Shown here in pieces: positions 1-64,000 of a stretch of 64,000 bases of DNA. Both the position numbers and the translations under genes were made by a program. The stretch's first letter is position 1. Every line of letters begins with the position of its first letter. Source of the DNA: Fodinisporobacter ferrooxydans (GTDB lineage: Bacteria; Bacillota; Bacilli; Tumebacillales; MYW30-H2); NCBI RefSeq assembly GCF_022818495.1, contig NZ_CP089291.1:682001-746000 (forward strand), written 5' to 3'. The notes under the pieces were generated by a model that had not been told where the DNA came from, did no database searches, and worked only from the letters and a program-made list of their open reading frames with translations.

Positions 1-949
1 GCAGCATATCAAGAGCCTCCGCACTGCGAACTTCCCCTACGACAATCCGATCCGGGCGCATTCGCAAAGCATTTCGTACGAGATCGCGAATGGTAATGGC
101 TCCTTTTCCTTCAATATTGGACGGGCGTGTTTCGAGAGAGACTACATGCTCTTGGGAAAGCTTCAATTCTGCCGCGTCTTCAATTGTGATAATTCTCTCA
201 TTTTGCGGAATAAAGGAAGAAAGGACGTTTAATGTGCTCGTCTTTCCCGAACCTGTGCCGCCGCTGATAAAAATATTCAGCCGCGCTTTTACACATCCTT
301 TTAGAAATTGCGCCATCTGCTCGTTTAACGTCCCGAACCGAATCAGATCTTCAATCGCAAAGGGTGTTTGTGAAAATTTGCGAATGGTGATTGTAGGCCC
401 GTTTAACGCCAACGGCGGTATAATTGCATTCACACGGGAACCGTCCGGCAGCCTCGCATCGACCATCGGCATACTTTCATCAATTCGTCTGCCGAGCGGA
501 GCAACAATTCGTTCAATCACCTGCAACACATGTTCATCATCACGAAAAAATGTCTGGATGTGATGAAGCTTTCCTTTTTTTTCAACGTAGATTTGAAACG
601 GACCGTTTACCATGACCTCCGAAATTTCAGGATCCTCCAACAGTTGGGTAATGGGTCCATAACCCACCAATTCGTTGCAAACAGTCGTCAATAAGGATTG
701 TTTCTCTTCAAATGTCAGCCGTTCCGAATCTTGTTCAAAAAATGGTTCCGAAAGCTTCGGGATCATCGAAACAATATGATCTTCTTTTACGTTCGGATGT
801 TTTTTTAACTCTTCGACCAAATATTTGTGGAGTCGAATTTTTATTTCTCGTTCTTTTGGTTTCTCATTTCCGGGATTCGCCTGCAATTTCCCCTCTTGTA
901 CTTGCCTTGCGTTCGTCTCTTGCTCATTCAATCGTTTTAAGAGTGACAT
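1..949 (-). CDS. cpaF: Flp/Tad pilus assembly ATPase CpaF/TadA, 3' end cut by window edge
   Basis: Secretion ATPase that powers assembly of Flp (type IVc) pili at the cytoplasmic face of the membrane. The first 316 codons lie in the window and the C-terminus is beyond position 1. A Walker A motif (GGTGSGKTS) lies near residue 230 and a Walker B-like RIVVGEVR near residue 303. Between them is the conserved acidic block IITIEDAAEL, typical of VirB11/CpaF proteins. The N-terminal 90 residues are the charged CpaF extension. The ATG at 949 follows a GGGGAG ribosome binding site. It is the last visible gene of a minus-strand tad operon, 12 bp after cpaE; tadB and tadC membrane genes are expected just outside the window. 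Confidence 0.95.
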   Translation of the reverse strand, partial: MSLLKRLNEQETNARQVQEGKLQANPGNEKPKEREIKIRLHKYLVEELKKHPNVKEDHIVSMIPKLSEPFFEQDSERLTFEEKQSLLTTVCNELVGYGPITQLLEDPEISEVMVNGPFQIYVEKKGKLHHIQTFFRDDEHVLQVIERIVAPLGRRIDESMPMVDARLPDGSRVNAIIPPLALNGPTITIRKFSQTPFAIEDLIRFGTLNEQMAQFLKGCVKARLNIFISGGTGSGKTSTLNVLSSFIPQNERIITIEDAAELKLSQEHVVSLETRPSNIEGKGAITIRDLVRNALRMRPDRIVVGEVRSAEALDML

Positions 950-961
950 ACTCCCCACTCC

Positions 962-2143
962 CTATCTGCCAAACATTCGTTGCAGCAATGATTTCTTTTT
1001 TGCCTTCAGATTGCTTCTTTCGCGCTTATATAATCTCGCGGCTAATGTGTAGATGCTCCTTGAAACATTTGCCCGAGGGCTTGATAAAACAAAAGGAATG
1101 CCGCGATTGACAGATGGCACGACGATTTTTCCTTCACTTGGAATTCTCGCATACACAGACATTGCCAAAATCGTTTCCACAGTGTCCAGGCGTATTTCTG
1201 TCACTTCCGAATCGCGATTTAAAATCACTTTGACACGTTCTTTCAATCCCAATGATTCCACTGTTTCCAAGAAGCGTTTTGTATTTTTTAATGTCGGCAG
1301 TTCCATCGATGTGACCAACAGAATTTCATCCGCTTCATCCAACGCCGCGAGTCCTGTCTCTAACAAAGCGGACGGAAGATCAATGAGTACTACGTCATGC
1401 GTGTCTTTCAAAGTTGCAAGCGCCGTGGAGACATGTTCCCCTGTAATCACTTCAGCAAATTCCGGCCGTTGCGGTGCCGCCAAAATGTGAACACCAGACT
1501 CATGCGGCAGCAAAAATTTCCCGATTGTACCTTGCGGATCAGGCAGCCCTTCCTTTACCCAATCATAAATGGTCCGTTTGGCAACCATGTCAAAAAAATC
1601 AGCTACGTCGCCAAATTGCAAATCGAGATCGAGAATTGCCACACTTGAACCATACTTGGCAACCGCCGCAGCCGTGTTGACAGAAATCGTAGTTTTGCCG
1701 ATCCCGCCCTTTGTTCCGCAAACGGCAAGTACGCGTCCTTGCTTCTTTTGCGGCAGTTCTCCCCTCTGCATACCGGACAATTTTTGCGACAGACGTTTTT
1801 CTGCTTCTTTTATTGCTTGTTCCAATTCTTCCTGCCGCAGCGGAATTGTCAAAACATCCAAAGCGCCCGCATGCATGGAACGTTTGATATTCAAATCCGC
1901 GGCAGATACGAGTAAAATAACTACAACGTCCGGGTACTGCAAAGTAAGCTCCCGGCATTGATCATATATACGTTCTTGAGAGCCTGCCAAAAATACGATT
2001 CCCCGCTCGATCCGTTCCATCTTCCCCTTTAATTCTTCATAATCAGAAACGATCCGGAACTCTCTTCCGCGTTTTCGGGCCATCTGTTGTATAGCTGCTT
2101 CTGTTTGCGCATCGTCAAGGTGTGCGATCCATTGCAAGCTCAT
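962..2143 (-). CDS. cpaE: Tad pilus localisation/assembly protein CpaE/TadZ (MinD-like ATPase)
   Basis: A 393-residue protein with a degenerate response-regulator-like domain (about residues 1-125) followed by a ParA/MinD-type ATPase. The deviant Walker A motif KGGIGKTT lies near residues 146-153, and an IAILDLD-like switch follows. CpaE/TadZ proteins place the pilus machine at a cell pole or membrane site. The receiver-like half lacks an obvious phospho-acceptor context, as is usual for this family. The start overlaps the end of the upstream rcpC gene by 4 bp (ATGA type), which indicates translational coupling. The C-terminus is basic (KAKKKSLLQRMFGR), consistent with membrane association; that last point is inference. 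Confidence 0.92.
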   Translation of the reverse strand: MSLQWIAHLDDAQTEAAIQQMARKRGREFRIVSDYEELKGKMERIERGIVFLAGSQERIYDQCRELTLQYPDVVVILLVSAADLNIKRSMHAGALDVLTIPLRQEELEQAIKEAEKRLSQKLSGMQRGELPQKKQGRVLAVCGTKGGIGKTTISVNTAAAVAKYGSSVAILDLDLQFGDVADFFDMVAKRTIYDWVKEGLPDPQGTIGKFLLPHESGVHILAAPQRPEFAEVITGEHVSTALATLKDTHDVVLIDLPSALLETGLAALDEADEILLVTSMELPTLKNTKRFLETVESLGLKERVKVILNRDSEVTEIRLDTVETILAMSVYARIPSEGKIVVPSVNRGIPFVLSSPRANVSRSIYTLAARLYKRERSNLKAKKKSLLQRMFGR

Positions 2144-2700
2144 TTGGGGATCTCCCCTTTATGCAGTTGATCCAATGTAACAATCTTGCCTGGATCAATG
2201 GAATGGTCTTCCTGACTCCGCAGCATCAACGCAACGGAACCTTTTTGCAATGCCAAGGCGAGACTCGCACCTTGACCAGGGAGGACTTCCAATGTGACCG
2301 TTTTATATGCTGCCGCCGTCGCAGCTTTAGGGTCTTTCTCTCCTTTGATCATCCCGACCGCCAGCACTTTAATATTTTGCAAAAGAATTTGCGAGGAACT
2401 ATTTTCTCCTTGCGACGGCGGAATCATCGCTACCACATCCACGTAATCTCCAGGCGCCAGGAATCCCGATACACCTTGAACGTCATTTACCGCAACAGAC
2501 ATGGCACGTTTTCCTTGCTGAATCGCAAACGGTTTGGGGTTGTTTTTATGAATGGGAACAGTGGCCGAGGCAGCAGGAATCGCTTTTGTCTGTTTTGTTG
2601 TTTCATGTTTGTCCGTATGCAAAAACATTGCACTATATAAGGCAAATGTCGCAATACAAGCGAATGCACCGGACAAAAGCCATAAAGATCTTGTTTTCAT
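2140..2700 (-). CDS. cpaB: RcpC/CpaB-like Flp pilus assembly protein with SAF domain
   Basis: A membrane-anchored extracytoplasmic protein of the Tad machine. I start at the ATG giving MKTRSLWLLSG (2700), because it is preceded by GGTG at 7 bp and opens directly into a single membrane segment (about residues 5-25). A GTG 24 bp upstream has no ribosome binding site. The RcpC/SAF-like domain follows; its hallmark GFLAPGDYVDVVAM is near residue 100. At 186 residues it is shorter than many CpaB proteins (about 250-300), so the first SAF half appears reduced. It sits between the TadG-like gene and cpaE, overlapping cpaE by 4 bp. Confidence 0.85.
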   Translation of the reverse strand: MKTRSLWLLSGAFACIATFALYSAMFLHTDKHETTKQTKAIPAASATVPIHKNNPKPFAIQQGKRAMSVAVNDVQGVSGFLAPGDYVDVVAMIPPSQGENSSSQILLQNIKVLAVGMIKGEKDPKAATAAAYKTVTLEVLPGQGASLALALQKGSVALMLRSQEDHSIDPGKIVTLDQLHKGEIPK

Positions 2701-2733
2701 AGCTATACACCAATGCTTCCCCACTTGGATTAT

Positions 2734-3753
2734 TCACTGAACGAGTTTGTATCCGTATGTTCCATAGTCGCTTTGATCGGATGCAACAGAACCGATTGTT
2801 GCTCTTTGCAAAAATCTTCCTGTCACAACTGCATTTTGATTGGAAGACCCGACACTTTCGATGAAAAATGTCGCAAATCCCACAACTTTCACTTGCTTCA
2901 CTTGATTTCCCGAACGATTCAGCGGTTGATAGACAGGCACCAAAACTACTAACGGGCAGCCGTTGGGATAGTCGTAATACGTAGCGCTGCCATTGTAGGG
3001 ACAGGAAGCGATGCGTGATTGTATCGCATCGATCGTGGGGCCTACGATATTCCCCGTCTGTGTACCCAATACATCCCCAATGGAAATCGTACCGCTATAG
3101 CCGTTTGTCAAATCCTCACGATAATTGTTGGCACCTGGGCCGGAAAGCGCCAATGCGCCGAAATTCCCATAGCTGGAATCCCCCGTTTTTAATTCCACAG
3201 GACTGCCGTAGGATAGCGGAGTCGATGCGTTTACTCCTAAAGGTATGACATGTGTCGCTGCAGCAAGCGGATTCAGTTGTACAGCTGCCGTACTTTGGAT
3301 GGGCGTGTCGGAAAATCCCAATGCGTGTGCAAATGTCAACGTCTCATTGACCGCAGCTGTTATTTTCATATACGTGTTTTGCGTATTGAAGGAAATCGTT
3401 ACTTGATCTGCCGTTATCTGATTTGCTTGCATCGTTTGCATGGCATCCTGCTTTGCCTGATCCGGATACAAAGGCAGATCTTGTGCGCCTGCAAGAACAG
3501 CCGCATCCAATGCTTTTTGCAGTTTCGACTGTTCAAGGAATAACCGTCCACCATCGATGACAAGTGCGGCAAACCCTAAAAGTGCTGTCATCATCAAAGC
3601 CACAATGATAATGACAGTGCCCTCTTCCTTGCGGCTCCATCTCCGGCGGCCCGATCTCCACTTGAAAATTGCACCGGGATGTTGGCAACGGCACACACAC
3701 TTGCGCAGCAACCGGCAGACATTGTACCTGCATCTCCTTGTTTCCCGTCTCAT
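2734..3753 (-). CDS. TadG-like pilus assembly protein (TadE/G-like N-terminal anchor)
   Basis: 339 residues. Residues about 43-100 match the TadG N-terminal anchor: a KEEGT tract, a hydrophobic helix (IIIVALMMTALLGFAALVIDGG) and then LEQSKLQKALDAAVLAGAQ, as in minor pseudopilins of Tad systems. The rest is a beta-rich, secreted-looking region with no motif I recognise. The ATG at 3753 is 2 bp after the tadE stop. The first 40 residues are unusually rich in Cys and Arg, so the real start may be a downstream non-ATG codon, or this extension may be a cytoplasmic peculiarity. Part of the tad operon. Confidence 0.85.
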   Translation of the reverse strand: MRRETRRCRYNVCRLLRKCVCRCQHPGAIFKWRSGRRRWSRKEEGTVIIIVALMMTALLGFAALVIDGGRLFLEQSKLQKALDAAVLAGAQDLPLYPDQAKQDAMQTMQANQITADQVTISFNTQNTYMKITAAVNETLTFAHALGFSDTPIQSTAAVQLNPLAAATHVIPLGVNASTPLSYGSPVELKTGDSSYGNFGALALSGPGANNYREDLTNGYSGTISIGDVLGTQTGNIVGPTIDAIQSRIASCPYNGSATYYDYPNGCPLVVLVPVYQPLNRSGNQVKQVKVVGFATFFIESVGSSNQNAVVTGRFLQRATIGSVASDQSDYGTYGYKLVQ

Positions 3754-3755
3754 CG

Positions 3756-4136
3756 TTACTCAACCCGCATGACAGTTTTTGTTGTAATGGGGAAGGGGTT
3801 TGCAAGGATACTGGCCATAATCGGCGTAAGAATAGGAATCGAAGAATTCAGTGTGACCGTTACATACGAACCGCTGACTCGTTGCGATTGATCAGGCGTA
3901 ATCGCTATCGATACAGTTGAATCTGTCAGCGTGTCGGTGTTTGCTTGCACCACTTGGTCAATCTCTGTATCCGTATCCCCCAAACTCGCCGCCCGTGCAG
4001 CCTCACGCCCTGCATGATCCATCACCAAATACGCATAAAAAACCCGGCCAAAGTCCACCATGCCGAATAATAGGAATATCAAAACCGTTAAGCTTAACGC
4101 CAGTTCGACTGTCGCTTGTCCACTTTGGGATCTCAT
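3756..4136 (-). CDS. tadE: TadE-family minor pseudopilin
   Basis: 126 residues starting MRSQSGQATVELAL. The start at 4136 is chosen because AGGTGG lies 5 bp upstream. The TadE signature is clear: a short basic leader, a GQATVEL processing-like motif with the conserved Glu, a hydrophobic helix to about residue 30, then GREAARAAS. TadE proteins are processed by the Tad prepilin peptidase and are needed for pilus assembly. It lies 35 bp after the prepilin peptidase gene and 2 bp before the TadG-like gene. Confidence 0.92.
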   Translation of the reverse strand: MRSQSGQATVELALSLTVLIFLLFGMVDFGRVFYAYLVMDHAGREAARAASLGDTDTEIDQVVQANTDTLTDSTVSIAITPDQSQRVSGSYVTVTLNSSIPILTPIMASILANPFPITTKTVMRVE

Positions 4137-4171
4137 AGGAACCACCTGTGTAAAATTCTCTTTGTTTCCTG

Positions 4172-4690
4172 TTACACTCCATGTATCCTGCCAATCATAT
4201 ATGCTGCACTGACTCCGATGACGATCGGCAGCGCATAGGGAAATTTTGAATCAATCGGCTTCTGGTCGAGCAATTGAAACGAATCTTTTGCCACGGAAAA
4301 CAGCCCGACAGCGAGCGCCATGCGGCCGATGAACGGTTTCCATTGGCCTTTTGCAATCAACAGAATACAAGCTATGACACCGCCTGCAATACAAATATAA
4401 AGAAAAGCAGAAAAGGTAAACGCCGCCCCCTTTAATGCGCCTATGGCCCCCAGCAGTTTTACATCGCCGGCTCCCATGCCGTTCATGAGAAATGGAATAA
4501 GAAGAAGCCCAATTCCCAATACAAGTCCTTCTCCACTATACAAAAAGCCGCTCCATCCGTTTCGGAATGCCTCAACGATCAATCCCGCCAGCATGACAGG
4601 ATATGTGACGACATTGAAGATTTTTCTGAAGCGCAAGTCAGTTGCCAATGAAATCAGCGACACAATTCCGACGATCCAATCCTCCACCAT
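4172..4690 (-). CDS. cpaA: A24-type prepilin peptidase (TadV/CpaA)
   Basis: Aspartyl membrane peptidase that cleaves the Flp prepilin. Six or so hydrophobic helices are visible. Both catalytic aspartate contexts are present: SLATDLRFRKI near residue 18, and GMGAGDVKLLGAIGA near residue 80, the GxGD motif. The open frame extends 78 codons upstream, but that extension is not family-like and contains the hairpin downstream of flp. I therefore start at the ATG at 4690, giving 172 residues, the usual TadV length. A TTG 9 bp upstream (LDRM) is an alternative start. Confidence 0.9.
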   Translation of the reverse strand: MVEDWIVGIVSLISLATDLRFRKIFNVVTYPVMLAGLIVEAFRNGWSGFLYSGEGLVLGIGLLLIPFLMNGMGAGDVKLLGAIGALKGAAFTFSAFLYICIAGGVIACILLIAKGQWKPFIGRMALAVGLFSVAKDSFQLLDQKPIDSKFPYALPIVIGVSAAYMIGRIHGV

Positions 4691-4767
4691 ACGATCCAAA
4701 CCCGCTTTCCCTTTCGGACAAGAACCTGAATCAATATTTTCTTCACGGCACATTTCATTCGTATTAG

Positions 4768-4806
4768 AAATCAGCCCCGCTTTACCAAGAAAGTCGGGGC
4801 TGATTT
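4768..4806 (-). terminator. Hairpin between flp and cpaA (partial terminator or processing site)
   Basis: A perfect 12-bp stem pairs 4768-4779 with 4795-4806, and an inner 4-bp stem (CTTT/AAAG) extends it. On the minus strand it is followed by a poor U tract. It lies between the flp pilin gene and the prepilin peptidase gene. Partial termination or 3' end protection here would let the pilin be made in excess over the assembly proteins; this role is inference. Confidence 0.6.
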
Positions 4807-4892
4807 TTGCGTGTGCCGCATATTTCAGGCATGTCTGTTCCACATAAGGAGCATCTTTATAAGGATGCTCAAAAAGTATGCCTGAATTGTCT

Positions 4893-5084
4893 TTATTGTC
4901 CGGAACTGCTTCCGCTGCTGCCATTCAAATTGGAAACAATGTTTTGGAAAATCGAATTTAGTTTTCCTCCCATCGTCCCGAGTATGGCGACAACGGCAAT
5001 TGCGATCAAACCAAGAATTAATCCGTACTCTGTCAAACCTTGACCCTCTTCAGCGACAACCAAATTGCGCATTTTGCGAATCAT
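4893..5084 (-). CDS. flp: Flp-type major pilin
   Basis: 63-residue prepilin. The ATG at 5084 is chosen because AGGAGG lies 9 bp upstream; ten extra in-frame codons further upstream look untranslated. After a basic leader comes EEGQGLTEYG: cleavage after the first Gly would put Glu at +5 and Tyr at +6, the Flp rule. One hydrophobic helix (LILGLIAIAVVAILGTMGG) follows, then a short Gly/Ser tail. It is the first gene of the tad operon and separated from the rest by a strong hairpin. Confidence 0.95.
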   Translation of the reverse strand: MIRKMRNLVVAEEGQGLTEYGLILGLIAIAVVAILGTMGGKLNSIFQNIVSNLNGSSGSSSGQ

Positions 5085-5136
5085 TTCGATCTGCCTCCTG
5101 TACCGATGTTTCAAACAACCGATCTTCCGTTTGAAA

Positions 5137-5223
5137 TCACCTAGAAAGCAAAAAAGCTATTCCGAAGAGCAGCATCAGAATAGCAAGCGAAAATCCAATG
5201 ATGTCCGTGCATATCTTCGGCAA
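5137..5223 (-). CDS. Possible 28-residue membrane peptide upstream of flp
   Basis: A minus-strand open frame with a TTG start at 5223 would encode MPKICTDIIGFSLA followed by a hydrophobic run (ILMLLFGIAFLL) and a TGA stop at 5137-5139. The frame stays open a further 11 codons upstream to a stop but has no ATG and no clear ribosome binding site. The amino acid pattern, one amphipathic-then-hydrophobic helix, looks protein-like, and its position just before the pilin gene is suggestive. It may also be non-coding leader of the tad operon. Confidence 0.25.
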   Translation of the reverse strand: MPKICTDIIGFSLAILMLLFGIAFLLSR

Positions 5224-5369
5224 CTGGCTGGCATATAGACATTGTCCACTTAGCCCCTATAGTTTTGCGCCCCTATATTTCTAAAGGTTTGCCTTTTCGG
5301 TTGTTTGTTGCTATTATTATACCATGGCATAAAAGATTTTCCACTATTTTTTCAATAATACGAGGGAAA

Positions 5370-5714
5370 ATGATAACTTTCCAAAAAAATTCACAGACAA
5401 TTCAAATTTCTTATAAACTTGTAGTCAGCCGCACCTTTTTGTCCCGTTTGCGAGGGCTGATGTTCCGACGGTCGTTCATAAATGAGGCCATGCTGCTTTC
5501 CCCATGCAACTCCATCCACACGTTTTTTATGTTGTTTCCCATTGATGTCCTGTTTTTGGATCGTTCCATGCGAATCGTTCACTTGTGCGAATCTTTACAG
5601 CCGTGGCGCATCATTCTGCCAGTCCCATCCGCCTATACAACATTGGAGCTGCCGGCAGGGACAATTCAAAAATACCGATTGACGCGTAACGCCCTGCTAG
5701 AATTCCAATACTGA
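5370..5714 (+). CDS. DUF192 family protein
   Basis: 114 residues. The start at 5370 (MITFQKN) follows GAGGG at 3-4 bp; a longer frame from 5265 lacks one. DUF192 features are evident: SRLRGLMFR, then CNSIHTFFMLFPIDVLFLD, then PAYTTLELPAG-like text near the C-terminus (YTTLELPAGTIQKY). The family forms a small beta-barrel of unknown biochemical role and often sits near tad pilus clusters. It is transcribed divergently from flp; a TATTAT-like -10 is near 5311-5320. Function beyond the family is unknown. Confidence 0.88.
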   Translation: MITFQKNSQTIQISYKLVVSRTFLSRLRGLMFRRSFINEAMLLSPCNSIHTFFMLFPIDVLFLDRSMRIVHLCESLQPWRIILPVPSAYTTLELPAGTIQKYRLTRNALLEFQY

Positions 5715-5838
5715 AAATGATGGAAAAGAGACTGTGCGCTGAATGTCGAACCGGATGTCTTGCCATTGTCCCCGGAGGAATTTTAAACGGCTGCTTTCCT
5801 GATCATGTAACAGTTTGAAAAGGAATTCTTCCCTGAGT

Positions 5839-6018
5839 CTATAGGCTCATCGTCAAGTCCGATTCCCAAAATACTTTCTTTTCTCCGTTTTGCAACTGAA
5901 CGGTATATGTCCAGCCAAATCGGAATCCGTAATCCGCATTTTTGACAATGCCTTTTTGCCCTGCATGGCTCCCATTTTTCACTCTTACATTTTCGCCGAT
6001 AAAAAAACGATTTTTCAC
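5839..6018 (-). CDS. Small KOW-like protein (59 aa)
   Basis: A GTG-started gene. The start at 6018 has an excellent GGGAGG site 8 bp upstream. The product begins VKNRFFIGENVRVKNG and continues SHAGQKGIVKNAD, then YTVQLQNGEKKVFW and ESDLTMSL. The VRVKNGSHAGQKGIVK stretch resembles a KOW motif, found in ribosome- and RNA-polymerase-associated proteins (NusG, L24). That suggests a small SH3-like barrel binding nucleic acid or protein; the function is unknown. It stands alone between the DUF192 gene and the ilvB terminator. Confidence 0.72.
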   Translation of the reverse strand: MKNRFFIGENVRVKNGSHAGQKGIVKNADYGFRFGWTYTVQLQNGEKKVFWESDLTMSL

Positions 6019-6194
6019 GGTAAGCGCCTCCCATCGATTCCAATGTTGTATGTGTCGAATGTTCTCTTGTTGATATGCTTTATATAACAGATTTAACTGT
6101 TCTATAATAGTTGATTATATCAAAAATATACAAATTTGGTTAGAAAATTACGTTTTTGTTTAAAATATTTTGTAATTTTCATCATTCCTTAAAC

Positions 6195-6231
6195 AAAGAA
6201 AAAACATTTCGTACAACTACGAAATGTTTTA
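6195..6231 (-). terminator. Rho-independent terminator of ilvB
   Basis: A 12-bp perfect stem pairs 6202-6213 with 6220-6231 across a 6-nt loop. On the minus strand it is followed by TTTTTTCTTTG. It lies about 95 bp beyond the ilvB stop, at the end of an AT-rich gene-free stretch (6019-6323). Confidence 0.8.
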
Positions 6232-6323
6232 CCATTTTACTTGATTCCATATGCAAATAGATCTACTTGCGCAATCCTTGCTCACATCGGGAAACGGACA
6301 TTTCTTGCCTATTCGGGTCTTGT

Positions 6324-8018
6324 CTATTCAGGCAAGATCATTTCATGGTTTTCTCCACCCGGCGGCACCATGGGATATACATTCTCTTCTTCCGCCACAT
6401 CAAACTCCATCAGTACCGGACCATCGATCGACATGGCTGTCTGAATGATTGCTTTTGCCTGCTCATAGGAATGTGCCCGCAATCCTGTGATGCCATAGGA
6501 CTTGGCAAGCGTCACAAAATCCGGAGAGGATATTTTTACAGATGAATACCGGTTTTCAAAAAACAACTCTTGCCACTGCCGCACCATTCCCAAATACCCG
6601 TTGTTCAAAATTGCAATCTTGATCGGCAGTTGATGATCGACGACTGTCATGAGTTCTTGCAGATTCATTTGAAAACTGCCATCCCCGCTGATACAAATCA
6701 CTTGGCGATTCGGTGCGGCAAATGCGGCGCCAATCGCTGCCGGCAATCCGTAGCCCATTGTGCCAAGGCCGGCGGATGTGAGCAAGGATCGCGGCTCTGC
6801 AAATGCATAATTATGAATCGTCCAAATTTGATGCTGGCCAACATCCGTAACGACAATTCCATTCCCTTCCGTTGCCGCATCCAGCAGTTGAATCACCGAT
6901 TGGGGTTTGAGCTGGCTATTCGAACGGTCAAATCGCGGAACTTTTTTTTGCCAATGTGTCGTCAGTTCGACCCACTCATCCGTATCGACATGCAATGGGT
7001 ACTTTTGCAATGCGAGCAGAACATCCTGAATATCTGCCGTAATCGGCAAATCGATTTTGATATTTTTGTTTAACTCTGACGCATCGACGTCTACATGAAT
7101 TTTGTACGATTCCGGTGAGAAGGATTTTGCTTTGCCCATCACCCGGTCACTAAAACGAACGCCCAAAGCAATAAGAAGATCGGCTTGATGCACCGCTTTA
7201 TTTGCTGCAAACGTACCATGCATTCCCAACATGCCGAGGAAAAGGGGATGGCGAGTGGGAAATGCGCCAATTCCCATCATTGTCGATACGACCGGGATCT
7301 GCGTTTGCTCCACTAACTGCCGAAATATTTCGCTTGCATTCGCCCCGATCACGCCACCGCCAATTAAAAACACCGGTTTTCTGGCATGCTGGATGCGCGC
7401 TGCCATTCGTTCAACCATTCGCTGCGACACAGGCGGTTTCCCGCGGTATCCGCGAATTTTGACTTGCTCCGGAATCTCTGCATCAGTCTGCGCCGTCATG
7501 ATATTCTTCGGAATATCGATTAATACAGGCCCTTTTCGTCCGCTATTTGCGATATAAAACGCTTCTTTTACAACTGTCGCCAATTCGTTTACATCATTGA
7601 TCAAATAATTGTGTTTTGTAATCGGCATGGTAATTCCATAAATGTCTACTTCCTGAAAACTGTCCCGTCCAATCATATTCTCCGGCACTTGTCCGGTAAT
7701 AATAACCAACGGTACGGAATCCATATACGCATTGGCAATCCCTGTTACCGTATTTGTTGCTCCCGGTCCCGAAGTCACCAACACAACTCCCGTTTTACCC
7801 GTTACTCTTGCAAATCCGTCTGCCGCATGAACGGCCGCTTGTTCATGGCGCGTCAAAATATGACGGATTTGCGGATAATGATATAGCGCATCATAAATGG
7901 GTAAAACAGCTCCGCCTGGATATCCGAACAATGTTTCGACCTGTTCATCAAGCAAACAGTCAAGTAAAATTTCCGCACCTGAACGCAATTTGGTTGCTTG
8001 CTGTTGTTCCGCCAGCAT
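6324..8018 (-). CDS. ilvB: Acetolactate synthase large subunit (ThDP enzyme)
   Basis: Condenses two pyruvates to 2-acetolactate, feeding valine/leucine synthesis or acetoin. The start at 8018 (MLAEQQQATK) has GGTGAG 7 bp upstream; a GTG 12 bp earlier is possible. ThDP-enzyme landmarks are present: FGYPGGAVLPIYDAL, the catalytic Glu in TRHEQAAVHAADG, SGPGATN, and the ThDP/Mg motif GDGSFQMNLQEL running to NN about 28 residues later. The C-terminal GYLGMVRQWQELFF is like biosynthetic IlvB rather than AlsS. No ilvN regulatory subunit or ilvC/leu genes are adjacent, so this is a stand-alone copy. A Crp/Fnr-type palindrome lies in its promoter. Confidence 0.93.
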   Translation of the reverse strand: MLAEQQQATKLRSGAEILLDCLLDEQVETLFGYPGGAVLPIYDALYHYPQIRHILTRHEQAAVHAADGFARVTGKTGVVLVTSGPGATNTVTGIANAYMDSVPLVIITGQVPENMIGRDSFQEVDIYGITMPITKHNYLINDVNELATVVKEAFYIANSGRKGPVLIDIPKNIMTAQTDAEIPEQVKIRGYRGKPPVSQRMVERMAARIQHARKPVFLIGGGVIGANASEIFRQLVEQTQIPVVSTMMGIGAFPTRHPLFLGMLGMHGTFAANKAVHQADLLIALGVRFSDRVMGKAKSFSPESYKIHVDVDASELNKNIKIDLPITADIQDVLLALQKYPLHVDTDEWVELTTHWQKKVPRFDRSNSQLKPQSVIQLLDAATEGNGIVVTDVGQHQIWTIHNYAFAEPRSLLTSAGLGTMGYGLPAAIGAAFAAPNRQVICISGDGSFQMNLQELMTVVDHQLPIKIAILNNGYLGMVRQWQELFFENRYSSVKISSPDFVTLAKSYGITGLRAHSYEQAKAIIQTAMSIDGPVLMEFDVAEEENVYPMVPPGGENHEMILPE

Positions 8019-8146
8019 GGCTCTTCTCACCCACCCTTTTCAAAGGAAGTCCAAAAATATTCTTCAAAAATATATCCGATTTTATATCCGATTTTTGAAC
8101 CAATCCCTTCTATAAAATCGTCTCACCCTTTCCTAACTTATTGATT

Positions 8147-8201
8147 ATTCTATACCTTGGCACACACCTTGTTGTGAGAATGATCACAAAATTCTTGTCA
8201 A
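8147..8201 (-). promoter_or_regulatory. ilvB promoter region with a perfect Crp/Fnr-type palindrome
   Basis: At 8172-8189 the sequence is TTGTGAGAATGATCACAA, a perfect TTGTGA-N6-TCACAA dyad that fits the Crp/Fnr-family consensus TGTGA-N6-TCACA. On the minus strand a TAGAAT -10 candidate lies at 8152-8147. That puts the dyad centre (8180.5) about 41 bp upstream of the expected transcript start, the class II activator position. A TTGACA-like hexamer at 8201-8196 lacks a matching -10. Confidence 0.65.
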
Positions 8202-8372
8202 TTCTATGAATTTTCATTCTCTTCCACCATACATAGACTCCTTTTCTTTCAAAACGGTCCCTGCGTCATCTCCGATATTGTCCTTCCCATGATGTCTTTC
8301 AATGATGTCTTACCATGCATGGTATCTTTCCATGAAGGCTTCCCTTGGTTTCCTGTAAATCTTGCTGCGATT

Positions 8373-9206
8373 TCACAACAGGCGAATCGATAAGATACCC
8401 AGAATGGTAATGGTGCTGGCAGCGATTTTCCCCCATGTAATCTTTTCCTGAAATATGAATCTGGCGAGAAAAATTGCAAACAATGGAGATGTATACGAGA
8501 GAGCGACTACAAGTGTTCCATTGGCCAGGCGCAATGCCGTAAACAAACACAACCATTGTCCGATCACAGACAAGGAACGCAACGACAGGTGTGCCATTTG
8601 CCGCGGAAACCAAAGCTTCGGCCGATACAAGAGAAAAATAACGAGCGCGATCCCGCTCGCCCGAAACATGTACATTGTCGGAGGATTGATATCATGCAAC
8701 AGCAGTTGTTGGGTTGGAACCATACTGACACCGTAGACCATCGCAGTTGCCAAGCCCAATAGATTCCCCGGATTCTTCAACTCTATGAGTGGTGTCAACG
8801 GATTTTTCCCTTTTATATTTAACAAATAGATGCCGCAAACAATAATGACGACCGAAATGAGGATATGAAGATCAAAACCAACAAAAAAACTGTCCACTAC
8901 ATAGGTAAATAACGGTGTTAAGGCAGAATAAGCGGCCAATATCGATACTTCAATTCTCTCCATTGTCTTGAAAAAGAGAACATTGGCAGTCGTATCTAAA
9001 GCAATCACGAGAATCAGCAACAGCAAAGAATGGAGCGTCACGTGAAAGGAATATTCCCACGGCATGGATACGCCCAACAGCACCGCGACAATGGCAAATG
9101 TGATGACCATAAAGCTGTTGTTATCCCGAATGTCGAGAATAATTTTTTTCGCATAAATGGCATTGACCGCATTCAATAATGAACTGATCAAAGACAGTAC
9201 GAACAT
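8373..9206 (-). CDS. DMT-superfamily (EamA-like) membrane transporter
   Basis: About 277 residues with ten predicted hydrophobic helices arranged as two EamA-like halves; the second half contains the typical SYTSPLFAIFLARFIFQEKIT near residues 238-258. Members export or import small metabolites (amino acids, sugars, nucleosides), and the substrate cannot be read from sequence. The start at 9206 has GGGG 6 bp upstream. It is a single-gene unit between the symporter terminator and the ilvB promoter. The roughly 120 bp after its stop contain the 14-bp palindrome TACCATGCATGGTA (8311-8324) but no clear terminator. Confidence 0.85.
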   Translation of the reverse strand: MFVLSLISSLLNAVNAIYAKKIILDIRDNNSFMVITFAIVAVLLGVSMPWEYSFHVTLHSLLLLILVIALDTTANVLFFKTMERIEVSILAAYSALTPLFTYVVDSFFVGFDLHILISVVIIVCGIYLLNIKGKNPLTPLIELKNPGNLLGLATAMVYGVSMVPTQQLLLHDINPPTMYMFRASGIALVIFLLYRPKLWFPRQMAHLSLRSLSVIGQWLCLFTALRLANGTLVVALSYTSPLFAIFLARFIFQEKITWGKIAASTITILGILSIRLL

Positions 9207-9244
9207 TCCAATCCCCACTTTCTAAAGAAAACAATTTATTGTAC

Positions 9245-9286
9245 AAAAAAAATTAGTATTCACGTATGGCGATCTGTGAATACTAA
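9245..9286 (-). terminator. Terminator of the symporter/amidohydrolase operon
   Basis: An 11-bp perfect stem pairs 9253-9263 with 9276-9286. On the minus strand it is followed by eight T residues. It ends the operon that runs leftward from about 16.5 kb. Confidence 0.85.
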
Positions 9287-9331
9287 GCTTCGTCTATGGT
9301 TCGCATATAGCAAATGCGTTTCCATCTATAC

Positions 9332-9371
9332 TTCCAAGACATTCAATCCTGCATTCCAAGACATTCAATCC
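9332..9371. repeat. 18-bp direct repeat, two copies
   Basis: TTCCAAGACATTCAATCC occurs at 9332-9349 and again at 9354-9371, separated by 4 bp. It lies between the symporter stop codon and its terminator and probably reflects a slippage duplication. Confidence 0.8.
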
Positions 9372-9400
9372 CGCTGTCCCGCGTTGACACAGGAATCTAT

Positions 9401-10879
9401 TTAAGCGTTTTTCAGCAATTGATCGGAACTTGACATGCGCTGGTTTTTGGTGATCAGACTCACAACGACTAACACAACCACATTGACAATCATTGCCACA
9501 ATCCCAATATTCAAATCTTTTATTTGTTGCGGGAACGTTGGGAATAGTTTCCCTATGGACGTATTTGCGATCGTCGTATAGGCAACGGTGAGTACACCTG
9601 CCAGGATTCCGCAAATCGCCCCTTGTTTGGTTACAAAATTTTGTTTTGACAAGCTGCATACCATGGCCGGAAATAACTGTGTCACCAAGCTATATCCCAT
9701 CAATAACAACATGACGATTGCCTGACCGCCTTGGAACGTAAAGTACAATGCAACCAATGCAACGACTGGAACCAATGATTTTGCCAATTTGGACACTTGC
9801 GCATCTGTCGCTGTCGGCACCAGCGCCTGATAGATATTTTTTGCGATCAATGTAGATGCGGCCATCAACAGCATCGAACCAGGGACAAGGGCCGTCAGGA
9901 TCCCCGCTGCGCCGATCACACCGACAAACCACGGATCAAATGTTTGTTTGGACAATTTCAGTAAAGAAAGGTCGCCGGCTGCTCCCTGCAGTCCAGGCAC
10001 TTTCAGCACAGCGGCAAATCCTACAAAAAACACGAACAATAGAATCAATTGATAGAGCGGCAGAATCATTGCATTTTTCCGAAATACTTTATGATTTTGC
10101 GCCGAATAGATGGAACCGAATGTATGCGGCCACATGTAAAATCCGAGTGCTGTCAACAACACGGTTGAAACAAACCAGGATGGACTGAGTCCTTTATTTG
10201 GCAGCACCAGGAACCCGGGTTTTGCTTTGTCGATGGCCTCAAACATCGGTTGATAGCCACCATAGTAATGAATCGGAATATAGATTCCCATAAAGACGAC
10301 GACACCAAGAATCATGATATCTTTTAAAACGGCTGTCCAGGCAGAACCATGTATCCCGGAAATCGATACATAAATGGTGACAGCGATCACGCCGATCCAT
10401 ATCGCTGCATTCGGTGAAATCGTGCCATAGGAAGCTTCCGATACGATTGATCCCAATCCTTTTAATTGCAGGACCAGATACGGAATCATGGCGATTACGC
10501 CGACAATCGCGACCAAAATTCCCAACGCTTTGCTTTGATATTTACTGGCAAAAAAATCTGACTGCGACATCAATTTCTTCTCTTTGGCATATTTCCAGAT
10601 AGCCGGCAAAAGCCAGTAGGAAAGAATATACGCCAAACAGCCATAGGAGAGAATATAGAACGTCGGACCGCCTTTGCCATACGCCCAACCACTGCCGCCG
10701 AGAAACGTAAATGTTGTATAGATTTCCCCGGCCATCAGCAGGAATACAAAAATTGTCCCAAAACCGCGCCCGCCGACTGACCACTGCTCCAGGTTCATGT
10801 CCTTTCCTCTGCGTGCCCGAACGCCGAGGAACAAGGAAATCAAAAGAAACAAGAAGATAATGACAAGTGCAATGTTCAT
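9401..10879 (-). CDS. Sodium:solute symporter family permease
   Basis: A 492-residue integral membrane protein with about 13 hydrophobic helices. It is typical of the SSS family: an N-terminal helix, then WSVGGRGFGTIFVFLLMAGE near residue 35, and GGSGWAYGKG. It resembles monocarboxylate/amino acid symporters that travel with a DUF3311 partner. The DUF3311 gene is immediately upstream and overlaps by 4 bp, which supports that assignment. Its place behind three peptidase-like hydrolases suggests it takes up the substrate or product of their reactions; the exact substrate is unknown. Confidence 0.9.
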   Translation of the reverse strand: MNIALVIIFLFLLISLFLGVRARRGKDMNLEQWSVGGRGFGTIFVFLLMAGEIYTTFTFLGGSGWAYGKGGPTFYILSYGCLAYILSYWLLPAIWKYAKEKKLMSQSDFFASKYQSKALGILVAIVGVIAMIPYLVLQLKGLGSIVSEASYGTISPNAAIWIGVIAVTIYVSISGIHGSAWTAVLKDIMILGVVVFMGIYIPIHYYGGYQPMFEAIDKAKPGFLVLPNKGLSPSWFVSTVLLTALGFYMWPHTFGSIYSAQNHKVFRKNAMILPLYQLILLFVFFVGFAAVLKVPGLQGAAGDLSLLKLSKQTFDPWFVGVIGAAGILTALVPGSMLLMAASTLIAKNIYQALVPTATDAQVSKLAKSLVPVVALVALYFTFQGGQAIVMLLLMGYSLVTQLFPAMVCSLSKQNFVTKQGAICGILAGVLTVAYTTIANTSIGKLFPTFPQQIKDLNIGIVAMIVNVVVLVVVSLITKNQRMSSSDQLLKNA

Positions 10880-11076
10880 GAAACTTCCTCCTTCTTATTA
10901 GTCGGATCCAGCTTGTAAATGATCCCCATGACGACAGAAGTCAAAACGACCCATAGCACGATATAAAACAATAAGAAAGGAAGTCCGAACACATACGGCT
11001 TGACCGTGTTGACGAAAGGAACACCGACCAAGATTCCGATAAACGGAAGCAATGCAAGAATATACTTTAATTTCAT
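10876..11076 (-). CDS. DUF3311 small membrane protein, symporter partner
   Basis: A 66-residue protein with two hydrophobic helices (LALLPFIGILVGVPFVN, and PFLLFYIVLWVVLTSVVMGII) joined by a short loop, and a charged C-terminal tail. DUF3311 proteins are encoded next to SSS-family symporters and are thought to be accessory subunits. Here the stop overlaps the symporter start by 4 bp (ATGA), so the two are coupled. A purine-rich GGGGGATC motif precedes the start. Confidence 0.9.
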   Translation of the reverse strand: MKLKYILALLPFIGILVGVPFVNTVKPYVFGLPFLLFYIVLWVVLTSVVMGIIYKLDPTNKKEEVS

Positions 11077-11141
11077 CTTGATCCCCCTGCCTTTTATTTA
11101 AAAATTACAAAAATATGAAGTGTTTTGATAATTCCTGATAA

Positions 11142-11161
11142 AGCGGAGACAACTCTCCGCT
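11142..11161 (-). terminator. Weak hairpin between amidohydrolase and DUF3311 genes
   Basis: An 8-bp perfect stem (11142-11149 with 11154-11161) with a 4-nt loop lies in the 172-bp gap. On the minus strand it is followed only by TTTATC, so it is a weak terminator or processing site rather than a complete stop. Confidence 0.4.
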
Positions 11162-11248
11162 CGATTCCGCTGTATGACTCGAATACATGTGGCGTTTTTC
11201 CGCTTGCAGCACAGTTTCCGGCGCATCCTCATCAGCGTTTCCTTATGG

Positions 11249-12445
11249 TCAGTTATCGGATAAAAACTTGAATGTACTAGCGACGAACATTTTCACGCCT
11301 TTTTCCAGCGCATCCTCATCAATCGTAAAGCGCGGATGGTGATGCGGATAGACGATTCCTTTGTCCGCATTGCCTGCTCCTACATAGAAATAGGCCCCCG
11401 GCGCTTTTTGCTGAAACGCTGAAAAATCTTCGCCGCCCATATTCGGTTTCATCAAATCAAGAGCTTCTTCCCCAAACACTTCCCGCACGGTTGCCTCTAT
11501 GACTCGAGTTACCTGTTCGTCATTGACGACAGGGCGATACCCAAACTCATATTTGAACACATACTCAGCTCCATGTGCTTCTGTAAGGCCTTTGATCACC
11601 CGTTCCATCAACACCGGAACCGACTCTCGCAATTTCGCATCGAAGCTGCGAACGGTGCCGCACATCTCGACAGAATCCGGAATGACGTTATGTGCAGACC
11701 CGCCATTAAATTGCGTGACAGAAACAACGATATTATCCAAAGGATCTGTATTGCGGGCGACGATATGCTGCAAATTCGTGACGACTTGTGCGCCGATTGC
11801 AATGCTGTCGATCGTCTGATGGGGCAATGCCGCATGGCCGCCTTTGCCGTTTATCGTGATCCAGAACGTATCGGGAGACGCCATCATCGCACCGTAGCAA
11901 ACGCCGATTTTGCCAATCTCCATCGGCGCCCAGAGGTGTGTGCCGATCACGATATCCACGCCTTCCATGACACCAGCCTGCACCATTTCTTCCGCACCGC
12001 CGGGACATAACTCCTCTGCATGTTGAAACAAAAAGCGAACTTCTCCCTGAATGTCATCTTTCAGTGCAGATAAAACTTTAGCCGTCCCCAGCAACATGGC
12101 CGTATGCCCATCATGTCCACATGCATGCATGACACCCGGATTCTGTGAAACAAATGCAAACGTATTGTCTTCCTCGATCGGCAGTGCGTCCATATCGGCG
12201 CGAATCGCCAACACTTTCCCCGGCTGTTTTCCGATTAAGCGAGCCATTACGCTGGTCTGCGTCGGACGCGACAACTCCAGATTGCCAAAGGAAGAAAGGG
12301 TATCGTACACAAATTGCGCCGTTTTTTCTTCATGGAACGATAATTCCGGATTTTGATGCAAATAGCGGCGCCATTGAATCACTTGTTCCTTGACCGAATC
12401 AACCAATTGATTCATCTGATCCCGATTTGGTTGGGTTTGTTGCAT
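11249..12445 (-). CDS. M20-family amidohydrolase (aminoacylase/carboxypeptidase type)
   Basis: A 398-residue cytosolic metallo-hydrolase. M20D-type motifs are visible: WRRYLHQNPELSFHE near residue 25, RADMDALPI near 83, the metal-binding MHACGHDGHTAMLLG near 106-120, and HAEELCPGGA near 141, which includes the catalytic Glu. The dimerisation domain contains GKGGHAALPH, and PNMGGEDFSAF provides a C-terminal ligand. Such enzymes cleave N-acyl groups from amino acids or related amides. It is the fourth gene of the cluster that begins with the abgA-like gene. Confidence 0.92.
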   Translation of the reverse strand: MQQTQPNRDQMNQLVDSVKEQVIQWRRYLHQNPELSFHEEKTAQFVYDTLSSFGNLELSRPTQTSVMARLIGKQPGKVLAIRADMDALPIEEDNTFAFVSQNPGVMHACGHDGHTAMLLGTAKVLSALKDDIQGEVRFLFQHAEELCPGGAEEMVQAGVMEGVDIVIGTHLWAPMEIGKIGVCYGAMMASPDTFWITINGKGGHAALPHQTIDSIAIGAQVVTNLQHIVARNTDPLDNIVVSVTQFNGGSAHNVIPDSVEMCGTVRSFDAKLRESVPVLMERVIKGLTEAHGAEYVFKYEFGYRPVVNDEQVTRVIEATVREVFGEEALDLMKPNMGGEDFSAFQQKAPGAYFYVGAGNADKGIVYPHHHPRFTIDEDALEKGVKMFVASTFKFLSDN

Positions 12446-12535
12446 GTCTATCCCCTCTTTCTTGCATTCTATGTTTCTCTCATCCTGCTTCTCTTATCCT
12501 GCTTTTCTTACACTTCTTCTCTCATACGATTTCTA

Positions 12536-13768
12536 TCATCCGTCGTATTTTGCCAGATGTAAAACGGTATGATACAGAACATCGACACCTGCAGCGCAAT
12601 CCTCTTTGCTGGTCCATTCTGCCGGATTATGACTGATCCCGTCTTTGGAGCGGGCAAAAATCATGCCAACCGGACATAGATCCTTCAATTGCATACCGTC
12701 GTGGCCTGCACCGCTGGACAAAGTCGTCGTCGCAAGTCCAAGTGTTGCACAAGCGTCACGAATGGCGGATTGCACCATATCCGAGCAGTGAACCGGAGGA
12801 ACCCGCTGCAGCTCGGCAATCTGCAACCCGATGCCCCGCTCGTTGCAGATCGCTTCTGCCTGCTCGCGAATCGCTTGTTCCACCTGATTTCGCACAGATT
12901 CATTCACATCCCGCAAATCAAGGGTAAACTCCACTTCCCCTGGTATGATGTTGATTCCTCCGGGAAACAACTGCAACTGGCCAACCGTACCGACCGTACT
13001 TCCCGTCCTGCCGGCTTCTGTTTCAATGGCCTGGAACAGTTGCGCCGCTGCAGCCAGCGCATCCCGGCGCAGATTCATGGGCGTCGTACCTGCATGTCCC
13101 GCTTCGCCAGCGAGTTTGAATTTCAGCCAAAGCGGGCCTGCAATGCCGCTGACAACGCCGACAGACAACCCTGTATTCTCCAATATTTTCCCCTGTTCAA
13201 TATGCAGTTCGACATATGCTTTTACAGAATCTTTCGACCGCGCCGCCTGACCGATGGCCCCTGGATCGAATCCGTTCTCCCGCATGGCTTCTGCAATTGT
13301 CGCGCCTTGTTTATCCTGTGCCTGCAAATGCTCTTGCCGCAATGTTCCCGCAAGTCCACGACTGCCAATCATGCCAAAACTGAAACGGGCGCCTTCTTCG
13401 TCCGTAAATGCAATCACTTCAATGGGATGATCTGTGACGATCTCACGGTCCCGCATCGTTTGCAAAACCTCAATGCCGCCAAGGACACCCAGCGGTCCGT
13501 CAAAATTGCCGCCATTATAGACAGAATCGATATGGGATCCGATCAAAAGGACGGGCGCATCCGGGATCTTGCCTTGTTTGCGGCCGATCAAATTGCCAAC
13601 CGCATCTTCATACACATGAAGACCCACCTCTTGCATAAACGATCCGACCAAATCTTTTGCCTTTCTTTCTTCTCTGCTGAAGGATAATCTCGTAATTCCG
13701 CCAGACTCCAGCTTTCCGATCTCGGCTAACTGATGTATCCGCTGCCACAGACGTTCCTGATCAATCAC
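12536..13768 (-). CDS. M20-family N-carbamoyl-L-amino-acid hydrolase / allantoate amidohydrolase type
   Basis: A 410-residue Zn- or Mn-dependent amidase of the HyuC/AllC/AmaB group. Motifs seen: [20 protein letters not shown] near residue 75, [14 protein letters not shown] near 118, [20 protein letters not shown] near 190, [20 protein letters not shown] near 215, and [14 protein letters not shown] near 370. The family hydrolyses N-carbamoyl amino acids, ureidoglycolate or allantoate, releasing ammonia and CO2 with the amino acid. Its neighbours, two further M20 enzymes and a symporter, suggest scavenging of nitrogen from modified amino acids. Substrate not determinable from sequence. Confidence 0.9.
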
Positions 13769-13822
13769 ATCTTCCCCCCCTTTTTTTTGCTATTGCTGCT
13801 CTTATTTTCGGTTGATTTTAGG

Positions 13823-13851
13823 GTATGTCCTTAATATACCTTAAAACATAC
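13823..13851. promoter_or_regulatory. Dyad-symmetric candidate operator between regulator and hydrolase genes
   Basis: GTATGT (13823-13828) and ACATAC (13846-13851) form an inverted repeat, and two CCTTAA copies lie between them. It lies in the 126-bp gap just downstream of the regulator gene and upstream of the M20 hydrolase gene, where a second promoter could be. Binding by the neighbouring regulator is inference. Confidence 0.4.
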
Positions 13852-13894
13852 GTTTTGAGTAGATATATTTTTTAGAAAATTTATTCACGGGCAA

Positions 13895-15205
13895 TTATTC
13901 TGATTTTTTATCAAAATTCAATTGATATACCTTGCGCGGCCGCCCTCTCGGATGCGGACGTTCTTCGGCTACCAGGCGAACCAAACCATGCTTTTCCAGC
14001 TCCATCAAAATTCTGCGGGCGCTGCGCGGCTGAATTTGCATGTATTGTGCGAGTTCATGTGCAGTGATGTCCGAATGTCCGATTTTCTTTGCTATGGAAA
14101 GCAATTTGCTGAGTGTGGCGGTGCTTAATGATGTTTCCTTGCCGATCGCTTCCAAATTTTTATCCACAGTGGAAAATTCGATCTGCCAGGTTTCCCCAAG
14201 GGGACCTACTATTGTTTTATTCTCATGAAAAATAAACCATGAACCTTTTCCAAATTCTTTTGCCTGCAATAGCGCCTTGCCAGCGTGAATTTCCGCTTGG
14301 TATGCCGTATTGCCAATTCCGATCCCGCACGTAATATCCTCGTATTTCAATGGTTGTATATCTTCCAGAATCGGTTTCTCCGTGAAATCATTCGTCATTT
14401 CCCGCAGCAATCCGCGGGTTGTAAATATGACATAACGCCCAGGCCCTGCCATTTTTAATGACCCATGTATACTTTTGCTATATTGCAGGAGTTTTTCCGT
14501 TACTTTCATCTCCATTTTATAAATTTCATCCGTTGAAAAACTGTCTTTCGCCATGCCAAAGAACGAGTCCACCAAAATCATTTGAACGGCAATTTGCGAG
14601 TCTTTAAACCGCAACATTTCTCGTGTACGAAACATGAGATGCAGCGTTGCTTCTACAGCAGCCCTTGTCGGCAATACACGATACACAGGCACCCCCAACT
14701 GCTCCAAAGCGATATGTGCTGTCCGCAGGCATGTAACGGCAGCTTTGGTTTTGCCGGACTGCCAAAGCTCATAGTGATAGCTTGCCAATACATCTGCCGC
14801 AATCTCTCCTTCATAATGCTTTAAGTAGAGGGGCGATGAGAGATCCAATTGGGCTTCTTGAATAATTCTCTCGATCTCAATGGGGCGGAAAGTATCAAAA
14901 CTCATTTGATCCATTCGCAATCCCTGCTCGTGTGCAATATGCAGCAAAATCTTGTACAGACTGGATCCGGTCGATGGAACATAAAACACCGGAACTTTTA
15001 TTCCCCCCCATTTTTTCGCAATGGTATATGGAACTTGTCCTGAGAACAACCACATATCCACTTGATCCAAATGCGGCCGCAAACGGTCAACAACCGTATC
15101 CTCCGTATCATAAATAATCGGGATATAGGATATTTCTTTGTAATCTTCCAGGATGCTCCGGATCACTGCAACAGAATCATCGGCTCCAAACACACCAATG
15201 TGCAT
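13895..15205 (-). CDS. Multi-domain winged-helix transcriptional regulator of unknown family
   Basis: 436 residues. Residues 1-110 look like a Rossmann/periplasmic-binding-like sensor (MHIGVFGADDSVAVIRSI, then DQVDMWLFSGQVPYTIA). Residues about 190-335 resemble a degenerate nucleotidyl-cyclase/GGDEF-like fold without catalytic residues (CGIGIGNTAYQAEIHAGKAL). The C-terminus (about 365-430) is a winged helix-turn-helix: DITAHELAQYMQIQPRSARR, then ILMELEKHGLV and a basic PHPRGRPRK wing. It lies 18 bp after the abgA-like gene and inside the hydrolase operon, so it probably regulates it. I cannot name a family with certainty. Confidence 0.75.
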   Translation of the reverse strand: MHIGVFGADDSVAVIRSILEDYKEISYIPIIYDTEDTVVDRLRPHLDQVDMWLFSGQVPYTIAKKWGGIKVPVFYVPSTGSSLYKILLHIAHEQGLRMDQMSFDTFRPIEIERIIQEAQLDLSSPLYLKHYEGEIAADVLASYHYELWQSGKTKAAVTCLRTAHIALEQLGVPVYRVLPTRAAVEATLHLMFRTREMLRFKDSQIAVQMILVDSFFGMAKDSFSTDEIYKMEMKVTEKLLQYSKSIHGSLKMAGPGRYVIFTTRGLLREMTNDFTEKPILEDIQPLKYEDITCGIGIGNTAYQAEIHAGKALLQAKEFGKGSWFIFHENKTIVGPLGETWQIEFSTVDKNLEAIGKETSLSTATLSKLLSIAKKIGHSDITAHELAQYMQIQPRSARRILMELEKHGLVRLVAEERPHPRGRPRKVYQLNFDKKSE

Positions 15206-15223
15206 GCAATCATCCCTTCTTTC

Positions 15224-16534
15224 CTACATATTCTTCCCGGCTAAGCGATACATCACATTCGCAAATAATGCAACAGCAGTCTGTAGCGATTCTTCCTGAA
15301 AATCAAAGGAAAAATTATGGTGTCCTGCCGCCAATTCCGTGCCGATCAATAGATACGTAGCCTTGCCGCCCTGCTTTTGCACTGCTTCCATAAGATAGGT
15401 AGCATCTTCGGAAGCCCGGAAAGGCAGTGTTGGCACAACTTTCAAATCGGAATCCCAGTGGCTGGCAACAGCGGAAACCAAATCAATCAATTCCTGATCA
15501 CACGTTGCAGATATCCCTTGTCCAACAATGTGAATATGTTCCTGAACCTGATACATTTGGGCGGCAGATCGAATGATACGAATCGCTTCATCTGTCATAA
15601 ACTGATTGATTTCATTCGTTTCCCCGCGTGTTTCGAGCTGCAATCGGGCAAATGCCGGAACGATGTTTCGTCCTTCACCCGCTTCCAGAATCCCTACGTT
15701 GATCCGGGATATCCCCTCGCCATGGCGAGGGATCCCATGCAGTTGCAATGCGATTGTAGCAGCAGCCAGCAATGCGCTTCTTCCTTCATGTGGCGCCAAT
15801 GCAGCATGTGCAGGTACCCCTTCCAATTCTACATCAATTTTTGTCGAAGCCAAAAATTCCGTTACGCCACAGGCAATTTGCCTGTTGTTTCGCGCAGTCA
15901 CTCCTAAATGGCACGCAAAAAAATAATCCACGCCATCCACGACGCTAGCTTCCACCATCGCCTTTGCGCCACGACACCCTTCTTCCGCCGGTTGAAAAAT
16001 CAGTTTGAACGTCCCCGTTAAAGAATCTCTGAGTTTCATTAATACCATTGCCAATCCAAGGCCGATCGCAGTATGTCCGTCATGACCGCAGGCGTGCATG
16101 GAACCTTCATACTCGGAACGAAATCCCTGCACCGCAGGAATATGGCCGGCATGTTCCGCCTCTCGTACTTGCAATGCATCCATATCAAAACGAAATGCAA
16201 TCGTCGGACCTGGTCGACCCGTATCGTATGTACCCACCACACCGGTAAGACCGTTCCCCATTTGCTCCAAACGTGCTTCACTTACTCCATTTTCACGAGC
16301 ATGCTTTCTTGCCGCATCCAGTATTTTTTCTTCCGGAACTCCCATGCGCGCTGCAGGCGCAATCACTTCCGCACCCATTTGTACATGCATTCCAAGTTCC
16401 TCTAAAATATCTGCCACTTTTGCCGTTGTTTGATATTCTGTCCAGCCGATTTCCGGGTGCCGATGAATCTCTCTTCTCCAATTGACGATCTGTTGTTGTA
16501 CTGCTTCAACTTCCTTTGCAATGATTTCTCGCAT
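15224..16534 (-). CDS. abgA: AbgA-like M20 amidohydrolase (p-aminobenzoyl-glutamate hydrolase type)
   Basis: 436 residues, similar in length to E. coli AbgA. M20 landmarks: WRREIHRHPEIGWTEYQTTA near residue 20, FRFDMDALQVREAE near 115, SMHACGHDGHTAIGLGLA near 149-166, FQPAEEGCRGAKAM near 190, and a C-terminal AAGHHNFSFDFQEESL. The residue 50-110 insertion before the first metal ligand is typical of the AbgA group. The known activity of the family is cleavage of p-aminobenzoyl-glutamate, a folate breakdown product, or related aryl/indole-acyl amino acids. No abgB or abgT is visible nearby. First gene of the leftward cluster. Confidence 0.85.
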   Translation of the reverse strand: MREIIAKEVEAVQQQIVNWRREIHRHPEIGWTEYQTTAKVADILEELGMHVQMGAEVIAPAARMGVPEEKILDAARKHARENGVSEARLEQMGNGLTGVVGTYDTGRPGPTIAFRFDMDALQVREAEHAGHIPAVQGFRSEYEGSMHACGHDGHTAIGLGLAMVLMKLRDSLTGTFKLIFQPAEEGCRGAKAMVEASVVDGVDYFFACHLGVTARNNRQIACGVTEFLASTKIDVELEGVPAHAALAPHEGRSALLAAATIALQLHGIPRHGEGISRINVGILEAGEGRNIVPAFARLQLETRGETNEINQFMTDEAIRIIRSAAQMYQVQEHIHIVGQGISATCDQELIDLVSAVASHWDSDLKVVPTLPFRASEDATYLMEAVQKQGGKATYLLIGTELAAGHHNFSFDFQEESLQTAVALFANVMYRLAGKNM

Positions 16535-16654
16535 GTCTCCTTCTCCTTCCAGATCTACGTGCCGCTCTTATTCAGGATACCTGAATGTATCCTGCTAGAA
16601 AATCACCAATTCCATCTCACCGTTTTTTTGCTATAGTTTGATATAGTAAATATT

Positions 16655-17173
16655 ATGGCATTCGAAATAATTGTTTGGAAAGAAGGATTTAATGTGGAGT
16701 ATTTGAAACAAGGAACTCCTGGTTTTCGGAAAGCAATTCTGGCGTTATTCGCCGGTGGATTTGCGACATTTGCAATTTTATACAGCACACAACCATTAAT
16801 GCCGATATTTTCAGAACAATTTCATATTTCCCCGGCAGTTGCCAGTTTATCTTGTCGGCTCCTTCAGTTCTGCGTGGATGGGAAAATTAGCCGATCGGCA
16901 CGGGCGTCATCAAGTTCTATGGCTAGCCATTGGCATCATGTTCGCAGGCGCATGTCTTTCTTTGCATCCTTACCTGTATGTCAAAATTCTTGTTATTTGT
17001 TTTTCTACTATTTGGGTTCCAGTGTAATCGGTACAGTGGGCGGATTGTTTTGGAGTCATTTTGGCTGGAACGGGATTGTTGGGATGATCGGCTGTTTTCT
17101 GATTCTCGCTTTCGGTTCATCCGTTTATTTATTTGCCGTATCCCGATCTGTGAAAAGTGCTCAAGCCTTTTAA
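16655..17173 (+). pseudogene. Decayed MFS transporter gene
   Basis: The N-terminal part (GFATFAILYSTQPLMPIFSE, then HISPAVASLS) is a good first helix of a YnfM/YgaY-like major facilitator. Sequence from the second half of such proteins then appears in another frame at 16839-17027 (LVGSFSSAWMGKLADRHGRH). The original frame resumes with FFYYLGSSVIGTVGGLFWSH. At least one internal deletion (about half the protein), further sequence loss and two frame changes are needed to explain this, so no functional transporter is made. The intact family has about 400 residues and 12 helices. Confidence 0.8.
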
Positions 17174-17381
17174 ACATCCGCGAAAACTTGTTTGTCTGAT
17201 TATACTGATCATTTAATTTGACAAAAATCGACAAAATCTTCTGTTTTGCTAACAAATGCACAAAAAAATTTCCATAAACAACATTAGCTTTTTATGATAT
17301 AGTGAGAATGAATTGAATTTCAATAGTCCATTTGTACTATTTCATATAATATATCACCCTAATCCAAAGGGAGCGGGATGA

Positions 17382-18488
17382 ATGCTTAAAGAAAATTTAA
17401 GAACGCTGCAAACAGCAATAAAAGAATTGGCAGATATAAATACTGCACTTGATGAATCCCTAATTGTTGCAATTACTGACCAAAAGGGTACGATCACTTT
17501 TGCAAACGAGAAATTTTGCAAAATATCCAAGTACTCGAAACATGAGCTTTTGGGTCAAAATCACCGAATTATCAATTCCGGATTGCATTCGAAAGATTTT
17601 TTCCGCAATATGTGGAGGACGATTGCCAACGGAAAGATTTGGCGCGGAGAAATTCGCAACAAGGCAAAAGACGGAACCTTTTATTGGATGGATACGACCA
17701 TTGTCCCATGTTTAAATGCAGAGGGAAAACCATATCAATATGTCTCCTTCCGTATCGATATAACGGAACGAAAAATGACCGAAGAATATTTGCGCAGATC
17801 GGATAAAATCGCCGCCGTCGGACAGATGGCATCCGGCATTGCTCACGAGATCCGCAACCCGCTTGCCGCCATTAAATGGACGATCAAGCTGATGCAAGCA
17901 GAGACAGGACAACAATGCCAATCCTTTGACATGATTTTATCGGAAATAAACCGGATTGACTCGATTGTCACAGAGTTGCTTTCCGTTGCGAAGCCGCAAA
18001 AAACCGTCATGTTTTCAATCATGAACATTCAGGCGATTCTTGAAACAACCGTATTGCTGATGAATATCCAAGCGGTAAAACATCGCGTCCATATCAATCT
18101 TTCCATTTCAGAGGACTTGCCGAATTTATATTGTGATGAAAATCAGCTCAAGCAAGTATTTATCAATTTAATAAAAAACGCCTTTGAAGCCATGCCAAAC
18201 GGCGGTGAATTGACGATTACAGCAGAGGCGGCCGGATCCGATTACATCCGTGTTCGCTTGATCGATCAAGGTTGCGGTATTCCCGCCGAGCAGATTGCAA
18301 AATTGGGCGAACCCTTTTACACGACAAAAGAAAAGGGTACAGGATTAGGGTTGATGATTTGCCAAAAAATTATCCAGGATCACCAAGGTACGATGCAGTT
18401 TAAAAGCGAGCTTGGAAAAGGAACGACAATCGATATCGATTTGCCGGTCTATCAGGAATCCTCTTGTTTAAACACACCGACCGCTTAG
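17382..18488 (+). CDS. Orphan soluble PAS-domain sensor histidine kinase
   Basis: 368 residues with no membrane segment. A PAS domain spans about 25-130 (LIVAITDQKGTITFANEKFC, then ISKYSKHELLGQNHRIINS, ending in VSFRIDITERK). The HisKA helix carries the phospho-acceptor His in GQMASGIAHEIRNPLAAIKW near residue 155. The HATPase_c domain has the N box NLIKNAFEAMPNGG, the G1 box DQGCGIPAEQ and the G2 box KGTGLGLMICQ. No response regulator gene is adjacent. In spore formers, orphan PAS kinases of this size often feed the Spo0F/Spo0A phosphorelay; that is inference. The gene follows GGGAGCGGG and ends in its own terminator. Confidence 0.93.
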   Translation: MLKENLRTLQTAIKELADINTALDESLIVAITDQKGTITFANEKFCKISKYSKHELLGQNHRIINSGLHSKDFFRNMWRTIANGKIWRGEIRNKAKDGTFYWMDTTIVPCLNAEGKPYQYVSFRIDITERKMTEEYLRRSDKIAAVGQMASGIAHEIRNPLAAIKWTIKLMQAETGQQCQSFDMILSEINRIDSIVTELLSVAKPQKTVMFSIMNIQAILETTVLLMNIQAVKHRVHINLSISEDLPNLYCDENQLKQVFINLIKNAFEAMPNGGELTITAEAAGSDYIRVRLIDQGCGIPAEQIAKLGEPFYTTKEKGTGLGLMICQKIIQDHQGTMQFKSELGKGTTIDIDLPVYQESSCLNTPTA

Positions 18489-18530
18489 AACGAAAGCCCC
18501 TCATTCACAGGGGGCTTTCGTTTATTTCTA
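18489..18530 (+). terminator. Terminator of the histidine kinase gene
   Basis: A 12-bp stem (18489-18500 with 18511-18522) and 10-nt loop are followed by TTATTTC, immediately after the kinase stop codon. It also separates this gene from the convergent nadE. Confidence 0.85.
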
Positions 18531-18557
18531 CCCGCTTTGTGTGATTCCCACATATCT

Positions 18558-19397
18558 TTATTCTTTCCACCAGGTATCAAATACGGTTACCGGCGGTCTG
18601 CGCTTATGTTCTGTGGCAATGTACCGTTTCTCAATCAATTCTGCAATTTGAGCATCAATTTCTTTGCCTTCCAGATAATCATCAATATTCTCATATGTAA
18701 ATCCAAGTGCTTCTTCATCTGGTAAACCCGGTTTCATATCTTCCAAATCAGCTGTCGGCTTTTTTAAATAGAGATGCGGAGGGCAGCCGAGTTCCTGCAG
18801 CATATGCTTGCCTTGACGTTTATTCAGCCCATAGATCGGCGTAATATCACAAGCCCCATCCCCATGCTTCGTGAAAAATCCCGTGATTGCTTCCGCCGCA
18901 TGATCTGTGCCAATGACAAGCAAATGATACTGTGCAGCTATGTCATACTGTGCCTTCATGCGTTCTCTTGCTTTCATGTTCCCTTTTAAGAAATCACTTA
19001 GCACATCTCCGGTTGCTTGTTCAAAGGAAGCGTAGGATGCATCGACAGCCGGTTTGATGTTGATCGTGACGACTTTTGCCGGGTTGATAAAACGAATCGC
19101 ATCCTGTGCATCTGCTTCATCCTTTTGCAAACCATATGGCAAACGCATCGCGATGAATTGATATGCTTTTTCTTCCATTTCATTGTTGAGTTCATCAATC
19201 GCCAATTGTGCCAATTTGCCGCTTAATGTGGAATCTTGTCCGCCAGACAAACCTAATACATAGCCTTTCAAACCAGTTTTCTTTACATAACCCTTGAGCA
19301 GATCCACACGCTTTCGAATTTCTGCTTTCGGATCAATTTTCGGCTGCACTCCCAGTGTTTCAATAATTTGTTTTTGCAAATGTTCCATAAAGTCCAT
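18558..19397 (-). CDS. nadE: NH3-dependent NAD+ synthetase
   Basis: 279 residues, close to the usual 275 for ammonia-dependent NadE. It makes NAD+ from deamido-NAD+, ATP and ammonia in the cytosol. The PP-loop [17 protein letters not shown] lies near residues 49-65. [16 protein letters not shown] and the [20 protein letters not shown] block, which binds deamido-NAD and Mg-ATP, are also present. There is no nitrilase-type glutaminase domain. It is monocistronic, set between the terminators of the liv operon and the kinase gene. Confidence 0.95.
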
Positions 19398-19433
19398 CTC
19401 CTTTCACACCTTCTCCATATTTTACATGAAACT

Positions 19434-19463
19434 GCAATAAAAAAACCACTCCAACGGAGTGGC
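19434..19463 (-). terminator. Terminator of the liv operon
   Basis: A 7-bp stem CCACTCC/GGAGTGG (19446-19452 with 19456-19462) is followed on the minus strand by seven T residues. It lies just beyond the livF stop codon. Confidence 0.85.
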
Positions 19464-19467
19464 TGCA

Positions 19468-20187
19468 TTAATGATAGGCCAGATACGCCTTCACAATGCT
19501 GTCGTCTTGTCGCAATTTTTCCGCACTGTCCTGCATGGTAATTTGACCGGTTTCCATAACATAACCTTTGTGCGCCAATTTTAACGCTGCCTTGGCATTT
19601 TGCTCAACCAATAAAATGGGGGTGCCTTCTGCATTGATCCGTTTAATAATTTTCATGATTTCTTGCACTATAATGGGAGCCAGACCCATCGACGGCTCAT
19701 CCAGCATGAGCAGCTTAGGACCGCTCATGATTGCCCGGCCGATGGCAACCATCTGTTGCTCGCCGCCGGAGAGTGTGCCTGCTTTCTGGCGTTCGCGTTC
19801 TTTTAAACGAGGAAACAGGTCAAATACGTGCTCCAATGTACGTTTGACGAACACATGGTCTTTCCGCTTAGTAAAACTCCCCAATTCGAGATTTTCCCGG
19901 ACTGTCAGTCCGCCGAAAATATGTCTGCCTTCCGGTACATGAACGATTCCACGCTCGACGATTTCATGTGGAGCCAATTTCCCGATATCCTCTCCCATAA
20001 AGCGAATGCTTCCATTCCTCGGACGGACAAGCCCGGAAATGGATTTTAACGTCGTGCTTTTGCCTGCACCATTGCTTCCCAAAAGTGCGACGATTTCTGC
20101 CTGTCCCACTTCCAGACTGATTGTTTTTAATGCCTGAATCTTGCCGTAATATGCGTCAACTTGGGAGAGCTCCAACACATGACTCAT
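19468..20187 (-). CDS. livF: Branched-chain amino acid ABC transporter ATP-binding protein LivF
   Basis: 239-residue ATPase. Walker A GSNGAGKST is near residue 36, the ABC signature LSGGEQQMVAIGRA near 138, and Walker B LLMLDEPSMGLAP near 158, followed by an EIMKIIKRIN helix and the switch His in LLVEQNAKAAL context as in LivF. It energises uptake of leucine, isoleucine, valine or related amino acids with LivG. Its ATG overlaps the livG stop by 4 bp. Last gene of livJHMGF. Confidence 0.95.
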   Translation of the reverse strand: MSHVLELSQVDAYYGKIQALKTISLEVGQAEIVALLGSNGAGKSTTLKSISGLVRPRNGSIRFMGEDIGKLAPHEIVERGIVHVPEGRHIFGGLTVRENLELGSFTKRKDHVFVKRTLEHVFDLFPRLKERERQKAGTLSGGEQQMVAIGRAIMSGPKLLMLDEPSMGLAPIIVQEIMKIIKRINAEGTPILLVEQNAKAALKLAHKGYVMETGQITMQDSAEKLRQDDSIVKAYLAYH

Positions 20188-20957
20188 ATCGCTTCATCCT
20201 CGCTTCCCAGGTAAGCTTCGATCACTTTTGGGTTGTTCATGACTTCAGACGGTGTTCCTGCGGCGATTTTTTGACCATAATTCAATACGACGATATGATC
20301 GGATACCTGGTTTACCAATCCCATGTCATGTTCGATCAATAAAACGGAAATATTCAAATCCCTTTGTATCTTTCGGATCAAACGGATCAAATCCTGTTTT
20401 TCACTCATATTCAGTCCGGCTGCCGGCTCGTCGAGCAGCAATAATTTCGGACGGGCCGCCAGAGCTCTGGCAATCTCCACATAGCGTTGAATCCCATAGG
20501 GAAGGTTTTTTGCGGTACGCCCTGCATAGGAGGAGATTCCCACAAACTCCATGCATTCATAAGCGACATCCACAATGGTCTGCTCTTCCCGTTTTTGTGC
20601 CGGCGTATGGAATAACGCACCGATGATTCCCTGCTTTGTTTTGCTGTGCATACCGCTCATGACATTTTCCAAAACGTTCAAGGAAGGAAATAAACGCAAG
20701 TTTTGAAACGTGCGGGCCATGCCCATCTGTGTAATCATACTTGGTTTTTTTCCAAGGATACTTGTACCGTCAAATACGATATCGCCTTTTGTCGGTTTAT
20801 AAAAGCCGGTAATCATGTTAAACACGGATGTTTTTCCAGCGCCATTCGGACCAATGACACTCATGATCGTTTCTCTGGGAATTTCAAAACTCAAATCGTT
20901 GACGGCGGTAAGTCCCCCAAATTGCAATGTTAATTGTTTGATCTTAACGAGTGACAT
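20184..20957 (-). CDS. livG: Branched-chain amino acid ABC transporter ATP-binding protein LivG
   Basis: 257-residue ATPase partner of LivF. Walker A GPNGAGKTSVFN lies near residue 37. The signature loop has the LivG form LPYGIQRYVEIARALA, and Walker B LLLLDEPAAGLN is near 170. LLIEHDMGLVNQVSDHIVVL provides the switch His, and the C-terminal GTPSEVMNNPKVIEAYLG is typical of LivG. It lies 11 bp after livM and overlaps livF. Confidence 0.95.
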   Translation of the reverse strand: MSLVKIKQLTLQFGGLTAVNDLSFEIPRETIMSVIGPNGAGKTSVFNMITGFYKPTKGDIVFDGTSILGKKPSMITQMGMARTFQNLRLFPSLNVLENVMSGMHSKTKQGIIGALFHTPAQKREEQTIVDVAYECMEFVGISSYAGRTAKNLPYGIQRYVEIARALAARPKLLLLDEPAAGLNMSEKQDLIRLIRKIQRDLNISVLLIEHDMGLVNQVSDHIVVLNYGQKIAAGTPSEVMNNPKVIEAYLGSEDEAI

Positions 20958-20968
20958 TGCCGCACCTC

Positions 20969-21955
20969 CTAACTTTCATCCGCTTGTACTTCCCGACGGC
21001 TTCCCCATACACCTTGCGGTCGGAAAATCATCATCAGCACAAGTGCAATTCCAAACAGCAAATACCGCCAATTGGCAAAATCCCTTAATACTTCCGGCAA
21101 TAAAATCACAATGGCAGCACCGATGACGACGCCGGGAATTCTGCCAATGCCGCCAAGTACAATCGCCAATAAAATCATGACCGATTGCATAAAATTAAAG
21201 CTCTCCGGTGCGATGGCAGACATTTTCACTGCAAATAACGCGCCGGCGAATCCTCCGAACATCGCTCCTAACGCATATGCAGTCAATTTCATCCGCACCC
21301 GATCGATACCCATCGCTTCCGCCGCATCTTCATCTTCACGAATATACTTCCAGGCCCTTCCGAGCCGGGAATTCCCCAAGCGATTGACGGCAAGTACGGT
21401 AATAATGGAAAGAATCAGCATGGCATAGTAAAAATCAGATAAATCAGTCATGATAAATGTCCCGATATGCGGTCTCGGGATTCCATAAATCCCCGAAGCT
21501 GAACCGGTAATACTCAGGTTGGTCGCCGTAATGCGAATAATCTCGCCAAATCCGAGTGTTACGATCGCCAAATAGTCGCTGCGCAAACGCAATGTCGGAG
21601 CACCGATCACAATGCCCATCAGTCCTGCAAAAATGCCTGCCAGTATCAGTGTAATCCAAAAGGAAACGTGATAGTGTGTCGTAAGAATTCCCGTTGTATA
21701 TGCACCGATCGCAAAAAACGCGGAATAACCAAGGTCAAGCAATCCGGCCATGCCCACTACGATATTTAAGCCTAATGCCAAGACGACATAAAACAACGCC
21801 ATAGTCGCAACATCCAGCCAATAGTTGTTCACGATTTGCGGGAACAATGCCAAGACGATTAATAAAACAAGCAGACCGATCACGGATGATTTCGAAAGCT
21901 TTTTATGGATCAACGGAGATTTTTTCGATTGCGATGTATTTGCTATGTTGCTCAT
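20969..21955 (-). CDS. livM: Branched-chain amino acid ABC transporter permease LivM
   Basis: 328-residue permease with a charged N-terminal extension (SQSKKSPLIHKKLSK) and about nine hydrophobic helices. The LivM motif GYSAFFAIGAYTTGIL lies near residue 75, and AEAMGIDRVRMKLTAYALGA, the EAA-like loop that contacts LivF/G, near 215. GGIGRIPGVVIGAAIVILLP follows in the last third. It lies 3 bp after livH. Confidence 0.95.
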   Translation of the reverse strand: MSNIANTSQSKKSPLIHKKLSKSSVIGLLVLLIVLALFPQIVNNYWLDVATMALFYVVLALGLNIVVGMAGLLDLGYSAFFAIGAYTTGILTTHYHVSFWITLILAGIFAGLMGIVIGAPTLRLRSDYLAIVTLGFGEIIRITATNLSITGSASGIYGIPRPHIGTFIMTDLSDFYYAMLILSIITVLAVNRLGNSRLGRAWKYIREDEDAAEAMGIDRVRMKLTAYALGAMFGGFAGALFAVKMSAIAPESFNFMQSVMILLAIVLGGIGRIPGVVIGAAIVILLPEVLRDFANWRYLLFGIALVLMMIFRPQGVWGSRREVQADES

Positions 21956-21958
21956 GTC

Positions 21959-22852
21959 CTACATCCTCTCCGTAGTTTTTTCGCCTAATAAACCTGTTGG
22001 TTTCAAAACCAATATCAAAATCAATATGGCAAACGTGAACACATCTCTCCATTCGCTACCGAGATAAATGGTCCCGAGCGATTCCAGAATGCCAAGCGCC
22101 AAACCTCCAACCATCGCTCCGGGGATACTGCCAATACCGCCAATCACTGCGGCAGTAAATGCTTTTAACCCGACGATAAATCCCATCATGAAATTGATTT
22201 GTCCATAATAGAGTCCTGACATCATGCCTGCAGCAGCAGCCAAAGCAGAACCAATAAAAAAGGTCATGCTGATAATGCGGTTAACCGGAATGCCCATCAG
22301 GGAAGTTGCCGTCTGGTCAATGGCGATCGCCCGCATTGCTTTCCCGTACAACGTCTTGTGCACAAACGTTTGTAAGCCGATCATTAAAACAAGAGATATG
22401 AGAATAATACCAATTTGTGCAAACGTAATCGTCGCATTGCCGATATGAAACCCGGTTGTCGGCAGTTGATACGGGTAGACTTTAAAACTTGGACCATACG
22501 ACAGCATCGTGCCGTTTTCCAGAACAAGAGATACGCCGACAGCCGTGATCAGAATGGTAAGACGAGATGCTTTCAGCAACGGTCGGTATGCAATCCGCTC
22601 TACACCCATCCCCAGCAATCCGACCACAAGCATCGAAGCCAGAAACGCCACTGCTACGCCAAGAATTCCCGGTTGCCCGGAAAACAGAGACAAAACAGTA
22701 AATCCTACGAACGAACCTACCATATATAAATCGCCATGTGCAAAGTTCAATAATTGAATAATCCCGTACACCATCGAATAACCAAGTGCAATCAAACTGT
22801 AAAAGGCACCAACGACAAGCGCGTTCGTCAATTGCTGGATAAACATATCCAT
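21959..22852 (-). CDS. livH: Branched-chain amino acid ABC transporter permease LivH
   Basis: 297-residue permease with about eight helices. The diagnostic N-terminal block is QLTNALVVGAFYSLIALGYS, then YGIIQLLNFAHGDLYMVGSF. The cytoplasmic coupling loop is RAIAIDQTATSLMGIPVNRI near residue 190, and AVIGGIGSIPGAMVGGLALG is near 240. It is separated from livJ by a hairpin that probably lowers permease expression relative to the binding protein. Confidence 0.95.
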   Translation of the reverse strand: MDMFIQQLTNALVVGAFYSLIALGYSMVYGIIQLLNFAHGDLYMVGSFVGFTVLSLFSGQPGILGVAVAFLASMLVVGLLGMGVERIAYRPLLKASRLTILITAVGVSLVLENGTMLSYGPSFKVYPYQLPTTGFHIGNATITFAQIGIILISLVLMIGLQTFVHKTLYGKAMRAIAIDQTATSLMGIPVNRIISMTFFIGSALAAAAGMMSGLYYGQINFMMGFIVGLKAFTAAVIGGIGSIPGAMVGGLALGILESLGTIYLGSEWRDVFTFAILILILVLKPTGLLGEKTTERM

Positions 22853-22889
22853 GAAACTTCTCCTCTTCTTTCACAAATTGAAAGTGCGC

Positions 22890-22916
22890 GGAATCCCGGG
22901 GAACTCCCGGGATTCC
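22890..22916 (-). terminator. Strong intercistronic hairpin between livJ and livH
   Basis: An 11-bp perfect GC-rich stem (22890-22900 with 22906-22916) and 5-nt loop lie in the 87-bp gap, with no U tract. Such hairpins between a binding-protein gene and its permease genes usually stabilise the upstream mRNA and set the high binding-protein ratio; that role is inference here. Confidence 0.7.
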
Positions 22917-22939
22917 ATGAACGTAAAAGCATTTCAGGC

Positions 22940-24112
22940 TTATTGTTGCGGCAATGTAAACTTCCCGTTTTTCACGAGAAGAACGATAAAGTTGGATTTC
23001 TTTAATGTACCGTCCTTTTTAAAGGACACATCTCCGGCGAACGTCTTGAAATTATTCGTGTCTTGCAGCGCTTTGATAATTGCATTTTTATCGGTCGATC
23101 CGGCACGCTTGATCGCATCCGCCAATAAGCGCATGCCATCATACGAAAGTGCGGAATAAGGGCCCGGATCTTGATGGAATTTCGCTTTGTAGTCATTGAT
23201 AAACTTCTTGGCATCCGGCAAGAATTCGGCTGTCGGAGGTGTCGTCACAAATGTGCCTTCCGCCGCTTGTTTTCCTGCAATATCGATCAAAGTCGGGTCG
23301 TTGGCGCCGTCGCCGACTCCAATTGCACCCGGAACGCCCAATTGCTTGAATTGCTTAATCAACAATCCGCCTTGCGCATAGTAGGCAGTCCAATAGGTAG
23401 CATCCGGCTTTAGGCCTTTTAACTTGGTCAAAAGTGTTGTGAAGTCCTTCTCATCCGGGTTCACCGCTTCAAAGTCGACTACTTTTGCACCTTTGCTTTC
23501 TACCGCTTTCTTCGTTTGGTCTGCCAAATCTTTTGCATACGCAGAATTGTCGTCAATAATTGCAATGCGTTTTCCGTGCAATTTATCTACCATATAATCC
23601 GCTGCGACTTCTCCTTGATGAACAGTAGTCCCGTTAATCAGGAAAATGTCATTATAGCCTTGTGCGGGAATCTTTGCAGAGTTCGCTGCCGTTACCACCA
23701 TTGGCAGTCCGGCATTGTGATAGACGCCGGATGCCGGCAACGTAGCGCCGGAAGCATATCCGCCGACGACGGCAACGACACCTTCGGATACGAGCTTGTT
23801 CGCTGCTGCTGTTGCCGTTTGCGGATCACTGGCATCATCAGCAAACGTCAATTTGATCTTTTTGCCGTTGATTCCGCCATTTGCATTGATTTCATCTGTA
23901 GCCAACTGAATGGCATTGTTCATATCTTGTCCCATTTTCGCAGTGGAACCGGTCGTCGGCGACTGAACACCGATCAGGATATCCCCGCTTTTATTGCCGC
24001 CACTCCCGGCAGTAGAACCGGAACTCCCAGCAGAACCATTGCTGCATGCTGTAAGCGTTAACATAGATGCGATTGATAATGCTACACCTGCTTTTTTCCA
24101 ATTTTTATTCAT
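22940..24112 (-). CDS. livJ: Branched-chain amino acid ABC transporter substrate-binding lipoprotein
   Basis: 390 residues. The signal peptide ends in the lipobox LTLTACSNG, with the lipidated Cys near residue 23, then a Gly/Ser-rich linker (GSAGSSGSTAGSGGNKSG). The mature part is a type I periplasmic-binding fold: ILIGVQSPTTGSTAKMGQDM, then NGGINGKKIKLTFADDASDP, and VVAVVGGYASGATLPAS, the usual Leu/Ile/Val-binding signature. It delivers ligand to LivHM at the outer membrane face. First gene of the liv operon, with a perfect cre-like sequence near its 5' end. Confidence 0.95.
   Translation of the reverse strand: MNKNWKKAGVALSIASMLTLTACSNGSAGSSGSTAGSGGNKSGDILIGVQSPTTGSTAKMGQDMNNAIQLATDEINANGGINGKKIKLTFADDASDPQTATAAANKLVSEGVVAVVGGYASGATLPASGVYHNAGLPMVVTAANSAKIPAQGYNDIFLINGTTVHQGEVAADYMVDKLHGKRIAIIDDNSAYAKDLADQTKKAVESKGAKVVDFEAVNPDEKDFTTLLTKLKGLKPDATYWTAYYAQGGLLIKQFKQLGVPGAIGVGDGANDPTLIDIAGKQAAEGTFVTTPPTAEFLPDAKKFINDYKAKFHQDPGPYSALSYDGMRLLADAIKRAGSTDKNAIIKALQDTNNFKTFAGDVSFKKDGTLKKSNFIVLLVKNGKFTLPQQ
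24050..24063 (+). promoter_or_regulatory. cre-like catabolite-response element inside the livJ 5' coding region
   Basis: TGTAAGCGTTAACA matches the CcpA consensus TGWAANCGNTNWCA at every defined position. It lies 50-63 bp inside livJ, a typical roadblock location. CcpA binding is inference; HPr and HPr kinase genes occur elsewhere in the window. Confidence 0.5.
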
Positions 24113-24197
24113 TCATGATCCCCCTTCTTGACTTCTCTTTCATCCCTTTTGCAATCGTCATCAAACAATCCCTTACATCCTTGAAATTTCAACATGC

Positions 24198-24226
24198 GAT
24201 TGAAAATACGATTGCTAGAGTGATTG
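24198..24226. repeat. Three GATTG direct repeats at exact 12-bp spacing
   Basis: GATTG starts at 24198, 24210 and 24222; the outer two copies extend to GATTGAAAA. They lie between livJ and the divergent regulator gene, just downstream of the predicted livJ promoter. They could be regulator half-sites on nearly the same helix face. Confidence 0.5.
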
Positions 24227-24241
24227 AAAAAATTCCAAGAG

Positions 24242-24277
24242 ATGTTTAAAATTAAACACAGAATATAAAATTGTCTA
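24242..24277 (-). promoter_or_regulatory. Predicted sigma-A promoter of the liv operon
   Basis: On the minus strand TAGACA (24277-24272) and TAATTT (24254-24249) are spaced 17 bp apart, in an AT-rich stretch. Transcription would start near 24242 and leave an untranslated leader of about 130 nt that contains the GATTG repeats. No sigma-54 (-24/-12) promoter was found in the intergenic region. Confidence 0.45.
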
Positions 24278-24480
24278 ATTTGTGGACATCTTCAACGCAA
24301 TTTTACACTAAAATACCTGAATTCAGCAATATATAAAATTTCTTTTACGAGCAATTCTTACATTGCAGACAGATTATTCAAATCTTGTAGTTTACACGAG
24401 CATTCGTACTCTCGTAATCGTAAAAAGTATAAAAGCGATCATGATTGACACTTACGTTTCCGGAAATAGGGGTGAACATT

Positions 24481-25818
24481 TTGCACCAATATGAAAAGGC
24501 TTTCCTGAATGGCATATTGGATTTTGTGAATGATGCGGTTACATGCGTGAACCGTGAAGGAGTAGTCATATTTTGGAATCGGGCGGCAGAACACATGTAT
24601 GGGATTCCAAAGGAACAGATTATCGGCAAACGAATCGGGGAGTTCTTTCAAAAAGGATCCCTCATGCTCTATCAAGTAATGGAGACCGGATGCCCAGTGT
24701 TTCAAGTCTATCATACACCGCAGCCGGATACACATGTCTTGATCAATGCCACACCCATTTTTAATGATTCCTCCGAATTGATCGGAGCGATTTCCGTCGA
24801 GCAAAATATCACTTCGACAGTAAAACTGAGTGAGGATCTGTTTCAATCTCCCGGCAAGCAAAATCCAAAGATTTCGATACCATTTATTGTGCAACGAAGT
24901 GCACAGATGAAACAGACAGTGGATTATTTGACACAAACGGCAAAACTGAATGTTCCAATCCTTTTCTTAGGTGAGACTGGCGTAGGAAAACAAGCACTTG
25001 CCTATTTCCTGCATTCATTAGGTTCCGCTGGAGATCCCTTTCTGACACTCAATTGCGAAGCGCTCCCGCCAGGACTGCTGGATGCCGAGTTATTTGGATA
25101 TCAGGAAGATTTTTTAAACGTCCATCGACCGGATATGCAGTCTGGTGAACGACAAGGAAAGCTTGACCACGCCCAAAATGGAATCCTTTATATCAAAAAT
25201 ATTCATGCCATGCCACTGCCCACTCAAGTGCGTTTGGCAAACGCCATTCGCGATCGCCGGTTTTTCCGTGTGGGCGGAATGAAACCGATATCATTCACAT
25301 GCAGGATTCTTGCATCTTCTCATCCAAATCTGATGAATCATATAAAGGATGACACGTTTTCGAAAGAACTGTATTATACATTTCATCTTGTTTCCATTCC
25401 GGCTTTAAAGGACCGAATCGAAGATATCCCGGAACTCGGCATTCATTTTCTGGAGGATCTGTCTGTCAAGCTTGGCAAACCGATCCCCCGGCTTTCCACA
25501 AATGTGATTGCGGCACTTGCCACATATGAATGGCCTGGCAATCTTCACGAATTTAAAAATGTCATGGAACGATTGATGCTTCAAGCAAAAGAGACAGATA
25601 TCACTCTGGAACATTTACCTGAATCGTTACGTTTGATAACTTTATCTGAATTTTTCGAAGAATCAAAACAACTAACGGATCTATCGGAAGAAATGGAACG
25701 CAAAATGATCGGGGAGGCATTAAAACGCACCAACGGAAATAAAGCAAATGCTGCCAGACTTCTGGGAATATCGCGAGGCTCTCTATATTATAAAATGAAA
25801 CTATACAATATGAGTTGA
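24481..25818 (+). CDS. PAS / AAA+ / Fis-type regulator with degenerate ATPase motifs
   Basis: 445 residues from a TTG start at 24481, chosen because AGGGGTG lies 6 bp upstream; an earlier TTG at 24445 is less well placed. An N-terminal PAS domain (about 5-115: ILDFVNDAVTCVNREGVVIF) precedes an AAA+ module with Walker A GETGVGKQALAYFLH and a conserved ELFGYQE segment. However, GAFTGA is replaced by a sequence around DFLNVHRPD, and the Walker B segment reads GILYIKNIH instead of the usual acidic LFLDEI. The C-terminus is a Fis-type helix-turn-helix (NKANAARLLGISRGSLYYKM). It is divergent from liv and likely a local regulator acting without sigma-54; that is inference. Confidence 0.85.
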   Translation: MHQYEKAFLNGILDFVNDAVTCVNREGVVIFWNRAAEHMYGIPKEQIIGKRIGEFFQKGSLMLYQVMETGCPVFQVYHTPQPDTHVLINATPIFNDSSELIGAISVEQNITSTVKLSEDLFQSPGKQNPKISIPFIVQRSAQMKQTVDYLTQTAKLNVPILFLGETGVGKQALAYFLHSLGSAGDPFLTLNCEALPPGLLDAELFGYQEDFLNVHRPDMQSGERQGKLDHAQNGILYIKNIHAMPLPTQVRLANAIRDRRFFRVGGMKPISFTCRILASSHPNLMNHIKDDTFSKELYYTFHLVSIPALKDRIEDIPELGIHFLEDLSVKLGKPIPRLSTNVIAALATYEWPGNLHEFKNVMERLMLQAKETDITLEHLPESLRLITLSEFFEESKQLTDLSEEMERKMIGEALKRTNGNKANAARLLGISRGSLYYKMKLYNMS

Positions 25819-25823
25819 AGATA

Positions 25824-25913
25824 TCCCTACCTGATATTGTACTTTCGCCATTTGAATCGAAGTGAAAAATCAAATTTTGGAAACCAAACGTCGAACACCG
25901 GATCAGGTAGGGA
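25824..25913. repeat. 12-bp inverted repeat flanking a 66-bp structured spacer
   Basis: TCCCTACCTGAT (25824-25835) and ATCAGGTAGGGA (25902-25913) are perfect inverted copies. Further complementary pairs lie inside (CCATTTGA with TCAAAT). It is the gap between two convergent genes, the regulator and fabH. No long U tract follows on either strand, so this may be a transcript-end structure or a small RNA. Confidence 0.5.
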
Positions 25914-25945
25914 AGTCCGTATTTTATAGATACTTTACAAGTTGC

Positions 25946-26941
25946 TCAACGTTTATCCGGATTCCATTTTATAACAACTCCGGCATGCACCAATCCGCCG
26001 CCAAAACCATAGAGCAGCAACGTATCTCCGTTTTTTATTTTCCCATCCTGAACACCTATTTGCAGTGAAAGTGGAATCGTGGCAGATGATGTATTTCCAT
26101 AATACTCTAAACTATACAATGTTCGTTCAAAGGGAAACCCGCTTTTCTCACAGATCGACTCTATCATCCGCAAGTTTGCACTATGAGGGACAAACCAATC
26201 CATATCTGTCAGATTCATTTCCGCTTTCTGCACCAGGTTTTTCATCTCTTTTGGCACTGTGGTTACAGCCCACTTGTATACTTCTCTGCCATTTTGCACA
26301 ATGCATCCCGTTTTGACCAAATCGATGTCTCCCATCTTTTGCGAAAGCCCTGACCGGTATAAATGCACGCCGCCTTCCCCAAAAGTTCCCACCTGTGAAG
26401 CAAGAAAGCTGGCGTTTTCCGGATCCCATTCGACCAATACCGCTCCTGCCCCGTCCCCGAACAAAATACAGGAAGTACGATCTGTATAATCCGTTGTCTT
26501 CGATAACGTTTCTGCGCCAATCACAAGGATTTTCTTATGCAATCCTGCAGTTATTAGCCCATTTGCCATGTGCAGCGCATAAGCGAAACCAGCACACGTT
26601 GCGCTAATGTCTACAGAGCCCGCATTTGCAATGCCAAATTTCGCCTGAATACGGCTGGCGACACTAGGAAAGGGATAATCCGGCGTCGTTGTAGCGACGA
26701 TAATAAAATCTACATCTTCTACGGACTTCCCAGATGTTTCCATTAAATTCTCAACTGCAGCAATACTCAAATCACTTGTAAACTCGTCAGAACCTGCGAT
26801 TCTCCTTTCCCGAATCCCAGTCCTCTGAACGATCCATTCATCATTTGTTTCTACCATCGTTTCCAATTCTTGATTTGTCAGCCGTTTTTTCGGAACATAC
26901 GCACCTAATGCAGTAATACGAGCTTTCGATGTTTGCACCAT
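25946..26941 (-). CDS. fabH: Beta-ketoacyl-ACP synthase III
   Basis: 331 residues from the ATG at 26941 (MVQTSKARITALGAYVPKK), which has GGGGG about 8 bp upstream. It starts fatty acid synthesis by condensing an acyl-CoA with malonyl-ACP. The catalytic triad is intact: Cys in VDISATCAGFAYALH near residue 112, His in WFVPHSANLRMIES near 257, and Asn in YYGNTSSATIPL near 287. NDEWIVQRTGIRERRIA is the usual N-terminal signature. It stands apart from other fab genes, so it may be a second copy. Confidence 0.95.
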   Translation of the reverse strand: MVQTSKARITALGAYVPKKRLTNQELETMVETNDEWIVQRTGIRERRIAGSDEFTSDLSIAAVENLMETSGKSVEDVDFIIVATTTPDYPFPSVASRIQAKFGIANAGSVDISATCAGFAYALHMANGLITAGLHKKILVIGAETLSKTTDYTDRTSCILFGDGAGAVLVEWDPENASFLASQVGTFGEGGVHLYRSGLSQKMGDIDLVKTGCIVQNGREVYKWAVTTVPKEMKNLVQKAEMNLTDMDWFVPHSANLRMIESICEKSGFPFERTLYSLEYYGNTSSATIPLSLQIGVQDGKIKNGDTLLLYGFGGGLVHAGVVIKWNPDKR

Positions 26942-27000
26942 TGTATCATCCCCCATTGATCGCCAACGAGCTTTCTTTTGCAGTAAAAAGAGAACACATA

Positions 27001-27032
27001 TAGCCGGAACAGATCCTGTACTGTTCCGGCTA
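27001..27032 (-). terminator. Hairpin downstream of the CotF-like gene
   Basis: A perfect 12-bp stem pairs 27001-27012 with 27021-27032 across an 8-nt loop, between the coat gene and fabH. The U tract is weak on the minus strand, so termination strength is uncertain. Confidence 0.6.
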
Positions 27033-27065
27033 TTTACGTCTAAAGCAAACTACGTAACATATGTT

Positions 27066-27701
27066 CTATTGATAATTCGGGTTCATTGGAATCGAGTGCG
27101 GCATACCTTGTGAAGCATTCATCGGCATGTTCATTTGATTCCCTGCATGTGGCATTGCATTCATCGGTTGATAATGATGCAGCATCGTTTTTGCAGTATG
27201 ACTGTCAAGTGTAGGCACTTGGTAATATCCTTTTTGATTCATATATAAGAATGTTTCATAGGCCATATTGCAACATTCGACAGCACCGTTCATCATCATC
27301 TGGCGGACATTGGGATCCGCACATTCAAGTGCTGCCGCCATGTGGTTTTTACTTGAGTTTTTATGTGCTGATAAAATTGCACCGGCGATTTGCCGATCAT
27401 TGAAATATTGCACATTGGTCTGTGGCGCAACCTGTTGCGGACTGCGCAATCCATATTGGATTTGATTCGGGGACACATTGGATGCTTGTTGGTTCATCAT
27501 CGGTTTCGCTACTTGATAACTGTGCGTATACGTGAGAAGTTGATTATAACTCTGCATCACACGTTGCAAATGATTTTGAATTAAATTTCGTAAAGTTTCA
27601 TCCTGGCACTGGGAAGCGTAAAAAGAAAAATGATCGATCATACAGATTTTCGCTTCCAGCATTTCATGTGTTTCCATTGATTCATGTGCGCCAAAAGGCA
27701 T
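27066..27701 (-). CDS. CotF-like spore coat protein
   Basis: 211 residues from the ATG at 27701, preceded by GGAGG 8 bp upstream. A ferritin-like four-helix Coat_F domain occupies about residues 10-165: HEMLEAKICMIDHFSFYASQ, YNQLLTYTHSY, QIAGAILSAHKNSSKNHMAA, then VECCNMAYETFLYMNQKGYY. The C-terminal 50 residues are rich in Met, Asn, Pro and Gln (QPMNAMPHAGNQMNMPMN), as in many spore coat proteins. It marks the host as an endospore former. Monocistronic. Confidence 0.9.
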   Translation of the reverse strand: MPFGAHESMETHEMLEAKICMIDHFSFYASQCQDETLRNLIQNHLQRVMQSYNQLLTYTHSYQVAKPMMNQQASNVSPNQIQYGLRSPQQVAPQTNVQYFNDRQIAGAILSAHKNSSKNHMAAALECADPNVRQMMMNGAVECCNMAYETFLYMNQKGYYQVPTLDSHTAKTMLHHYQPMNAMPHAGNQMNMPMNASQGMPHSIPMNPNYQ

Positions 27702-27746
27702 ACGAATTTCCTCCTGTCCATACATAGGGTAAAGATAGTATGCTCG

Positions 27747-27875
27747 TTAAGCGTTAGAACTATGTACGTTAAGATAAGCAATGTTTTTATCGCCTTCCAG
27801 ATATTGAACAACTATTGAATCAAACATTTTCACACGAAATCCATAACTTTCAAGTACAATAGGTATAAGTTGCAT
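27747..27875 (-). CDS. Possible 42-residue ORF upstream of the coat gene
   Basis: A minus-strand frame from the ATG at 27875 encodes MQLIPIVLESYGFRVKMFDS and continues VVQYLEGDKNIAYLNVHSSNA. The amino acid content is plausible for a small protein, but no ribosome binding site precedes it. It overlaps the probable promoter of the divergent peptidase gene, so this call is weak. Confidence 0.2.
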   Translation of the reverse strand: MQLIPIVLESYGFRVKMFDSIVVQYLEGDKNIAYLNVHSSNA

Positions 27876-27910
27876 GGATCTTGGTATATGACGATATTGG
27901 AGGTGCGTCG

Positions 27911-28963
27911 ATGAAACGGTTGCTAACATTTTTTCTGCTTCTTGGACTGATCGCATACATCGGATTCCCTGCAATTGAGCGCAACAGTTTGAATCATCCG
28001 GTTTCGGAGAAAAAAAATCCATTTGTGGGAATACAGCAAGCTTGGAACAATCAATTCTTGCCGGGTATTCAACAACTCGCATCACAATTGCAGATTCCCT
28101 TGCAAAACTTGCAATTCAGTCAACTTATGCAACAAATATCTCAAGACGTTCAAATGCTGCCAGGCGTTCAAAATGCGAATCAAAATGTCCCTGTTGATCA
28201 ACGGTTACAAGTAAAAGCAGGTGATTCAAATGTATCGGTTCGAACGGTTGCCGATGTGCAAAAGGAAATCAACCAATATTCTATCCCTACATTAGAAAAA
28301 TCGGTCACCAACCCCTTTCAGACAAATGTTGAAATTGTCTTATTTTCACAACCGGCTACGTATCGGCATGCGTTAATTTCAGCCGGTGTAGATGTAAAGA
28401 ATGCACATTTGATGATGCAAGAAACGGGCGGAGTGGCATTCGGGAATACTGTTTTTATCCCTTTATATCAAACAAACAGCCAAGTAGAAATGGTTAACAT
28501 TCTGACACATGAATTGACACATGTGTCCATCCAGCAACTTGGCATCGCCAATCAACTTCCTATTTGGCTCAATGAAGGATTGGCATGGCAAGAAGGATTC
28601 AATGCAGAACAACTGGCAGATCCATTCGAAGTACGCATGCAGCAAAAGGAAATTGCACAATCCATTCGCACTGCTTATCAAGAAAATCGTTTATTGCCGC
28701 TGAGTGCCGACGAACAAGATATATTACATGCAAACTATAATGTGGAATATCAGGACTATCTGGCTGTAACCTACCTGGAGCAGCGATTTGGCAGTGCAAA
28801 ATTCGATCAGTTTTTAAATCGATTGCACCAATCAAAATGGGAAGCTTTACTTCACTCCGATCCAACGAATTCCTATAAACAAACCTATCAGACGTTCGAA
28901 TCGGTGTTTGGAGTATCGTTTCAAATGTTCGAAAAAGATTTTTTACAAAATTTAACGAAATAA
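27911..28963 (+). CDS. Membrane-anchored or secreted gluzincin-like peptidase (peptidase MA-like)
   Basis: 350 residues from the ATG at 27911, which has GGAGG 8 bp upstream. An N-terminal hydrophobic segment (LLTFFLLLGLIAYIGF) suggests export or anchoring. The catalytic motif NILTHELTHVSIQQLG, an HExxH-like HELTH, lies near residue 200, followed by LPIWLNEGLAWQEG in which the NEG Glu is the probable third metal ligand. Residues 35-100 are Gln-rich. The peptidase MA-like family includes spore and cell-surface proteins, but the substrate is unknown. A predicted promoter and terminator follow it. Confidence 0.85.
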   Translation: MKRLLTFFLLLGLIAYIGFPAIERNSLNHPVSEKKNPFVGIQQAWNNQFLPGIQQLASQLQIPLQNLQFSQLMQQISQDVQMLPGVQNANQNVPVDQRLQVKAGDSNVSVRTVADVQKEINQYSIPTLEKSVTNPFQTNVEIVLFSQPATYRHALISAGVDVKNAHLMMQETGGVAFGNTVFIPLYQTNSQVEMVNILTHELTHVSIQQLGIANQLPIWLNEGLAWQEGFNAEQLADPFEVRMQQKEIAQSIRTAYQENRLLPLSADEQDILHANYNVEYQDYLAVTYLEQRFGSAKFDQFLNRLHQSKWEALLHSDPTNSYKQTYQTFESVFGVSFQMFEKDFLQNLTK

Positions 28964-29039
28964 GTCGATACACTCTCATTTCGATTTTCGACAAATTTCG
29001 ATAATTTTATTTTTTATTCATCAATTTTGTAACAATTTC

Positions 29040-29068
29040 TTGACCAAACTTTAAAAATTTTTTATAAT
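29040..29068 (+). promoter_or_regulatory. Near-consensus sigma-A promoter upstream of a hairpin/terminator leader
   Basis: TTGACC (29040-29045) and TATAAT (29063-29068) are separated by exactly 17 bp. A transcript would start near 29075 and run straight into an 8-bp hairpin and then a terminator. Confidence 0.7.
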
Positions 29069-29074
29069 ATTCTT

Positions 29075-29161
29075 ATATTCCAAGCGCCATTGATGGCGCT
29101 ATACATACCCTATCTAAGGCGTTGGCTGTTTGTAAAAAAACAAGCAGTTGGCGTCTTTTTT
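29075..29161 (+). ncRNA. Candidate small RNA or attenuator leader
   Basis: From the predicted start near 29075 the transcript forms hairpin AGCGCCAT/ATGGCGCT (29083-29100), then an 18-bp stem with several G-U pairs (29116-29133 with 29139-29156), then a run of U. CGCCA in the first hairpin could also pair with TGGCG in the 3' arm of the terminator, which would allow two alternative folds. It precedes the deacetylase gene by 140 bp. It resembles no riboswitch class I could recognise. Confidence 0.45.
29116..29161 (+). terminator. Rho-independent terminator before the deacetylase gene
   Basis: Arms at 29116-29133 and 29139-29156 form an 18-bp stem that includes G-U pairs, followed by a T tract at 29156-29161. 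It could end the peptidase transcript or a leader RNA started at the 29040-29068 promoter. Confidence 0.7.
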
Positions 29162-29237
29162 GATTGCACCTTCTTTTTGGATTGTTTCTTTTTTAACGGG
29201 TCACTCGCGGATTGTTCCGGCTATCTGCAATTTTGTG

Positions 29238-29265
29238 ACGTTTCTCCCCCTGATCGCATAAGGTA
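29238..29265 (+). promoter_or_regulatory. Possible sigma-E/K-type sporulation promoter
   Basis: CATAAGGTA (29257-29265) fits the mother-cell -10 form CATANNNTA, with AC 17 bp upstream (29238-29239). It lies between the terminator and the deacetylase start and would give spore-specific expression. The motif is short, so chance occurrence is possible. Confidence 0.35.
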
Positions 29266-29300
29266 TACGAGATGTTTGCCTACGAAGGGAGAAATACAGC

Positions 29301-30158
29301 ATGTATTTATATGACTACTTATGGGGCGCTCCTGAATATACTGTTGCTCCGGATTATCCATCATCGTATCCGATTCCTTATTCCTACGGCCTTCCCGGCA
29401 ATCCTTTGATTGCAAATGCGTACGGATTCTCATCGGATTCCCAGAGACAAAAAACGCCTGATCTTAAAGGCGGTGCTGAAACTGCAAGAGAGGAGCCTCA
29501 TGCAAAACATGTCGATTTATCTGCAATGTTCCCAAAAGATTTATTTTTACATGGTCCTGAAAATGTAAAGCATGTATCCCTCACATTTGACGATGCTCCA
29601 GACGATACATTTACTCCGCGGGTTTTGGATGTACTAAAACAAGTGAACGTGAAAGGAACATTCTTTGTGATCGGGGAACGGGCTGCAGCACACCCGGATA
29701 TTATGAAACGAATCGTGGAAGAAGGACATGTGATCGGCAATCATACTTGGAACCATCCGAATCTTACAAAAATAACGAAACAAGAACAAGCATACCAACT
29801 TGACCATACAGAAAATGTAATTGATCAAATTACAGGTGTGCGAACCGCTTTATTCCGCCCGCCTTATGGTGCGTTAAATCCGGAAGTAATCGAAGTACTG
29901 ATAAAAAGAAAGTACAAAATCATATATTGGAATGTAGATTCGCTGGATTGGATGGGACTCACTGGACCTCAGGTGACCGCAAACATTCTGGCACATACGA
30001 GAGCAGGTTCTATTATTCTGCAGCATGCAGCCGGTGGCAAGGGAGAAGACTTGTCCGGGACGATTGCGGCGATTCCGTACTTTGTGCAAACACTTCGATC
30101 GGAAGGTTTTACATTTGTAACAATACCCCAATTGCTGAATATACCGGCAACCAAATAG
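29301..30158 (+). CDS. Polysaccharide deacetylase (NodB domain, PdaB-like)
   Basis: 285 residues. A Tyr/Pro-rich N-terminal stretch (about 1-70) precedes a NodB homology domain. Motif 1 is SLTFDDAPDD near residue 93, with the Asp pair for catalysis and metal. Motif 2 is HTWNHPNL near 150. Motif 3 is RPPYGALN near 187, and motif 4 contains WNVDSLDW. Motif 5 is ILQHAAGG. Such enzymes remove N-acetyl groups from peptidoglycan or chitin-like polymers, and in spore formers several act on cortex. No classical signal peptide is visible. The start follows GGGAG at 9 bp. Confidence 0.9.
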   Translation: MYLYDYLWGAPEYTVAPDYPSSYPIPYSYGLPGNPLIANAYGFSSDSQRQKTPDLKGGAETAREEPHAKHVDLSAMFPKDLFLHGPENVKHVSLTFDDAPDDTFTPRVLDVLKQVNVKGTFFVIGERAAAHPDIMKRIVEEGHVIGNHTWNHPNLTKITKQEQAYQLDHTENVIDQITGVRTALFRPPYGALNPEVIEVLIKRKYKIIYWNVDSLDWMGLTGPQVTANILAHTRAGSIILQHAAGGKGEDLSGTIAAIPYFVQTLRSEGFTFVTIPQLLNIPATK

Positions 30159-30202
30159 CGTTAAACGGTCAAGTGTTGTTATACAATTATCAAAAAGGGG
30201 CA

Positions 30203-30245
30203 AAAAGGGAATCCTTCTGGCATTTCAAAGGAATCCCTTTTGCTA
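30203..30245 (+). terminator. Terminator of the deacetylase gene
   Basis: Arms 30203-30216 and 30228-30241 pair with one mismatch and are followed by TTTTGCTATTTTT. It lies 45 bp after the deacetylase stop codon. Confidence 0.75.
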
Positions 30246-30337
30246 TTTTTATCACGTTCTACAAAAATCGACAGCAAATTCCTATCGAATGTTTAATGTT
30301 CCACGTGAAAATTTTGAATATTTAATTCTTCTTTATT

Positions 30338-30595
30338 TTATTCCTCTTTTGCAACCATTTCTGCCAAACGATCAACGGCCGCTTCGGCATCACTGCCTTC
30401 CGCATGAATCACAATGTCTGTTCCGGCAGCAATGGCTAACGACATAACACCCATAATACTCTTCGCATTCACTGATTTCCCTTGTTTCTCAATAAAAATC
30501 TCACTGCTAAATTTATTCGCTTCCTGTACAAATAAAGCCGCAGGGCGTGCATGAAGACCTGAGCGCAACAACACTTTTACAGCTCTTTCAGCCAT
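30338..30595 (-). CDS. ptsH: HPr-family phosphocarrier protein at the crh position
   Basis: 85 residues when started at the ATG at 30595. This start puts the active-site His at 15 (SGLHARPAALF) and the regulatory Ser at 46 (NAKSIMGVMSL), the exact canonical numbering. An ATG 12 bp upstream is an alternative. HPr passes phosphate from PEP/Enzyme I to sugar permeases, and Ser46 is phosphorylated by HPr kinase to make the CcpA corepressor. In Bacillus this locus, after whiA, encodes Crh, which has Gln at 15; here His is retained. Last gene of the yvcK-rapZ-whiA block. Confidence 0.92.
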   Translation of the reverse strand: MAERAVKVLLRSGLHARPAALFVQEANKFSSEIFIEKQGKSVNAKSIMGVMSLAIAAGTDIVIHAEGSDAEAAVDRLAEMVAKEE

Positions 30596-30686
30596 ATTAA
30601 TACTCATTCCTTTCCCTGTATGTTCATAAAAAATCAAAATCTATCCATAGTTATCGTTAGTATATCATACAATACGAATCACATCA

Positions 30687-31628
30687 CTACCCCATTCGCT
30701 GACCGGAACGAATCCGTTCCGCCAATTCGTCCAATTTTCGCAACCGGTGATTTACACCTGATTTACTTACTTTATCCGATAACATGGCGCCTAATTCCTT
30801 AAGATTAATATCCGGAAAGCGCAAACGGAGTTCTGCAACTTCACGCAGCTTGGGTTGTAAATTGTCAAATCCAATCATGCGCTGGACCAAACGTATATTT
30901 TCAATTTGTCGAACAGCGGCGTTAATCGTTTTATTCAGGTTCGCCGTCTCACAATTGACCAAACGATTGACTTGATTTCGCATGCCTTTAATGATGCGCA
31001 CATCTTCAAAATGCAGCAATGCTTGATGTGCACCGATAATATTTAAAAATTCGACAATTTTTTCTCCCTCTTTTAAATATACAACGTACGCTTTTTTCCG
31101 ATCGATCACTTTTGCATGCAAAGAAAACTTGTTCATAAGTTCCGCAATGGCAAATGTATGTTCTCTGTCAAAAGAGCTTAATTCCAAGTGATACGAAGAA
31201 CCTTCCGGGTCGTTCACAGAGCCGCTCGCCAAAAATGCCCCACGCAAATAGGAGCGTTTGCAACATGTTTTTTTTATTACTTGCGGACTAATATCCTCGT
31301 AAAAATTTGCGTTTTCATCGGCAATCGATAATGCAGATAAAACTTCCCGCACTTGATATGGCAAGCGTACCATATAAACATTATTTTTCTTTAAGCGCAT
31401 TTTTTTTCGCACCAATACTTCCGCATGTACGCCAAACTGGGATTTCAGCATACTGTAAATCCGGCGGGCAATTGCCGCATTCTCCGTAGTAACATCAAGT
31501 GAGAGACGCCCATTACCGATCTGTACATGTCCGTTCATACGAACCAATGCAGCTAATTCCGCTTTTTGGCAGCATGGTTTGAGTTCAATTTGAGTCAATT
31601 CCTTTTTGGTTCGCGATGCAAACGACAT
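30687..31628 (-). CDS. whiA: WhiA-family DNA-binding protein
   Basis: 313 residues from the ATG at 31628 ([16 protein letters not shown]), with GAGGG 6 bp upstream. The first two thirds form the LAGLIDADG-like WhiA domain ([20 protein letters not shown] near residue 130). The C-terminus is a helix-turn-helix ([20 protein letters not shown]) followed by [19 protein letters not shown]. In Bacillus WhiA binds DNA and affects cell division and chromosome segregation. It lies 23 bp after yvcK, in the conserved rapZ-yvcK-whiA order. Confidence 0.95.
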
Positions 31629-31651
31629 CCACATCCCTCGCTTTCTATCGC

Positions 31652-32824
31652 TTATGACTCATTTGTATCCTTTTTCACTAGAGAAAGGATAATTTCAGCC
31701 AGAACTTTTGGGTCGTGTCGCGCATATGTCGAATATTGTAAAACATTGCGAACGATTACATGCAGTCCGAGTTTCCGCAATTCTTCAATATCTGCTTCCA
31801 CAGGTTTCGCGCCTTGATCTAAGTATTTTTGCAAAACATAATCAGGGATGTCCGTCCGATTCACGAGTATCGTATCAAAGAATTGATCGCCAACGTGATC
31901 ATATATAGTCTTCACATGTGAAGACGCATAATAATGATCCGTCTCCCCCGGCTGTGTCATGACATTGCATACATAAATCTTGCGTGCAGTGGAATTGCGA
32001 ATGCGCTCGGCTACACCTTCAATTAATAAATTCGGCAAAACACTTGTGTATAAACTTCCCGGACCAATGACAATTATATCTGCCTGTTCAATCGCCTGCA
32101 GGACTTCCGGCAAAGGCTTTACATCAACTGGATCGATTTGCAGACGGGCAATGGCTTTGCCTGCCTTTGGAATATTCGATTCACCAATAATTTCTGTACC
32201 ATCGGATGCTGTTGCAATTAACTTGATATCGTCTGCTGCTGCCGGAAGAACTCTGCCGCGAACGGCCAAAACCCGGTTGGCCTCCCGCACGGCAGACTCA
32301 AAATCACCCGTCACATGCATCATGGCTGCCAAAAATAAATTCCCGAAAGTGTGTCCTGCCAAACCTTCTCCACTCTTGAAGCGGTATTGCCACAATTTTT
32401 CTAATAATGGTTCTGTATCAGCCAATGCAACAAGGCAATTGCGAATATCACCAGGAGCAGGCATCGAAAATTCCGTCCGCAATCTTCCGGAACTGCCGCC
32501 ATCATCGGCGACAGTAACAATTGCCGTAATGTTGACATCAAACTCCTTCAACCCTCGCAATAATACGGAGAGTCCCGTACCGCCGCCAATTGCCACGATG
32601 TGTGGCCGTCGCTGCGGAACAGGCGGATTCTTGATTTTATGGTTCACAGACGTACGTTCTCGCACCCAACCGGCGATCAAAAGTATAAGGCCAACTGCAA
32701 ACGCAACAATTCCGACATCGGGAAGCTTTCGTCCGGCGGGTTGAAATGCCTCGATATGATCGAGAATCACCCCAAGGCCAAATATGCATGTTGTCCAAGC
32801 TATGATCCACCATGTTTTAAACAT
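31652..32824 (-). CDS. yvcK: YvcK-family gluconeogenesis factor with N-terminal membrane segment
   Basis: 390 residues. The CofD/YvcK domain begins near residue 75 with [20 protein letters not shown], followed by [18 protein letters not shown] and [31 protein letters not shown] is near 170. YvcK binds UDP-sugars and is needed for growth on gluconeogenic carbon and for cell shape in Bacillus. Compared with B. subtilis YvcK (about 317 residues) it carries an extra N-terminal part with two hydrophobic helices ([19 protein letters not shown] and [18 protein letters not shown]), so it is probably membrane-attached. It lies 4 bp after rapZ. Confidence 0.93.
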
Positions 32825-32828
32825 AGGA

Positions 32829-33692
32829 TTACCGATCCTTGTTTACATCACGATGGCTGATCTGAATATGATCTTCATGGTGCAAATGTGCATATAACAT
32901 CTCGGCAATCGCAACAGACCGATGTTTGCCGCCTGTACATCCAATGCCGATGACGATCTGGCTTTTTCCTTCTTTTTTAAATTGGGGGAGAAGGAAATCA
33001 ATCATATCCAGCAATTTATCTGTAAAGGCTTTCGTCGTCGGCCATTTCATCACATATTCATAGACATCATGATCTTGCCCTGTTTTGGGCCGTAAAGAAT
33101 CTACATAGTGAGGATTTGGCAAAAACCGCACATCGAATACCAAATCCGCATCGATGGGAATCCCGTATTTAAAACCAAAAGACAGGATATTGATCGATGG
33201 ATGCTGTTCTTCCAAATTGGAAAAACGCTTATTGAGCAGATTTTTTAATTCTTGCGGTTTTAACTGGCTCGTGTTGATAATAATATCCGCCCGGCCGCGA
33301 ATTTCTTCCAGTAATTTTCTTTCCTGGATAATTCCGTCGATCACGCGTCCCTCCGGCGCCAACGGATGCCTGCGCCGCGTCTCTTTATAGCGTCGAACCA
33401 GCGTTTCATCATTTGTTTCCAAAAACAAAATTTGATAGGGAATTCCGTTTTGTTCTTCGATTTCTTTTAATGCTTCAAACAAAGCTGTAAAAAAATCACC
33501 GCCGCGAATGTCACAGACGAGTGCTACTTTTGCAATTTTCCCTTGGGATTGAACGATTAATTCGCCAAACTTGGGAATTAATGCAGGAGGCAAATTATCG
33601 ATGCAAAAATACCCCAAATCTTCGAGACTTTGCATCGCGACTGTTTTCCCGGCTCCTGATAAACCTGTAATAAGCAATAAATTCGGCGTCAT
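32829..33692 (-). CDS. rapZ: RapZ/YvcJ nucleotide-binding protein
   Basis: 287 residues from the ATG at 33692, preceded by GGGAGGGG at 6 bp; the longer frame upstream is rejected. Walker A LITGLSGAGKTVAMQSLEDL starts near residue 6, followed by GYFCIDNLPPALIPKF. The C-terminal RapZ domain contains FDVRFLPNPHYVDSLRPKTG and IGIGCTGGKHRSVAIAEML. In E. coli RapZ controls glmS small RNAs; Bacillus YvcJ has GTPase activity and affects competence. First gene of the rapZ-yvcK-whiA-HPr unit. Confidence 0.95.
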   Translation of the reverse strand: MTPNLLLITGLSGAGKTVAMQSLEDLGYFCIDNLPPALIPKFGELIVQSQGKIAKVALVCDIRGGDFFTALFEALKEIEEQNGIPYQILFLETNDETLVRRYKETRRRHPLAPEGRVIDGIIQERKLLEEIRGRADIIINTSQLKPQELKNLLNKRFSNLEEQHPSINILSFGFKYGIPIDADLVFDVRFLPNPHYVDSLRPKTGQDHDVYEYVMKWPTTKAFTDKLLDMIDFLLPQFKKEGKSQIVIGIGCTGGKHRSVAIAEMLYAHLHHEDHIQISHRDVNKDR

Positions 33693-33763
33693 TTCTGTCC
33701 CCTCCCATTCGTAGTCTAAGTGTATCAAAAGTTGCAACGAAAGAAAATGGAAACAAATAAAGC

Positions 33764-33798
33764 AAAAGACCGAGTTGCTGCTGCCTAACCCAGTCTTT
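33764..33798 (-). terminator. Terminator of glcK
   Basis: A 12-bp stem with G-U pairs (33765-33776 with 33787-33798), 10-nt loop, followed on the minus strand by TTTTGCTTTATTTG. It lies between glucokinase and rapZ. Confidence 0.7.
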
Positions 33799-33846
33799 CT
33801 CACGCACCGATGTAGCGTCAAATCCCTTGCAAAGTTCTTGAACGTA

Positions 33847-34806
33847 TTAAAAAATCGCCAGTTTGGCGGCTCCGATGACACCAGCGTCATTGCCCAAAGT
33901 TGCCGGTACGATTTTACAAGCCTCAACTACCCGCGACAATGCAGCATCTTCGAACCCTTTCTGAATCAGATCAAAAAGAATGGCACCCGCTTTCGATACT
34001 CCCCCGCCGATGACAAAACGCTGGGGATTCAGGGTGTTCCCAATATAAGATAGAGCAAATCCGAGTGTCTCCATGGCTCGTTTGATGATTTCATTCGCCA
34101 AGGGATCACCTGACTTCGCCAGATCGACCACATCCTTTGTCGTCAGTTGATCGATTGGAATCTCTGCCAAACGCGTCGGTACGCCGGCTGCAAGCGCTTC
34201 TACCGCACTTTGCAGAATGGCAGTGGCGGAACTGATCGTTTCCAGACAACCGATTTTCCCACAATTGCATCTGCGCCCTTGCTGCGGATACATCACCAAA
34301 TGTCCGATTTCCCCACACATGCCATTTGCACCGCGATGAATTCGGCCATCGATGATGATGCCTCCGCCGATCCCCGTGCCAATCGTTACGGCAACAACAT
34401 GCTCGAATCCTTGCCCGCCGCCAACCCATGCTTCACCGATCGCAGCCGCATTTGCATCATTATCAAAATATACAGGAATGCCCAAATCTTTTTTCATGAT
34501 ATCGAGAATGGGAACATTGCGCCAATGCAGATTGACCAGCTGCTCGACAACACCCGCTTCATGATCCAAAAAACCAGGCAGGCCAATTCCCAAACCGCAA
34601 ACGTCCGACCACTGCCATCCTGCATTTGCAACTACCGTTCGGGCCATCTCTTGCATGCGCTTAATCACATGATCCGCACCTTTGTCCGCTTCTGTCGGCC
34701 ATTCGATTTTTGCAACAATCGTTCCTTTGCCCGTTACGGCAGCAGCCTTAATATTGGTGCCGCCGAGATCAATGCCGATTGCCCGGCTTTCCATAGACTC
34801 ATTCAT
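33847..34806 (-). CDS. glcK: ROK-family glucokinase
   Basis: 319 residues from the ATG at 34806, with GGAG 7 bp upstream. It phosphorylates glucose with ATP. The phosphate-binding AIGIDLGGTNIKAAAV is near residue 8, GLGIGLPGFLD near 75, and YFDNDANAAAIGEAW near 115 with the catalytic Asp. GTGIGGGIIIDGRIHRGANG and the ROK zinc motif CNCGKIGCLETISS follow. Its start codon overlaps the end of a 40-residue ORF and so belongs to a Nudix-ORF-glcK operon. Confidence 0.95.
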   Translation of the reverse strand: MNESMESRAIGIDLGGTNIKAAAVTGKGTIVAKIEWPTEADKGADHVIKRMQEMARTVVANAGWQWSDVCGLGIGLPGFLDHEAGVVEQLVNLHWRNVPILDIMKKDLGIPVYFDNDANAAAIGEAWVGGGQGFEHVVAVTIGTGIGGGIIIDGRIHRGANGMCGEIGHLVMYPQQGRRCNCGKIGCLETISSATAILQSAVEALAAGVPTRLAEIPIDQLTTKDVVDLAKSGDPLANEIIKRAMETLGFALSYIGNTLNPQRFVIGGGVSKAGAILFDLIQKGFEDAALSRVVEACKIVPATLGNDAGVIGAAKLAIF

Positions 34807-34921
34807 CGCTAATCTCCACTCCTGCATCTGTATGAAAATATAAAACACCTGTACTTGTACTATCGACCGCTAAAAATTCATACTTTCCAATAGTAAGAAC
34901 AACCGGTTCCGCCGCCGGCAT
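34799..34921 (-). CDS. 40-residue translationally coupled ORF between Nudix and glucokinase genes
   Basis: The ATG at 34921 overlaps the Nudix stop as TGATG, and its own stop (TGA, 34801-34799) overlaps the glcK start. Nothing in the 114-bp gap is left uncovered. The product reads MPAAEPVVLTIGKYEFLAVD, then STSTGVLYFHTDAGVEISDE: soluble, acidic, beta-strand-like. The double coupling argues that it is translated. I recognise no family. It could be a small protein or a device that carries ribosomes from the Nudix gene into glcK. Confidence 0.6.
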   Translation of the reverse strand: MPAAEPVVLTIGKYEFLAVDSTSTGVLYFHTDAGVEISDE

Positions 34922-35400
34922 CAAGGAATTGCGGAGATGTCCGGCTCCGGCTCCCACTTTATGAGTTCCATATCTTTTGTATAATGAAACGTTCCGTGCA
35001 AAACAGATGGATCGTTTTTCATCAGAATATATTCAAACATATACCGGTCACCACCGGCCATAGGAAGTGTCAAAACATCATCCTTTGAGATCCATTGCAA
35101 TACTCCTTCACGAGTTTCAGGAAGTAGCGTACCTGTCGCTTGGATCGAATGGAAGGAAAACATCATCCAATGATCGATTAAAGTATCCCCATCATAAATC
35201 ATGACAGTAAATACACATCGTAAACGCGGCGCTTGGGGTTGCAATCCGGTCTCCTCCTGAAATTCCCGAATGACAGCTTGATACAAAGACTCCCCGCGTT
35301 CCACTTTGCCACCAGGAGCCACCCACCAGCCACGCCTCGGCTTTTGTAATATGAGTACTTTATCTTTGGATTCAAGTACGCAATTCGCGATTAACTGCAT
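34921..35400 (-). CDS. Nudix hydrolase (YvcI-like position)
   Basis: 159 residues. A complete Nudix box is present: GGKVERGESLYQAVIREFQE followed by ETGL (GX5EX7REUXEEXGU), near residues 31-54. The box binds Mg and cleaves nucleoside diphosphates linked to another moiety. The N-terminus (MQLIANCVLESKDKVLILQK, then PRRGWWVAPGG) resembles 8-oxo-dGTPase/YvcI-type proteins, but the substrate is unknown. The start at 35400 follows GGGAGTGATG; a likely promoter lies just upstream (TTGTAG, 18 bp, TATTCT on the minus strand). First gene of the operon leading into glcK. Confidence 0.9.
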   Translation of the reverse strand: MQLIANCVLESKDKVLILQKPRRGWWVAPGGKVERGESLYQAVIREFQEETGLQPQAPRLRCVFTVMIYDGDTLIDHWMMFSFHSIQATGTLLPETREGVLQWISKDDVLTLPMAGGDRYMFEYILMKNDPSVLHGTFHYTKDMELIKWEPEPDISAIP

Positions 35401-35514
35401 GAATTCATCACTCCCACCGACAATTAGAATACCATTTCTGCGAGAATGACTACAAGGCTTTCTCCTCTTTCCGTTACATGAAACTACGTACTTTTTGTCA
35501 CAAACTTTTAAAGC

Positions 35515-35562
35515 AATTGTAACACAAATGAAATATTTCGGGAGTACTATGTAATTGTAACA
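35515..35562. repeat. Direct repeat AATTGTAACA, two copies 38 bp apart
   Basis: AATTGTAACA occurs at 35515-35524 and 35553-35562 in the 254-bp gap between selB and the Nudix gene. Apart from this, the terminator at 35594-35625 and a Nudix promoter, I see no gene in that gap. Confidence 0.5.
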
Positions 35563-35593
35563 TTTGACCCCCTTTTAATAATATAGATAGTTC

Positions 35594-35625
35594 GGCGTGA
35601 TCCTGGATCACGCCACTTTTTTTGT
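35594..35625 (+). terminator. Hairpin with a U tract on the plus strand
   Basis: GGCGTGATCC/GGATCACGCC is a near loop-free 10-bp stem followed on the plus strand by ACTTTTTTTG. On the minus strand, where selB ends 30 bp earlier, there is no U tract. It may insulate selB from antisense transcription or end an unrecognised plus-strand RNA. Confidence 0.65.
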
Positions 35626-35654
35626 TCTTTTTTAAACGATACATTCACTACTCA

Positions 35655-37571
35655 CTACAAACAAATTCTTCTCTCCCCTTCCCGCTTCGTAAGCTTCTGC
35701 CGATCGAGATGCTCCAAGAACGCAACGGCGATTTTACGGGAAGTTGCCGCTTGATCCCGAAATTCCGCCACAGTAAAAGCAGCGTTTTGCTCACACAGCT
35801 GCCGAACAATTGACACGCCTTGGTCAACTGTCTGTTTGGCCAGCCAGAGCTTTTTTTCAACTTCAACGATCTCACCCGTATGGCGCAAATAGCCGAGCAA
35901 TTCCCGGACAATTCGTTCTTTTCCTTTGAAGAATTGTTCCAATTCATCTTGGAGAGGAGGCTGAAATCCTTTTGTAAGAAGTTCTTGCCGAATGGTTTGG
36001 AGTATCTGCTGCTCTGTTTTTGTAAAAACAGGCTGATACTCGTGCAAACGATAAAATTCCCCTTTTCGGTCAATGATCTCTTTTTCTTCTGCGTAGTACA
36101 GAATTTGATCGGAAACAACCGACTTCCAATCTGACCAGTGCTGGAACATATGACTGCGCGGGATCCACACATCATAACGCCGCTGCTTGTAATACTCTTC
36201 GGTAATTGCCGTTAACTCTCTCATTCGCTCTGCAATCCACCGTCGTTCGGTCAAAAGGGTTCCAGAAAGCATTCGTTCTACTTCTCCATGATCTTCAAGT
36301 GTTTGCAGTACTTGCGCCAATTCATCTTTTGTCTCTGCAATGCCCTCATTCATGCAAGCAGCGATGAACGATGGTTCCTCTACAAAAGGATGTTCCCGCA
36401 TCCACTGCAACACCCTTCCGAAAATATCCATTTTTTCCCTTTGTTCGATTTCCTCTAAAATATAATCCCGATTTCTTCTATGCAACCGTTTGGGGTATGG
36501 ATCGATCACCGTGCCACCCCCAATGGTAAATACGGGTGAGTAACTGCGAATGATGAACCGATCCTGCTTCTCGCACGCGATGGGTTCTTCCAGTCGAATT
36601 TGTGCGAGGGCATCTTCCCCAGGCTGTAGTTGATCCCGATCCAACAGTACGATACGCCCCATAACTTCTGCGGTGCCGATATGAAATCTTACCCGCGTAC
36701 CATTCTGCAGCGCCTTCGGTGTACCTGACAGCAGTTTCAAGCGGATATCCGATAATTCCGTCGCCTCTAACGCTCCTGCCGTTGCCAACACAGACCCGCG
36801 TCGAACTCCATGTTTATCAATCCCCGTTATATTCACTGCAACTCTCTGGCCGGCATATGCCTGATCGACTTTCTCCCCGTGAACTTCCAGGGACCTCACC
36901 CGAACCGGAAGATCATCCGGATACAAATGCAGCATATCACCTGTACGCAAAGTGCCACGCCACAACGTTCCTGTAACGACCGTTCCAAATCCGGCTACAG
37001 AAAATACGCGATCAATGGGCATACGAACAGTTCCCTGTTTGCTCCGCGGTTCTGCCAGCTCCAACAATCGTTCCAATTCTTGCAAAAGTTCCGGAATTCC
37101 TTGCATCGTGACAGATGAAACCGGCAGAATCCTGGCGTTCTCTAAAAATGTTCCTTGCACTGCCGTATATACATCTTCTTGCACAAGCTCCAGCCAATCC
37201 GGTTCCACTAAATCAGATTTTGTCAATGCGATCACGCCATGCTGCAAACCAAGCAGTTGCAAAATCTCCAGATGTTCCCGCGTCTGTGGCATGACACCTT
37301 CGTTTGCCGCCACGATAAATAAAATGACATCAATTCCAACAGCACCCGCCAGCATATTGCGGATAAATCGTTCGTGGCCAGGCACGTCCACAACGCCAAC
37401 TTTTCTTCCATCATGCAATTGCAACGCAGCAAAACCCAGATCAATCGTAATTCCACGCTCTTTTTCTTCTTTTAAACGATCCGTATCTTGCCCTGTCAAC
37501 GCTTTAACCAAGGTTGTCTTCCCATGGTCAATATGTCCGGCCGTTCCAATAATCGAAAAAACCGACTGCAT
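35655..37571 (-). CDS. selB: Selenocysteine-specific elongation factor SelB
   Basis: 638 residues, normal for bacterial SelB. It delivers selenocysteyl-tRNA to UGA codons marked by a SECIS element. GTPase motifs: GTAGHIDHGKTTLVKAL near residue 8, RGITIDLGFAAL, VDVPGHERFI near 60, and ALTKSDL near 115. Domains II and III follow, then four winged-helix repeats in the C-terminal 270 residues that bind the SECIS. No selA, selC (tRNA-Sec) or selD is visible beside it, so it is isolated from the usual sel cluster. The start has GGTGACAG upstream. The host therefore probably makes selenoproteins. Confidence 0.93.
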   Translation of the reverse strand: MQSVFSIIGTAGHIDHGKTTLVKALTGQDTDRLKEEKERGITIDLGFAALQLHDGRKVGVVDVPGHERFIRNMLAGAVGIDVILFIVAANEGVMPQTREHLEILQLLGLQHGVIALTKSDLVEPDWLELVQEDVYTAVQGTFLENARILPVSSVTMQGIPELLQELERLLELAEPRSKQGTVRMPIDRVFSVAGFGTVVTGTLWRGTLRTGDMLHLYPDDLPVRVRSLEVHGEKVDQAYAGQRVAVNITGIDKHGVRRGSVLATAGALEATELSDIRLKLLSGTPKALQNGTRVRFHIGTAEVMGRIVLLDRDQLQPGEDALAQIRLEEPIACEKQDRFIIRSYSPVFTIGGGTVIDPYPKRLHRRNRDYILEEIEQREKMDIFGRVLQWMREHPFVEEPSFIAACMNEGIAETKDELAQVLQTLEDHGEVERMLSGTLLTERRWIAERMRELTAITEEYYKQRRYDVWIPRSHMFQHWSDWKSVVSDQILYYAEEKEIIDRKGEFYRLHEYQPVFTKTEQQILQTIRQELLTKGFQPPLQDELEQFFKGKERIVRELLGYLRHTGEIVEVEKKLWLAKQTVDQGVSIVRQLCEQNAAFTVAEFRDQAATSRKIAVAFLEHLDRQKLTKREGERRICL

Positions 37572-37666
37572 GCTGTCACCTCACTCCTGATTCCATGTAC
37601 AAGGACAATCGCCTTACACAAAGTCGATCGTTTTTTGATTCCTATATAAATACATCCGGTCATATA

Positions 37667-37700
37667 AAAAAGCTTAGCCTAAGAGGCAGCTAAGCTTTTT
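37667..37700. terminator. Bidirectional terminator after the TPR gene
   Basis: AAAAAGCTTAGC (37667-37678) and GCTAAGCTTTTT (37689-37700) form a perfect 12-bp stem with A and T tails on both sides. It lies between selB and the TPR protein gene. Confidence 0.8.
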
Positions 37701-37717
37701 GGATTCGTGTCGAACGC

Positions 37718-39442
37718 TTATTGGGTACAGTCAAAAATGGAATTGGCAATCCGAGTTACCGATGCAACCGATACGTCAAACATGCGGGCGACATCCGACT
37801 TCGAATGAAATTCAGGCAGATCGGATAGAGACGCATATACCAATCCGGCAGCCCATGCAGGAATTTTATTAATTCTTGGCGGTGAATCCTGGACGGTTTC
37901 CAAATACCGATTCCAAACGTAAAAAACACGCTCCAACACTCGCTCATATTGCCATTGAGGCAAATGGTCACGCAACATTTCCAGTGCGCACAAGACGATA
38001 TTATGGACATTTGTCTTCCAAGCCTTATGACGCAATGGCAACAACTGGATTTGAAACGTCTCAAGCCGGTCATTTATGCGCACTTCACAAATCCCCTGTG
38101 CTCCGATATGGCGCAACACATATACAGCAAACAACTTCAGTGAGGCAAGTTCTTCACTCGTTTGAATAAACTCCCGCAGCACCTGTTCGATTTCTTGCCC
38201 GCCCATCCATGCAAATATATGAATCACTTGCAATTTGGTTTCTACGTCGCCGTGTTTTAAAGCCCAAAATAACGATGACCGAATAAAAGGATCCTGTTGC
38301 CAACTGTCAATCTTATTTTCCTGCAAATACTGTTGAATCCGGCGAAACTGTTCATGGAAGGGAATATGATACTGGTAACTCACCGTTAACACTGCGGATT
38401 CCGGCGCTTTTTCAAATTCCTCCAATTTGTTTAAATAATATTCGGCGACTTCTGAATGCCGATCCAACTGCTTGATCTCTTGCCAGTATTTGCGAGCTGC
38501 TTTTAAATTGCCAAGGTTTGCAGCAGCCGCTGCCACACAATGCAACAAAGAGATTTCCGAGCGATCGGTAAAGTGGACCAATTGTTTAAATAAATGGTAC
38601 GCGCTCGCATGTTCGCCGAGAATCCCCATCGTTGTTGCCAATTTATACGTATGGTCGAAATTGAGCGGATACAATTTGCGCAATTGGGCGATGATTGTTT
38701 TTAACCGATCCTGTTTTCCCAGATGTTGAAAGTATACGGCTAAATTACAAATCGCATGAATATTGCTTGGATCATTTTCCAATACTTCCTCCGACAATGC
38801 AACTGCCTGATCCATTTGGCCCAAATAATAATAGGCCAACGAAAGGTTGTTTTTCGGCGCTGTGGCATTCGGAAACTCATGAATGATATTTTGCAGATGG
38901 ACACTGGCTTCCATGAATTTGCCGGCTTCCAGCAATTTTCGCGCTTTGTCCTGGTCGGTCTGCTCTGTCAACTGTTCTTCCCGACGCTTGCGTAACACTT
39001 CTCCTCCGCCAAAATCTTCAATCAATATCTCCAACATTTCTTCCGCATCTTGAACAAATTCGCCTTTCGGTTCACATTGCAGGTACAAATCCGCATATTC
39101 TTCCGCCAAATCATATTCACCAAGATTGGCGAAGTTGTTGGCCATATAAAAATAACACTCGGACATGGATGAATCGATATCTTCCAAAATGGTTCGCAAA
39201 ATCTCATTCGATTCTTCAAAACGCCCCAACTCGGACAAAACACCCGCCAGGTTGCAATGATGAACCGGGTTATCCGGCTCGTATTCTACCGCTTTGCGAA
39301 AATATTTTAATGAGCTTTTCAGATCCCGTCTGTCTAAGTGACGCAGAGCCCGCTCGAAAAAAAACGCGGCATCAAGTCGAAAGGGAATGACATTATCAGG
39401 CCGTTTTGGCCTTTGTTGAACTGTCTTTTTTGGTTTGTCCAT
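37718..39442 (-). CDS. Tetratricopeptide-repeat protein (YvcD-like)
   Basis: 574 residues from the ATG at 39442 (MDKPKKTVQQRPKRPDN), with GGGAG 8 bp upstream. TPR motifs cover about residues 30-330, for example RALRHLDRRDLKSSLKYFRK, AVEYEPDNPVHHCNLAGVLS and NNLSLAYYYLGQMDQAVALS. The C-terminal 240 residues are mostly helical with no recognisable catalytic motif. TPR arrays mediate protein-protein contacts. B. subtilis has a TPR protein (YvcD) near the his operon, so position supports homology. Cytosolic, function unknown. Confidence 0.85.
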   Translation of the reverse strand: MDKPKKTVQQRPKRPDNVIPFRLDAAFFFERALRHLDRRDLKSSLKYFRKAVEYEPDNPVHHCNLAGVLSELGRFEESNEILRTILEDIDSSMSECYFYMANNFANLGEYDLAEEYADLYLQCEPKGEFVQDAEEMLEILIEDFGGGEVLRKRREEQLTEQTDQDKARKLLEAGKFMEASVHLQNIIHEFPNATAPKNNLSLAYYYLGQMDQAVALSEEVLENDPSNIHAICNLAVYFQHLGKQDRLKTIIAQLRKLYPLNFDHTYKLATTMGILGEHASAYHLFKQLVHFTDRSEISLLHCVAAAAANLGNLKAARKYWQEIKQLDRHSEVAEYYLNKLEEFEKAPESAVLTVSYQYHIPFHEQFRRIQQYLQENKIDSWQQDPFIRSSLFWALKHGDVETKLQVIHIFAWMGGQEIEQVLREFIQTSEELASLKLFAVYVLRHIGAQGICEVRINDRLETFQIQLLPLRHKAWKTNVHNIVLCALEMLRDHLPQWQYERVLERVFYVWNRYLETVQDSPPRINKIPAWAAGLVYASLSDLPEFHSKSDVARMFDVSVASVTRIANSIFDCTQ

Positions 39443-39543
39443 CGTATCAACTCCCATCTTTTATGCTCGCGTCAAAAGAGAATGAAAATCCGCATCAACC
39501 AACAACGTTGTGGCAACAGTATATCACATTTAAAAAATCTCTG

Positions 39544-40500
39544 TCATTCCTTTACAGAATCCGACTCCTGCCAAATAATACTGATCGACCGGTGTTCGTG
39601 AATCCGCGAAATGGCTTCAGCCAGCAAGGGTGCCACGCTGACAATTTGCAAGCGTTCAAATGAACGCTCTTCAATGGGAAGCGTATTCGTGACAATCATT
39701 TTTTCAATCCCCGGATGATTCAATTTTTCCTGCGCCGGCGGAGAAAACACTGCATGTGTCGCACAAACAATCGCCGGCTTTGCGCCATTTTCCATCAGCC
39801 GCTCCACAACTTTCAGAATCGTTCCGCCTGTATCAATCATATCTTCAATAATGATCGGCGTTTTGCCTTTCACATCGCCGATAATATGTGTGACTGCCGC
39901 TTCATGATGTCCAGGTCTCCGCTTGTGGACAATGGCAAATGGCAAATCGAGCAAGTTGGCAAATTTTTCGGCCGTTTTTACTCTGCCGGCATCCGGCGAT
40001 ACGACGACCGCATTCTCCAACCGCAGCGTACGCACCGCTTCCGCCAACACGTCTAACGCCGTCAAATGCTCCACCGGAATATTAAAAAATCCTTGAATGG
40101 CCGGTGCGTGCAAATCGAAGGTGATAACACGCTGCACACCGATCGTCGTCAACATATCTGCAATCATCTTAGCCGTAATGGGTTCCCGCGGTTTGTCCTG
40201 CTTCTCCTGTCGAGCATAGCCATAATAAGGAATAATAGCATTAATTGTGCCCACAGAAGAGCGTTTTAAAGCATCCACCATCACCAAAAGCTCCATAAAA
40301 TGTTCATTAATCGGCGGGCTAAACGACTGCAAAATGTAGACATCCTTACCCCGAACACTTTCTTCAAAGTTTACATAGATCTCGCCGCTGCGAAACCGCC
40401 CCAAACGGACATTGCCCAACGGTACTCTGATTAATGCTGCGACCTCTTCTGCCAATGCTTGGTGTGATAATCCCGAAAAAAGCTTCATAGGTTGTGACAC
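39544..40500 (-). CDS. prs: Ribose-phosphate pyrophosphokinase
   Basis: 318 residues from a GTG start at 40500 with GGAGG 7 bp upstream. It makes PRPP from ribose-5-phosphate and ATP. Landmarks: LGRFRSGEIYVNFEESVRGK near residue 33, YYGYARQEKQDKPREPITAK near 93, VITFDLHAPAIQGFF near 125, and the PRPP loop IIIEDMIDTGGTI near 217. PRPP is the first substrate of the histidine pathway (HisG), whose operon lies 2 kb away. Bacilli usually keep prs beside glmU, so this may be a second copy. It diverges from argS. Confidence 0.94.
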   Translation of the reverse strand: MSQPMKLFSGLSHQALAEEVAALIRVPLGNVRLGRFRSGEIYVNFEESVRGKDVYILQSFSPPINEHFMELLVMVDALKRSSVGTINAIIPYYGYARQEKQDKPREPITAKMIADMLTTIGVQRVITFDLHAPAIQGFFNIPVEHLTALDVLAEAVRTLRLENAVVVSPDAGRVKTAEKFANLLDLPFAIVHKRRPGHHEAAVTHIIGDVKGKTPIIIEDMIDTGGTILKVVERLMENGAKPAIVCATHAVFSPPAQEKLNHPGIEKMIVTNTLPIEERSFERLQIVSVAPLLAEAISRIHEHRSISIIWQESDSVKE

Positions 40501-40581
40501 GTACAGTCCTCCATTTCTTACCTGCTTGTTTCCTCAATTTGTATATGTATACGTAAAACAAATGTGAAAGTACCCATACAG

Positions 40582-40611
40582 TTGCCATGGTCTTTTGAAA
40601 ATCTGTATAAT
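40582..40611 (+). promoter_or_regulatory. Sigma-A promoter of argS
   Basis: TTGCCA (40582-40587) and TATAAT (40606-40611) are 18 bp apart. Transcription would begin near 40618, giving a leader of about 33 nt, too short for a T-box. Confidence 0.65.
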
Positions 40612-40650
40612 GGATGAATATCGGAATGTTATGGAATGGGAGTCGTATGC

Positions 40651-42354
40651 ATGCTTACATATAAAGAAAAGATCGCAAAACTGATTGAACCACATATACC
40701 TTTTGATGAATCCCAAACGTTGCGTTTGCTGGACTATCCACCCAATTCAAACATGGGGGATTTTGCGTTCCCTTGTTTTACGCTCGCCAAGGAATTGCGT
40801 AAAGCGCCGCAAATGATCGCTGCCGAGCTGACAAATGCAATCCCGAAAGTGGAATGGCTGGCTAATGTGGAGACGGTTGGCGCTTATGTCAACTTTTTTA
40901 TCCAGCGTTCCTATTTCGCATTTGATGTTTCCACACAGATTCAAGATCATGCCGATTATGGAAAAAGCGCGGTAGGCAGCGGCCAAACGATAGCGATCGA
41001 TTATTCGTCCCCGAATGTCGCCAAATCCTTTACTGTCGGCCATTTGCGTTCTACCGTCATCGGCAACGCCGTTGCCAATTTGCATGAATGGCTTGGCTAT
41101 CAAGTAGAGCGGGTCAATCATCTCGGCGACTGGGGCACACAGTTCGGCAAGGTCATCGTGGCCTATAAAAAGTGGGGCAATGTCGAAACTGTCAAACAAA
41201 ATCCCATCGATGAACTTGTGGATCTGTATGTTCGCTTTCACAGAGAAGCAGAAGAACATCCGGAGCTGGAAGATGAAGCCCGGCTGTGGTTCCGCAAACT
41301 CGAAGACGGCGACAAAGAAGCATATGAATTATGGAAGTGGTTTGTAGAAGTCAGTTTAAAAGAATTTGACCGCACATACCAATTGCTTGGAGTCGCCTTT
41401 GACCACTATCTGGGTGAAAGCTTTTACAACGACAAAATGGATGCCGTCGTCGCTGAACTGGAACAGAAGCAACTGCTGACGACAAGCGATGGCGCAGAAG
41501 TTGTTCTACTTGAAGAATACAACATGCCCCCCTGTCTGATCAAGAAGTCGGATGGCGCAACCCTTTATGCGACTCGCGATTTGGCAGCAGCGCTCTATCG
41601 CCACAACGTATTGCATGCAGATAAACTGTTCTACGTGGTAGGGAATGAACAAAGCCTGCACTTCAAACAAGTCTTTAAAGTGCTTGAACTGATGGGATAT
41701 GAATGGGCAAAAGAATGTGTTCATATCGGCTTTGGCCTGATGAAATTCGAAGGGAAAAAATTTTCCACTCGCAAAGGCCAAATTATTCGGTTGAATGAGG
41801 TTTTGGAGCAATCCATACAGCGTGTTGATGCGATCATTGAAGAGAAGAATCCAAATCTTCCCGAGCGGGAGCAAATCGCAAAAGATGTGGGAGTCGGCGC
41901 GATCATTTTCAATGATTTGAAATCCCATCGCTTGCATGAGATCGATTTCCGCTGGGAGGATATTTTGAATTTTGACGGCGAAACAGGCCCCTACGTTCAA
42001 TATACGCATGCCCGTTGCTGCAGTCTGATGCGGAAAGCGGAATGGCAGTTGGCAGATACGGATGTAGCCGCATGTGACTTTTCCCATGTCTCCGATATTG
42101 AATGGGAACTTTGGAAATTACTCGGAAATCTGCAAGATACCGTCCAGCGGGCCGCTGAGCAGCTCGATCCATCGATCGTCGCCCGCTACGTGATCGATAT
42201 TTGTCAACAATTCAACCGTTTCTACCATGAAACAAAGATTCTGACGGACGATGCTGTTCACCGTATGACAAAATTGGTGATCGTCGCATGTACACGCAAT
42301 GTCATTGCGAAATCGTTAGCCTTGCTGGGTATTCAAGCGCCGGAAGCGATTTAA
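40651..42354 (+). CDS. argS: Arginyl-tRNA synthetase
   Basis: 567 residues from the ATG at 40651 with GGGAG 8 bp upstream. It charges tRNA-Arg. The class I HIGH-like motif is SSPNVAKSFTVGHLRSTVIG near residue 120, and the C-terminal side has the degenerate KMSKS form KFSTRKGQIIRLNE. The N-terminal domain (Arg_tRNA_synt_N: DYPPNSNMGDFAFPCFTLAK) and the C-terminal DALR domain (TGPYVQYTHARCCSLMRK onward) are intact. Monocistronic, ending in a terminator shared with the convergent his operon. Confidence 0.95.
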   Translation: MLTYKEKIAKLIEPHIPFDESQTLRLLDYPPNSNMGDFAFPCFTLAKELRKAPQMIAAELTNAIPKVEWLANVETVGAYVNFFIQRSYFAFDVSTQIQDHADYGKSAVGSGQTIAIDYSSPNVAKSFTVGHLRSTVIGNAVANLHEWLGYQVERVNHLGDWGTQFGKVIVAYKKWGNVETVKQNPIDELVDLYVRFHREAEEHPELEDEARLWFRKLEDGDKEAYELWKWFVEVSLKEFDRTYQLLGVAFDHYLGESFYNDKMDAVVAELEQKQLLTTSDGAEVVLLEEYNMPPCLIKKSDGATLYATRDLAAALYRHNVLHADKLFYVVGNEQSLHFKQVFKVLELMGYEWAKECVHIGFGLMKFEGKKFSTRKGQIIRLNEVLEQSIQRVDAIIEEKNPNLPEREQIAKDVGVGAIIFNDLKSHRLHEIDFRWEDILNFDGETGPYVQYTHARCCSLMRKAEWQLADTDVAACDFSHVSDIEWELWKLLGNLQDTVQRAAEQLDPSIVARYVIDICQQFNRFYHETKILTDDAVHRMTKLVIVACTRNVIAKSLALLGIQAPEAI

Positions 42355-42389
42355 AGTTGAATCAATCAATCAATCGATCGCATGGATGG

Positions 42390-42426
42390 ATGCCTTCATG
42401 CATGAAGGCATGAAGGCATGAAGGCA
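42390..42426. repeat. 22-bp perfect palindrome fused to TGAAGGCA tandem repeats
   Basis: 42390-42411 is a perfect palindrome of ATGCCTTCATG and its complement. TGAAGGCA is repeated three times head to tail at 42403-42426, sharing the right arm. It lies just after argS; a short CAAT repeat precedes it (42362-42375). Confidence 0.8.
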
Positions 42427-42493
42427 AATGCATAATCAGATGCATGAATCCGGTGGAATGTCAGCAACGGATTTCCAGTGGCGAGCGGATAAA

Positions 42494-42540
42494 AAAGCAT
42501 CTCAATCTACTGAAAAAGTGGAATGAGATGCTTTGCTTTT
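42494..42540. terminator. Bidirectional terminator between argS and the his operon
   Basis: Arms 42494-42504 and 42524-42534 form an 11-bp stem. T tracts follow on both strands (TTTGCTTTT on plus, TTTTTTATCC on minus). It serves both convergent units. Confidence 0.85.
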
Positions 42541-42608
42541 CCGTTATTCCTTGATTGCAATTTTTATTGCGAGATTTTTACTGCAATCAGGCTGCCTGCA
42601 AAACGATC

Positions 42609-43286
42609 TTACTTTTGTTTCGCGCTTTGCCGATCATGTCTGTTTCGCAGCTCTTGCAATACGTCTGTCAACGGCAGTTTCGAGTGGCGCAATAAGACGA
42701 GCAAATGATAAATCAAGTCCGAAACTTCGTAGCGCAATTCCTGGTTGTCCTGATTTTTCGCAGCAATGACAACTTCAGTAGTTTCTTCTCCGACTTTTTT
42801 CAGAATCTTGTCCAAACCTTTTTCAAACAAATAGGTTGTATAGGCGCCTTCCGGACGTTCCGCATCCCGCTCTGCAATCAGTTCTGCAAGTTCCGGCAGA
42901 ATGCCGTACACATCGCTGTAGCGAATGTCCGAATGATTTTGTACTCCGCTGTTCCCATCTTGATTCGTCAAGAGATGGCTAAAACAGGAATACGTGCCTT
43001 CATGGCAAGCAGGACCTGTCTGATTGACCAGAACAAGCAGCGTATCTCCATCACAATCATAGGAAATGGAGACGACCTGCTGCACATGCCCGGATGTTTC
43101 CCCTTTATTCCACAACGCTTGCCGTGAGCGGCTCCAAAACCAGGTAGTTCCCGTTTCTACTGTTTTATCGAGAGATTCTTGATTCATATATGCCAGCATC
43201 AACACTTGCTTGCTTTGCGCATCCTGGACAATCGCCGGCAGCAATCCGCTAACCGGATCAAATTTGAGTTGCTGTAATGCATTCAT
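42609..43286 (-). CDS. hisIE: Bifunctional phosphoribosyl-AMP cyclohydrolase / phosphoribosyl-ATP pyrophosphatase
   Basis: 225 residues catalysing steps 2 and 3 of histidine synthesis. The HisI half (1-110) has [20 protein letters not shown], then [19 protein letters not shown] with the Zn/Mg-binding Cys and Asp residues. The HisE half (about 125-215) contains [20 protein letters not shown] and the [14 protein letters not shown] helix. It overlaps hisF by 4 bp (ATGA) and is the last gene of the operon. Confidence 0.96.
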
Positions 43287-44044
43287 CGCATGGGTACCCC
43301 CTTATTCCGTAAGTATTCTTTCACTTCTCCAATCGAAGTTTCTTTGAAATGAAAGATACTTGCTGCCAATGCAGCATCTGCTTTACCATCTGTAAATACA
43401 TCGTAAAAATGTTCCTTGGTGCCGGCACCGCCAGACGCAATGACCGGAATACTGACCGCTTCCGCTACCGATCGCGTCAATTCCAAATCATACCCATCCC
43501 GTTGACCGTCCTGATCAAAACTGGTAAGCAGAATCTCCCCTGCACCAAGACTTTCCGCACGCTTGGCCCAATCGATCACCGTCAGCCCTGTCTTCGTCCT
43601 GCCGCCGTGAATCAAAACTTCCCAATCGCCCAGTTTGCTGTCAAAACGTCCGTCAATGGCCACAACGATGCATTGTTGCCCGAATCGTTTCGCACCATCG
43701 GCGATCAGTTGCGGGTCCTTGACGGCGGAAGAGTTCATCGATATTTTATCCGCGCCCGCTTTTAAAATCGTGCGGATGTCATCTACGGATGCAATGCCCC
43801 CGCCGACGGTAAACGGAATGAATACCTGCTCGGCCGTTCTCTTGACAATGTCCAGCATGATGGAGCGGCCTTCATGGGATGCGGAAATATCCAGCAAGAC
43901 CAATTCATCCGCACCTTGCTCATCATAAAAGGCTGCAAGCTCAACAGGGTCTCCCGCATCCCGCTCGTTATCCATAAAGCTTTGAAATTTGACAACCCGT
44001 CCATCTTTCACATCAAAACACGGGATAATTCGTTTTGTAAGCAT
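43283..44044 (-). CDS. hisF: Imidazole glycerol phosphate synthase cyclase subunit
   Basis: 253-residue TIM barrel that, with HisH, turns PRFAR and glutamine-derived ammonia into IGP and AICAR. Catalytic Asp residues lie in [15 protein letters not shown] near residue 11 and in [15 protein letters not shown] near 130. [20 protein letters not shown] and [16 protein letters not shown] are phosphate-binding segments. It lies 77 bp after hisA, the widest gap inside the operon. Confidence 0.96.
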
Positions 44045-44121
44045 CTATGTCACCTGCCATTCACTCTGAAAATAAACGGAACCGAAAATATTCGACACTT
44101 GAATATCCGATACTTGAACAC

Positions 44122-44871
44122 CTATGCTCTCATGACGCTCCGAATGGCTTCGGAGAGCTGGATGGCGCCTGTATACAACGCTTTGCCGATGATTGCACCT
44201 GCAACCCCCTGATCGGCATATGTTGACAGTTCGACCAAGTCATCGATGCTTTTCACGCCGCCGGAAGCAATCACCTGCAAGCCGGTCTCCTTGGCCATTT
44301 GTACAATCGCCGGTGTATTCGGACCTGTCAGCGTGCCATCCCGGGCAATATCCGTAAACACAACGCGCGTGGCGCCATGTGCCGCCAATTCCTTGCCCAA
44401 GTCAATCGCTTTTACATCTGCCGTTTCCAGCCAGCCGTTGACAGCCACCATCCCGTCTTTCGCATCAAGGCCAATGACGATTCTTTCACCGTATCGCCGC
44501 AATGCTGCTTTTACAAACTCCGGTTCCTGCACTGCTGCCGTACCTAAAATGCAGCGTTCCACACCCAGCTCGAAATACGACTCCACTGTCTCCATCGTCC
44601 GAATGCCGCCGCCGACTTGCACAGGCACATGGACAGCTTGAACAACCGCCTCAATCACGCTGCGATTTTTCCGTTTCCCATCCTTCGCGCCGTCAAGATC
44701 GACGACATGGATGAAAGCAGCCCCCTGCTCTTGCCATTGTGCTGCAACCGCCGCCGGGTCCTCATGATACACGGTCATGGCGGCATAATCCCCTTTATAT
44801 AGGCGAACCGCTTTGCCGTCCCGAATATCAATGGCCGGATATAAAATAAATTCCCGTTGTTCTGTGCCCAT
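44122..44871 (-). CDS. hisA: ProFAR isomerase
   Basis: 249-residue TIM barrel that isomerises ProFAR to PRFAR. Catalytic Asp residues lie in LYPAIDIRDGKAVRL near residue 14 and in TRVVFTDIARDGTLTGPN near 176. QVGGGIRTMETVESYF and IASGGVKSIDDLVEL are the phosphate-binding loops. Its ATG overlaps the hisH stop (TAATG), so the genes are coupled. Confidence 0.96.
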   Translation of the reverse strand: MGTEQREFILYPAIDIRDGKAVRLYKGDYAAMTVYHEDPAAVAAQWQEQGAAFIHVVDLDGAKDGKRKNRSVIEAVVQAVHVPVQVGGGIRTMETVESYFELGVERCILGTAAVQEPEFVKAALRRYGERIVIGLDAKDGMVAVNGWLETADVKAIDLGKELAAHGATRVVFTDIARDGTLTGPNTPAIVQMAKETGLQVIASGGVKSIDDLVELSTYADQGVAGAIIGKALYTGAIQLSEAIRSVMRA

Positions 44872-45491
44872 TATAAAACAACCTCCCGCGTGACCAGCTT
44901 GCCAAAGTTGGCCAGCAAACGCAGGCCGATATGGCTGCTTTTTTCCGGGTGGAATTGAATGCCGATCACGTTATCCTTTGCCACAATGGCTGGCACATCT
45001 TGAAAATAGTCGGTTGACGCCAGGACAACCGCCGAATCTTGCGGATCTACATAATAAGAATGCACAAAGTATACATGGGATCCTTCTGTCACGCCATCCA
45101 AAATGGGATGCTCGCGTTTGAATTGCAGTTGATTCCAACCCACTTGCGGAATCTTAAAATCTCCTTGAAACCGTCGCACATGTCCTGGGATAAAATTCAG
45201 TCCTTCATGGAGTCCATGCTCTTCACTCGTTGCAAACAGCAACTGCATGCCAAGACAAATGCCAAGAAACGGTGTGCCGTCTTTTACGACTGCACGGATG
45301 GGTTCAAGCAGTCCCGCCTGCCGGATATTTTCCATCGCATCGCCAAAAGCGCCAACTCCCGGAAGTACGACACCGTCTGCTTGTAAAATGTCTTCCTTCT
45401 TGTTTGTAACGACCGCTTCATAGCCGACATTCAGAAATGCTTTCTCAACACTGCGAAGGTTGCCCACCCCATAGTCGATAATGGCAATCAT
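44871..45491 (-). CDS. hisH: Imidazole glycerol phosphate synthase glutaminase subunit
   Basis: 206 residues from the ATG at 45491 with AAAGGAG 9 bp upstream; the longer frame overlapping hisB is rejected. The class I amidotransferase triad is visible: Cys in FLGICLGMQLLF near residue 82, and His and Glu in IGIQFHPEKSSHIG near 186-188. It feeds ammonia to HisF. It starts 1 bp after the hisB stop. Confidence 0.95.
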   Translation of the reverse strand: MIAIIDYGVGNLRSVEKAFLNVGYEAVVTNKKEDILQADGVVLPGVGAFGDAMENIRQAGLLEPIRAVVKDGTPFLGICLGMQLLFATSEEHGLHEGLNFIPGHVRRFQGDFKIPQVGWNQLQFKREHPILDGVTEGSHVYFVHSYYVDPQDSAVVLASTDYFQDVPAIVAKDNVIGIQFHPEKSSHIGLRLLANFGKLVTREVVL

Positions 45492-45492
45492 G

Positions 45493-46080
45493 TTACAAGA
45501 CTCCTTTCGTCGATAAAACACCCTGGATTCGCGGATCGACGGAAACAGCTTCCGACAATGCGCCGGCAAACGCCTTGAAAATCCCTTCAATCATGTGATG
45601 GCTGTTTGTGCCATAATGAAGGTTGACGTGCAGCGTGACACCTGCATTGCCGGTAAACGCCTGAAAAAATTCCTGCACCAGCTCAGTCGAAAATGTTCCC
45701 ACTTTCTCCGTTGGAAACTCTGCATGAAACACCAGGAACGAACGGCCGCTGATATCGACGGTCACCTGTGCCAGAGATTCATCCATCGGAGTGAATCGGT
45801 TGCCATAGCGGCGAATGCCCGCCTTGTCTCCCAATGCTTTTTTAAACGCTTGCCCAAGGCAAATTCCAATATCTTCTACCGTGTGATGATCGTCGATATC
45901 TACATCGCCATTCGCTGCAATTGCCAGATCAAAGCTGCTATGTTTGGAAAACAAGTCTAACATATGACGCAAAAACGGAACAGGAAATCGCAAGTCTCGC
46001 TGTCCTTGTCCGTCCAGGTTCAATGCCAGTTGAATTTGTGTCTCTGTCGTATCCCTTTGAATGGATGCCTGGCGACTCAT
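45493..46080 (-). CDS. hisB: Imidazoleglycerol-phosphate dehydratase
   Basis: 195 residues, the single-function dehydratase without a phosphatase domain. Both metal-binding His clusters are present: [19 protein letters not shown] near residue 62, and [19 protein letters not shown] near 155. It converts IGP to imidazole acetol phosphate. It overlaps the hisD stop by 4 bp. Neither HisC nor a histidinol-phosphatase is in the operon, so those steps are encoded elsewhere. Confidence 0.96.
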
Positions 46081-47369
46081 AGTTTCCCTTCCACTCCTTC
46101 TTTTTTCATCCGGATGCCGACCGCTCTTGCATGCCCATGCAATCCTTCCGCTTCCGCCAGCGTGACGATGTATTGCCCGTCCCGCAGCAGCGCTTCCTTC
46201 GAATACTGGATCAGACTGCTTTTTTTCATAAAATCATCGACGTTTAAAGGAGAGGAAAAGCGTGCCGTCCCGTTTGTCGGCAATACGTGGTTCGGTCCCG
46301 CAAAATAATCTCCGACCGGCTCGGAACTGTACGGTCCGACAAAAATCGCGCCGGCATTTTCAATCAACGGTACGTAACTTGGAGCGTCCTCGATTTGCAG
46401 TTCCAAATGCTCCGGTGCAATCCGATTCGACATGGCAATTGCTTCATCCAATGAATCCACAAGAACGATCGCTCCATATGTTTCGATCGATGCGGCGGCA
46501 ATCTCCTTGCGGGGCAAATCTGCCAATTGCTGTTCAACACTTGCTTGCACCGCTTTTGCCAAGCATTCGGATGTGGTGACGAGAATCGATGCCGCCAGTG
46601 GATCGTGTTCCGCTTGTGAGAGAAGATCTGCCGCGATGTAATCGGGATCTGCCGAATCGTCAGCGATCACGAGAATCTCCGTGGGACCTGCAATCATATC
46701 AATCGCCACTTGACCAAAAACGGCTTGTTTCGCTAATGCCACATACAGGTTGCCAGGTCCTACAATTTTATCGACAGGCCGAATCGATTCCGTCCCGTAT
46801 GCAAGTGCTGCAATCCCTTGCGCTCCGCCAATTCGGTAAACTTCCGAAATACCGAGTTCGCGAATCGCCACAAGGACTCCCGGATCCTTTAACGTCCCCT
46901 CTGAAGTTGGCGGGCTGATCAAAACGATTTCTTTGACGCCTGCGACTTGTGCCGGAATGACATTCATCAATACGGAGGACGGATAAGCAGCCCTCCCGCC
47001 TGGCACATATACGCCGACACGCCGCAACGGACGAATCACTTGCCCGAGGATCGTGCCATCCGGCTGTGCATACTGCCACGACTCCCGTTTTTGTTTTTCG
47101 TGAAAGATGCGGATATTTTGCATCGCTTTCCGAAGCGCCGTCAAAAATTCCTGTGATACTTGTTTATACGCTTGCTCGTATTGCTCTTCCGGAATCCGAA
47201 AATCAGTCAGGTCAACTCCGTCAAATCGCCGTGTAAAGGAGCGCAATTGTTGGTCTCCAAACTGCCGTACTCTTGCAAGAATATCTTGAACGATTTCCCG
47301 TTCTTTTTCATAGGATTGCTGTGTATCTCTTTGCAATGCGTATTCCTCTGCCCGAATGATCCGCATCAT
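46077..47369 (-). CDS. hisD: Histidinol dehydrogenase
   Basis: 430 residues catalysing the last two oxidations to L-histidine with NAD+ and Zn. Motifs: [20 protein letters not shown] near residue 125, [20 protein letters not shown] near 235, [17 protein letters not shown] near 260 with Zn ligands, and [20 protein letters not shown] near 370. AGAG-like [16 protein letters not shown] binds NAD. The start has AGAGG 7 bp upstream and overlaps hisG by 4 bp. Confidence 0.96.
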
Positions 47370-48013
47370 ACTTGTACCTCTTTTCTTAGATCGATCCGTC
47401 CCCGCAATTTGCGCGTGAGTTCATCGATTTCTTGCTCCCGCAGCCGGAAACTCATCCGGTTCGCAATCAGCCGGGTGGAGATTGGAACGATTTCCTCAAG
47501 TACAACCAATCCATTTTCCACCAACGTTCGACCTGTCTCGACAATATCGACAATTCGTTCCGCCAAACCGATCAATGGCGCCAACTCCACGGAGCCATGC
47601 AGCAAGATCACTTCTACCTGCTGTCCGAGCGAGCGAAAATACTCGGTAGCAATCCTCGGATATTTGCTCGCGATGCGAGGAACCGTGCCAAAGTATTTGG
47701 TCTCAGGAAGCCCTGCCACACACATGCGGCACTTTCCGATCCCCAAGTCCAATAACTCATACACATCCCGACCGGCTTCCAGCAAAACATCTTTACCGAC
47801 AATCCCCAAGTCTGCCGCACCATATTCCACGTACGTAGGTACATCGGTCGGTTTGGCGATCATATAGCGAATGGTCCCACAAGGGGATTCCAGAATCAAC
47901 TTGCGTGAATCGTCATCAGCGGGTACCGGTATGCCTGCCTCATGAAACAATTGTAATGTTTGGTCCATGATTCGCCCTTTTGACAGAGCGATGGTTAAAC
48001 CGTCAAATGCCAT
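47366..48013 (-). CDS. hisG: ATP phosphoribosyltransferase, short form
   Basis: 215 residues from the ATG at 48013 with GGAGG 10 bp upstream. This is the short HisG, which lacks the C-terminal regulatory domain and needs HisZ; hisZ is just upstream. It joins ATP and PRPP in the committed step. LTIALSKGRIMDQTLQLFHE opens the catalytic domain, and the PRPP-binding loop EIVETGRTLVENGL-like text (IVDIVETGRTLVENGL) is near residue 155. Confidence 0.96.
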   Translation of the reverse strand: MAFDGLTIALSKGRIMDQTLQLFHEAGIPVPADDDSRKLILESPCGTIRYMIAKPTDVPTYVEYGAADLGIVGKDVLLEAGRDVYELLDLGIGKCRMCVAGLPETKYFGTVPRIASKYPRIATEYFRSLGQQVEVILLHGSVELAPLIGLAERIVDIVETGRTLVENGLVVLEEIVPISTRLIANRMSFRLREQEIDELTRKLRGRIDLRKEVQV

Positions 48014-48135
48014 CTTAACCAAACCTCCAGTTGATAAAAACCATGCCACATCACAACGGACCGAATGAAAAATCATCCATTCCCTTCCCCGTGTCAGCAT
48101 GTTCCATTCTTGACGCTTTCCCTTATTTAAACACG

Positions 48136-49410
48136 TTACATGCTTGAATCCATTCCAGCATAAAATTTTTCGAACAGTTGACGAATCGACGAATCGTCCG
48201 TATGCAACGTTCCGTTTTCAAGCTTCAAAACGCTTGGCATTGGATCTACGAAATGTCCCTGCACATTCTTCGAATGCGGAATATTTGCGATATCCTTGCG
48301 CTGAAGCGACACATAGTATCCTTGTGCCCGCAAATATTCGGTAAAACCGATCGCCATAGATCGATCTTCAAGATTCGATGCATATTTGATCAGCAGTCGC
48401 ACAGGTCCATTTCCTTCATCTGAAGCACTTAACAAATCCAAAATTCGGTCAACGCCGATCATGAAGCCCGTAGCTGGAAGGTGTCGTCCAAATTTCGTAT
48501 ACAATTCGTCATAACGCCCGCCGCCGCAAACGGGAAACCCGATTTTCGGAGCATATCCTTCAAATACGACGCCTGTATAATAATGCTGCGCCAACAGAAC
48601 GCTTAAATCAATGGCAACTGCCTCTTGCACCCGATACGCCCCTAATAGATTCCAAACATCCTGTAGATTATCAAGAGCCTGCCGTGCTTTCGGATCTTCT
48701 GTCAAGTTGCGGGCCATTTCGATCGCATCGATCCCGCCGCGCAAGCGAACAATTTCCAACAATGTGGATCGATCATCTTGAGAGGCGATTGATGCCTGGA
48801 CGATTTGCTCATATGCCACATAATTTTTATCTTCCAGCGCCGTTTGCAATTGCGCCCGTGTCGCAGCATCCTGCACTTTCTCGCGAAAAATCGCCTGCAG
48901 GAATTTCACATTGCCAATAGCCAATTTAAATCCTGTAATACCAATGGATTTTAACGTATTGACAGCTAAAGCGATCACTTCCGCATCCGCATCTGCCGTG
49001 TCGTCTCCCACCAGTTCAACACCCGCTTGTGTAAACTCTGCATCCCGTCCTGCCGCCAACTCTTGGATTCGAAAAAGAGAACCTTGATAGGATAAACGGA
49101 TTGGCAATGGCTGATCCTTTAATAGAGAGGATACAACGCGGGCAATTGGAGCTGTCATATCGGGGCGCAGCACGATCGTGCGGCCGGATCGTTCAAAAAA
49201 TTTAAAAACACGCTCATCGGAACTGCGCAACGATCCATTTTGGAAAATATCCATATACTCTAAAGTGGGAGTAATTACTTCTTCATAGCCCCACTTGGCG
49301 TAGTTTTGCAAAATATCACTTTCCAATTGCCGTTTCTTAGCGGCGATTCTAGGCAAGTAATCGCGTACACCTTGCGGCTTTTCAAAAAACACAGGAATAT
49401 TTGTACTCAT
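48136..49410 (-). CDS. hisZ: ATP phosphoribosyltransferase regulatory subunit
   Basis: 424 residues from the ATG at 49410; the matching AGGTGAT ribosome binding segment is a little distant, and a GTG 15 bp upstream is an alternative. It is a class II aminoacyl-tRNA-synthetase-like protein without tRNA-charging activity that makes the histidine-sensitive octamer with short HisG. GVRDYLPRIAAKKRQLESDI and FKFFERSGRTIVLRPDMTAP are the HisRS-like motifs. First gene of hisZGDBHAFI. Confidence 0.95.
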   Translation of the reverse strand: MSTNIPVFFEKPQGVRDYLPRIAAKKRQLESDILQNYAKWGYEEVITPTLEYMDIFQNGSLRSSDERVFKFFERSGRTIVLRPDMTAPIARVVSSLLKDQPLPIRLSYQGSLFRIQELAAGRDAEFTQAGVELVGDDTADADAEVIALAVNTLKSIGITGFKLAIGNVKFLQAIFREKVQDAATRAQLQTALEDKNYVAYEQIVQASIASQDDRSTLLEIVRLRGGIDAIEMARNLTEDPKARQALDNLQDVWNLLGAYRVQEAVAIDLSVLLAQHYYTGVVFEGYAPKIGFPVCGGGRYDELYTKFGRHLPATGFMIGVDRILDLLSASDEGNGPVRLLIKYASNLEDRSMAIGFTEYLRAQGYYVSLQRKDIANIPHSKNVQGHFVDPMPSVLKLENGTLHTDDSSIRQLFEKFYAGMDSSM

Positions 49411-49430
49411 TGTCGATTTTATCACCTCGC

Positions 49431-49494
49431 GCTTTAGTCTGCTAATATACTAAAGCATTAACATTATACTACCACCGTTTCTGGAATGCGTCAA
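49431..49494 (-). promoter_or_regulatory. his operon promoter and 5' hairpin
   Basis: On the minus strand TTGACG (49494-49489) is followed after 17 bp by TAGTAT (49471-49466). The predicted start lies at the edge of an 8-bp hairpin, GCTTTAGT (49431-49438) with ACTAAAGC (49449-49456). A 5'-terminal stem-loop could stabilise the long his mRNA. No T-box or histidine-rich leader peptide is evident. Confidence 0.6.
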
Positions 49495-49606
49495 TTGTAT
49501 CATAGTGCGAGAGAATGCATGAAGGAAGAGAGGATGAAATCAATAATTTGAAAGACAAGCAGTATGAAAAAAGAAGATCGATTGCATGTTGATGTAAACG
49601 GTTCTT

Positions 49607-50146
49607 TTAATTCATCTTCAACACTTTCACGTCATACCGGACATCAGATACTTCCTGATTTATGAGACGAAGTCCCTTATCCACATCTCGAACATGTTTT
49701 TCAAGTGTATTTAACTGTAATTGGGTGTTGTCCAATTTCTTGGCATTCAATAAAACTTGTTCTGCAACTGCGTCAATTTTCAATTCCAGCCTGTCAAAAC
49801 GTTCGCTCATGCCTGCATTTGCTGCTTCCAGTTTGTCAAAACGTTCGCTCATTCCCGCATTTGCTGCTTCCAGCCTGTCAAAACGTTCGCTCATTCCTGT
49901 ATTTGCTGCTTCCAGCCTGTCAAAACGTTCGCTCATTCCTGTATTTGCTGCTTCCAGCCTGTCAAAACGTTCGCTCATTCCCGCATTTGCTGCTTCCAGC
50001 CTGTCAAAACGTTCGCTCATTCCTGTATTTGCTGCTTCCAGCCTGTCAAAACGTTCATTCGATTTTGACTCCATTTTATCGATATGATTGCTTAGTGACT
50101 TCTGGCCTTCCAATAACTGTTGCAAAATCTGTTGGATATCGTCCAT
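49607..50146 (-). CDS. Coiled-coil protein with 14-residue tandem repeats
   Basis: 179 residues. The centre consists of near-identical 14-residue units of the type SERFDRLEAANTGM, six complete copies plus flanking partial units. Two heptads per unit predict a long parallel coiled coil. The N-terminus (MDDIQQILQQLLEGQKSLSN) and the C-terminus (LNTLEKHVRDVDKGLRLINQ) continue the heptad pattern. There is no membrane segment or enzyme motif. Similar short coiled-coil repeat proteins are widespread in Bacilli with unknown function. The DNA repeat is a minisatellite, so length probably varies between strains. Confidence 0.85.
   Translation of the reverse strand: MDDIQQILQQLLEGQKSLSNHIDKMESKSNERFDRLEAANTGMSERFDRLEAANAGMSERFDRLEAANTGMSERFDRLEAANTGMSERFDRLEAANAGMSERFDKLEAANAGMSERFDRLELKIDAVAEQVLLNAKKLDNTQLQLNTLEKHVRDVDKGLRLINQEVSDVRYDVKVLKMN
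49793..50057. repeat. 42-bp minisatellite inside the coiled-coil gene
   Basis: GTCAAAACGTTC recurs exactly every 42 bp at 49793, 49835, 49877, 49919, 49961, 50003 and 50045. The first six are complete 42-bp units that differ at only a few positions; the seventh is partial. Unit length is a multiple of three, so copy-number change keeps the reading frame. Confidence 0.95.
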
Positions 50147-50198
50147 TTGCTTATCCCTCCCTATTTTGAATATACACTTCCATTATAAAATGAAAATT

Positions 50199-50233
50199 GA
50201 ATCAGGTGGAGGTGTTGTTACTTCACCTGATTC
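50199..50233 (-). terminator. Hairpin after the M23 peptidase gene
   Basis: GAATCAGGTG (50199-50208) and CACCTGATTC (50224-50233) form a 10-bp stem followed on the minus strand by AATTTTCATTTT. An imperfect copy of GTTACTTCACCYGATTC sits next to it. Confidence 0.6.
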
Positions 50234-50275
50234 GTTACTTCACCCGATTCAGTGAAAGAAAACCGAACGTAGCAA

Positions 50276-51715
50276 TTACATATAAGGTGCCGGATTCACC
50301 CGAACTCCATTGACGCGAACCTCATAGTGCAAATGCGGTCCTGTCGCTTCTCCGGTCATCCCAACAGCACCGATGGTTTGGCCTTTCGTGACCCGTTGTC
50401 CCACTTGCACATCAATTCTCGACATATGGCCATAGATGGAGACCACACCATTGCCATGATCAATTTCCACCCAATTGCCATATCCGCCGTTGTTCCAACC
50501 GGCATCAATAACCGTACCGTTATTGCTGGCCCAGATCGGCGTACCTGTTGGGGCGCCAATATCGACTCCGGGATGAAACTCATAGCCGCGATTTTCCCCA
50601 TATGGTGATGTAATCAAATGACTGGAAATCGGCCAAATATAATCACCGCTGGCGATTCCGCTATTTGTCCCGCGTTTTACGACTGCCTGCACCATTTGTT
50701 GTTTGACAGTGCGCGCAAGGATATCCTGTTTCACGACTTTACCGTTTACCGTTACAATATGTAATGTTTGCGTCTCTAAACCGTTTTGGCCTTCTGTGAT
50801 CACTTTTGTATCCCCTGTAGCCATCGCGTCGTCATCTATGTATCGGGTTGTATATGGAACAGTCACGTCCTTTGTGACCGTTTGGTCGACAGTTACATGT
50901 ACATAAGGATCTTTTGTGCTAACGACAAGCTTCTCTCCTAATTGCAGGTTGTTGATATTGGAAAGAACCGGGTTTGAACTGACCAATTTGTCAACTGTCG
51001 TATCCGTTCGTTTCGCAATATCCCATAAAGTATCACCACGGGATACTACATAGGTTTGCGGTGAATCCGCACCACCCAATACTTGATGAACAGCATCTGA
51101 CACACTTTTTACTGTTCCTGCCGTACCCAGATATGGAATAAAACGAATGGCATCGTTAATCGAAACACGGCTATTCTTTGGCTGATTTCGCAAATAGAAT
51201 TGTTCAACCGCTTTCAGGACATCTTCCGCCGCTTGTGAATTTGCTACATTGACAATGTTTTGATTGTTTATTTGAATCGTGACAGGGGCAATTCCCGCTG
51301 CTGCCAGACGTTTTCCGTCAATCGGCTGAAATTGTTTTGGATCTGCCAACGCAACAGGAGTCAATTTCACTTTCCAGTTGTCGTTCCTTCCCAATGAAGC
51401 CAACGCAGCAGATGCTTCTTGCCGGTTTTTTGCCATCCCTACGTATTTCCCATTGATAAAAACCTGATATGTTCCATTCGCTTGGAATGTATTATGTATA
51501 ATTAACGCACTGCCAATCGATACACTTAGCAATGTACCGATAATTAAAAAGCGCTTTTCGTATAAAAATGTTTGAATCGTTTGTAAAGGCTGCATCCCTT
51601 GCCCAAAAAATTGGTTGCCCAACCGTGAAAATTTCGTATCGTGTCTTTTCTCTTTCCTTTTGGCGGCAATTTTATGCTTAATATTCGCATACAATTGCTG
51701 CGTCAATTCAGACAT
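50276..51715 (-). CDS. LysM-G5-M23 cell-wall peptidase
   Basis: 479 residues from the ATG at 51715 with AAGGAGG 7 bp upstream. A cytoplasmic N-terminus is followed by one membrane helix (FLIIGTLLSVSIGSALII near residue 65). Extracellular domains come in order: LysM near 240-285 (SRGDTLWDIAKRTDTTVDKL), a G5-like domain near 290-360 (KDVTVPYTTRYIDDDAMATG), and an M23 zinc endopeptidase at the C-terminus with GYEFHPGVDIGAPTGTPIW and TGPHLHYEVRVNGVRVNP. The family cleaves peptidoglycan cross-bridges; similar proteins act in cell separation or sporulation. Monocistronic. Confidence 0.92.
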   Translation of the reverse strand: MSELTQQLYANIKHKIAAKRKEKRHDTKFSRLGNQFFGQGMQPLQTIQTFLYEKRFLIIGTLLSVSIGSALIIHNTFQANGTYQVFINGKYVGMAKNRQEASAALASLGRNDNWKVKLTPVALADPKQFQPIDGKRLAAAGIAPVTIQINNQNIVNVANSQAAEDVLKAVEQFYLRNQPKNSRVSINDAIRFIPYLGTAGTVKSVSDAVHQVLGGADSPQTYVVSRGDTLWDIAKRTDTTVDKLVSSNPVLSNINNLQLGEKLVVSTKDPYVHVTVDQTVTKDVTVPYTTRYIDDDAMATGDTKVITEGQNGLETQTLHIVTVNGKVVKQDILARTVKQQMVQAVVKRGTNSGIASGDYIWPISSHLITSPYGENRGYEFHPGVDIGAPTGTPIWASNNGTVIDAGWNNGGYGNWVEIDHGNGVVSIYGHMSRIDVQVGQRVTKGQTIGAVGMTGEATGPHLHYEVRVNGVRVNPAPYM

Positions 51716-51865
51716 GCTTTCGCCTCCTTGGTGTAGAAAATTGTTGGAACAATGAGAAACTAAATTGTTGATACATGGAAAAGCAGCATATAAAAGATAT
51801 GCCGAGAAAGAATATTCGACATCTTTTGCATTTTCCCTTCTGATTTCCAATATAAAAAGACAAGA

Positions 51866-51918
51866 AAAACCCCGCATGTCAGAAAAAGTTCACTTGACTT
51901 TCTGACATGCGGGGTTTT
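51866..51918. terminator. 20-bp perfect-stem terminator of hprK
   Basis: Arms 51866-51885 and 51899-51918 are perfect 20-nt complements with a 13-nt loop, flanked by A and T tracts on both sides. On the minus strand it is followed by TCTTGTCTTTTTA and ends hprK transcription. The 51716-52013 gap holds no gene. Confidence 0.9.
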
Positions 51919-52013
51919 GTATATCAGTTGCTGATTCCTTTCATCCTTTTTCAAGTTTGAATATGAAATCATTTGAATTTGAAATTATCTGTATATGAAA
52001 TCCCGTTGATTCT

Positions 52014-52958
52014 TTATCCCTTCATCTCTGCATCGTCACCCAGAGTTTTCAGCAATTTTTCTGATAGCTCCCGCGCCGCGTTATAACCCATTCGCTTCAG
52101 CCGCTGATTCATGGCAGCCACCTCAATGATGACAGCCAGGTTTCGTCCCGGACGCACCGGAATTGTCACACAGGTAAGGTCCGTGCCCAAAATTCGCACC
52201 TTCTCTTCATCCAGTCCCAGTCTGTCATACGCAACTTCATCTTTCCACGCTTCCAGTTTGATAAGCATTTCTATTTTTTTATGCGTACGTACCGCACCCG
52301 CTCCAAACAATGTCATTACATTCAACACGCCAAGTCCGCGAATTTCCAATAAATATTTAAGCAAAGGCGGCGTTGTTCCAACTAAAATGTTATCTTCAAT
52401 TTGGCTGATTTCAACAGCATCGTCCGCAACCAGACGATGACCTCGCTTGACTAATTCCAAAGCGGTTTCACTTTTCCCGATTCCGCTTGCCCCCTGGATA
52501 AGTATACCGATTCCATATACATCAACCAGAACACCGTGGACTAAAGTTTCCGGAGCTAAATTTTGATCAAGAAAACGTGTAATACGCCCGGCAAGCTTGG
52601 TCGTTGCCAATTCCGATCGCAGTAACGGCAGTTTTTGCAACGATACAATTTCAAATAAGCACTCCGGTATTTGTTGTCCCCGAGAAACGACTAAACAAGG
52701 AGTTTGTTCAGAAGCACAAAGTCCCATCAGTCGTTTCTTCCTGAGATCCTCCGGCAGGCTAAGCAGAAACTCCATTTCTGTTTTGCCGATGATCTGAACT
52801 CTCTCAACGGCATGATACTTTAAAAAACCGGCCAGGGGCAGGCCGGGCCGATTAATATCACTGACTGCTATAACCCGGTTCGTGTCAGCGTCAGTATTTA
52901 CAAGCTCAAGATTGACTTCTTGAATCAGTTCTCTTGTATGTACAACTTTATTTGCCAT
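52014..52958 (-). CDS. hprK: HPr kinase/phosphorylase
   Basis: 314 residues from the ATG at 52958 with GGGTGATC upstream. It phosphorylates or dephosphorylates Ser46 of HPr (and Crh) and so controls CcpA-dependent catabolite repression. The C-terminal kinase domain has the P-loop IQGASGIGKSETALELVKRG near residue 145, then HRLVADDAVEIS, and the family signature MTLFGAGAVRTHKKIEMLIK. The N-terminal receiver-like half (1-125) is intact. Its substrate HPr is encoded 21 kb away. The leader contains a terminator-like hairpin. Confidence 0.95.
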   Translation of the reverse strand: MANKVVHTRELIQEVNLELVNTDADTNRVIAVSDINRPGLPLAGFLKYHAVERVQIIGKTEMEFLLSLPEDLRKKRLMGLCASEQTPCLVVSRGQQIPECLFEIVSLQKLPLLRSELATTKLAGRITRFLDQNLAPETLVHGVLVDVYGIGILIQGASGIGKSETALELVKRGHRLVADDAVEISQIEDNILVGTTPPLLKYLLEIRGLGVLNVMTLFGAGAVRTHKKIEMLIKLEAWKDEVAYDRLGLDEEKVRILGTDLTCVTIPVRPGRNLAVIIEVAAMNQRLKRMGYNAARELSEKLLKTLGDDAEMKG

Positions 52959-52991
52959 CTCGATCACCCGCTTTTGGTCCGAATACAAAGA

Positions 52992-53024
52992 GAACCCAAT
53001 TAAGCGGGGAGTCTTAATGGGTTC
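52992..53024 (-). promoter_or_regulatory. Terminator-like hairpin in the hprK leader
   Basis: Arms 52992-53004 and 53013-53024 pair almost perfectly (one bulged A) and are followed on the minus strand by TCTTTG. It lies 34 bp before the hprK start codon and downstream of the predicted hprK promoter, so it may attenuate hprK. It could also end msmX transcripts. Confidence 0.5.
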
Positions 53025-53065
53025 ATCTTATAGAAATCCCGAGGCTTTTGACCTCAATGTACTTT

Positions 53066-53095
53066 ACTATACCATGAATGTACCAGGTTTGTGAA
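53066..53095 (-). promoter_or_regulatory. Predicted sigma-A promoter of hprK
   Basis: TTCACA (53095-53090) and TATAGT (53071-53066) on the minus strand are 18 bp apart, each one base from consensus. The transcript would start near 53059 with a leader of about 100 nt. Confidence 0.6.
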
Positions 53096-53114
53096 AAAAA
53101 TCGAAAAAATTTAC

Positions 53115-53142
53115 AATCAAGTCTTAAAAATCAAGTCTTAAA
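53115..53142. repeat. 14-bp tandem duplication across the msmX stop codon
   Basis: AATCAAGTCTTAAA occurs at 53115-53128 and directly again at 53129-53142. The second copy includes the msmX stop (53138-53140), so the end of the gene has been duplicated without harm. Confidence 0.8.
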
Positions 53143-54247
53143 AAATAGCTTCTTCTGTTGCTTTGTTGAAGATATGGATTTTATTCATGTCAAACGCCAA
53201 TTTAACGGTATCGCTGTGCTTGATCCCTGAACGCGTATCGACTCGCGCAGTTAAGCTTTGACCGCCGCAATCGAGATATAAATACATTTCCGCACCCATT
53301 AATTCCGTTACTTCCACTCGAGCAGTAATTACACTCTCCGGATATGTTTCCAGATACATTTCTTCATCATGGATGTTTTCCGGACGAATGCCGAGGACCA
53401 CTTCCTGACCCATTACGCCCGCTTGACGAAGCACCGCCACTTTTCCTTCCGGAATTTTCACTTTGATATTATTGGCGACAAAATACGCTTGACCTGCTGT
53501 CTCTTCCAGTTTTCCGTTGAGAAAGTTCATCGGTGGTGCACCGATAAATCCAGCCACAAACATATTTCTGGGATGATTGTAAATATCCTGGGGCGTCGCC
53601 ACTTGTTGAATAATTCCATCCTTCATGACAACAATCCGATCGCCCATAGTCATCGCTTCCGTTTGATCGTGTGTAACATAGATAACTGTTGTTTGGAGAC
53701 GCTTATGCAATTTACTGATTTCCGTACGCATTTGTACACGCAATTTGGCATCCAGGTTGGACAATGGTTCGTCCATTAAGAATACTTGCGGTTCCCGTAC
53801 GATTGCCCGGCCAAGCGCCACACGTTGTCTCTGTCCACCGGACAGCGCTTTAGGCTTCCGTTCGAGCAAGTGTCCAATATCGAGAATTTTCGCAGCATCG
53901 CGCACGCGTTTATCGATCTCATCTTTTGGAACCTTCCGCAATTTCAGACCAAACGCCATATTTTGATATACGTTCATATGCGGATATAGAGCATAGTTTT
54001 GAAACACCATGGCAATATCCCGATCTTTTGGAGCCACATCGTTAACAACTCGGTCACCGATGTATAATTCTCCTTCACTGATGTCTTCAAGTCCGGCAAT
54101 CATCCGCAACGTTGTGGACTTGCCGCATCCGGACGGACCAACCATCACAAGAAATTCCTTGTCCTGAATTTCCAAGTGAAAATCCTGAACGGCCGTTACA
54201 TCACCCGAATATTTTTTGAAAACGTGATTTAAGCGTAATCCAGCCAT
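53138..54247 (-). CDS. msmX: MsmX/UgpC-type sugar ABC transporter ATPase
   Basis: 369 residues from the ATG at 54247 with GGGAGGG 6 bp upstream. The ABC domain has Walker A VGPSGCGKSTTLRM near residue 36, the Q-loop QNYALYPHM, the signature LSGGQRQRVALGRA near 134, Walker B VFLMDEPLSNLD and the switch His YVTHDQTEAMT. A C-terminal MalK-like regulatory (TOBE) domain follows, with VLGIRPENI near 290. No permease or binding protein is adjacent, the usual situation for the multi-partner ATPase MsmX that energises several carbohydrate importers. Confidence 0.93.
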   Translation of the reverse strand: MAGLRLNHVFKKYSGDVTAVQDFHLEIQDKEFLVMVGPSGCGKSTTLRMIAGLEDISEGELYIGDRVVNDVAPKDRDIAMVFQNYALYPHMNVYQNMAFGLKLRKVPKDEIDKRVRDAAKILDIGHLLERKPKALSGGQRQRVALGRAIVREPQVFLMDEPLSNLDAKLRVQMRTEISKLHKRLQTTVIYVTHDQTEAMTMGDRIVVMKDGIIQQVATPQDIYNHPRNMFVAGFIGAPPMNFLNGKLEETAGQAYFVANNIKVKIPEGKVAVLRQAGVMGQEVVLGIRPENIHDEEMYLETYPESVITARVEVTELMGAEMYLYLDCGGQSLTARVDTRSGIKHSDTVKLAFDMNKIHIFNKATEEAIF

Positions 54248-54397
54248 TGCACACCCTCCCATATCTCATTTGATGCAAATTCATTGTCCTGTCTCATTTC
54301 TAGTATGAGTATACGAGATTTGTGCAAACGGATACTATGGTCAATGTGTACAAAAACAACGCCATTGCTTTGTACGAATTAACTTTCTTAAAGTGTG

Positions 54398-54529
54398 TGT
54401 TCAAAAAGTGGTTAAGTAAGACACAAGGAGTGCGAAAAGGCGACGGAGTGTACGTGTTTGGTACATAAGTAAGCCTTTTTGGGATTCGGCAAAGCAATCC
54501 GCCGTGGAGTTTTGACTACTTTTTGAACA
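54398..54529. repeat. 132-bp palindrome-bounded element
   Basis: TGTTCAAAAAGT (54398-54409) and ACTTTTTGAACA (54518-54529) are perfect terminal inverted repeats, and with G-U pairs the stem extends to about 17 bp. Inside, AAAAGGC near 54440 and GCCTTTTT near 54473 can also pair. The shape fits a structured repeat, or a miniature inverted-repeat element, between the msmX promoter and the end of the PucR-type gene. Confidence 0.6.
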
Positions 54530-54534
54530 TCCTC

Positions 54535-55629
54535 TTAAACAAGGCCATCCAATTTCCAAAGCACTAAAGCTGTCCAAAGTGCAACTGCATCCTCAAATTT
54601 CCGAATATCGTATCCTGTCAGTTCCCGAATTTTATCCAGCCGATACAATAAACTGTTACGGTGCATATACATGACTCTTGCTGTTTCGCTGATATTCAAA
54701 TGGTTTCGGAAAAATCCCAGCGCCGTCTCTCTGAGATCCTGTCCGAGCGCTTCGTATGTTTCGCAAGACAGCATACTCTCCCGATAACGAATGCGATTCG
54801 TTTCGTGCAAATTGTACAAAATCCGTTGGAATCCAAGTCGCCCAAAAGAAAAGACGCCGTTTTTTCCTCCTTGCAATTCACCAATCTGCCGCGCTGCAAT
54901 AGCTTCCTGCATGCCTTGGACAAGACAGTCCGCAGATGACACGATACTGCTTACGCCAATTTTTACATCCATATACATTTCCGCTAAAAGTGCATCAACC
55001 CAGGATCTGCATTCCTCATGCACGACTTCAATCAATTGCAACGGGTTCCCGCTGTCTTTGACCGGCAGGAGGATCCCGCCGATGAATGTGGAGACTTGAA
55101 CAACCATGCAAGACCTGTCATATCCTTGCGCAATCTCCTGAATCAATTCCAGCCATTCGGGCAAGGGTCTTTTATTACGTTCGCCTGCTTTTGTCTGCAG
55201 TTGTCCTTCTTCCCGGTTTGTAGCTGTAACGTCGAGGAACATGCACATACATGGAAATAGGGTTCCCGGCAATTGTTTCAGCAACGAATCCATGGGAAAT
55301 GATGTACGCTTGGAACTTTCCAGTTCTTCTATCGCTATTTTCCTGCACTCCGCCTGCCAGGCAAACTGCCATACGTATCGTACACTCTCCGGGAGCGACG
55401 GCATCACTTGCAATTCGCCGGAACCACTGTTCTGCTGCAAATATTCGAACATCCAGCGAATAAGAGCAGCTTCCCGATTGGATACACCTTTTTCAGGCAT
55501 TTGAAGAACGGAAGGATCGAACGGAACTGCAATGTCATTTCCATACATGTCTGACAGCAGTTGTTGAAACTCTCCAATTCCACTCCATGATTTCTGTCTT
55601 TGCACGATTTGATCTGCAGGATTGTCCAT
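54535..55629 (-). CDS. PucR/CdaR-family transcriptional regulator
   Basis: 364 residues. The C-terminal HTH_30 domain (about 300-360) reads LNISETARVMYMHRNSLLYR, then LDKIRELTGYDIRKFEDAVA, the diagnostic PucR/CdaR helix-turn-helix with the MHRNSLLYRL motif. The N-terminal 290 residues hold a GGDEF-like CdaR middle domain without catalytic motifs. Such proteins activate catabolic genes for purines, sugar acids or amino acids. No target gene is adjacent, so the signal is unknown. No clear ribosome binding site precedes the chosen start at 55629. Confidence 0.88.
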   Translation of the reverse strand: MDNPADQIVQRQKSWSGIGEFQQLLSDMYGNDIAVPFDPSVLQMPEKGVSNREAALIRWMFEYLQQNSGSGELQVMPSLPESVRYVWQFAWQAECRKIAIEELESSKRTSFPMDSLLKQLPGTLFPCMCMFLDVTATNREEGQLQTKAGERNKRPLPEWLELIQEIAQGYDRSCMVVQVSTFIGGILLPVKDSGNPLQLIEVVHEECRSWVDALLAEMYMDVKIGVSSIVSSADCLVQGMQEAIAARQIGELQGGKNGVFSFGRLGFQRILYNLHETNRIRYRESMLSCETYEALGQDLRETALGFFRNHLNISETARVMYMHRNSLLYRLDKIRELTGYDIRKFEDAVALWTALVLWKLDGLV

Positions 55630-55649
55630 TCGCTCACATCCTTATACGC

Positions 55650-55679
55650 AAAATCATTGCAATAAAAATCATTGCAATA
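55650..55679. repeat. 15-bp perfect tandem duplication
   Basis: AAAATCATTGCAATA is present twice head to tail at 55650-55664 and 55665-55679, between uvrA and the PucR-type gene. Confidence 0.85.
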
Positions 55680-55696
55680 GAAGATAGAATAAAGCA

Positions 55697-58564
55697 TTAA
55701 CAGACGATCGTAGCGGAATCCTGTTCCCGTGTTCGTTGCAAATCCCGATCAAGGATTTGCTTGAGAAAATATCCTGTATGAGATTCCTTTACATTGGCTA
55801 CCTCTTCAGGCGTCCCCTTCGCAACAATTGTACCGCCTTTATCTCCGCCTTCCGGCCCAAGGTCAATCACATAATCGGCTGTTTTGATGACATCCAGATT
55901 ATGTTCAATAACGATGACCGTATCCCCTGCTTCCACCAGCCGCTGCAATACAATTAACAAACGGTCAATATCGGCAATATGCAGCCCTGTTGTCGGTTCG
56001 TCCAAAATATACACAGTCTTCCCATTGCTTCTGCGGTGGAGTTCCGCCGCCAGCTTCACACGCTGCGCCTCGCCGCCCGACAGCGTGGTTGCCGGCTGTC
56101 CCAGTTTCATATAACCGAGACCCACATCAAACAGTGTCTGGATTTTTCTTTGAATCCTCGGAACATGCTTAAAAAACTCCAGTGCGTCTTCTACCGTCAT
56201 ATCGAGAACTTCCGAAATATTTTTGCCTTTGTATTTGACCTCCAGCGTTTCCCGATTGTAGCGTTTCCCTTTGCAAATTTCACACGGAACATACACATCC
56301 GGCAAAAAGTGCATTTCAATTTTTATAATCCCGTCACCTTTACAAGCTTCACATCTTCCGCCTTTGACATTAAAACTAAATCTTCCTTTTTTATAGCCGC
56401 GCATTTTCGCTTCATTTGTCGTACTGAACAATTCCCGGATATCATCAAACACGCCGGTATATGTTGCAGCATTGGAACGAGGCGTTCTGCCGATCGGGGA
56501 TTGATCGATGTCGATCACTTTATCCGTCCAATCCAGCCCTTCGATGCGTTTAAACTCTCCCGGTTTTGCCTTCGATTTGTTGATATGCTGGGCCAATGCT
56601 TTGTAGAGAATTTCGTTGATTAACGTACTCTTGCCGGAGCCGGATACACCAGTCACACATGTAAACAAACCAAGGGGAAAAGACGCTTGAATATTTTTTA
56701 AATTGTTTTCTTTTGCGCCCACAATCTTGATCCAGCGCTCGCCCGGTTGGCGTCTTTCAAGGGGTACCGGAATGGACTTTCTTCCACTCAAATATTGGCC
56801 TGTGATGGAATCCGGATGTTTCATGATTTCTTTCGGCGTTCCTTCTGCTACCACACGGCCGCCATGGGCACCCGCACCAGGTCCTATGTCCAAAATATAA
56901 TCGGCAGCCAACATCGTATCTTCATCGTGTTCCACGACAATTAACGTATTGCCCAAATCCCGCATATGCTCCAACGTTTGAATCAACCGCACATTGTCCC
57001 GCTGATGCAAGCCGATGCTTGGCTCGTCAAGAATGTACAAAACCCCCATCAGGCTTGATCCGATCTGCGTCGCCAAGCGAATCCGCTGCGCTTCTCCACC
57101 GGATAAAGTACCTGCCGAGCGGTGCAGCGTCAAATAATCCAAACCGACATTTTTCAAAAACATGAGTCGGGAATGAATCTCTTTCAGAATCAGTCGGGCA
57201 ATTGCGATTTGCTTGTCGTTAAGTTCCAGAGACTCAAAAAATGTAATGGCATCATTGACAGACAATGAAGTAACATACGCAATGCTTTTATCGCCAACCT
57301 TAACGGCGAGACTTTGGGGTTTTAAACGTCTCCCTTTACATGCCGGACAAGGTTTGGAGCTCATGTATTCCATGATAAACTCGCGGATGGATTCAGATGC
57401 CGTTTCCCGGTACCGTCTTTGCAAATTGTGCACAACTCCTTCAAATGGGAGTTCTGCCACACGAGACTGGCCAAAGTCATTATCATACTGAAATTTGATT
57501 TTTGTCCCTTCCGAACCGAAAAACAGAATGTTTCGCTGTTCATTCGTCAGTGTGGATACAGGTGCATCGACAGGAATGCCGAAATGTTTGCAAGCAGCCA
57601 GCAAGAGTTGCGGGTAATAATTGGACGTACTGCCGGCCCATGGCTCAATCGCTCCGTCTTCAATCGTCTTTTGCGGATCCGGAATAATCAAATCCAAATC
57701 GATTTCCATGTTGGAGCCAAGCCCGTCACATACTTCACAAGCACCGAACGGACTGTTAAAAGAGAACATGCGCGGCTCCAATTGTTCCACGCTGAATCCG
57801 CACTCCGGACAGGCCAACTTTTGACTGAACAACAATTCTTCGCCATCCACAATCCCGATGATGACCGTACCGCCTGACAATTGCAATGCTGTCTCGATCG
57901 AGTCTGCGAGCCTGGACTGAATGTCCGGTTTCACAACGAGTCGATCGACAACAACTTCAATGGTATGTTTTTTGTTTTTTTCAAGGCTGACCGATTCGCT
58001 TAATTCATGCAGTTCTCCGTCAATGCGCACACGCACAAAGCCATTTTTCGAAATGTCTTCCAAAAGTTTCGCATGCTCGCCTTTCCTCCCTTTCACAACG
58101 GGCGCAAAAACTTGCAAACGTGTACGTTCCGGAAACTCCATCACGCGGTCTACCATTTGTTCTACTGTCTGGGAAGCAATCGGGATGTCACATTTGGGGC
58201 AGAATGGTTGTCCAATCCGCGCAAACAATAACCGCAAATAGTCATAAATTTCCGTTACCGTACCAACAGTCGAACGGGGATTGCGGCTTGTAGTCTTCTG
58301 GTCGATGGAAATGGCCGGCGATAAACCGTCGATTGAATCCACATCCGGCTTATCCATTTGCCCCAAAAATTGACGGGCATAAGCAGACAGTGATTCCACA
58401 TAACGTCGTTGGCCTTCCGCATAAATCGTGTCAAATGCAAGAGAGGATTTGCCTGAGCCACTCAATCCGGTTAAGACCACAAAGGAGTCCCGTGGAATTT
58501 TGACATCAATATTTTTCAAATTATGTGCACGTGCACCTTTGATTACGATATAATCCTGTGCCAT
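55697..58564 (-). CDS. uvrA: Excinuclease ABC subunit A
   Basis: 955 residues, normal for UvrA. It is the damage-sensing ATPase of nucleotide excision repair. Two ABC modules: Walker [18 protein letters not shown] near residue 32 and [15 protein letters not shown] near 642. The signatures [16 protein letters not shown] and [15 protein letters not shown] and three zinc-binding Cys groups (for example [27 protein letters not shown]) are present. It lies 133 bp after uvrB, and no strong terminator separates them, so they are probably co-transcribed. Confidence 0.97.
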
Positions 58565-58697
58565 TGTCTACTCCTTTTCGACTTCTGGAAATACCCATTC
58601 ACAGTCCCTCTGACAAAACTTTCCCGATTTCGACTCATCCTGCATTACCCGGGAAATATGTCGAGAAAACCTGTCGTTTAAAAATTTTGTAGAAACA

Positions 58698-60677
58698 TCA
58701 CGAAACGGATAATTCAAAAATAATATCCCGCAATTCTGCTGCACGCTCAAACTGCAGCGCTTTTGCCGCTTCTTTCATTTCCGATTGCAATTTTTCAATG
58801 AGACGTTCCCGCTCCGCTTTTGACAAATCACTCGAACGTTTCTTTGCGGTATATTCCGCTTTCTCATCCGCCACTTTCGTCGCTTCAATCACATCACGCA
58901 CTGCCTTGTGGATGGTTTTCGGTATAATTCCATGTTGTTCGTTATAGGCCAACTGTATACTTCGGCGGCGTTCCGTTTCCGTAATTGCTACATTCATGGA
59001 TTTTGTCATCACATCCGCGTACATGACTACACGACCTTCAGCATTGCGGGCTGCGCGTCCAATGGTTTGAATCAATGAGCGTTCTGCCCGTAAAAATCCT
59101 TCCTTATCTGCATCGAGAATCGCTACTAAAGACACTTCCGGCAAATCAAGCCCTTCCCGCAGCAAATTAATCCCGATTAATACATCGAATACTCCTTTAC
59201 GCAAATCCCGTAAAATTATCATACGTTCCAATGTTTTTATATCAGAGTGCAAATAGCGAACTTTAATCCCGATATTTTTCAGATAGTCCGTCAAATCTTC
59301 CGCCATTTTCTTTGTCAATGTCGTCACAAGAACACGTTCGTCCCGCTTGATTGTCCCATGTATTTCACCGACCAAATCATCAATTTGCCCTTTGATTGGG
59401 CGCACAGTAATTTTCGGATCCAAAAGACCCGTCGGTCGAATAATTTGTTCAACGGTTGCTTCCGTGTGTTCAAGTTCATACGGTCCAGGCGTTGCTGAAA
59501 CATAAATTGTTTTGCCCATCCTTTTTTCAAATTCATGAAATTGCAGCGGTCGGTTATCAGCAGCAGATGGAAGGCGAAATCCATGCTCAATCAATGTCAT
59601 TTTCCGCGTACGGTCACCTCCGTACATCCCGCCAATTTGCGGAATCGTGACATGGGACTCATCAATCAACAATAAGTAATCATCAGGAAAATAATCCAGT
59701 AACGTATGGGGTGGTTCTCCTTCCCCGCGCCCTTCCAAATGTCTGGAGTAGTTCTCAATTCCCGAACAAAAACCAATTTCCAACATCATTTCAATATCAT
59801 AATTGGTTCGCTGCTCCAGCCGCTGCGCTTCCAGCAATTTTCCGGCATCCCGCAATATTTTCAGCCGCTCTTCCAACTCGCTTCGAATACGGGCAATCGC
59901 CTGCCGCATCACATCTTGTGATGTGACAAAGTGGGAAGCCGGAAATATTGCTACGTGTTGACGGGCACCAAGAACTTCACCTGTTACAATATCAATTTCT
60001 GTGATGCGATCGATTTCATCTCCAAAAAACTCGATGCGGATCGCTTGCTCCCCTCTGGATGACGGGACAATTTCCACAACATCCCCGCGAACCCGAAAAG
60101 TTCCCCTTGTAAAATTGATATCATTTCGCTCATATTGCATATCGACTAATTTACGCAGGACTTCATTGCGATCCCGTTCCATCCCCGTGCGCAATGAAAG
60201 GACATGCTTCTTGTATTCCACCGGATTTCCTAAACCATAGATACAAGAAACACTGGCAACCACAATGACATCATCCCGTTCCAGGAGGGCGCTTGTTGCA
60301 GAGTGCCGCAATTTATCGATTTCGTCATTAATGCTCGCATCTTTCTCGATATACGTGTCTGTATGTGGAATATATGCTTCCGGTTGATAGTAGTCGTAAT
60401 AACTTACAAAATACTCCACAGCATTATGCGGGAAAAACTCCTTGAATTCTGCACATAACTGTGCAGCCAATGTTTTGTTATGTGCAATAATCAACGTCGG
60501 CTTTTTCACTTTGGCTATTATATTAGCCATCGTAAACGTTTTGCCCGATCCGGTTACTCCCAGCAAAATTTGCTGTCGTTTTCCATCATCGATGCCGGCA
60601 ACCAAATGTTCAATCGCTTTCGGTTGATCTCCTTGTGGTGCATAATCAGATACCAGTTGAAATGTTTCACCCGCCAT
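58698..60677 (-). CDS. uvrB: Excinuclease ABC subunit B
   Basis: 659 residues from the ATG at 60677 with GGAGG 7 bp upstream. The DNA helicase-like subunit loads at lesions and recruits UvrC. Motif I is [14 protein letters not shown] near residue 38. The beta-hairpin is [20 protein letters not shown] near 95, and the DEAD-like [12 protein letters not shown] near 335. Motif VI is [14 protein letters not shown], and the C-terminal UVR domain ([20 protein letters not shown]) binds UvrA/UvrC. First gene of uvrBA. Confidence 0.97.
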
Positions 60678-60721
60678 TTCCACACCTCCAAACATTTTCC
60701 GATACTTTTGCAGATGTATGT

Positions 60722-60750
60722 ATTATAATACGAATCTGTGTTCGGTGCAC
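60722..60750 (-). promoter_or_regulatory. uvrB promoter with LexA-like SOS box
   Basis: CGAATCTGTGTTCG (60731-60744) differs by one base from the Gram-positive LexA palindrome CGAACNNNNGTTCG. On the minus strand it lies between TATAAT (60727-60722) and the -35 position (60750-60745, a poor GTGCAC), filling most of the 17-bp spacer. LexA binding would block polymerase, so uvrBA should be SOS-induced. Confidence 0.7.
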
Positions 60751-60822
60751 GTTTCCCATACATAAGTTAACTGGAATAGGCACAAAATTATAGCAATGAA
60801 TCGAGGAAAGGCGGTACTTTGC

Positions 60823-60978
60823 ATGGACAATAAAAATACGCATAAAGCTGACGAGCAATCCGAGACGACATTGAATCCAACGGCAAGCAAGAGCCAAAGA
60901 AAAGGCCAGGATTTACAAGAGCAAGACGATATGAAACACGGAAATCCGAAGAACGGAAAATATACAAGAAAATTGTAA
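60823..60978 (+). CDS. Small hydrophilic protein of unknown function (51 aa)
   Basis: The ATG at 60823 (MDNKNTHKADEQSETTLNPT) is preceded by GGAAAGGCGGT. The product is rich in Lys, Gln, Asp, Asn and Gly and lacks hydrophobic segments, resembling small spore or stress proteins in composition only. It diverges from uvrB and ends before the hairpin at 60998-61039. I cannot assign a family. It may be real given the ribosome binding site, but it has no homology support here. Confidence 0.45.
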   Translation: MDNKNTHKADEQSETTLNPTASKSQRKGQDLQEQDDMKHGNPKNGKYTRKL

Positions 60979-60997
60979 AACAAGCAACCAAATGAAA

Positions 60998-61039
60998 AAA
61001 TCCGGTGTCCAGCTGTTCCAAACAGTTGGTTCCGGATTT
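60998..61039 (-). terminator. Terminator of motAB
   Basis: AAATCCGG (60998-61005) pairs with CCGGATTT (61032-61039), and inner CCAGCTGTT/AACAGTTGG extends the stem. On the minus strand it is followed by TTTCATTTGG (six T in a row with the stem end). Confidence 0.75.
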
Positions 61040-61055
61040 ATGCCCGCCATGAAAA

Positions 61056-61913
61056 CTAAGGGTTGGAAATTGAAGAAGAAGATTGTGCAGGCTGTTTCAG
61101 AATTGGTGATACTGGCGCCGGCGCTGTTTGATAGGGCGCTTCTTCTTGTTGTGTATAATTCCTGAGAATTACGATATTGACACGCCTGTTTTTTTGGCGA
61201 TCCGCTTCATTATCATTCGGCACAACAGGATGCCATTCCCCATATCCGGTTGCCGACATGCGGCTCGGATCAATCCCCGCATTCGCCAAATAATGAACCA
61301 CGTTAACAGCGCGTGCGACTGACAATTCCCAGTTCGATGGATACCGGGAATTATGAATAGGGATGTTATCTGTATGTCCTTCTACGACGATCGGGTTATT
61401 GACCGATTTCAAGAATGGCAATATATTTTGTATCACATGAATCCCATCCTGTTTTAATGTGGCGCTTCCCGTATCATATAAAACAACATCTTTTAACGTA
61501 ACCTGGACGCCGCGCATTTGGTCCTGAATGGAAATTTTATTCTCCAAATGATTTTGCGTTATATACTCTTTTAATTGCTGGTAGAGTTGTTCAAGTTTTT
61601 GCTGTTGTCCGGTTTGAAACGATTGCGAGTCAACTTTTGTCTTGTCGCTTTCATTGCCATGCTGATTGCCTTCCTTCGCGTTCTGTGCAGCCAACAAAGC
61701 AGTCGTTCCCAAATTGTGCAATTGAATTTTATCGGAAGCATATAATGCTTGGTTCAAGGATTCGGATAAAGTCATAAATTTTGCCATGTCAATTTTCGAC
61801 ATCGCATACATTACGACAAAAAATATCATCAGCAACGTGATTAAATCCGCATATGTAATTAACCAGCGCTCGTGATTCTGCGGCTTTTCCCGCTTTCTAC
61901 GCCGTCTCGACAT
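61056..61913 (-). CDS. motB: Flagellar motor stator protein MotB
   Basis: 285 residues from the ATG at 61913; an overlapping GTG 9 bp earlier is an alternative. The N-terminal cytoplasmic basic tail is followed by one membrane helix with the ion-binding Asp in WLITYADLITLLMIFFVVMY near residue 24. A Gln-rich linker leads to an OmpA-like peptidoglycan-binding domain (about 160-265: VVEGHTDNIPIHNSRYPSNW, then ELSVARAVNVVHYL). It forms the proton- or sodium-driven stator with MotA. It overlaps motA by about 17 bp. Confidence 0.95.
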   Translation of the reverse strand: MSRRRRKREKPQNHERWLITYADLITLLMIFFVVMYAMSKIDMAKFMTLSESLNQALYASDKIQLHNLGTTALLAAQNAKEGNQHGNESDKTKVDSQSFQTGQQQKLEQLYQQLKEYITQNHLENKISIQDQMRGVQVTLKDVVLYDTGSATLKQDGIHVIQNILPFLKSVNNPIVVEGHTDNIPIHNSRYPSNWELSVARAVNVVHYLANAGIDPSRMSATGYGEWHPVVPNDNEADRQKNRRVNIVILRNYTQQEEAPYQTAPAPVSPILKQPAQSSSSISNP

Positions 61914-62703
61914 TTGCCTCACCCGCTGCTGCCTTTACCTTTACCTTCGCTTCTCTCTCCTTTGGAGCCAAGAATGCCTTTAATTTTTGCCCCAGAATAT
62001 TAGGGTTTTCTCCAGCCTGTATCGAGAGAATTCCCTCGATCATGATTTCACGCGTCAAAATTTCTTGTTTGGATCGTATTTTCAGCTTATTTGCCATTGG
62101 CAAATAGAGGAGATTGGCACTCGATACGCCATACAATGTCGCAATAAAAGCCGTTGCAATTAACGGACCTAATTTCGTTACATCGCTGAGGTTTCCCAAT
62201 ACGTGGACAAGCCCCATAACCGTACCGATAATTCCCAGCGTCGGCGAATATCCGCCGGCCGCTTCCAACACTCCGGCACCTGCTTCATGACGGTTTTCAA
62301 TATACGTCAATTCGGTCTCCAAAATACTGCGGACAAGTTCAGGATCTACTCCGTCCACCACTAATCGAATACCATTCTTGAAAAATTCATCTTTTGCATC
62401 TTCAATTTGCTCTTCCAAAGCCAAAATTCCTTCACGGCGGGCAATTGTTGCAAGCTTGATTAATTCATCAATCATTGTCAACGGTTCTTTCGGCTTTGAT
62501 GTAAATACGATTTTGAGCAACGAAGGTACTGTTTTCAATTGTTCCATCGGAAAAGAAACGATAACCGCACCAAATGTACCGCCAAAAACGATTATCGCAG
62601 CCGTGATTTGAAATAACGAACCAAGTTGTCCACCTTCCAAAACGAATGCCACAACCAACGATGCCAAACCTAATACTATGCCGCCAATCGATGTTAAATC
62701 CAC
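61897..62703 (-). CDS. motA: Flagellar motor stator protein MotA
   Basis: 268 residues with four membrane helices: residues 5-23, 30-50, and a pair around 150-205 in GGYSPTLGIIGTVMGLVHVL and LIATAFIATLYGVSSANLLY. The cytoplasmic loop (EQIEDAKDEFFKNGIRLVVD) contacts the rotor. It partners MotB, and the pair could be MotAB- or MotPS-type; coupling ion cannot be decided by eye. No ribosome binding motif stronger than AGGTG precedes it. No other flagellar genes are nearby. Confidence 0.94.
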   Translation of the reverse strand: MDLTSIGGIVLGLASLVVAFVLEGGQLGSLFQITAAIIVFGGTFGAVIVSFPMEQLKTVPSLLKIVFTSKPKEPLTMIDELIKLATIARREGILALEEQIEDAKDEFFKNGIRLVVDGVDPELVRSILETELTYIENRHEAGAGVLEAAGGYSPTLGIIGTVMGLVHVLGNLSDVTKLGPLIATAFIATLYGVSSANLLYLPMANKLKIRSKQEILTREIMIEGILSIQAGENPNILGQKLKAFLAPKEREAKVKVKAAAGEANVETA

Positions 62704-62870
62704 ATGTAAACACCTGCCAAATCATTATGATGCCATCGGAAAGCACCTGTTTCTAAATCATAGCCATTCAGAATCGGATATACATTCGCAACCTGATTTC
62801 GAATCAAGTGCGATTTGCAAATACAGACAGACATACAGACACCTGAAAGATTCCATATAATTTCAAATAA

Positions 62871-64000
62871 TTACATCTGGCTGGAGACTGATGGATCGAA
62901 CTGCCCTCGTTTATCGGCCCGCTTCGTATGAAAAAGGCGTTTCATCACTGACCAGACATTTGCCGGGTACAATACCACATACTGAAGTGCGGTTTCATCC
63001 GGAACCAAAATGACGCCAAGTTGATGATGGTCTCCCGCATACAACGGCTTCCCCGCCAACCGCAATTCACCCCGTTCATCCAAAACATCCAATTTGACAT
63101 AGGCCGGGTTCTGACTGATCGCAAAGTGAAAATCGTAAGGCGTATTTACCGGAATTCCATTTACCCTGACAATCGTGTCTCCCGCTTGCAATCCCATGAT
63201 TTCCGCCGGAGTCCCTGACAAAACGGCAAGCAGCTTTAATCCTTTCAAAGGCTTTATGTAGATAGGCGCACCCATCCGCTCCTGCTTATTATCAAACAAG
63301 ATGATCCATTCATGAACAACAATGGAGCAAATCGATGCAAGCAGCAACAGGATCGGATATTTTAAGCCCAATTCCACAAGCGCGAGCAAACATATGCCGT
63401 ATACGGCCACCAAACCGGCAGATTGCTTCACTTTTTGCTTGGTATTTTTGGTCAAAGTCCAAGTTGAATATCCCAACATCACCGGAAAGGGCGCAATATG
63501 ATACGCTGTGAAAACATGCGGAAACGAAAGCAGTTGGATCCCGAAAGGATGGTATGCGCCTGCATCCCCGGCCAACCCGTGCGTTTGACCCATAACGCCT
63601 ACAAAGGAAACCATAGGTACCAACCAGAATTTTTGCAACACAAATCCGCCGACGATCTTTCCCCGACGGCCTTCGACAAAAACCGGCAAGGCGCCTTCAG
63701 ATCCCTGCAGCCATACAAGCAGCGCCTCCAATATATGAAGAAGAGCGACAAGCGCCAGCAGATCTGCCGCCGAAACGTCCCGCAAGGCATTCCAGATATC
63801 CATGCCGACTGCCGGCAAATAGGCGGGCGGATGTATAAATTTTAAACATATGCTCAAAAAACCGATTAAGCCGCCTGCATATGCAAAACACAAGTATCGG
63901 ATATGAAACAGCGAAAGCAAAACCGAGACAATCCATATCAGCAACAGATCAGTCGATGATACAGCAATCGAGAATACGGATATGAATACTGTCCCAATCA
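62871..64000 (-). CDS. minJ: MinJ-like multi-pass membrane protein with C-terminal PDZ domain, 5' end cut
   Basis: The frame is open from the right window edge, so the N-terminus is missing; the visible 376 codons hold about seven hydrophobic helices. A PDZ domain sits near the C-terminus: LKLLAVLSGTPAEIMGLQAG, then DTIVRVNGIPVNTPYDFHFA. This layout matches MinJ/YvjD, which recruits MinD/DivIVA for division-site control. B. subtilis keeps minJ beside uvrB in the same chromosomal neighbourhood. It lies 168 bp before motA; that gap holds no gene I can see. Confidence 0.85.
   Translation of the reverse strand, partial: IGTVFISVFSIAVSSTDLLLIWIVSVLLSLFHIRYLCFAYAGGLIGFLSICLKFIHPPAYLPAVGMDIWNALRDVSAADLLALVALLHILEALLVWLQGSEGALPVFVEGRRGKIVGGFVLQKFWLVPMVSFVGVMGQTHGLAGDAGAYHPFGIQLLSFPHVFTAYHIAPFPVMLGYSTWTLTKNTKQKVKQSAGLVAVYGICLLALVELGLKYPILLLLASICSIVVHEWIILFDNKQERMGAPIYIKPLKGLKLLAVLSGTPAEIMGLQAGDTIVRVNGIPVNTPYDFHFAISQNPAYVKLDVLDERGELRLAGKPLYAGDHHQLGVILVPDETALQYVVLYPANVWSVMKRLFHTKRADKRGQFDPSVSSQM

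Follow-up and report, generated by a model that had tools for sequence, protein, structure and literature searches.

A PrdR-like enhancer-binding protein without motor residues as a probable sigma-54-independent repressor of a liv operon in Fodinisporobacter ferrooxydans

Related regulators

TyrR of Escherichia coli, an amino-acid-responsive PAS-AAA+-HTH protein without a GAFTGA loop, works on sigma-70 promoters and is for the most part a repressor; its TYR boxes read TGTAAA-N6-TTTACA. Among other bacterial enhancer-binding proteins (bEBPs, EBPs), NtrC of Rhodobacter capsulatus and Caulobacter lacks the GAFTGA loop and regulates sigma-70 promoters, the Caulobacter protein both activating and repressing, and VpsR, an EBP-like protein likewise without GAFTGA, acts at sigma-70 promoters (PMC10274813). 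The PrdR and PrdR-like, Put-linked regulators of Bacillota are sigma-54 activators, and the UAS of PrdR has been described as TGT-N10-12-ACA (PMC6615313).

The regulator analyzed here is encoded in a 64,000-nucleotide stretch of the F. ferrooxydans genome (the window) and is nearest in sequence to PrdR (NCBIfam PrdR, E 5e-101), with which and with PrdR-like proteins it shares the PAS-AAA+-Fis order, proline-linked neighbours and the type of UAS. Its score of 338.7 bits is far below the PrdR equivalog cut-off of 795, and its 159.8 bits against TyrR are below the cut-off of 576. The PrdR-like relatives have GAFTGA, Walker B, arginine fingers, sensor II and a -24/-12 promoter at the target, whereas the clade of the regulator, termed here the full-loss clade, has none of these. 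TyrR, the TYR boxes of which resemble the candidate operators found here, keeps Walker B (LLDEIG), the arginine fingers (FREDLYYR) and sensor II (GNVRQL), unlike the regulator; in the tree it stands outside the full-loss clade, although the AU test does not reject a grouping of the two (p 0.096). The R. capsulatus and Caulobacter NtrC proteins are response regulators with a receiver domain from a different lineage, and neither a proline-linked ancestor nor a concerted promoter replacement is described for them in the literature found. VpsR, detectable in a PDB search with the regulator (7v2b), has a different family and sensor domain and is an activator. In its presumed mode of action the regulator is similar to TyrR, the GAFTGA-less NtrC proteins and VpsR, but within the PrdR-like family it forms a branch of its own. 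A literature search, beyond the reach of which lay most subscription journals, found no paper describing the full-loss clade.

The regulator and its clade

The regulator gene has the following features.

24468..24474, plus strand: likely ribosome-binding site of the regulator, AGGGGTG, from the sequence
24481..25818, plus strand: ORF of the PAS-AAA+-Fis regulator, TTG start, 445 residues; belongs to an EBP clade that lacks the residues for ATPase activity and sigma-54 contact
24529..24813, plus strand: PAS domain, residues 17-111, from Pfam and alignments
24970..24990, plus strand: Walker A, GETGVGK, kept; the segment reads GETGVGKQ from 24970
25099..25161, plus strand: L1 loop with GAFTGA replaced (YQEDFLNVHRPDMQSGERQGK), from the alignment
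25180..25206, plus strand: former Walker B, GILYIKNIH, D-E changed to K-N, from the alignment; GTLFLDEIG in intact relatives
25357..25416, plus strand: former arginine-finger segment, arginines gone and two residues deleted, from the alignment
25531..25554, plus strand: former sensor II, WPGNLHEF, arginine gone, from the alignment; WPGNIRQL in intact relatives
25687..25803, plus strand: Fis-type HTH (HTH_8), kept, from Pfam

A longer start, TTG at 24445, is possible. Pfam placed PAS_9 at residues 17-111, Sigma54_activat at 136-306, AAA_lid_14 at 311-384 and HTH_8 at 403-441; the AAA+ fold with its lid is present (PF00158, E 1.2e-35; PF25601, E 3.6e-20), and the PAS domain, with the motif YHxPxPxxHVxIN, is the best-conserved part besides the HTH in the alignments. 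The domain order of an EBP, a good Walker A and a Fis helix, described in an earlier note made from this sequence alone, were borne out by Pfam and the alignments. The same note had reported the loss of the GAFTGA loop and of the Walker B acidic pair; alignment with intact relatives confirmed both losses, which are common to the orthologues, but the list was incomplete, the arginine fingers and the sensor II arginine being gone as well. The L1/GAFTGA segment reads ELFGYQEDFLNVHRPDMQSGERQGK versus ELFGYQ(G/S)GAFTGADRKGKPGK in intact relatives, and the arginine-finger segment reads FSKELYYTFHLVS--IPAL versus FREDLYYRLNVVSLEIPPL.

Among the features of a bEBP, the AAA+ fold with lid and Walker A are found in the regulator; GAFTGA, the Walker B acidic pair, the arginine fingers, the sensor II arginine and a -24/-12 element at the target are absent. 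Judged by its sequence, the regulator lacks the defining features of a sigma-54 activator, and annotation as such is not warranted. The name sigma-54-dependent regulator, taken from the best-scoring family models, is wrong for the full-loss clade. Nucleotide binding at the kept Walker A, in a structural or regulatory role, may persist.

The genome containing the window is the sole member of its family in the genome set. An orthologue with the same losses was found in four of the 13 other genomes of the order (46-54% identity), and in all three of the order genomes with a complete neighbourhood it is transcribed divergently from livK. Searches of the whole class (398 genomes) and of single families identified 22 full-loss proteins across several families of Bacilli; partial-loss relatives (L057, L058 and L026, a paralogue from the window genome itself without GAFTGA but with Walker B) and further degenerate members (L136, L142 and L143) were also collected. 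In a phylum sample of 398 genomes, L137-L139, the strong matches examined from beyond the class, were all intact, and a scan of genome contigs yielded no useful relative.

In a tree built from an alignment stripped of every catalytic-motif column, the full-loss proteins group as a single clade (support 100/99; 99/97 together with the partial-loss proteins), although the long branches warrant caution. A two-residue deletion common to the full-loss proteins agrees with the tree. The clade is nested among PrdR-like sigma-54 activators, the intact family members of which score best against PrdR, and this nesting demonstrates common descent with the Put/PrdR-like EBPs.

The dN/dS ratio of the AAA domain in close full-loss pairs is 0.04-0.28, demonstrating that this domain is under purifying selection and is maintained rather than decaying; the ratios are well below one in all domains. 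The long branches and the many lost motifs could suggest a decaying gene without function, but open frames in more than 20 genomes, the dN/dS ratios and the conservation of position and operators refute decay for the clade as a whole, and we give it practically no credence. A sequencing error restoring the motifs, which the earlier note had named as a possible objection, does not apply: the losses are common to four orthologues and further clade members and are therefore due neither to chance nor to sequencing error, and local decay was rejected by the orthologues together with the dN/dS ratios. In the window genome, a single contig of 4.86 Mb, one sigma-54 gene was found alongside 13 further loci whose EBP central domains score high; the loss is thus specific to the lineage of the regulator. 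The sigma-54 gene is also kept in those clade genomes that were checked, and motif loss following sigma-54 loss was rejected.

A put-linked paralogue in the window genome (L044:9505-11277; G000:C1:4824897-4826261) has lost GAFTGA and kept Walker B, the arginine finger and sensor II, and the adjacent putB has no -24/-12 element. It possibly represents an intermediate stage; recent decay of the intact copy of the order was rejected (AU p 0.0005). A put-linked subgroup, L112-L117, is eroded further, with ELFG changed to ALFG or AIFG and Walker B reading LLQD.

Proline genes and target promoters

The livKHMGF cluster (24112-19468, minus strand) is divergent from the regulator.

22940..24112, minus strand: livK-type amino-acid-binding protein, the presumed target, from the ORF and structural relatives
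21959..22852, minus strand: livH-type permease, from the ORF; gene order kept in L040, L041 and L144
20969..21955, minus strand: livM-type permease, from the ORF and conserved order
20184..20957, minus strand: livG-type ATPase, from the ORF and conserved order
19468..20187, minus strand: livF-type ATPase, from the ORF and conserved order

Intact relatives adjoin putB (proline dehydrogenase) in 19 of 19 loci of the first promoter-test set, usually divergently, and most full-loss members outside the order adjoin putB or putC. Two genomes (G003 and G004) carry putB (with putC), an intact regulator, liv genes and a full-loss regulator in one cluster; in G083, from another family, the full-loss regulator faces livKHMGF, putB and putC, lined up in that order on a single strand (L144:1712-10460). 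The nearest solved relative of LivK belongs to the 3ip5 group (Atu2422) of amino-acid-binding proteins, which binds proline and GABA among others. Since liv and put genes are clustered in these three genomes and LivK is nearest to the 3ip5 group, the substrate of the liv system is probably proline or an amino acid related to it.

The earlier note had held that an intact homologue at this locus would speak against its reading. G003 and G004 do have one, at the opposite end of the liv cluster, where it faces putB with a -24/-12 element, but the copy facing livK is degenerate.

Two further ORFs were seen in this part of the window. A short ORF at 16655-17173 has a start resembling an MFS transporter, changes character halfway and resembles a disrupted gene. 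A PAS-containing sensor histidine kinase without an adjoining response regulator is encoded at 17382-18488, next to the nadE-liv cluster.

The region upstream of the target gene was scanned with a -24/-12 matrix in a first set of loci and in a fresh, out-of-sample set. In the first set the element precedes putB at 19 of 19 intact loci, with scores of at least 13.3 and at 52-107 bp before the gene, and was found at none of the 11 full-loss and neither of the two partial loci; a secondary putC, that of L085, scored 9.9. In the fresh set it was found at seven of seven intact loci (scores 14.9-20.6; one element lies 197 bp before the gene) and at none of nine full-loss loci, where the maximum score was 8.6. 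The -24/-12 promoter, proposed as a check in the earlier note, is absent before livK, the best score being -0.7 compared to at least 13.3 in intact relatives. Both sets together give 26 of 26 intact relatives versus none of 20 full-loss loci; because the full-loss clade has one origin, the match between promoter and regulator represents one inherited event plus descent, and these counts are not independent. What they do show is an association between the type of promoter and the type of regulator that has persisted since the clade arose.

Since the genome has sigma-54 and, besides the regulator, 13 EBPs whose central domains score high, the regulator might still act at a sigma-54 promoter, holding or blocking the holoenzyme. 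As a -24/-12 element precedes none of the full-loss targets scanned, this is largely refuted and appears very improbable.

Candidate operators and the proposed mode of regulation

The following elements were identified between the regulator and livK.

24324..24329, minus strand: predicted sigma-A -35 box, TTGCTG, spacer 18
24300..24305, minus strand: predicted sigma-A -10 box of the liv operon, TAAAAT, ending 11 nt before operator 1
24272..24288, minus strand: candidate operator 1, TGTCCACAAATTAGACA, from half-site PWM and pattern search
24243..24258, minus strand: candidate operator 2, TGTTTAATTTTAAACA, from half-site PWM and pattern search

With a half-site PWM (TGTNYA) for which only intact loci served as the training set, inverted pairs with a 4-5 bp gap were detected at degenerate loci (gap 5, z 10.9). 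A palindrome model from the same training set failed as a whole at degenerate loci, because the arrangement of the half-sites differs there; the half-sites by themselves do transfer. The candidate operators have the form TGTTYA-N4/5-TRAACA, that is, TGT-N10/11-ACA, in agreement with the PrdR-type UAS pattern. The exact pattern has 10 matches in 4.86 Mb, two of which, 29 bp apart, precede livK. At the L112-L117 loci the operators are weaker at all six (p about 0.06-0.09).

In the window, both candidate operators separate livK from the predicted sigma-A promoter. An alignment of the livK upstream regions from four genomes shows a conserved TTGYNN-N17/18-TANAAT, followed after 11 nt by operator 1 and about 30 bp further by operator 2; the position of the TAAAAT -10 box is conserved in the four genomes, its single-site score being below the 95th percentile of shuffled sequence. 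In most loci the candidate operators are 7-11 and 36-42 nt after a sigma-A-like promoter, many single promoter predictions not exceeding shuffled sequence. In a joint test of promoter-operator offsets many offsets scored high and no single one was cleanly separated, because real operators lift all of them. Most put loci have the candidate operator 27-60 bp ahead of the start codon, after a similar promoter and just before the ribosome-binding site, so that no promoter would fit between it and the gene; in L142, TATAAT is followed by TGTTTAAATTTCAACA immediately before the ribosome-binding site.

An operator located after the promoter and directly before the ribosome-binding site suits a repressor and not an activator, and it is this position, the one feature that does so, that points to repression at a sigma-A promoter. 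A sigma-54-independent activator recruiting RNA polymerase to the sigma-A promoter, like R. capsulatus NtrC or VpsR, seems unlikely: it would agree with the weak predicted -35 boxes (TTGYNN), as at activated promoters, and with the known GAFTGA-less bEBPs that activate sigma-70 promoters (PMC10274813), but an activator site is expected at -35 or upstream, and the operators are downstream of the predicted -10 box and, in the majority of put loci, separate any possible promoter from the ribosome-binding site. We also doubt strongly that the regulator mainly controls its own gene or acts as a dominant-negative partner of an intact Put activator in mixed oligomers. An intact paralogue does coexist with it in G001, G003, G004 and G005, and both use a common half-site; however, in most put-linked full-loss genomes no intact Put-type paralogue was found among the matches of the same searches, and the operators adjoin the target gene rather than the regulator gene.

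We therefore consider it probable that this paralogue of PrdR/Put-type sigma-54 activators has no sigma-54 activation and now serves as a sigma-54-independent, amino-acid-responsive repressor of livKHMGF at a sigma-A promoter. The PAS domain would sense an amino acid, most likely, from the gene neighbours, proline or a related compound. A dimer or higher oligomer, perhaps nucleotide-bound without hydrolysis, would occupy both candidate operators in the early transcribed region, just downstream of the sigma-A promoter, and block transcription of livKHMGF; ligand binding to the PAS domain would release or reshape the regulator, and uptake would thereby be induced by its own substrate.

The earlier note had proposed a repurposed EBP that has no sigma-54 activation and serves the divergent liv genes as a DNA-binding ligand sensor. 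This is supported by the lineage-wide losses, the livK-facing position kept in three related genomes and the two family-specific candidate operators between both genes; the earlier reading lacked the PrdR-like ancestor from proline catabolism, the loss of -24/-12 elements at the targets and the operator position that points to repression at a sigma-A promoter.

With less assurance, we lean towards a single ancestral event that turned a sigma-54 activator into a sigma-A repressor, with the whole AAA+ motor inactivated, the -24/-12 promoter replaced and the enhancer half-sites re-used as operators; the clade would then have spread over several families of Bacilli, duplicated and moved onto a liv-type uptake operon for proline or another amino acid. 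Both ends of this rewiring are still alive: an intact activator with a sigma-54 promoter, a partly eroded regulator, and a fully eroded one with a different promoter are found at the same proline genes, sometimes in one genome, and the order of steps in a switch from activator to repressor is therefore testable.

A wider regulon in the window genome was rejected, as the remaining operator matches resemble chance or sites of other repressors. Two more pattern matches are located between a TetR-type regulator and an aldo-keto reductase (L096/L097; G000:C1:1469865-1469998) and are probably the TetR-type repressor's own sites.
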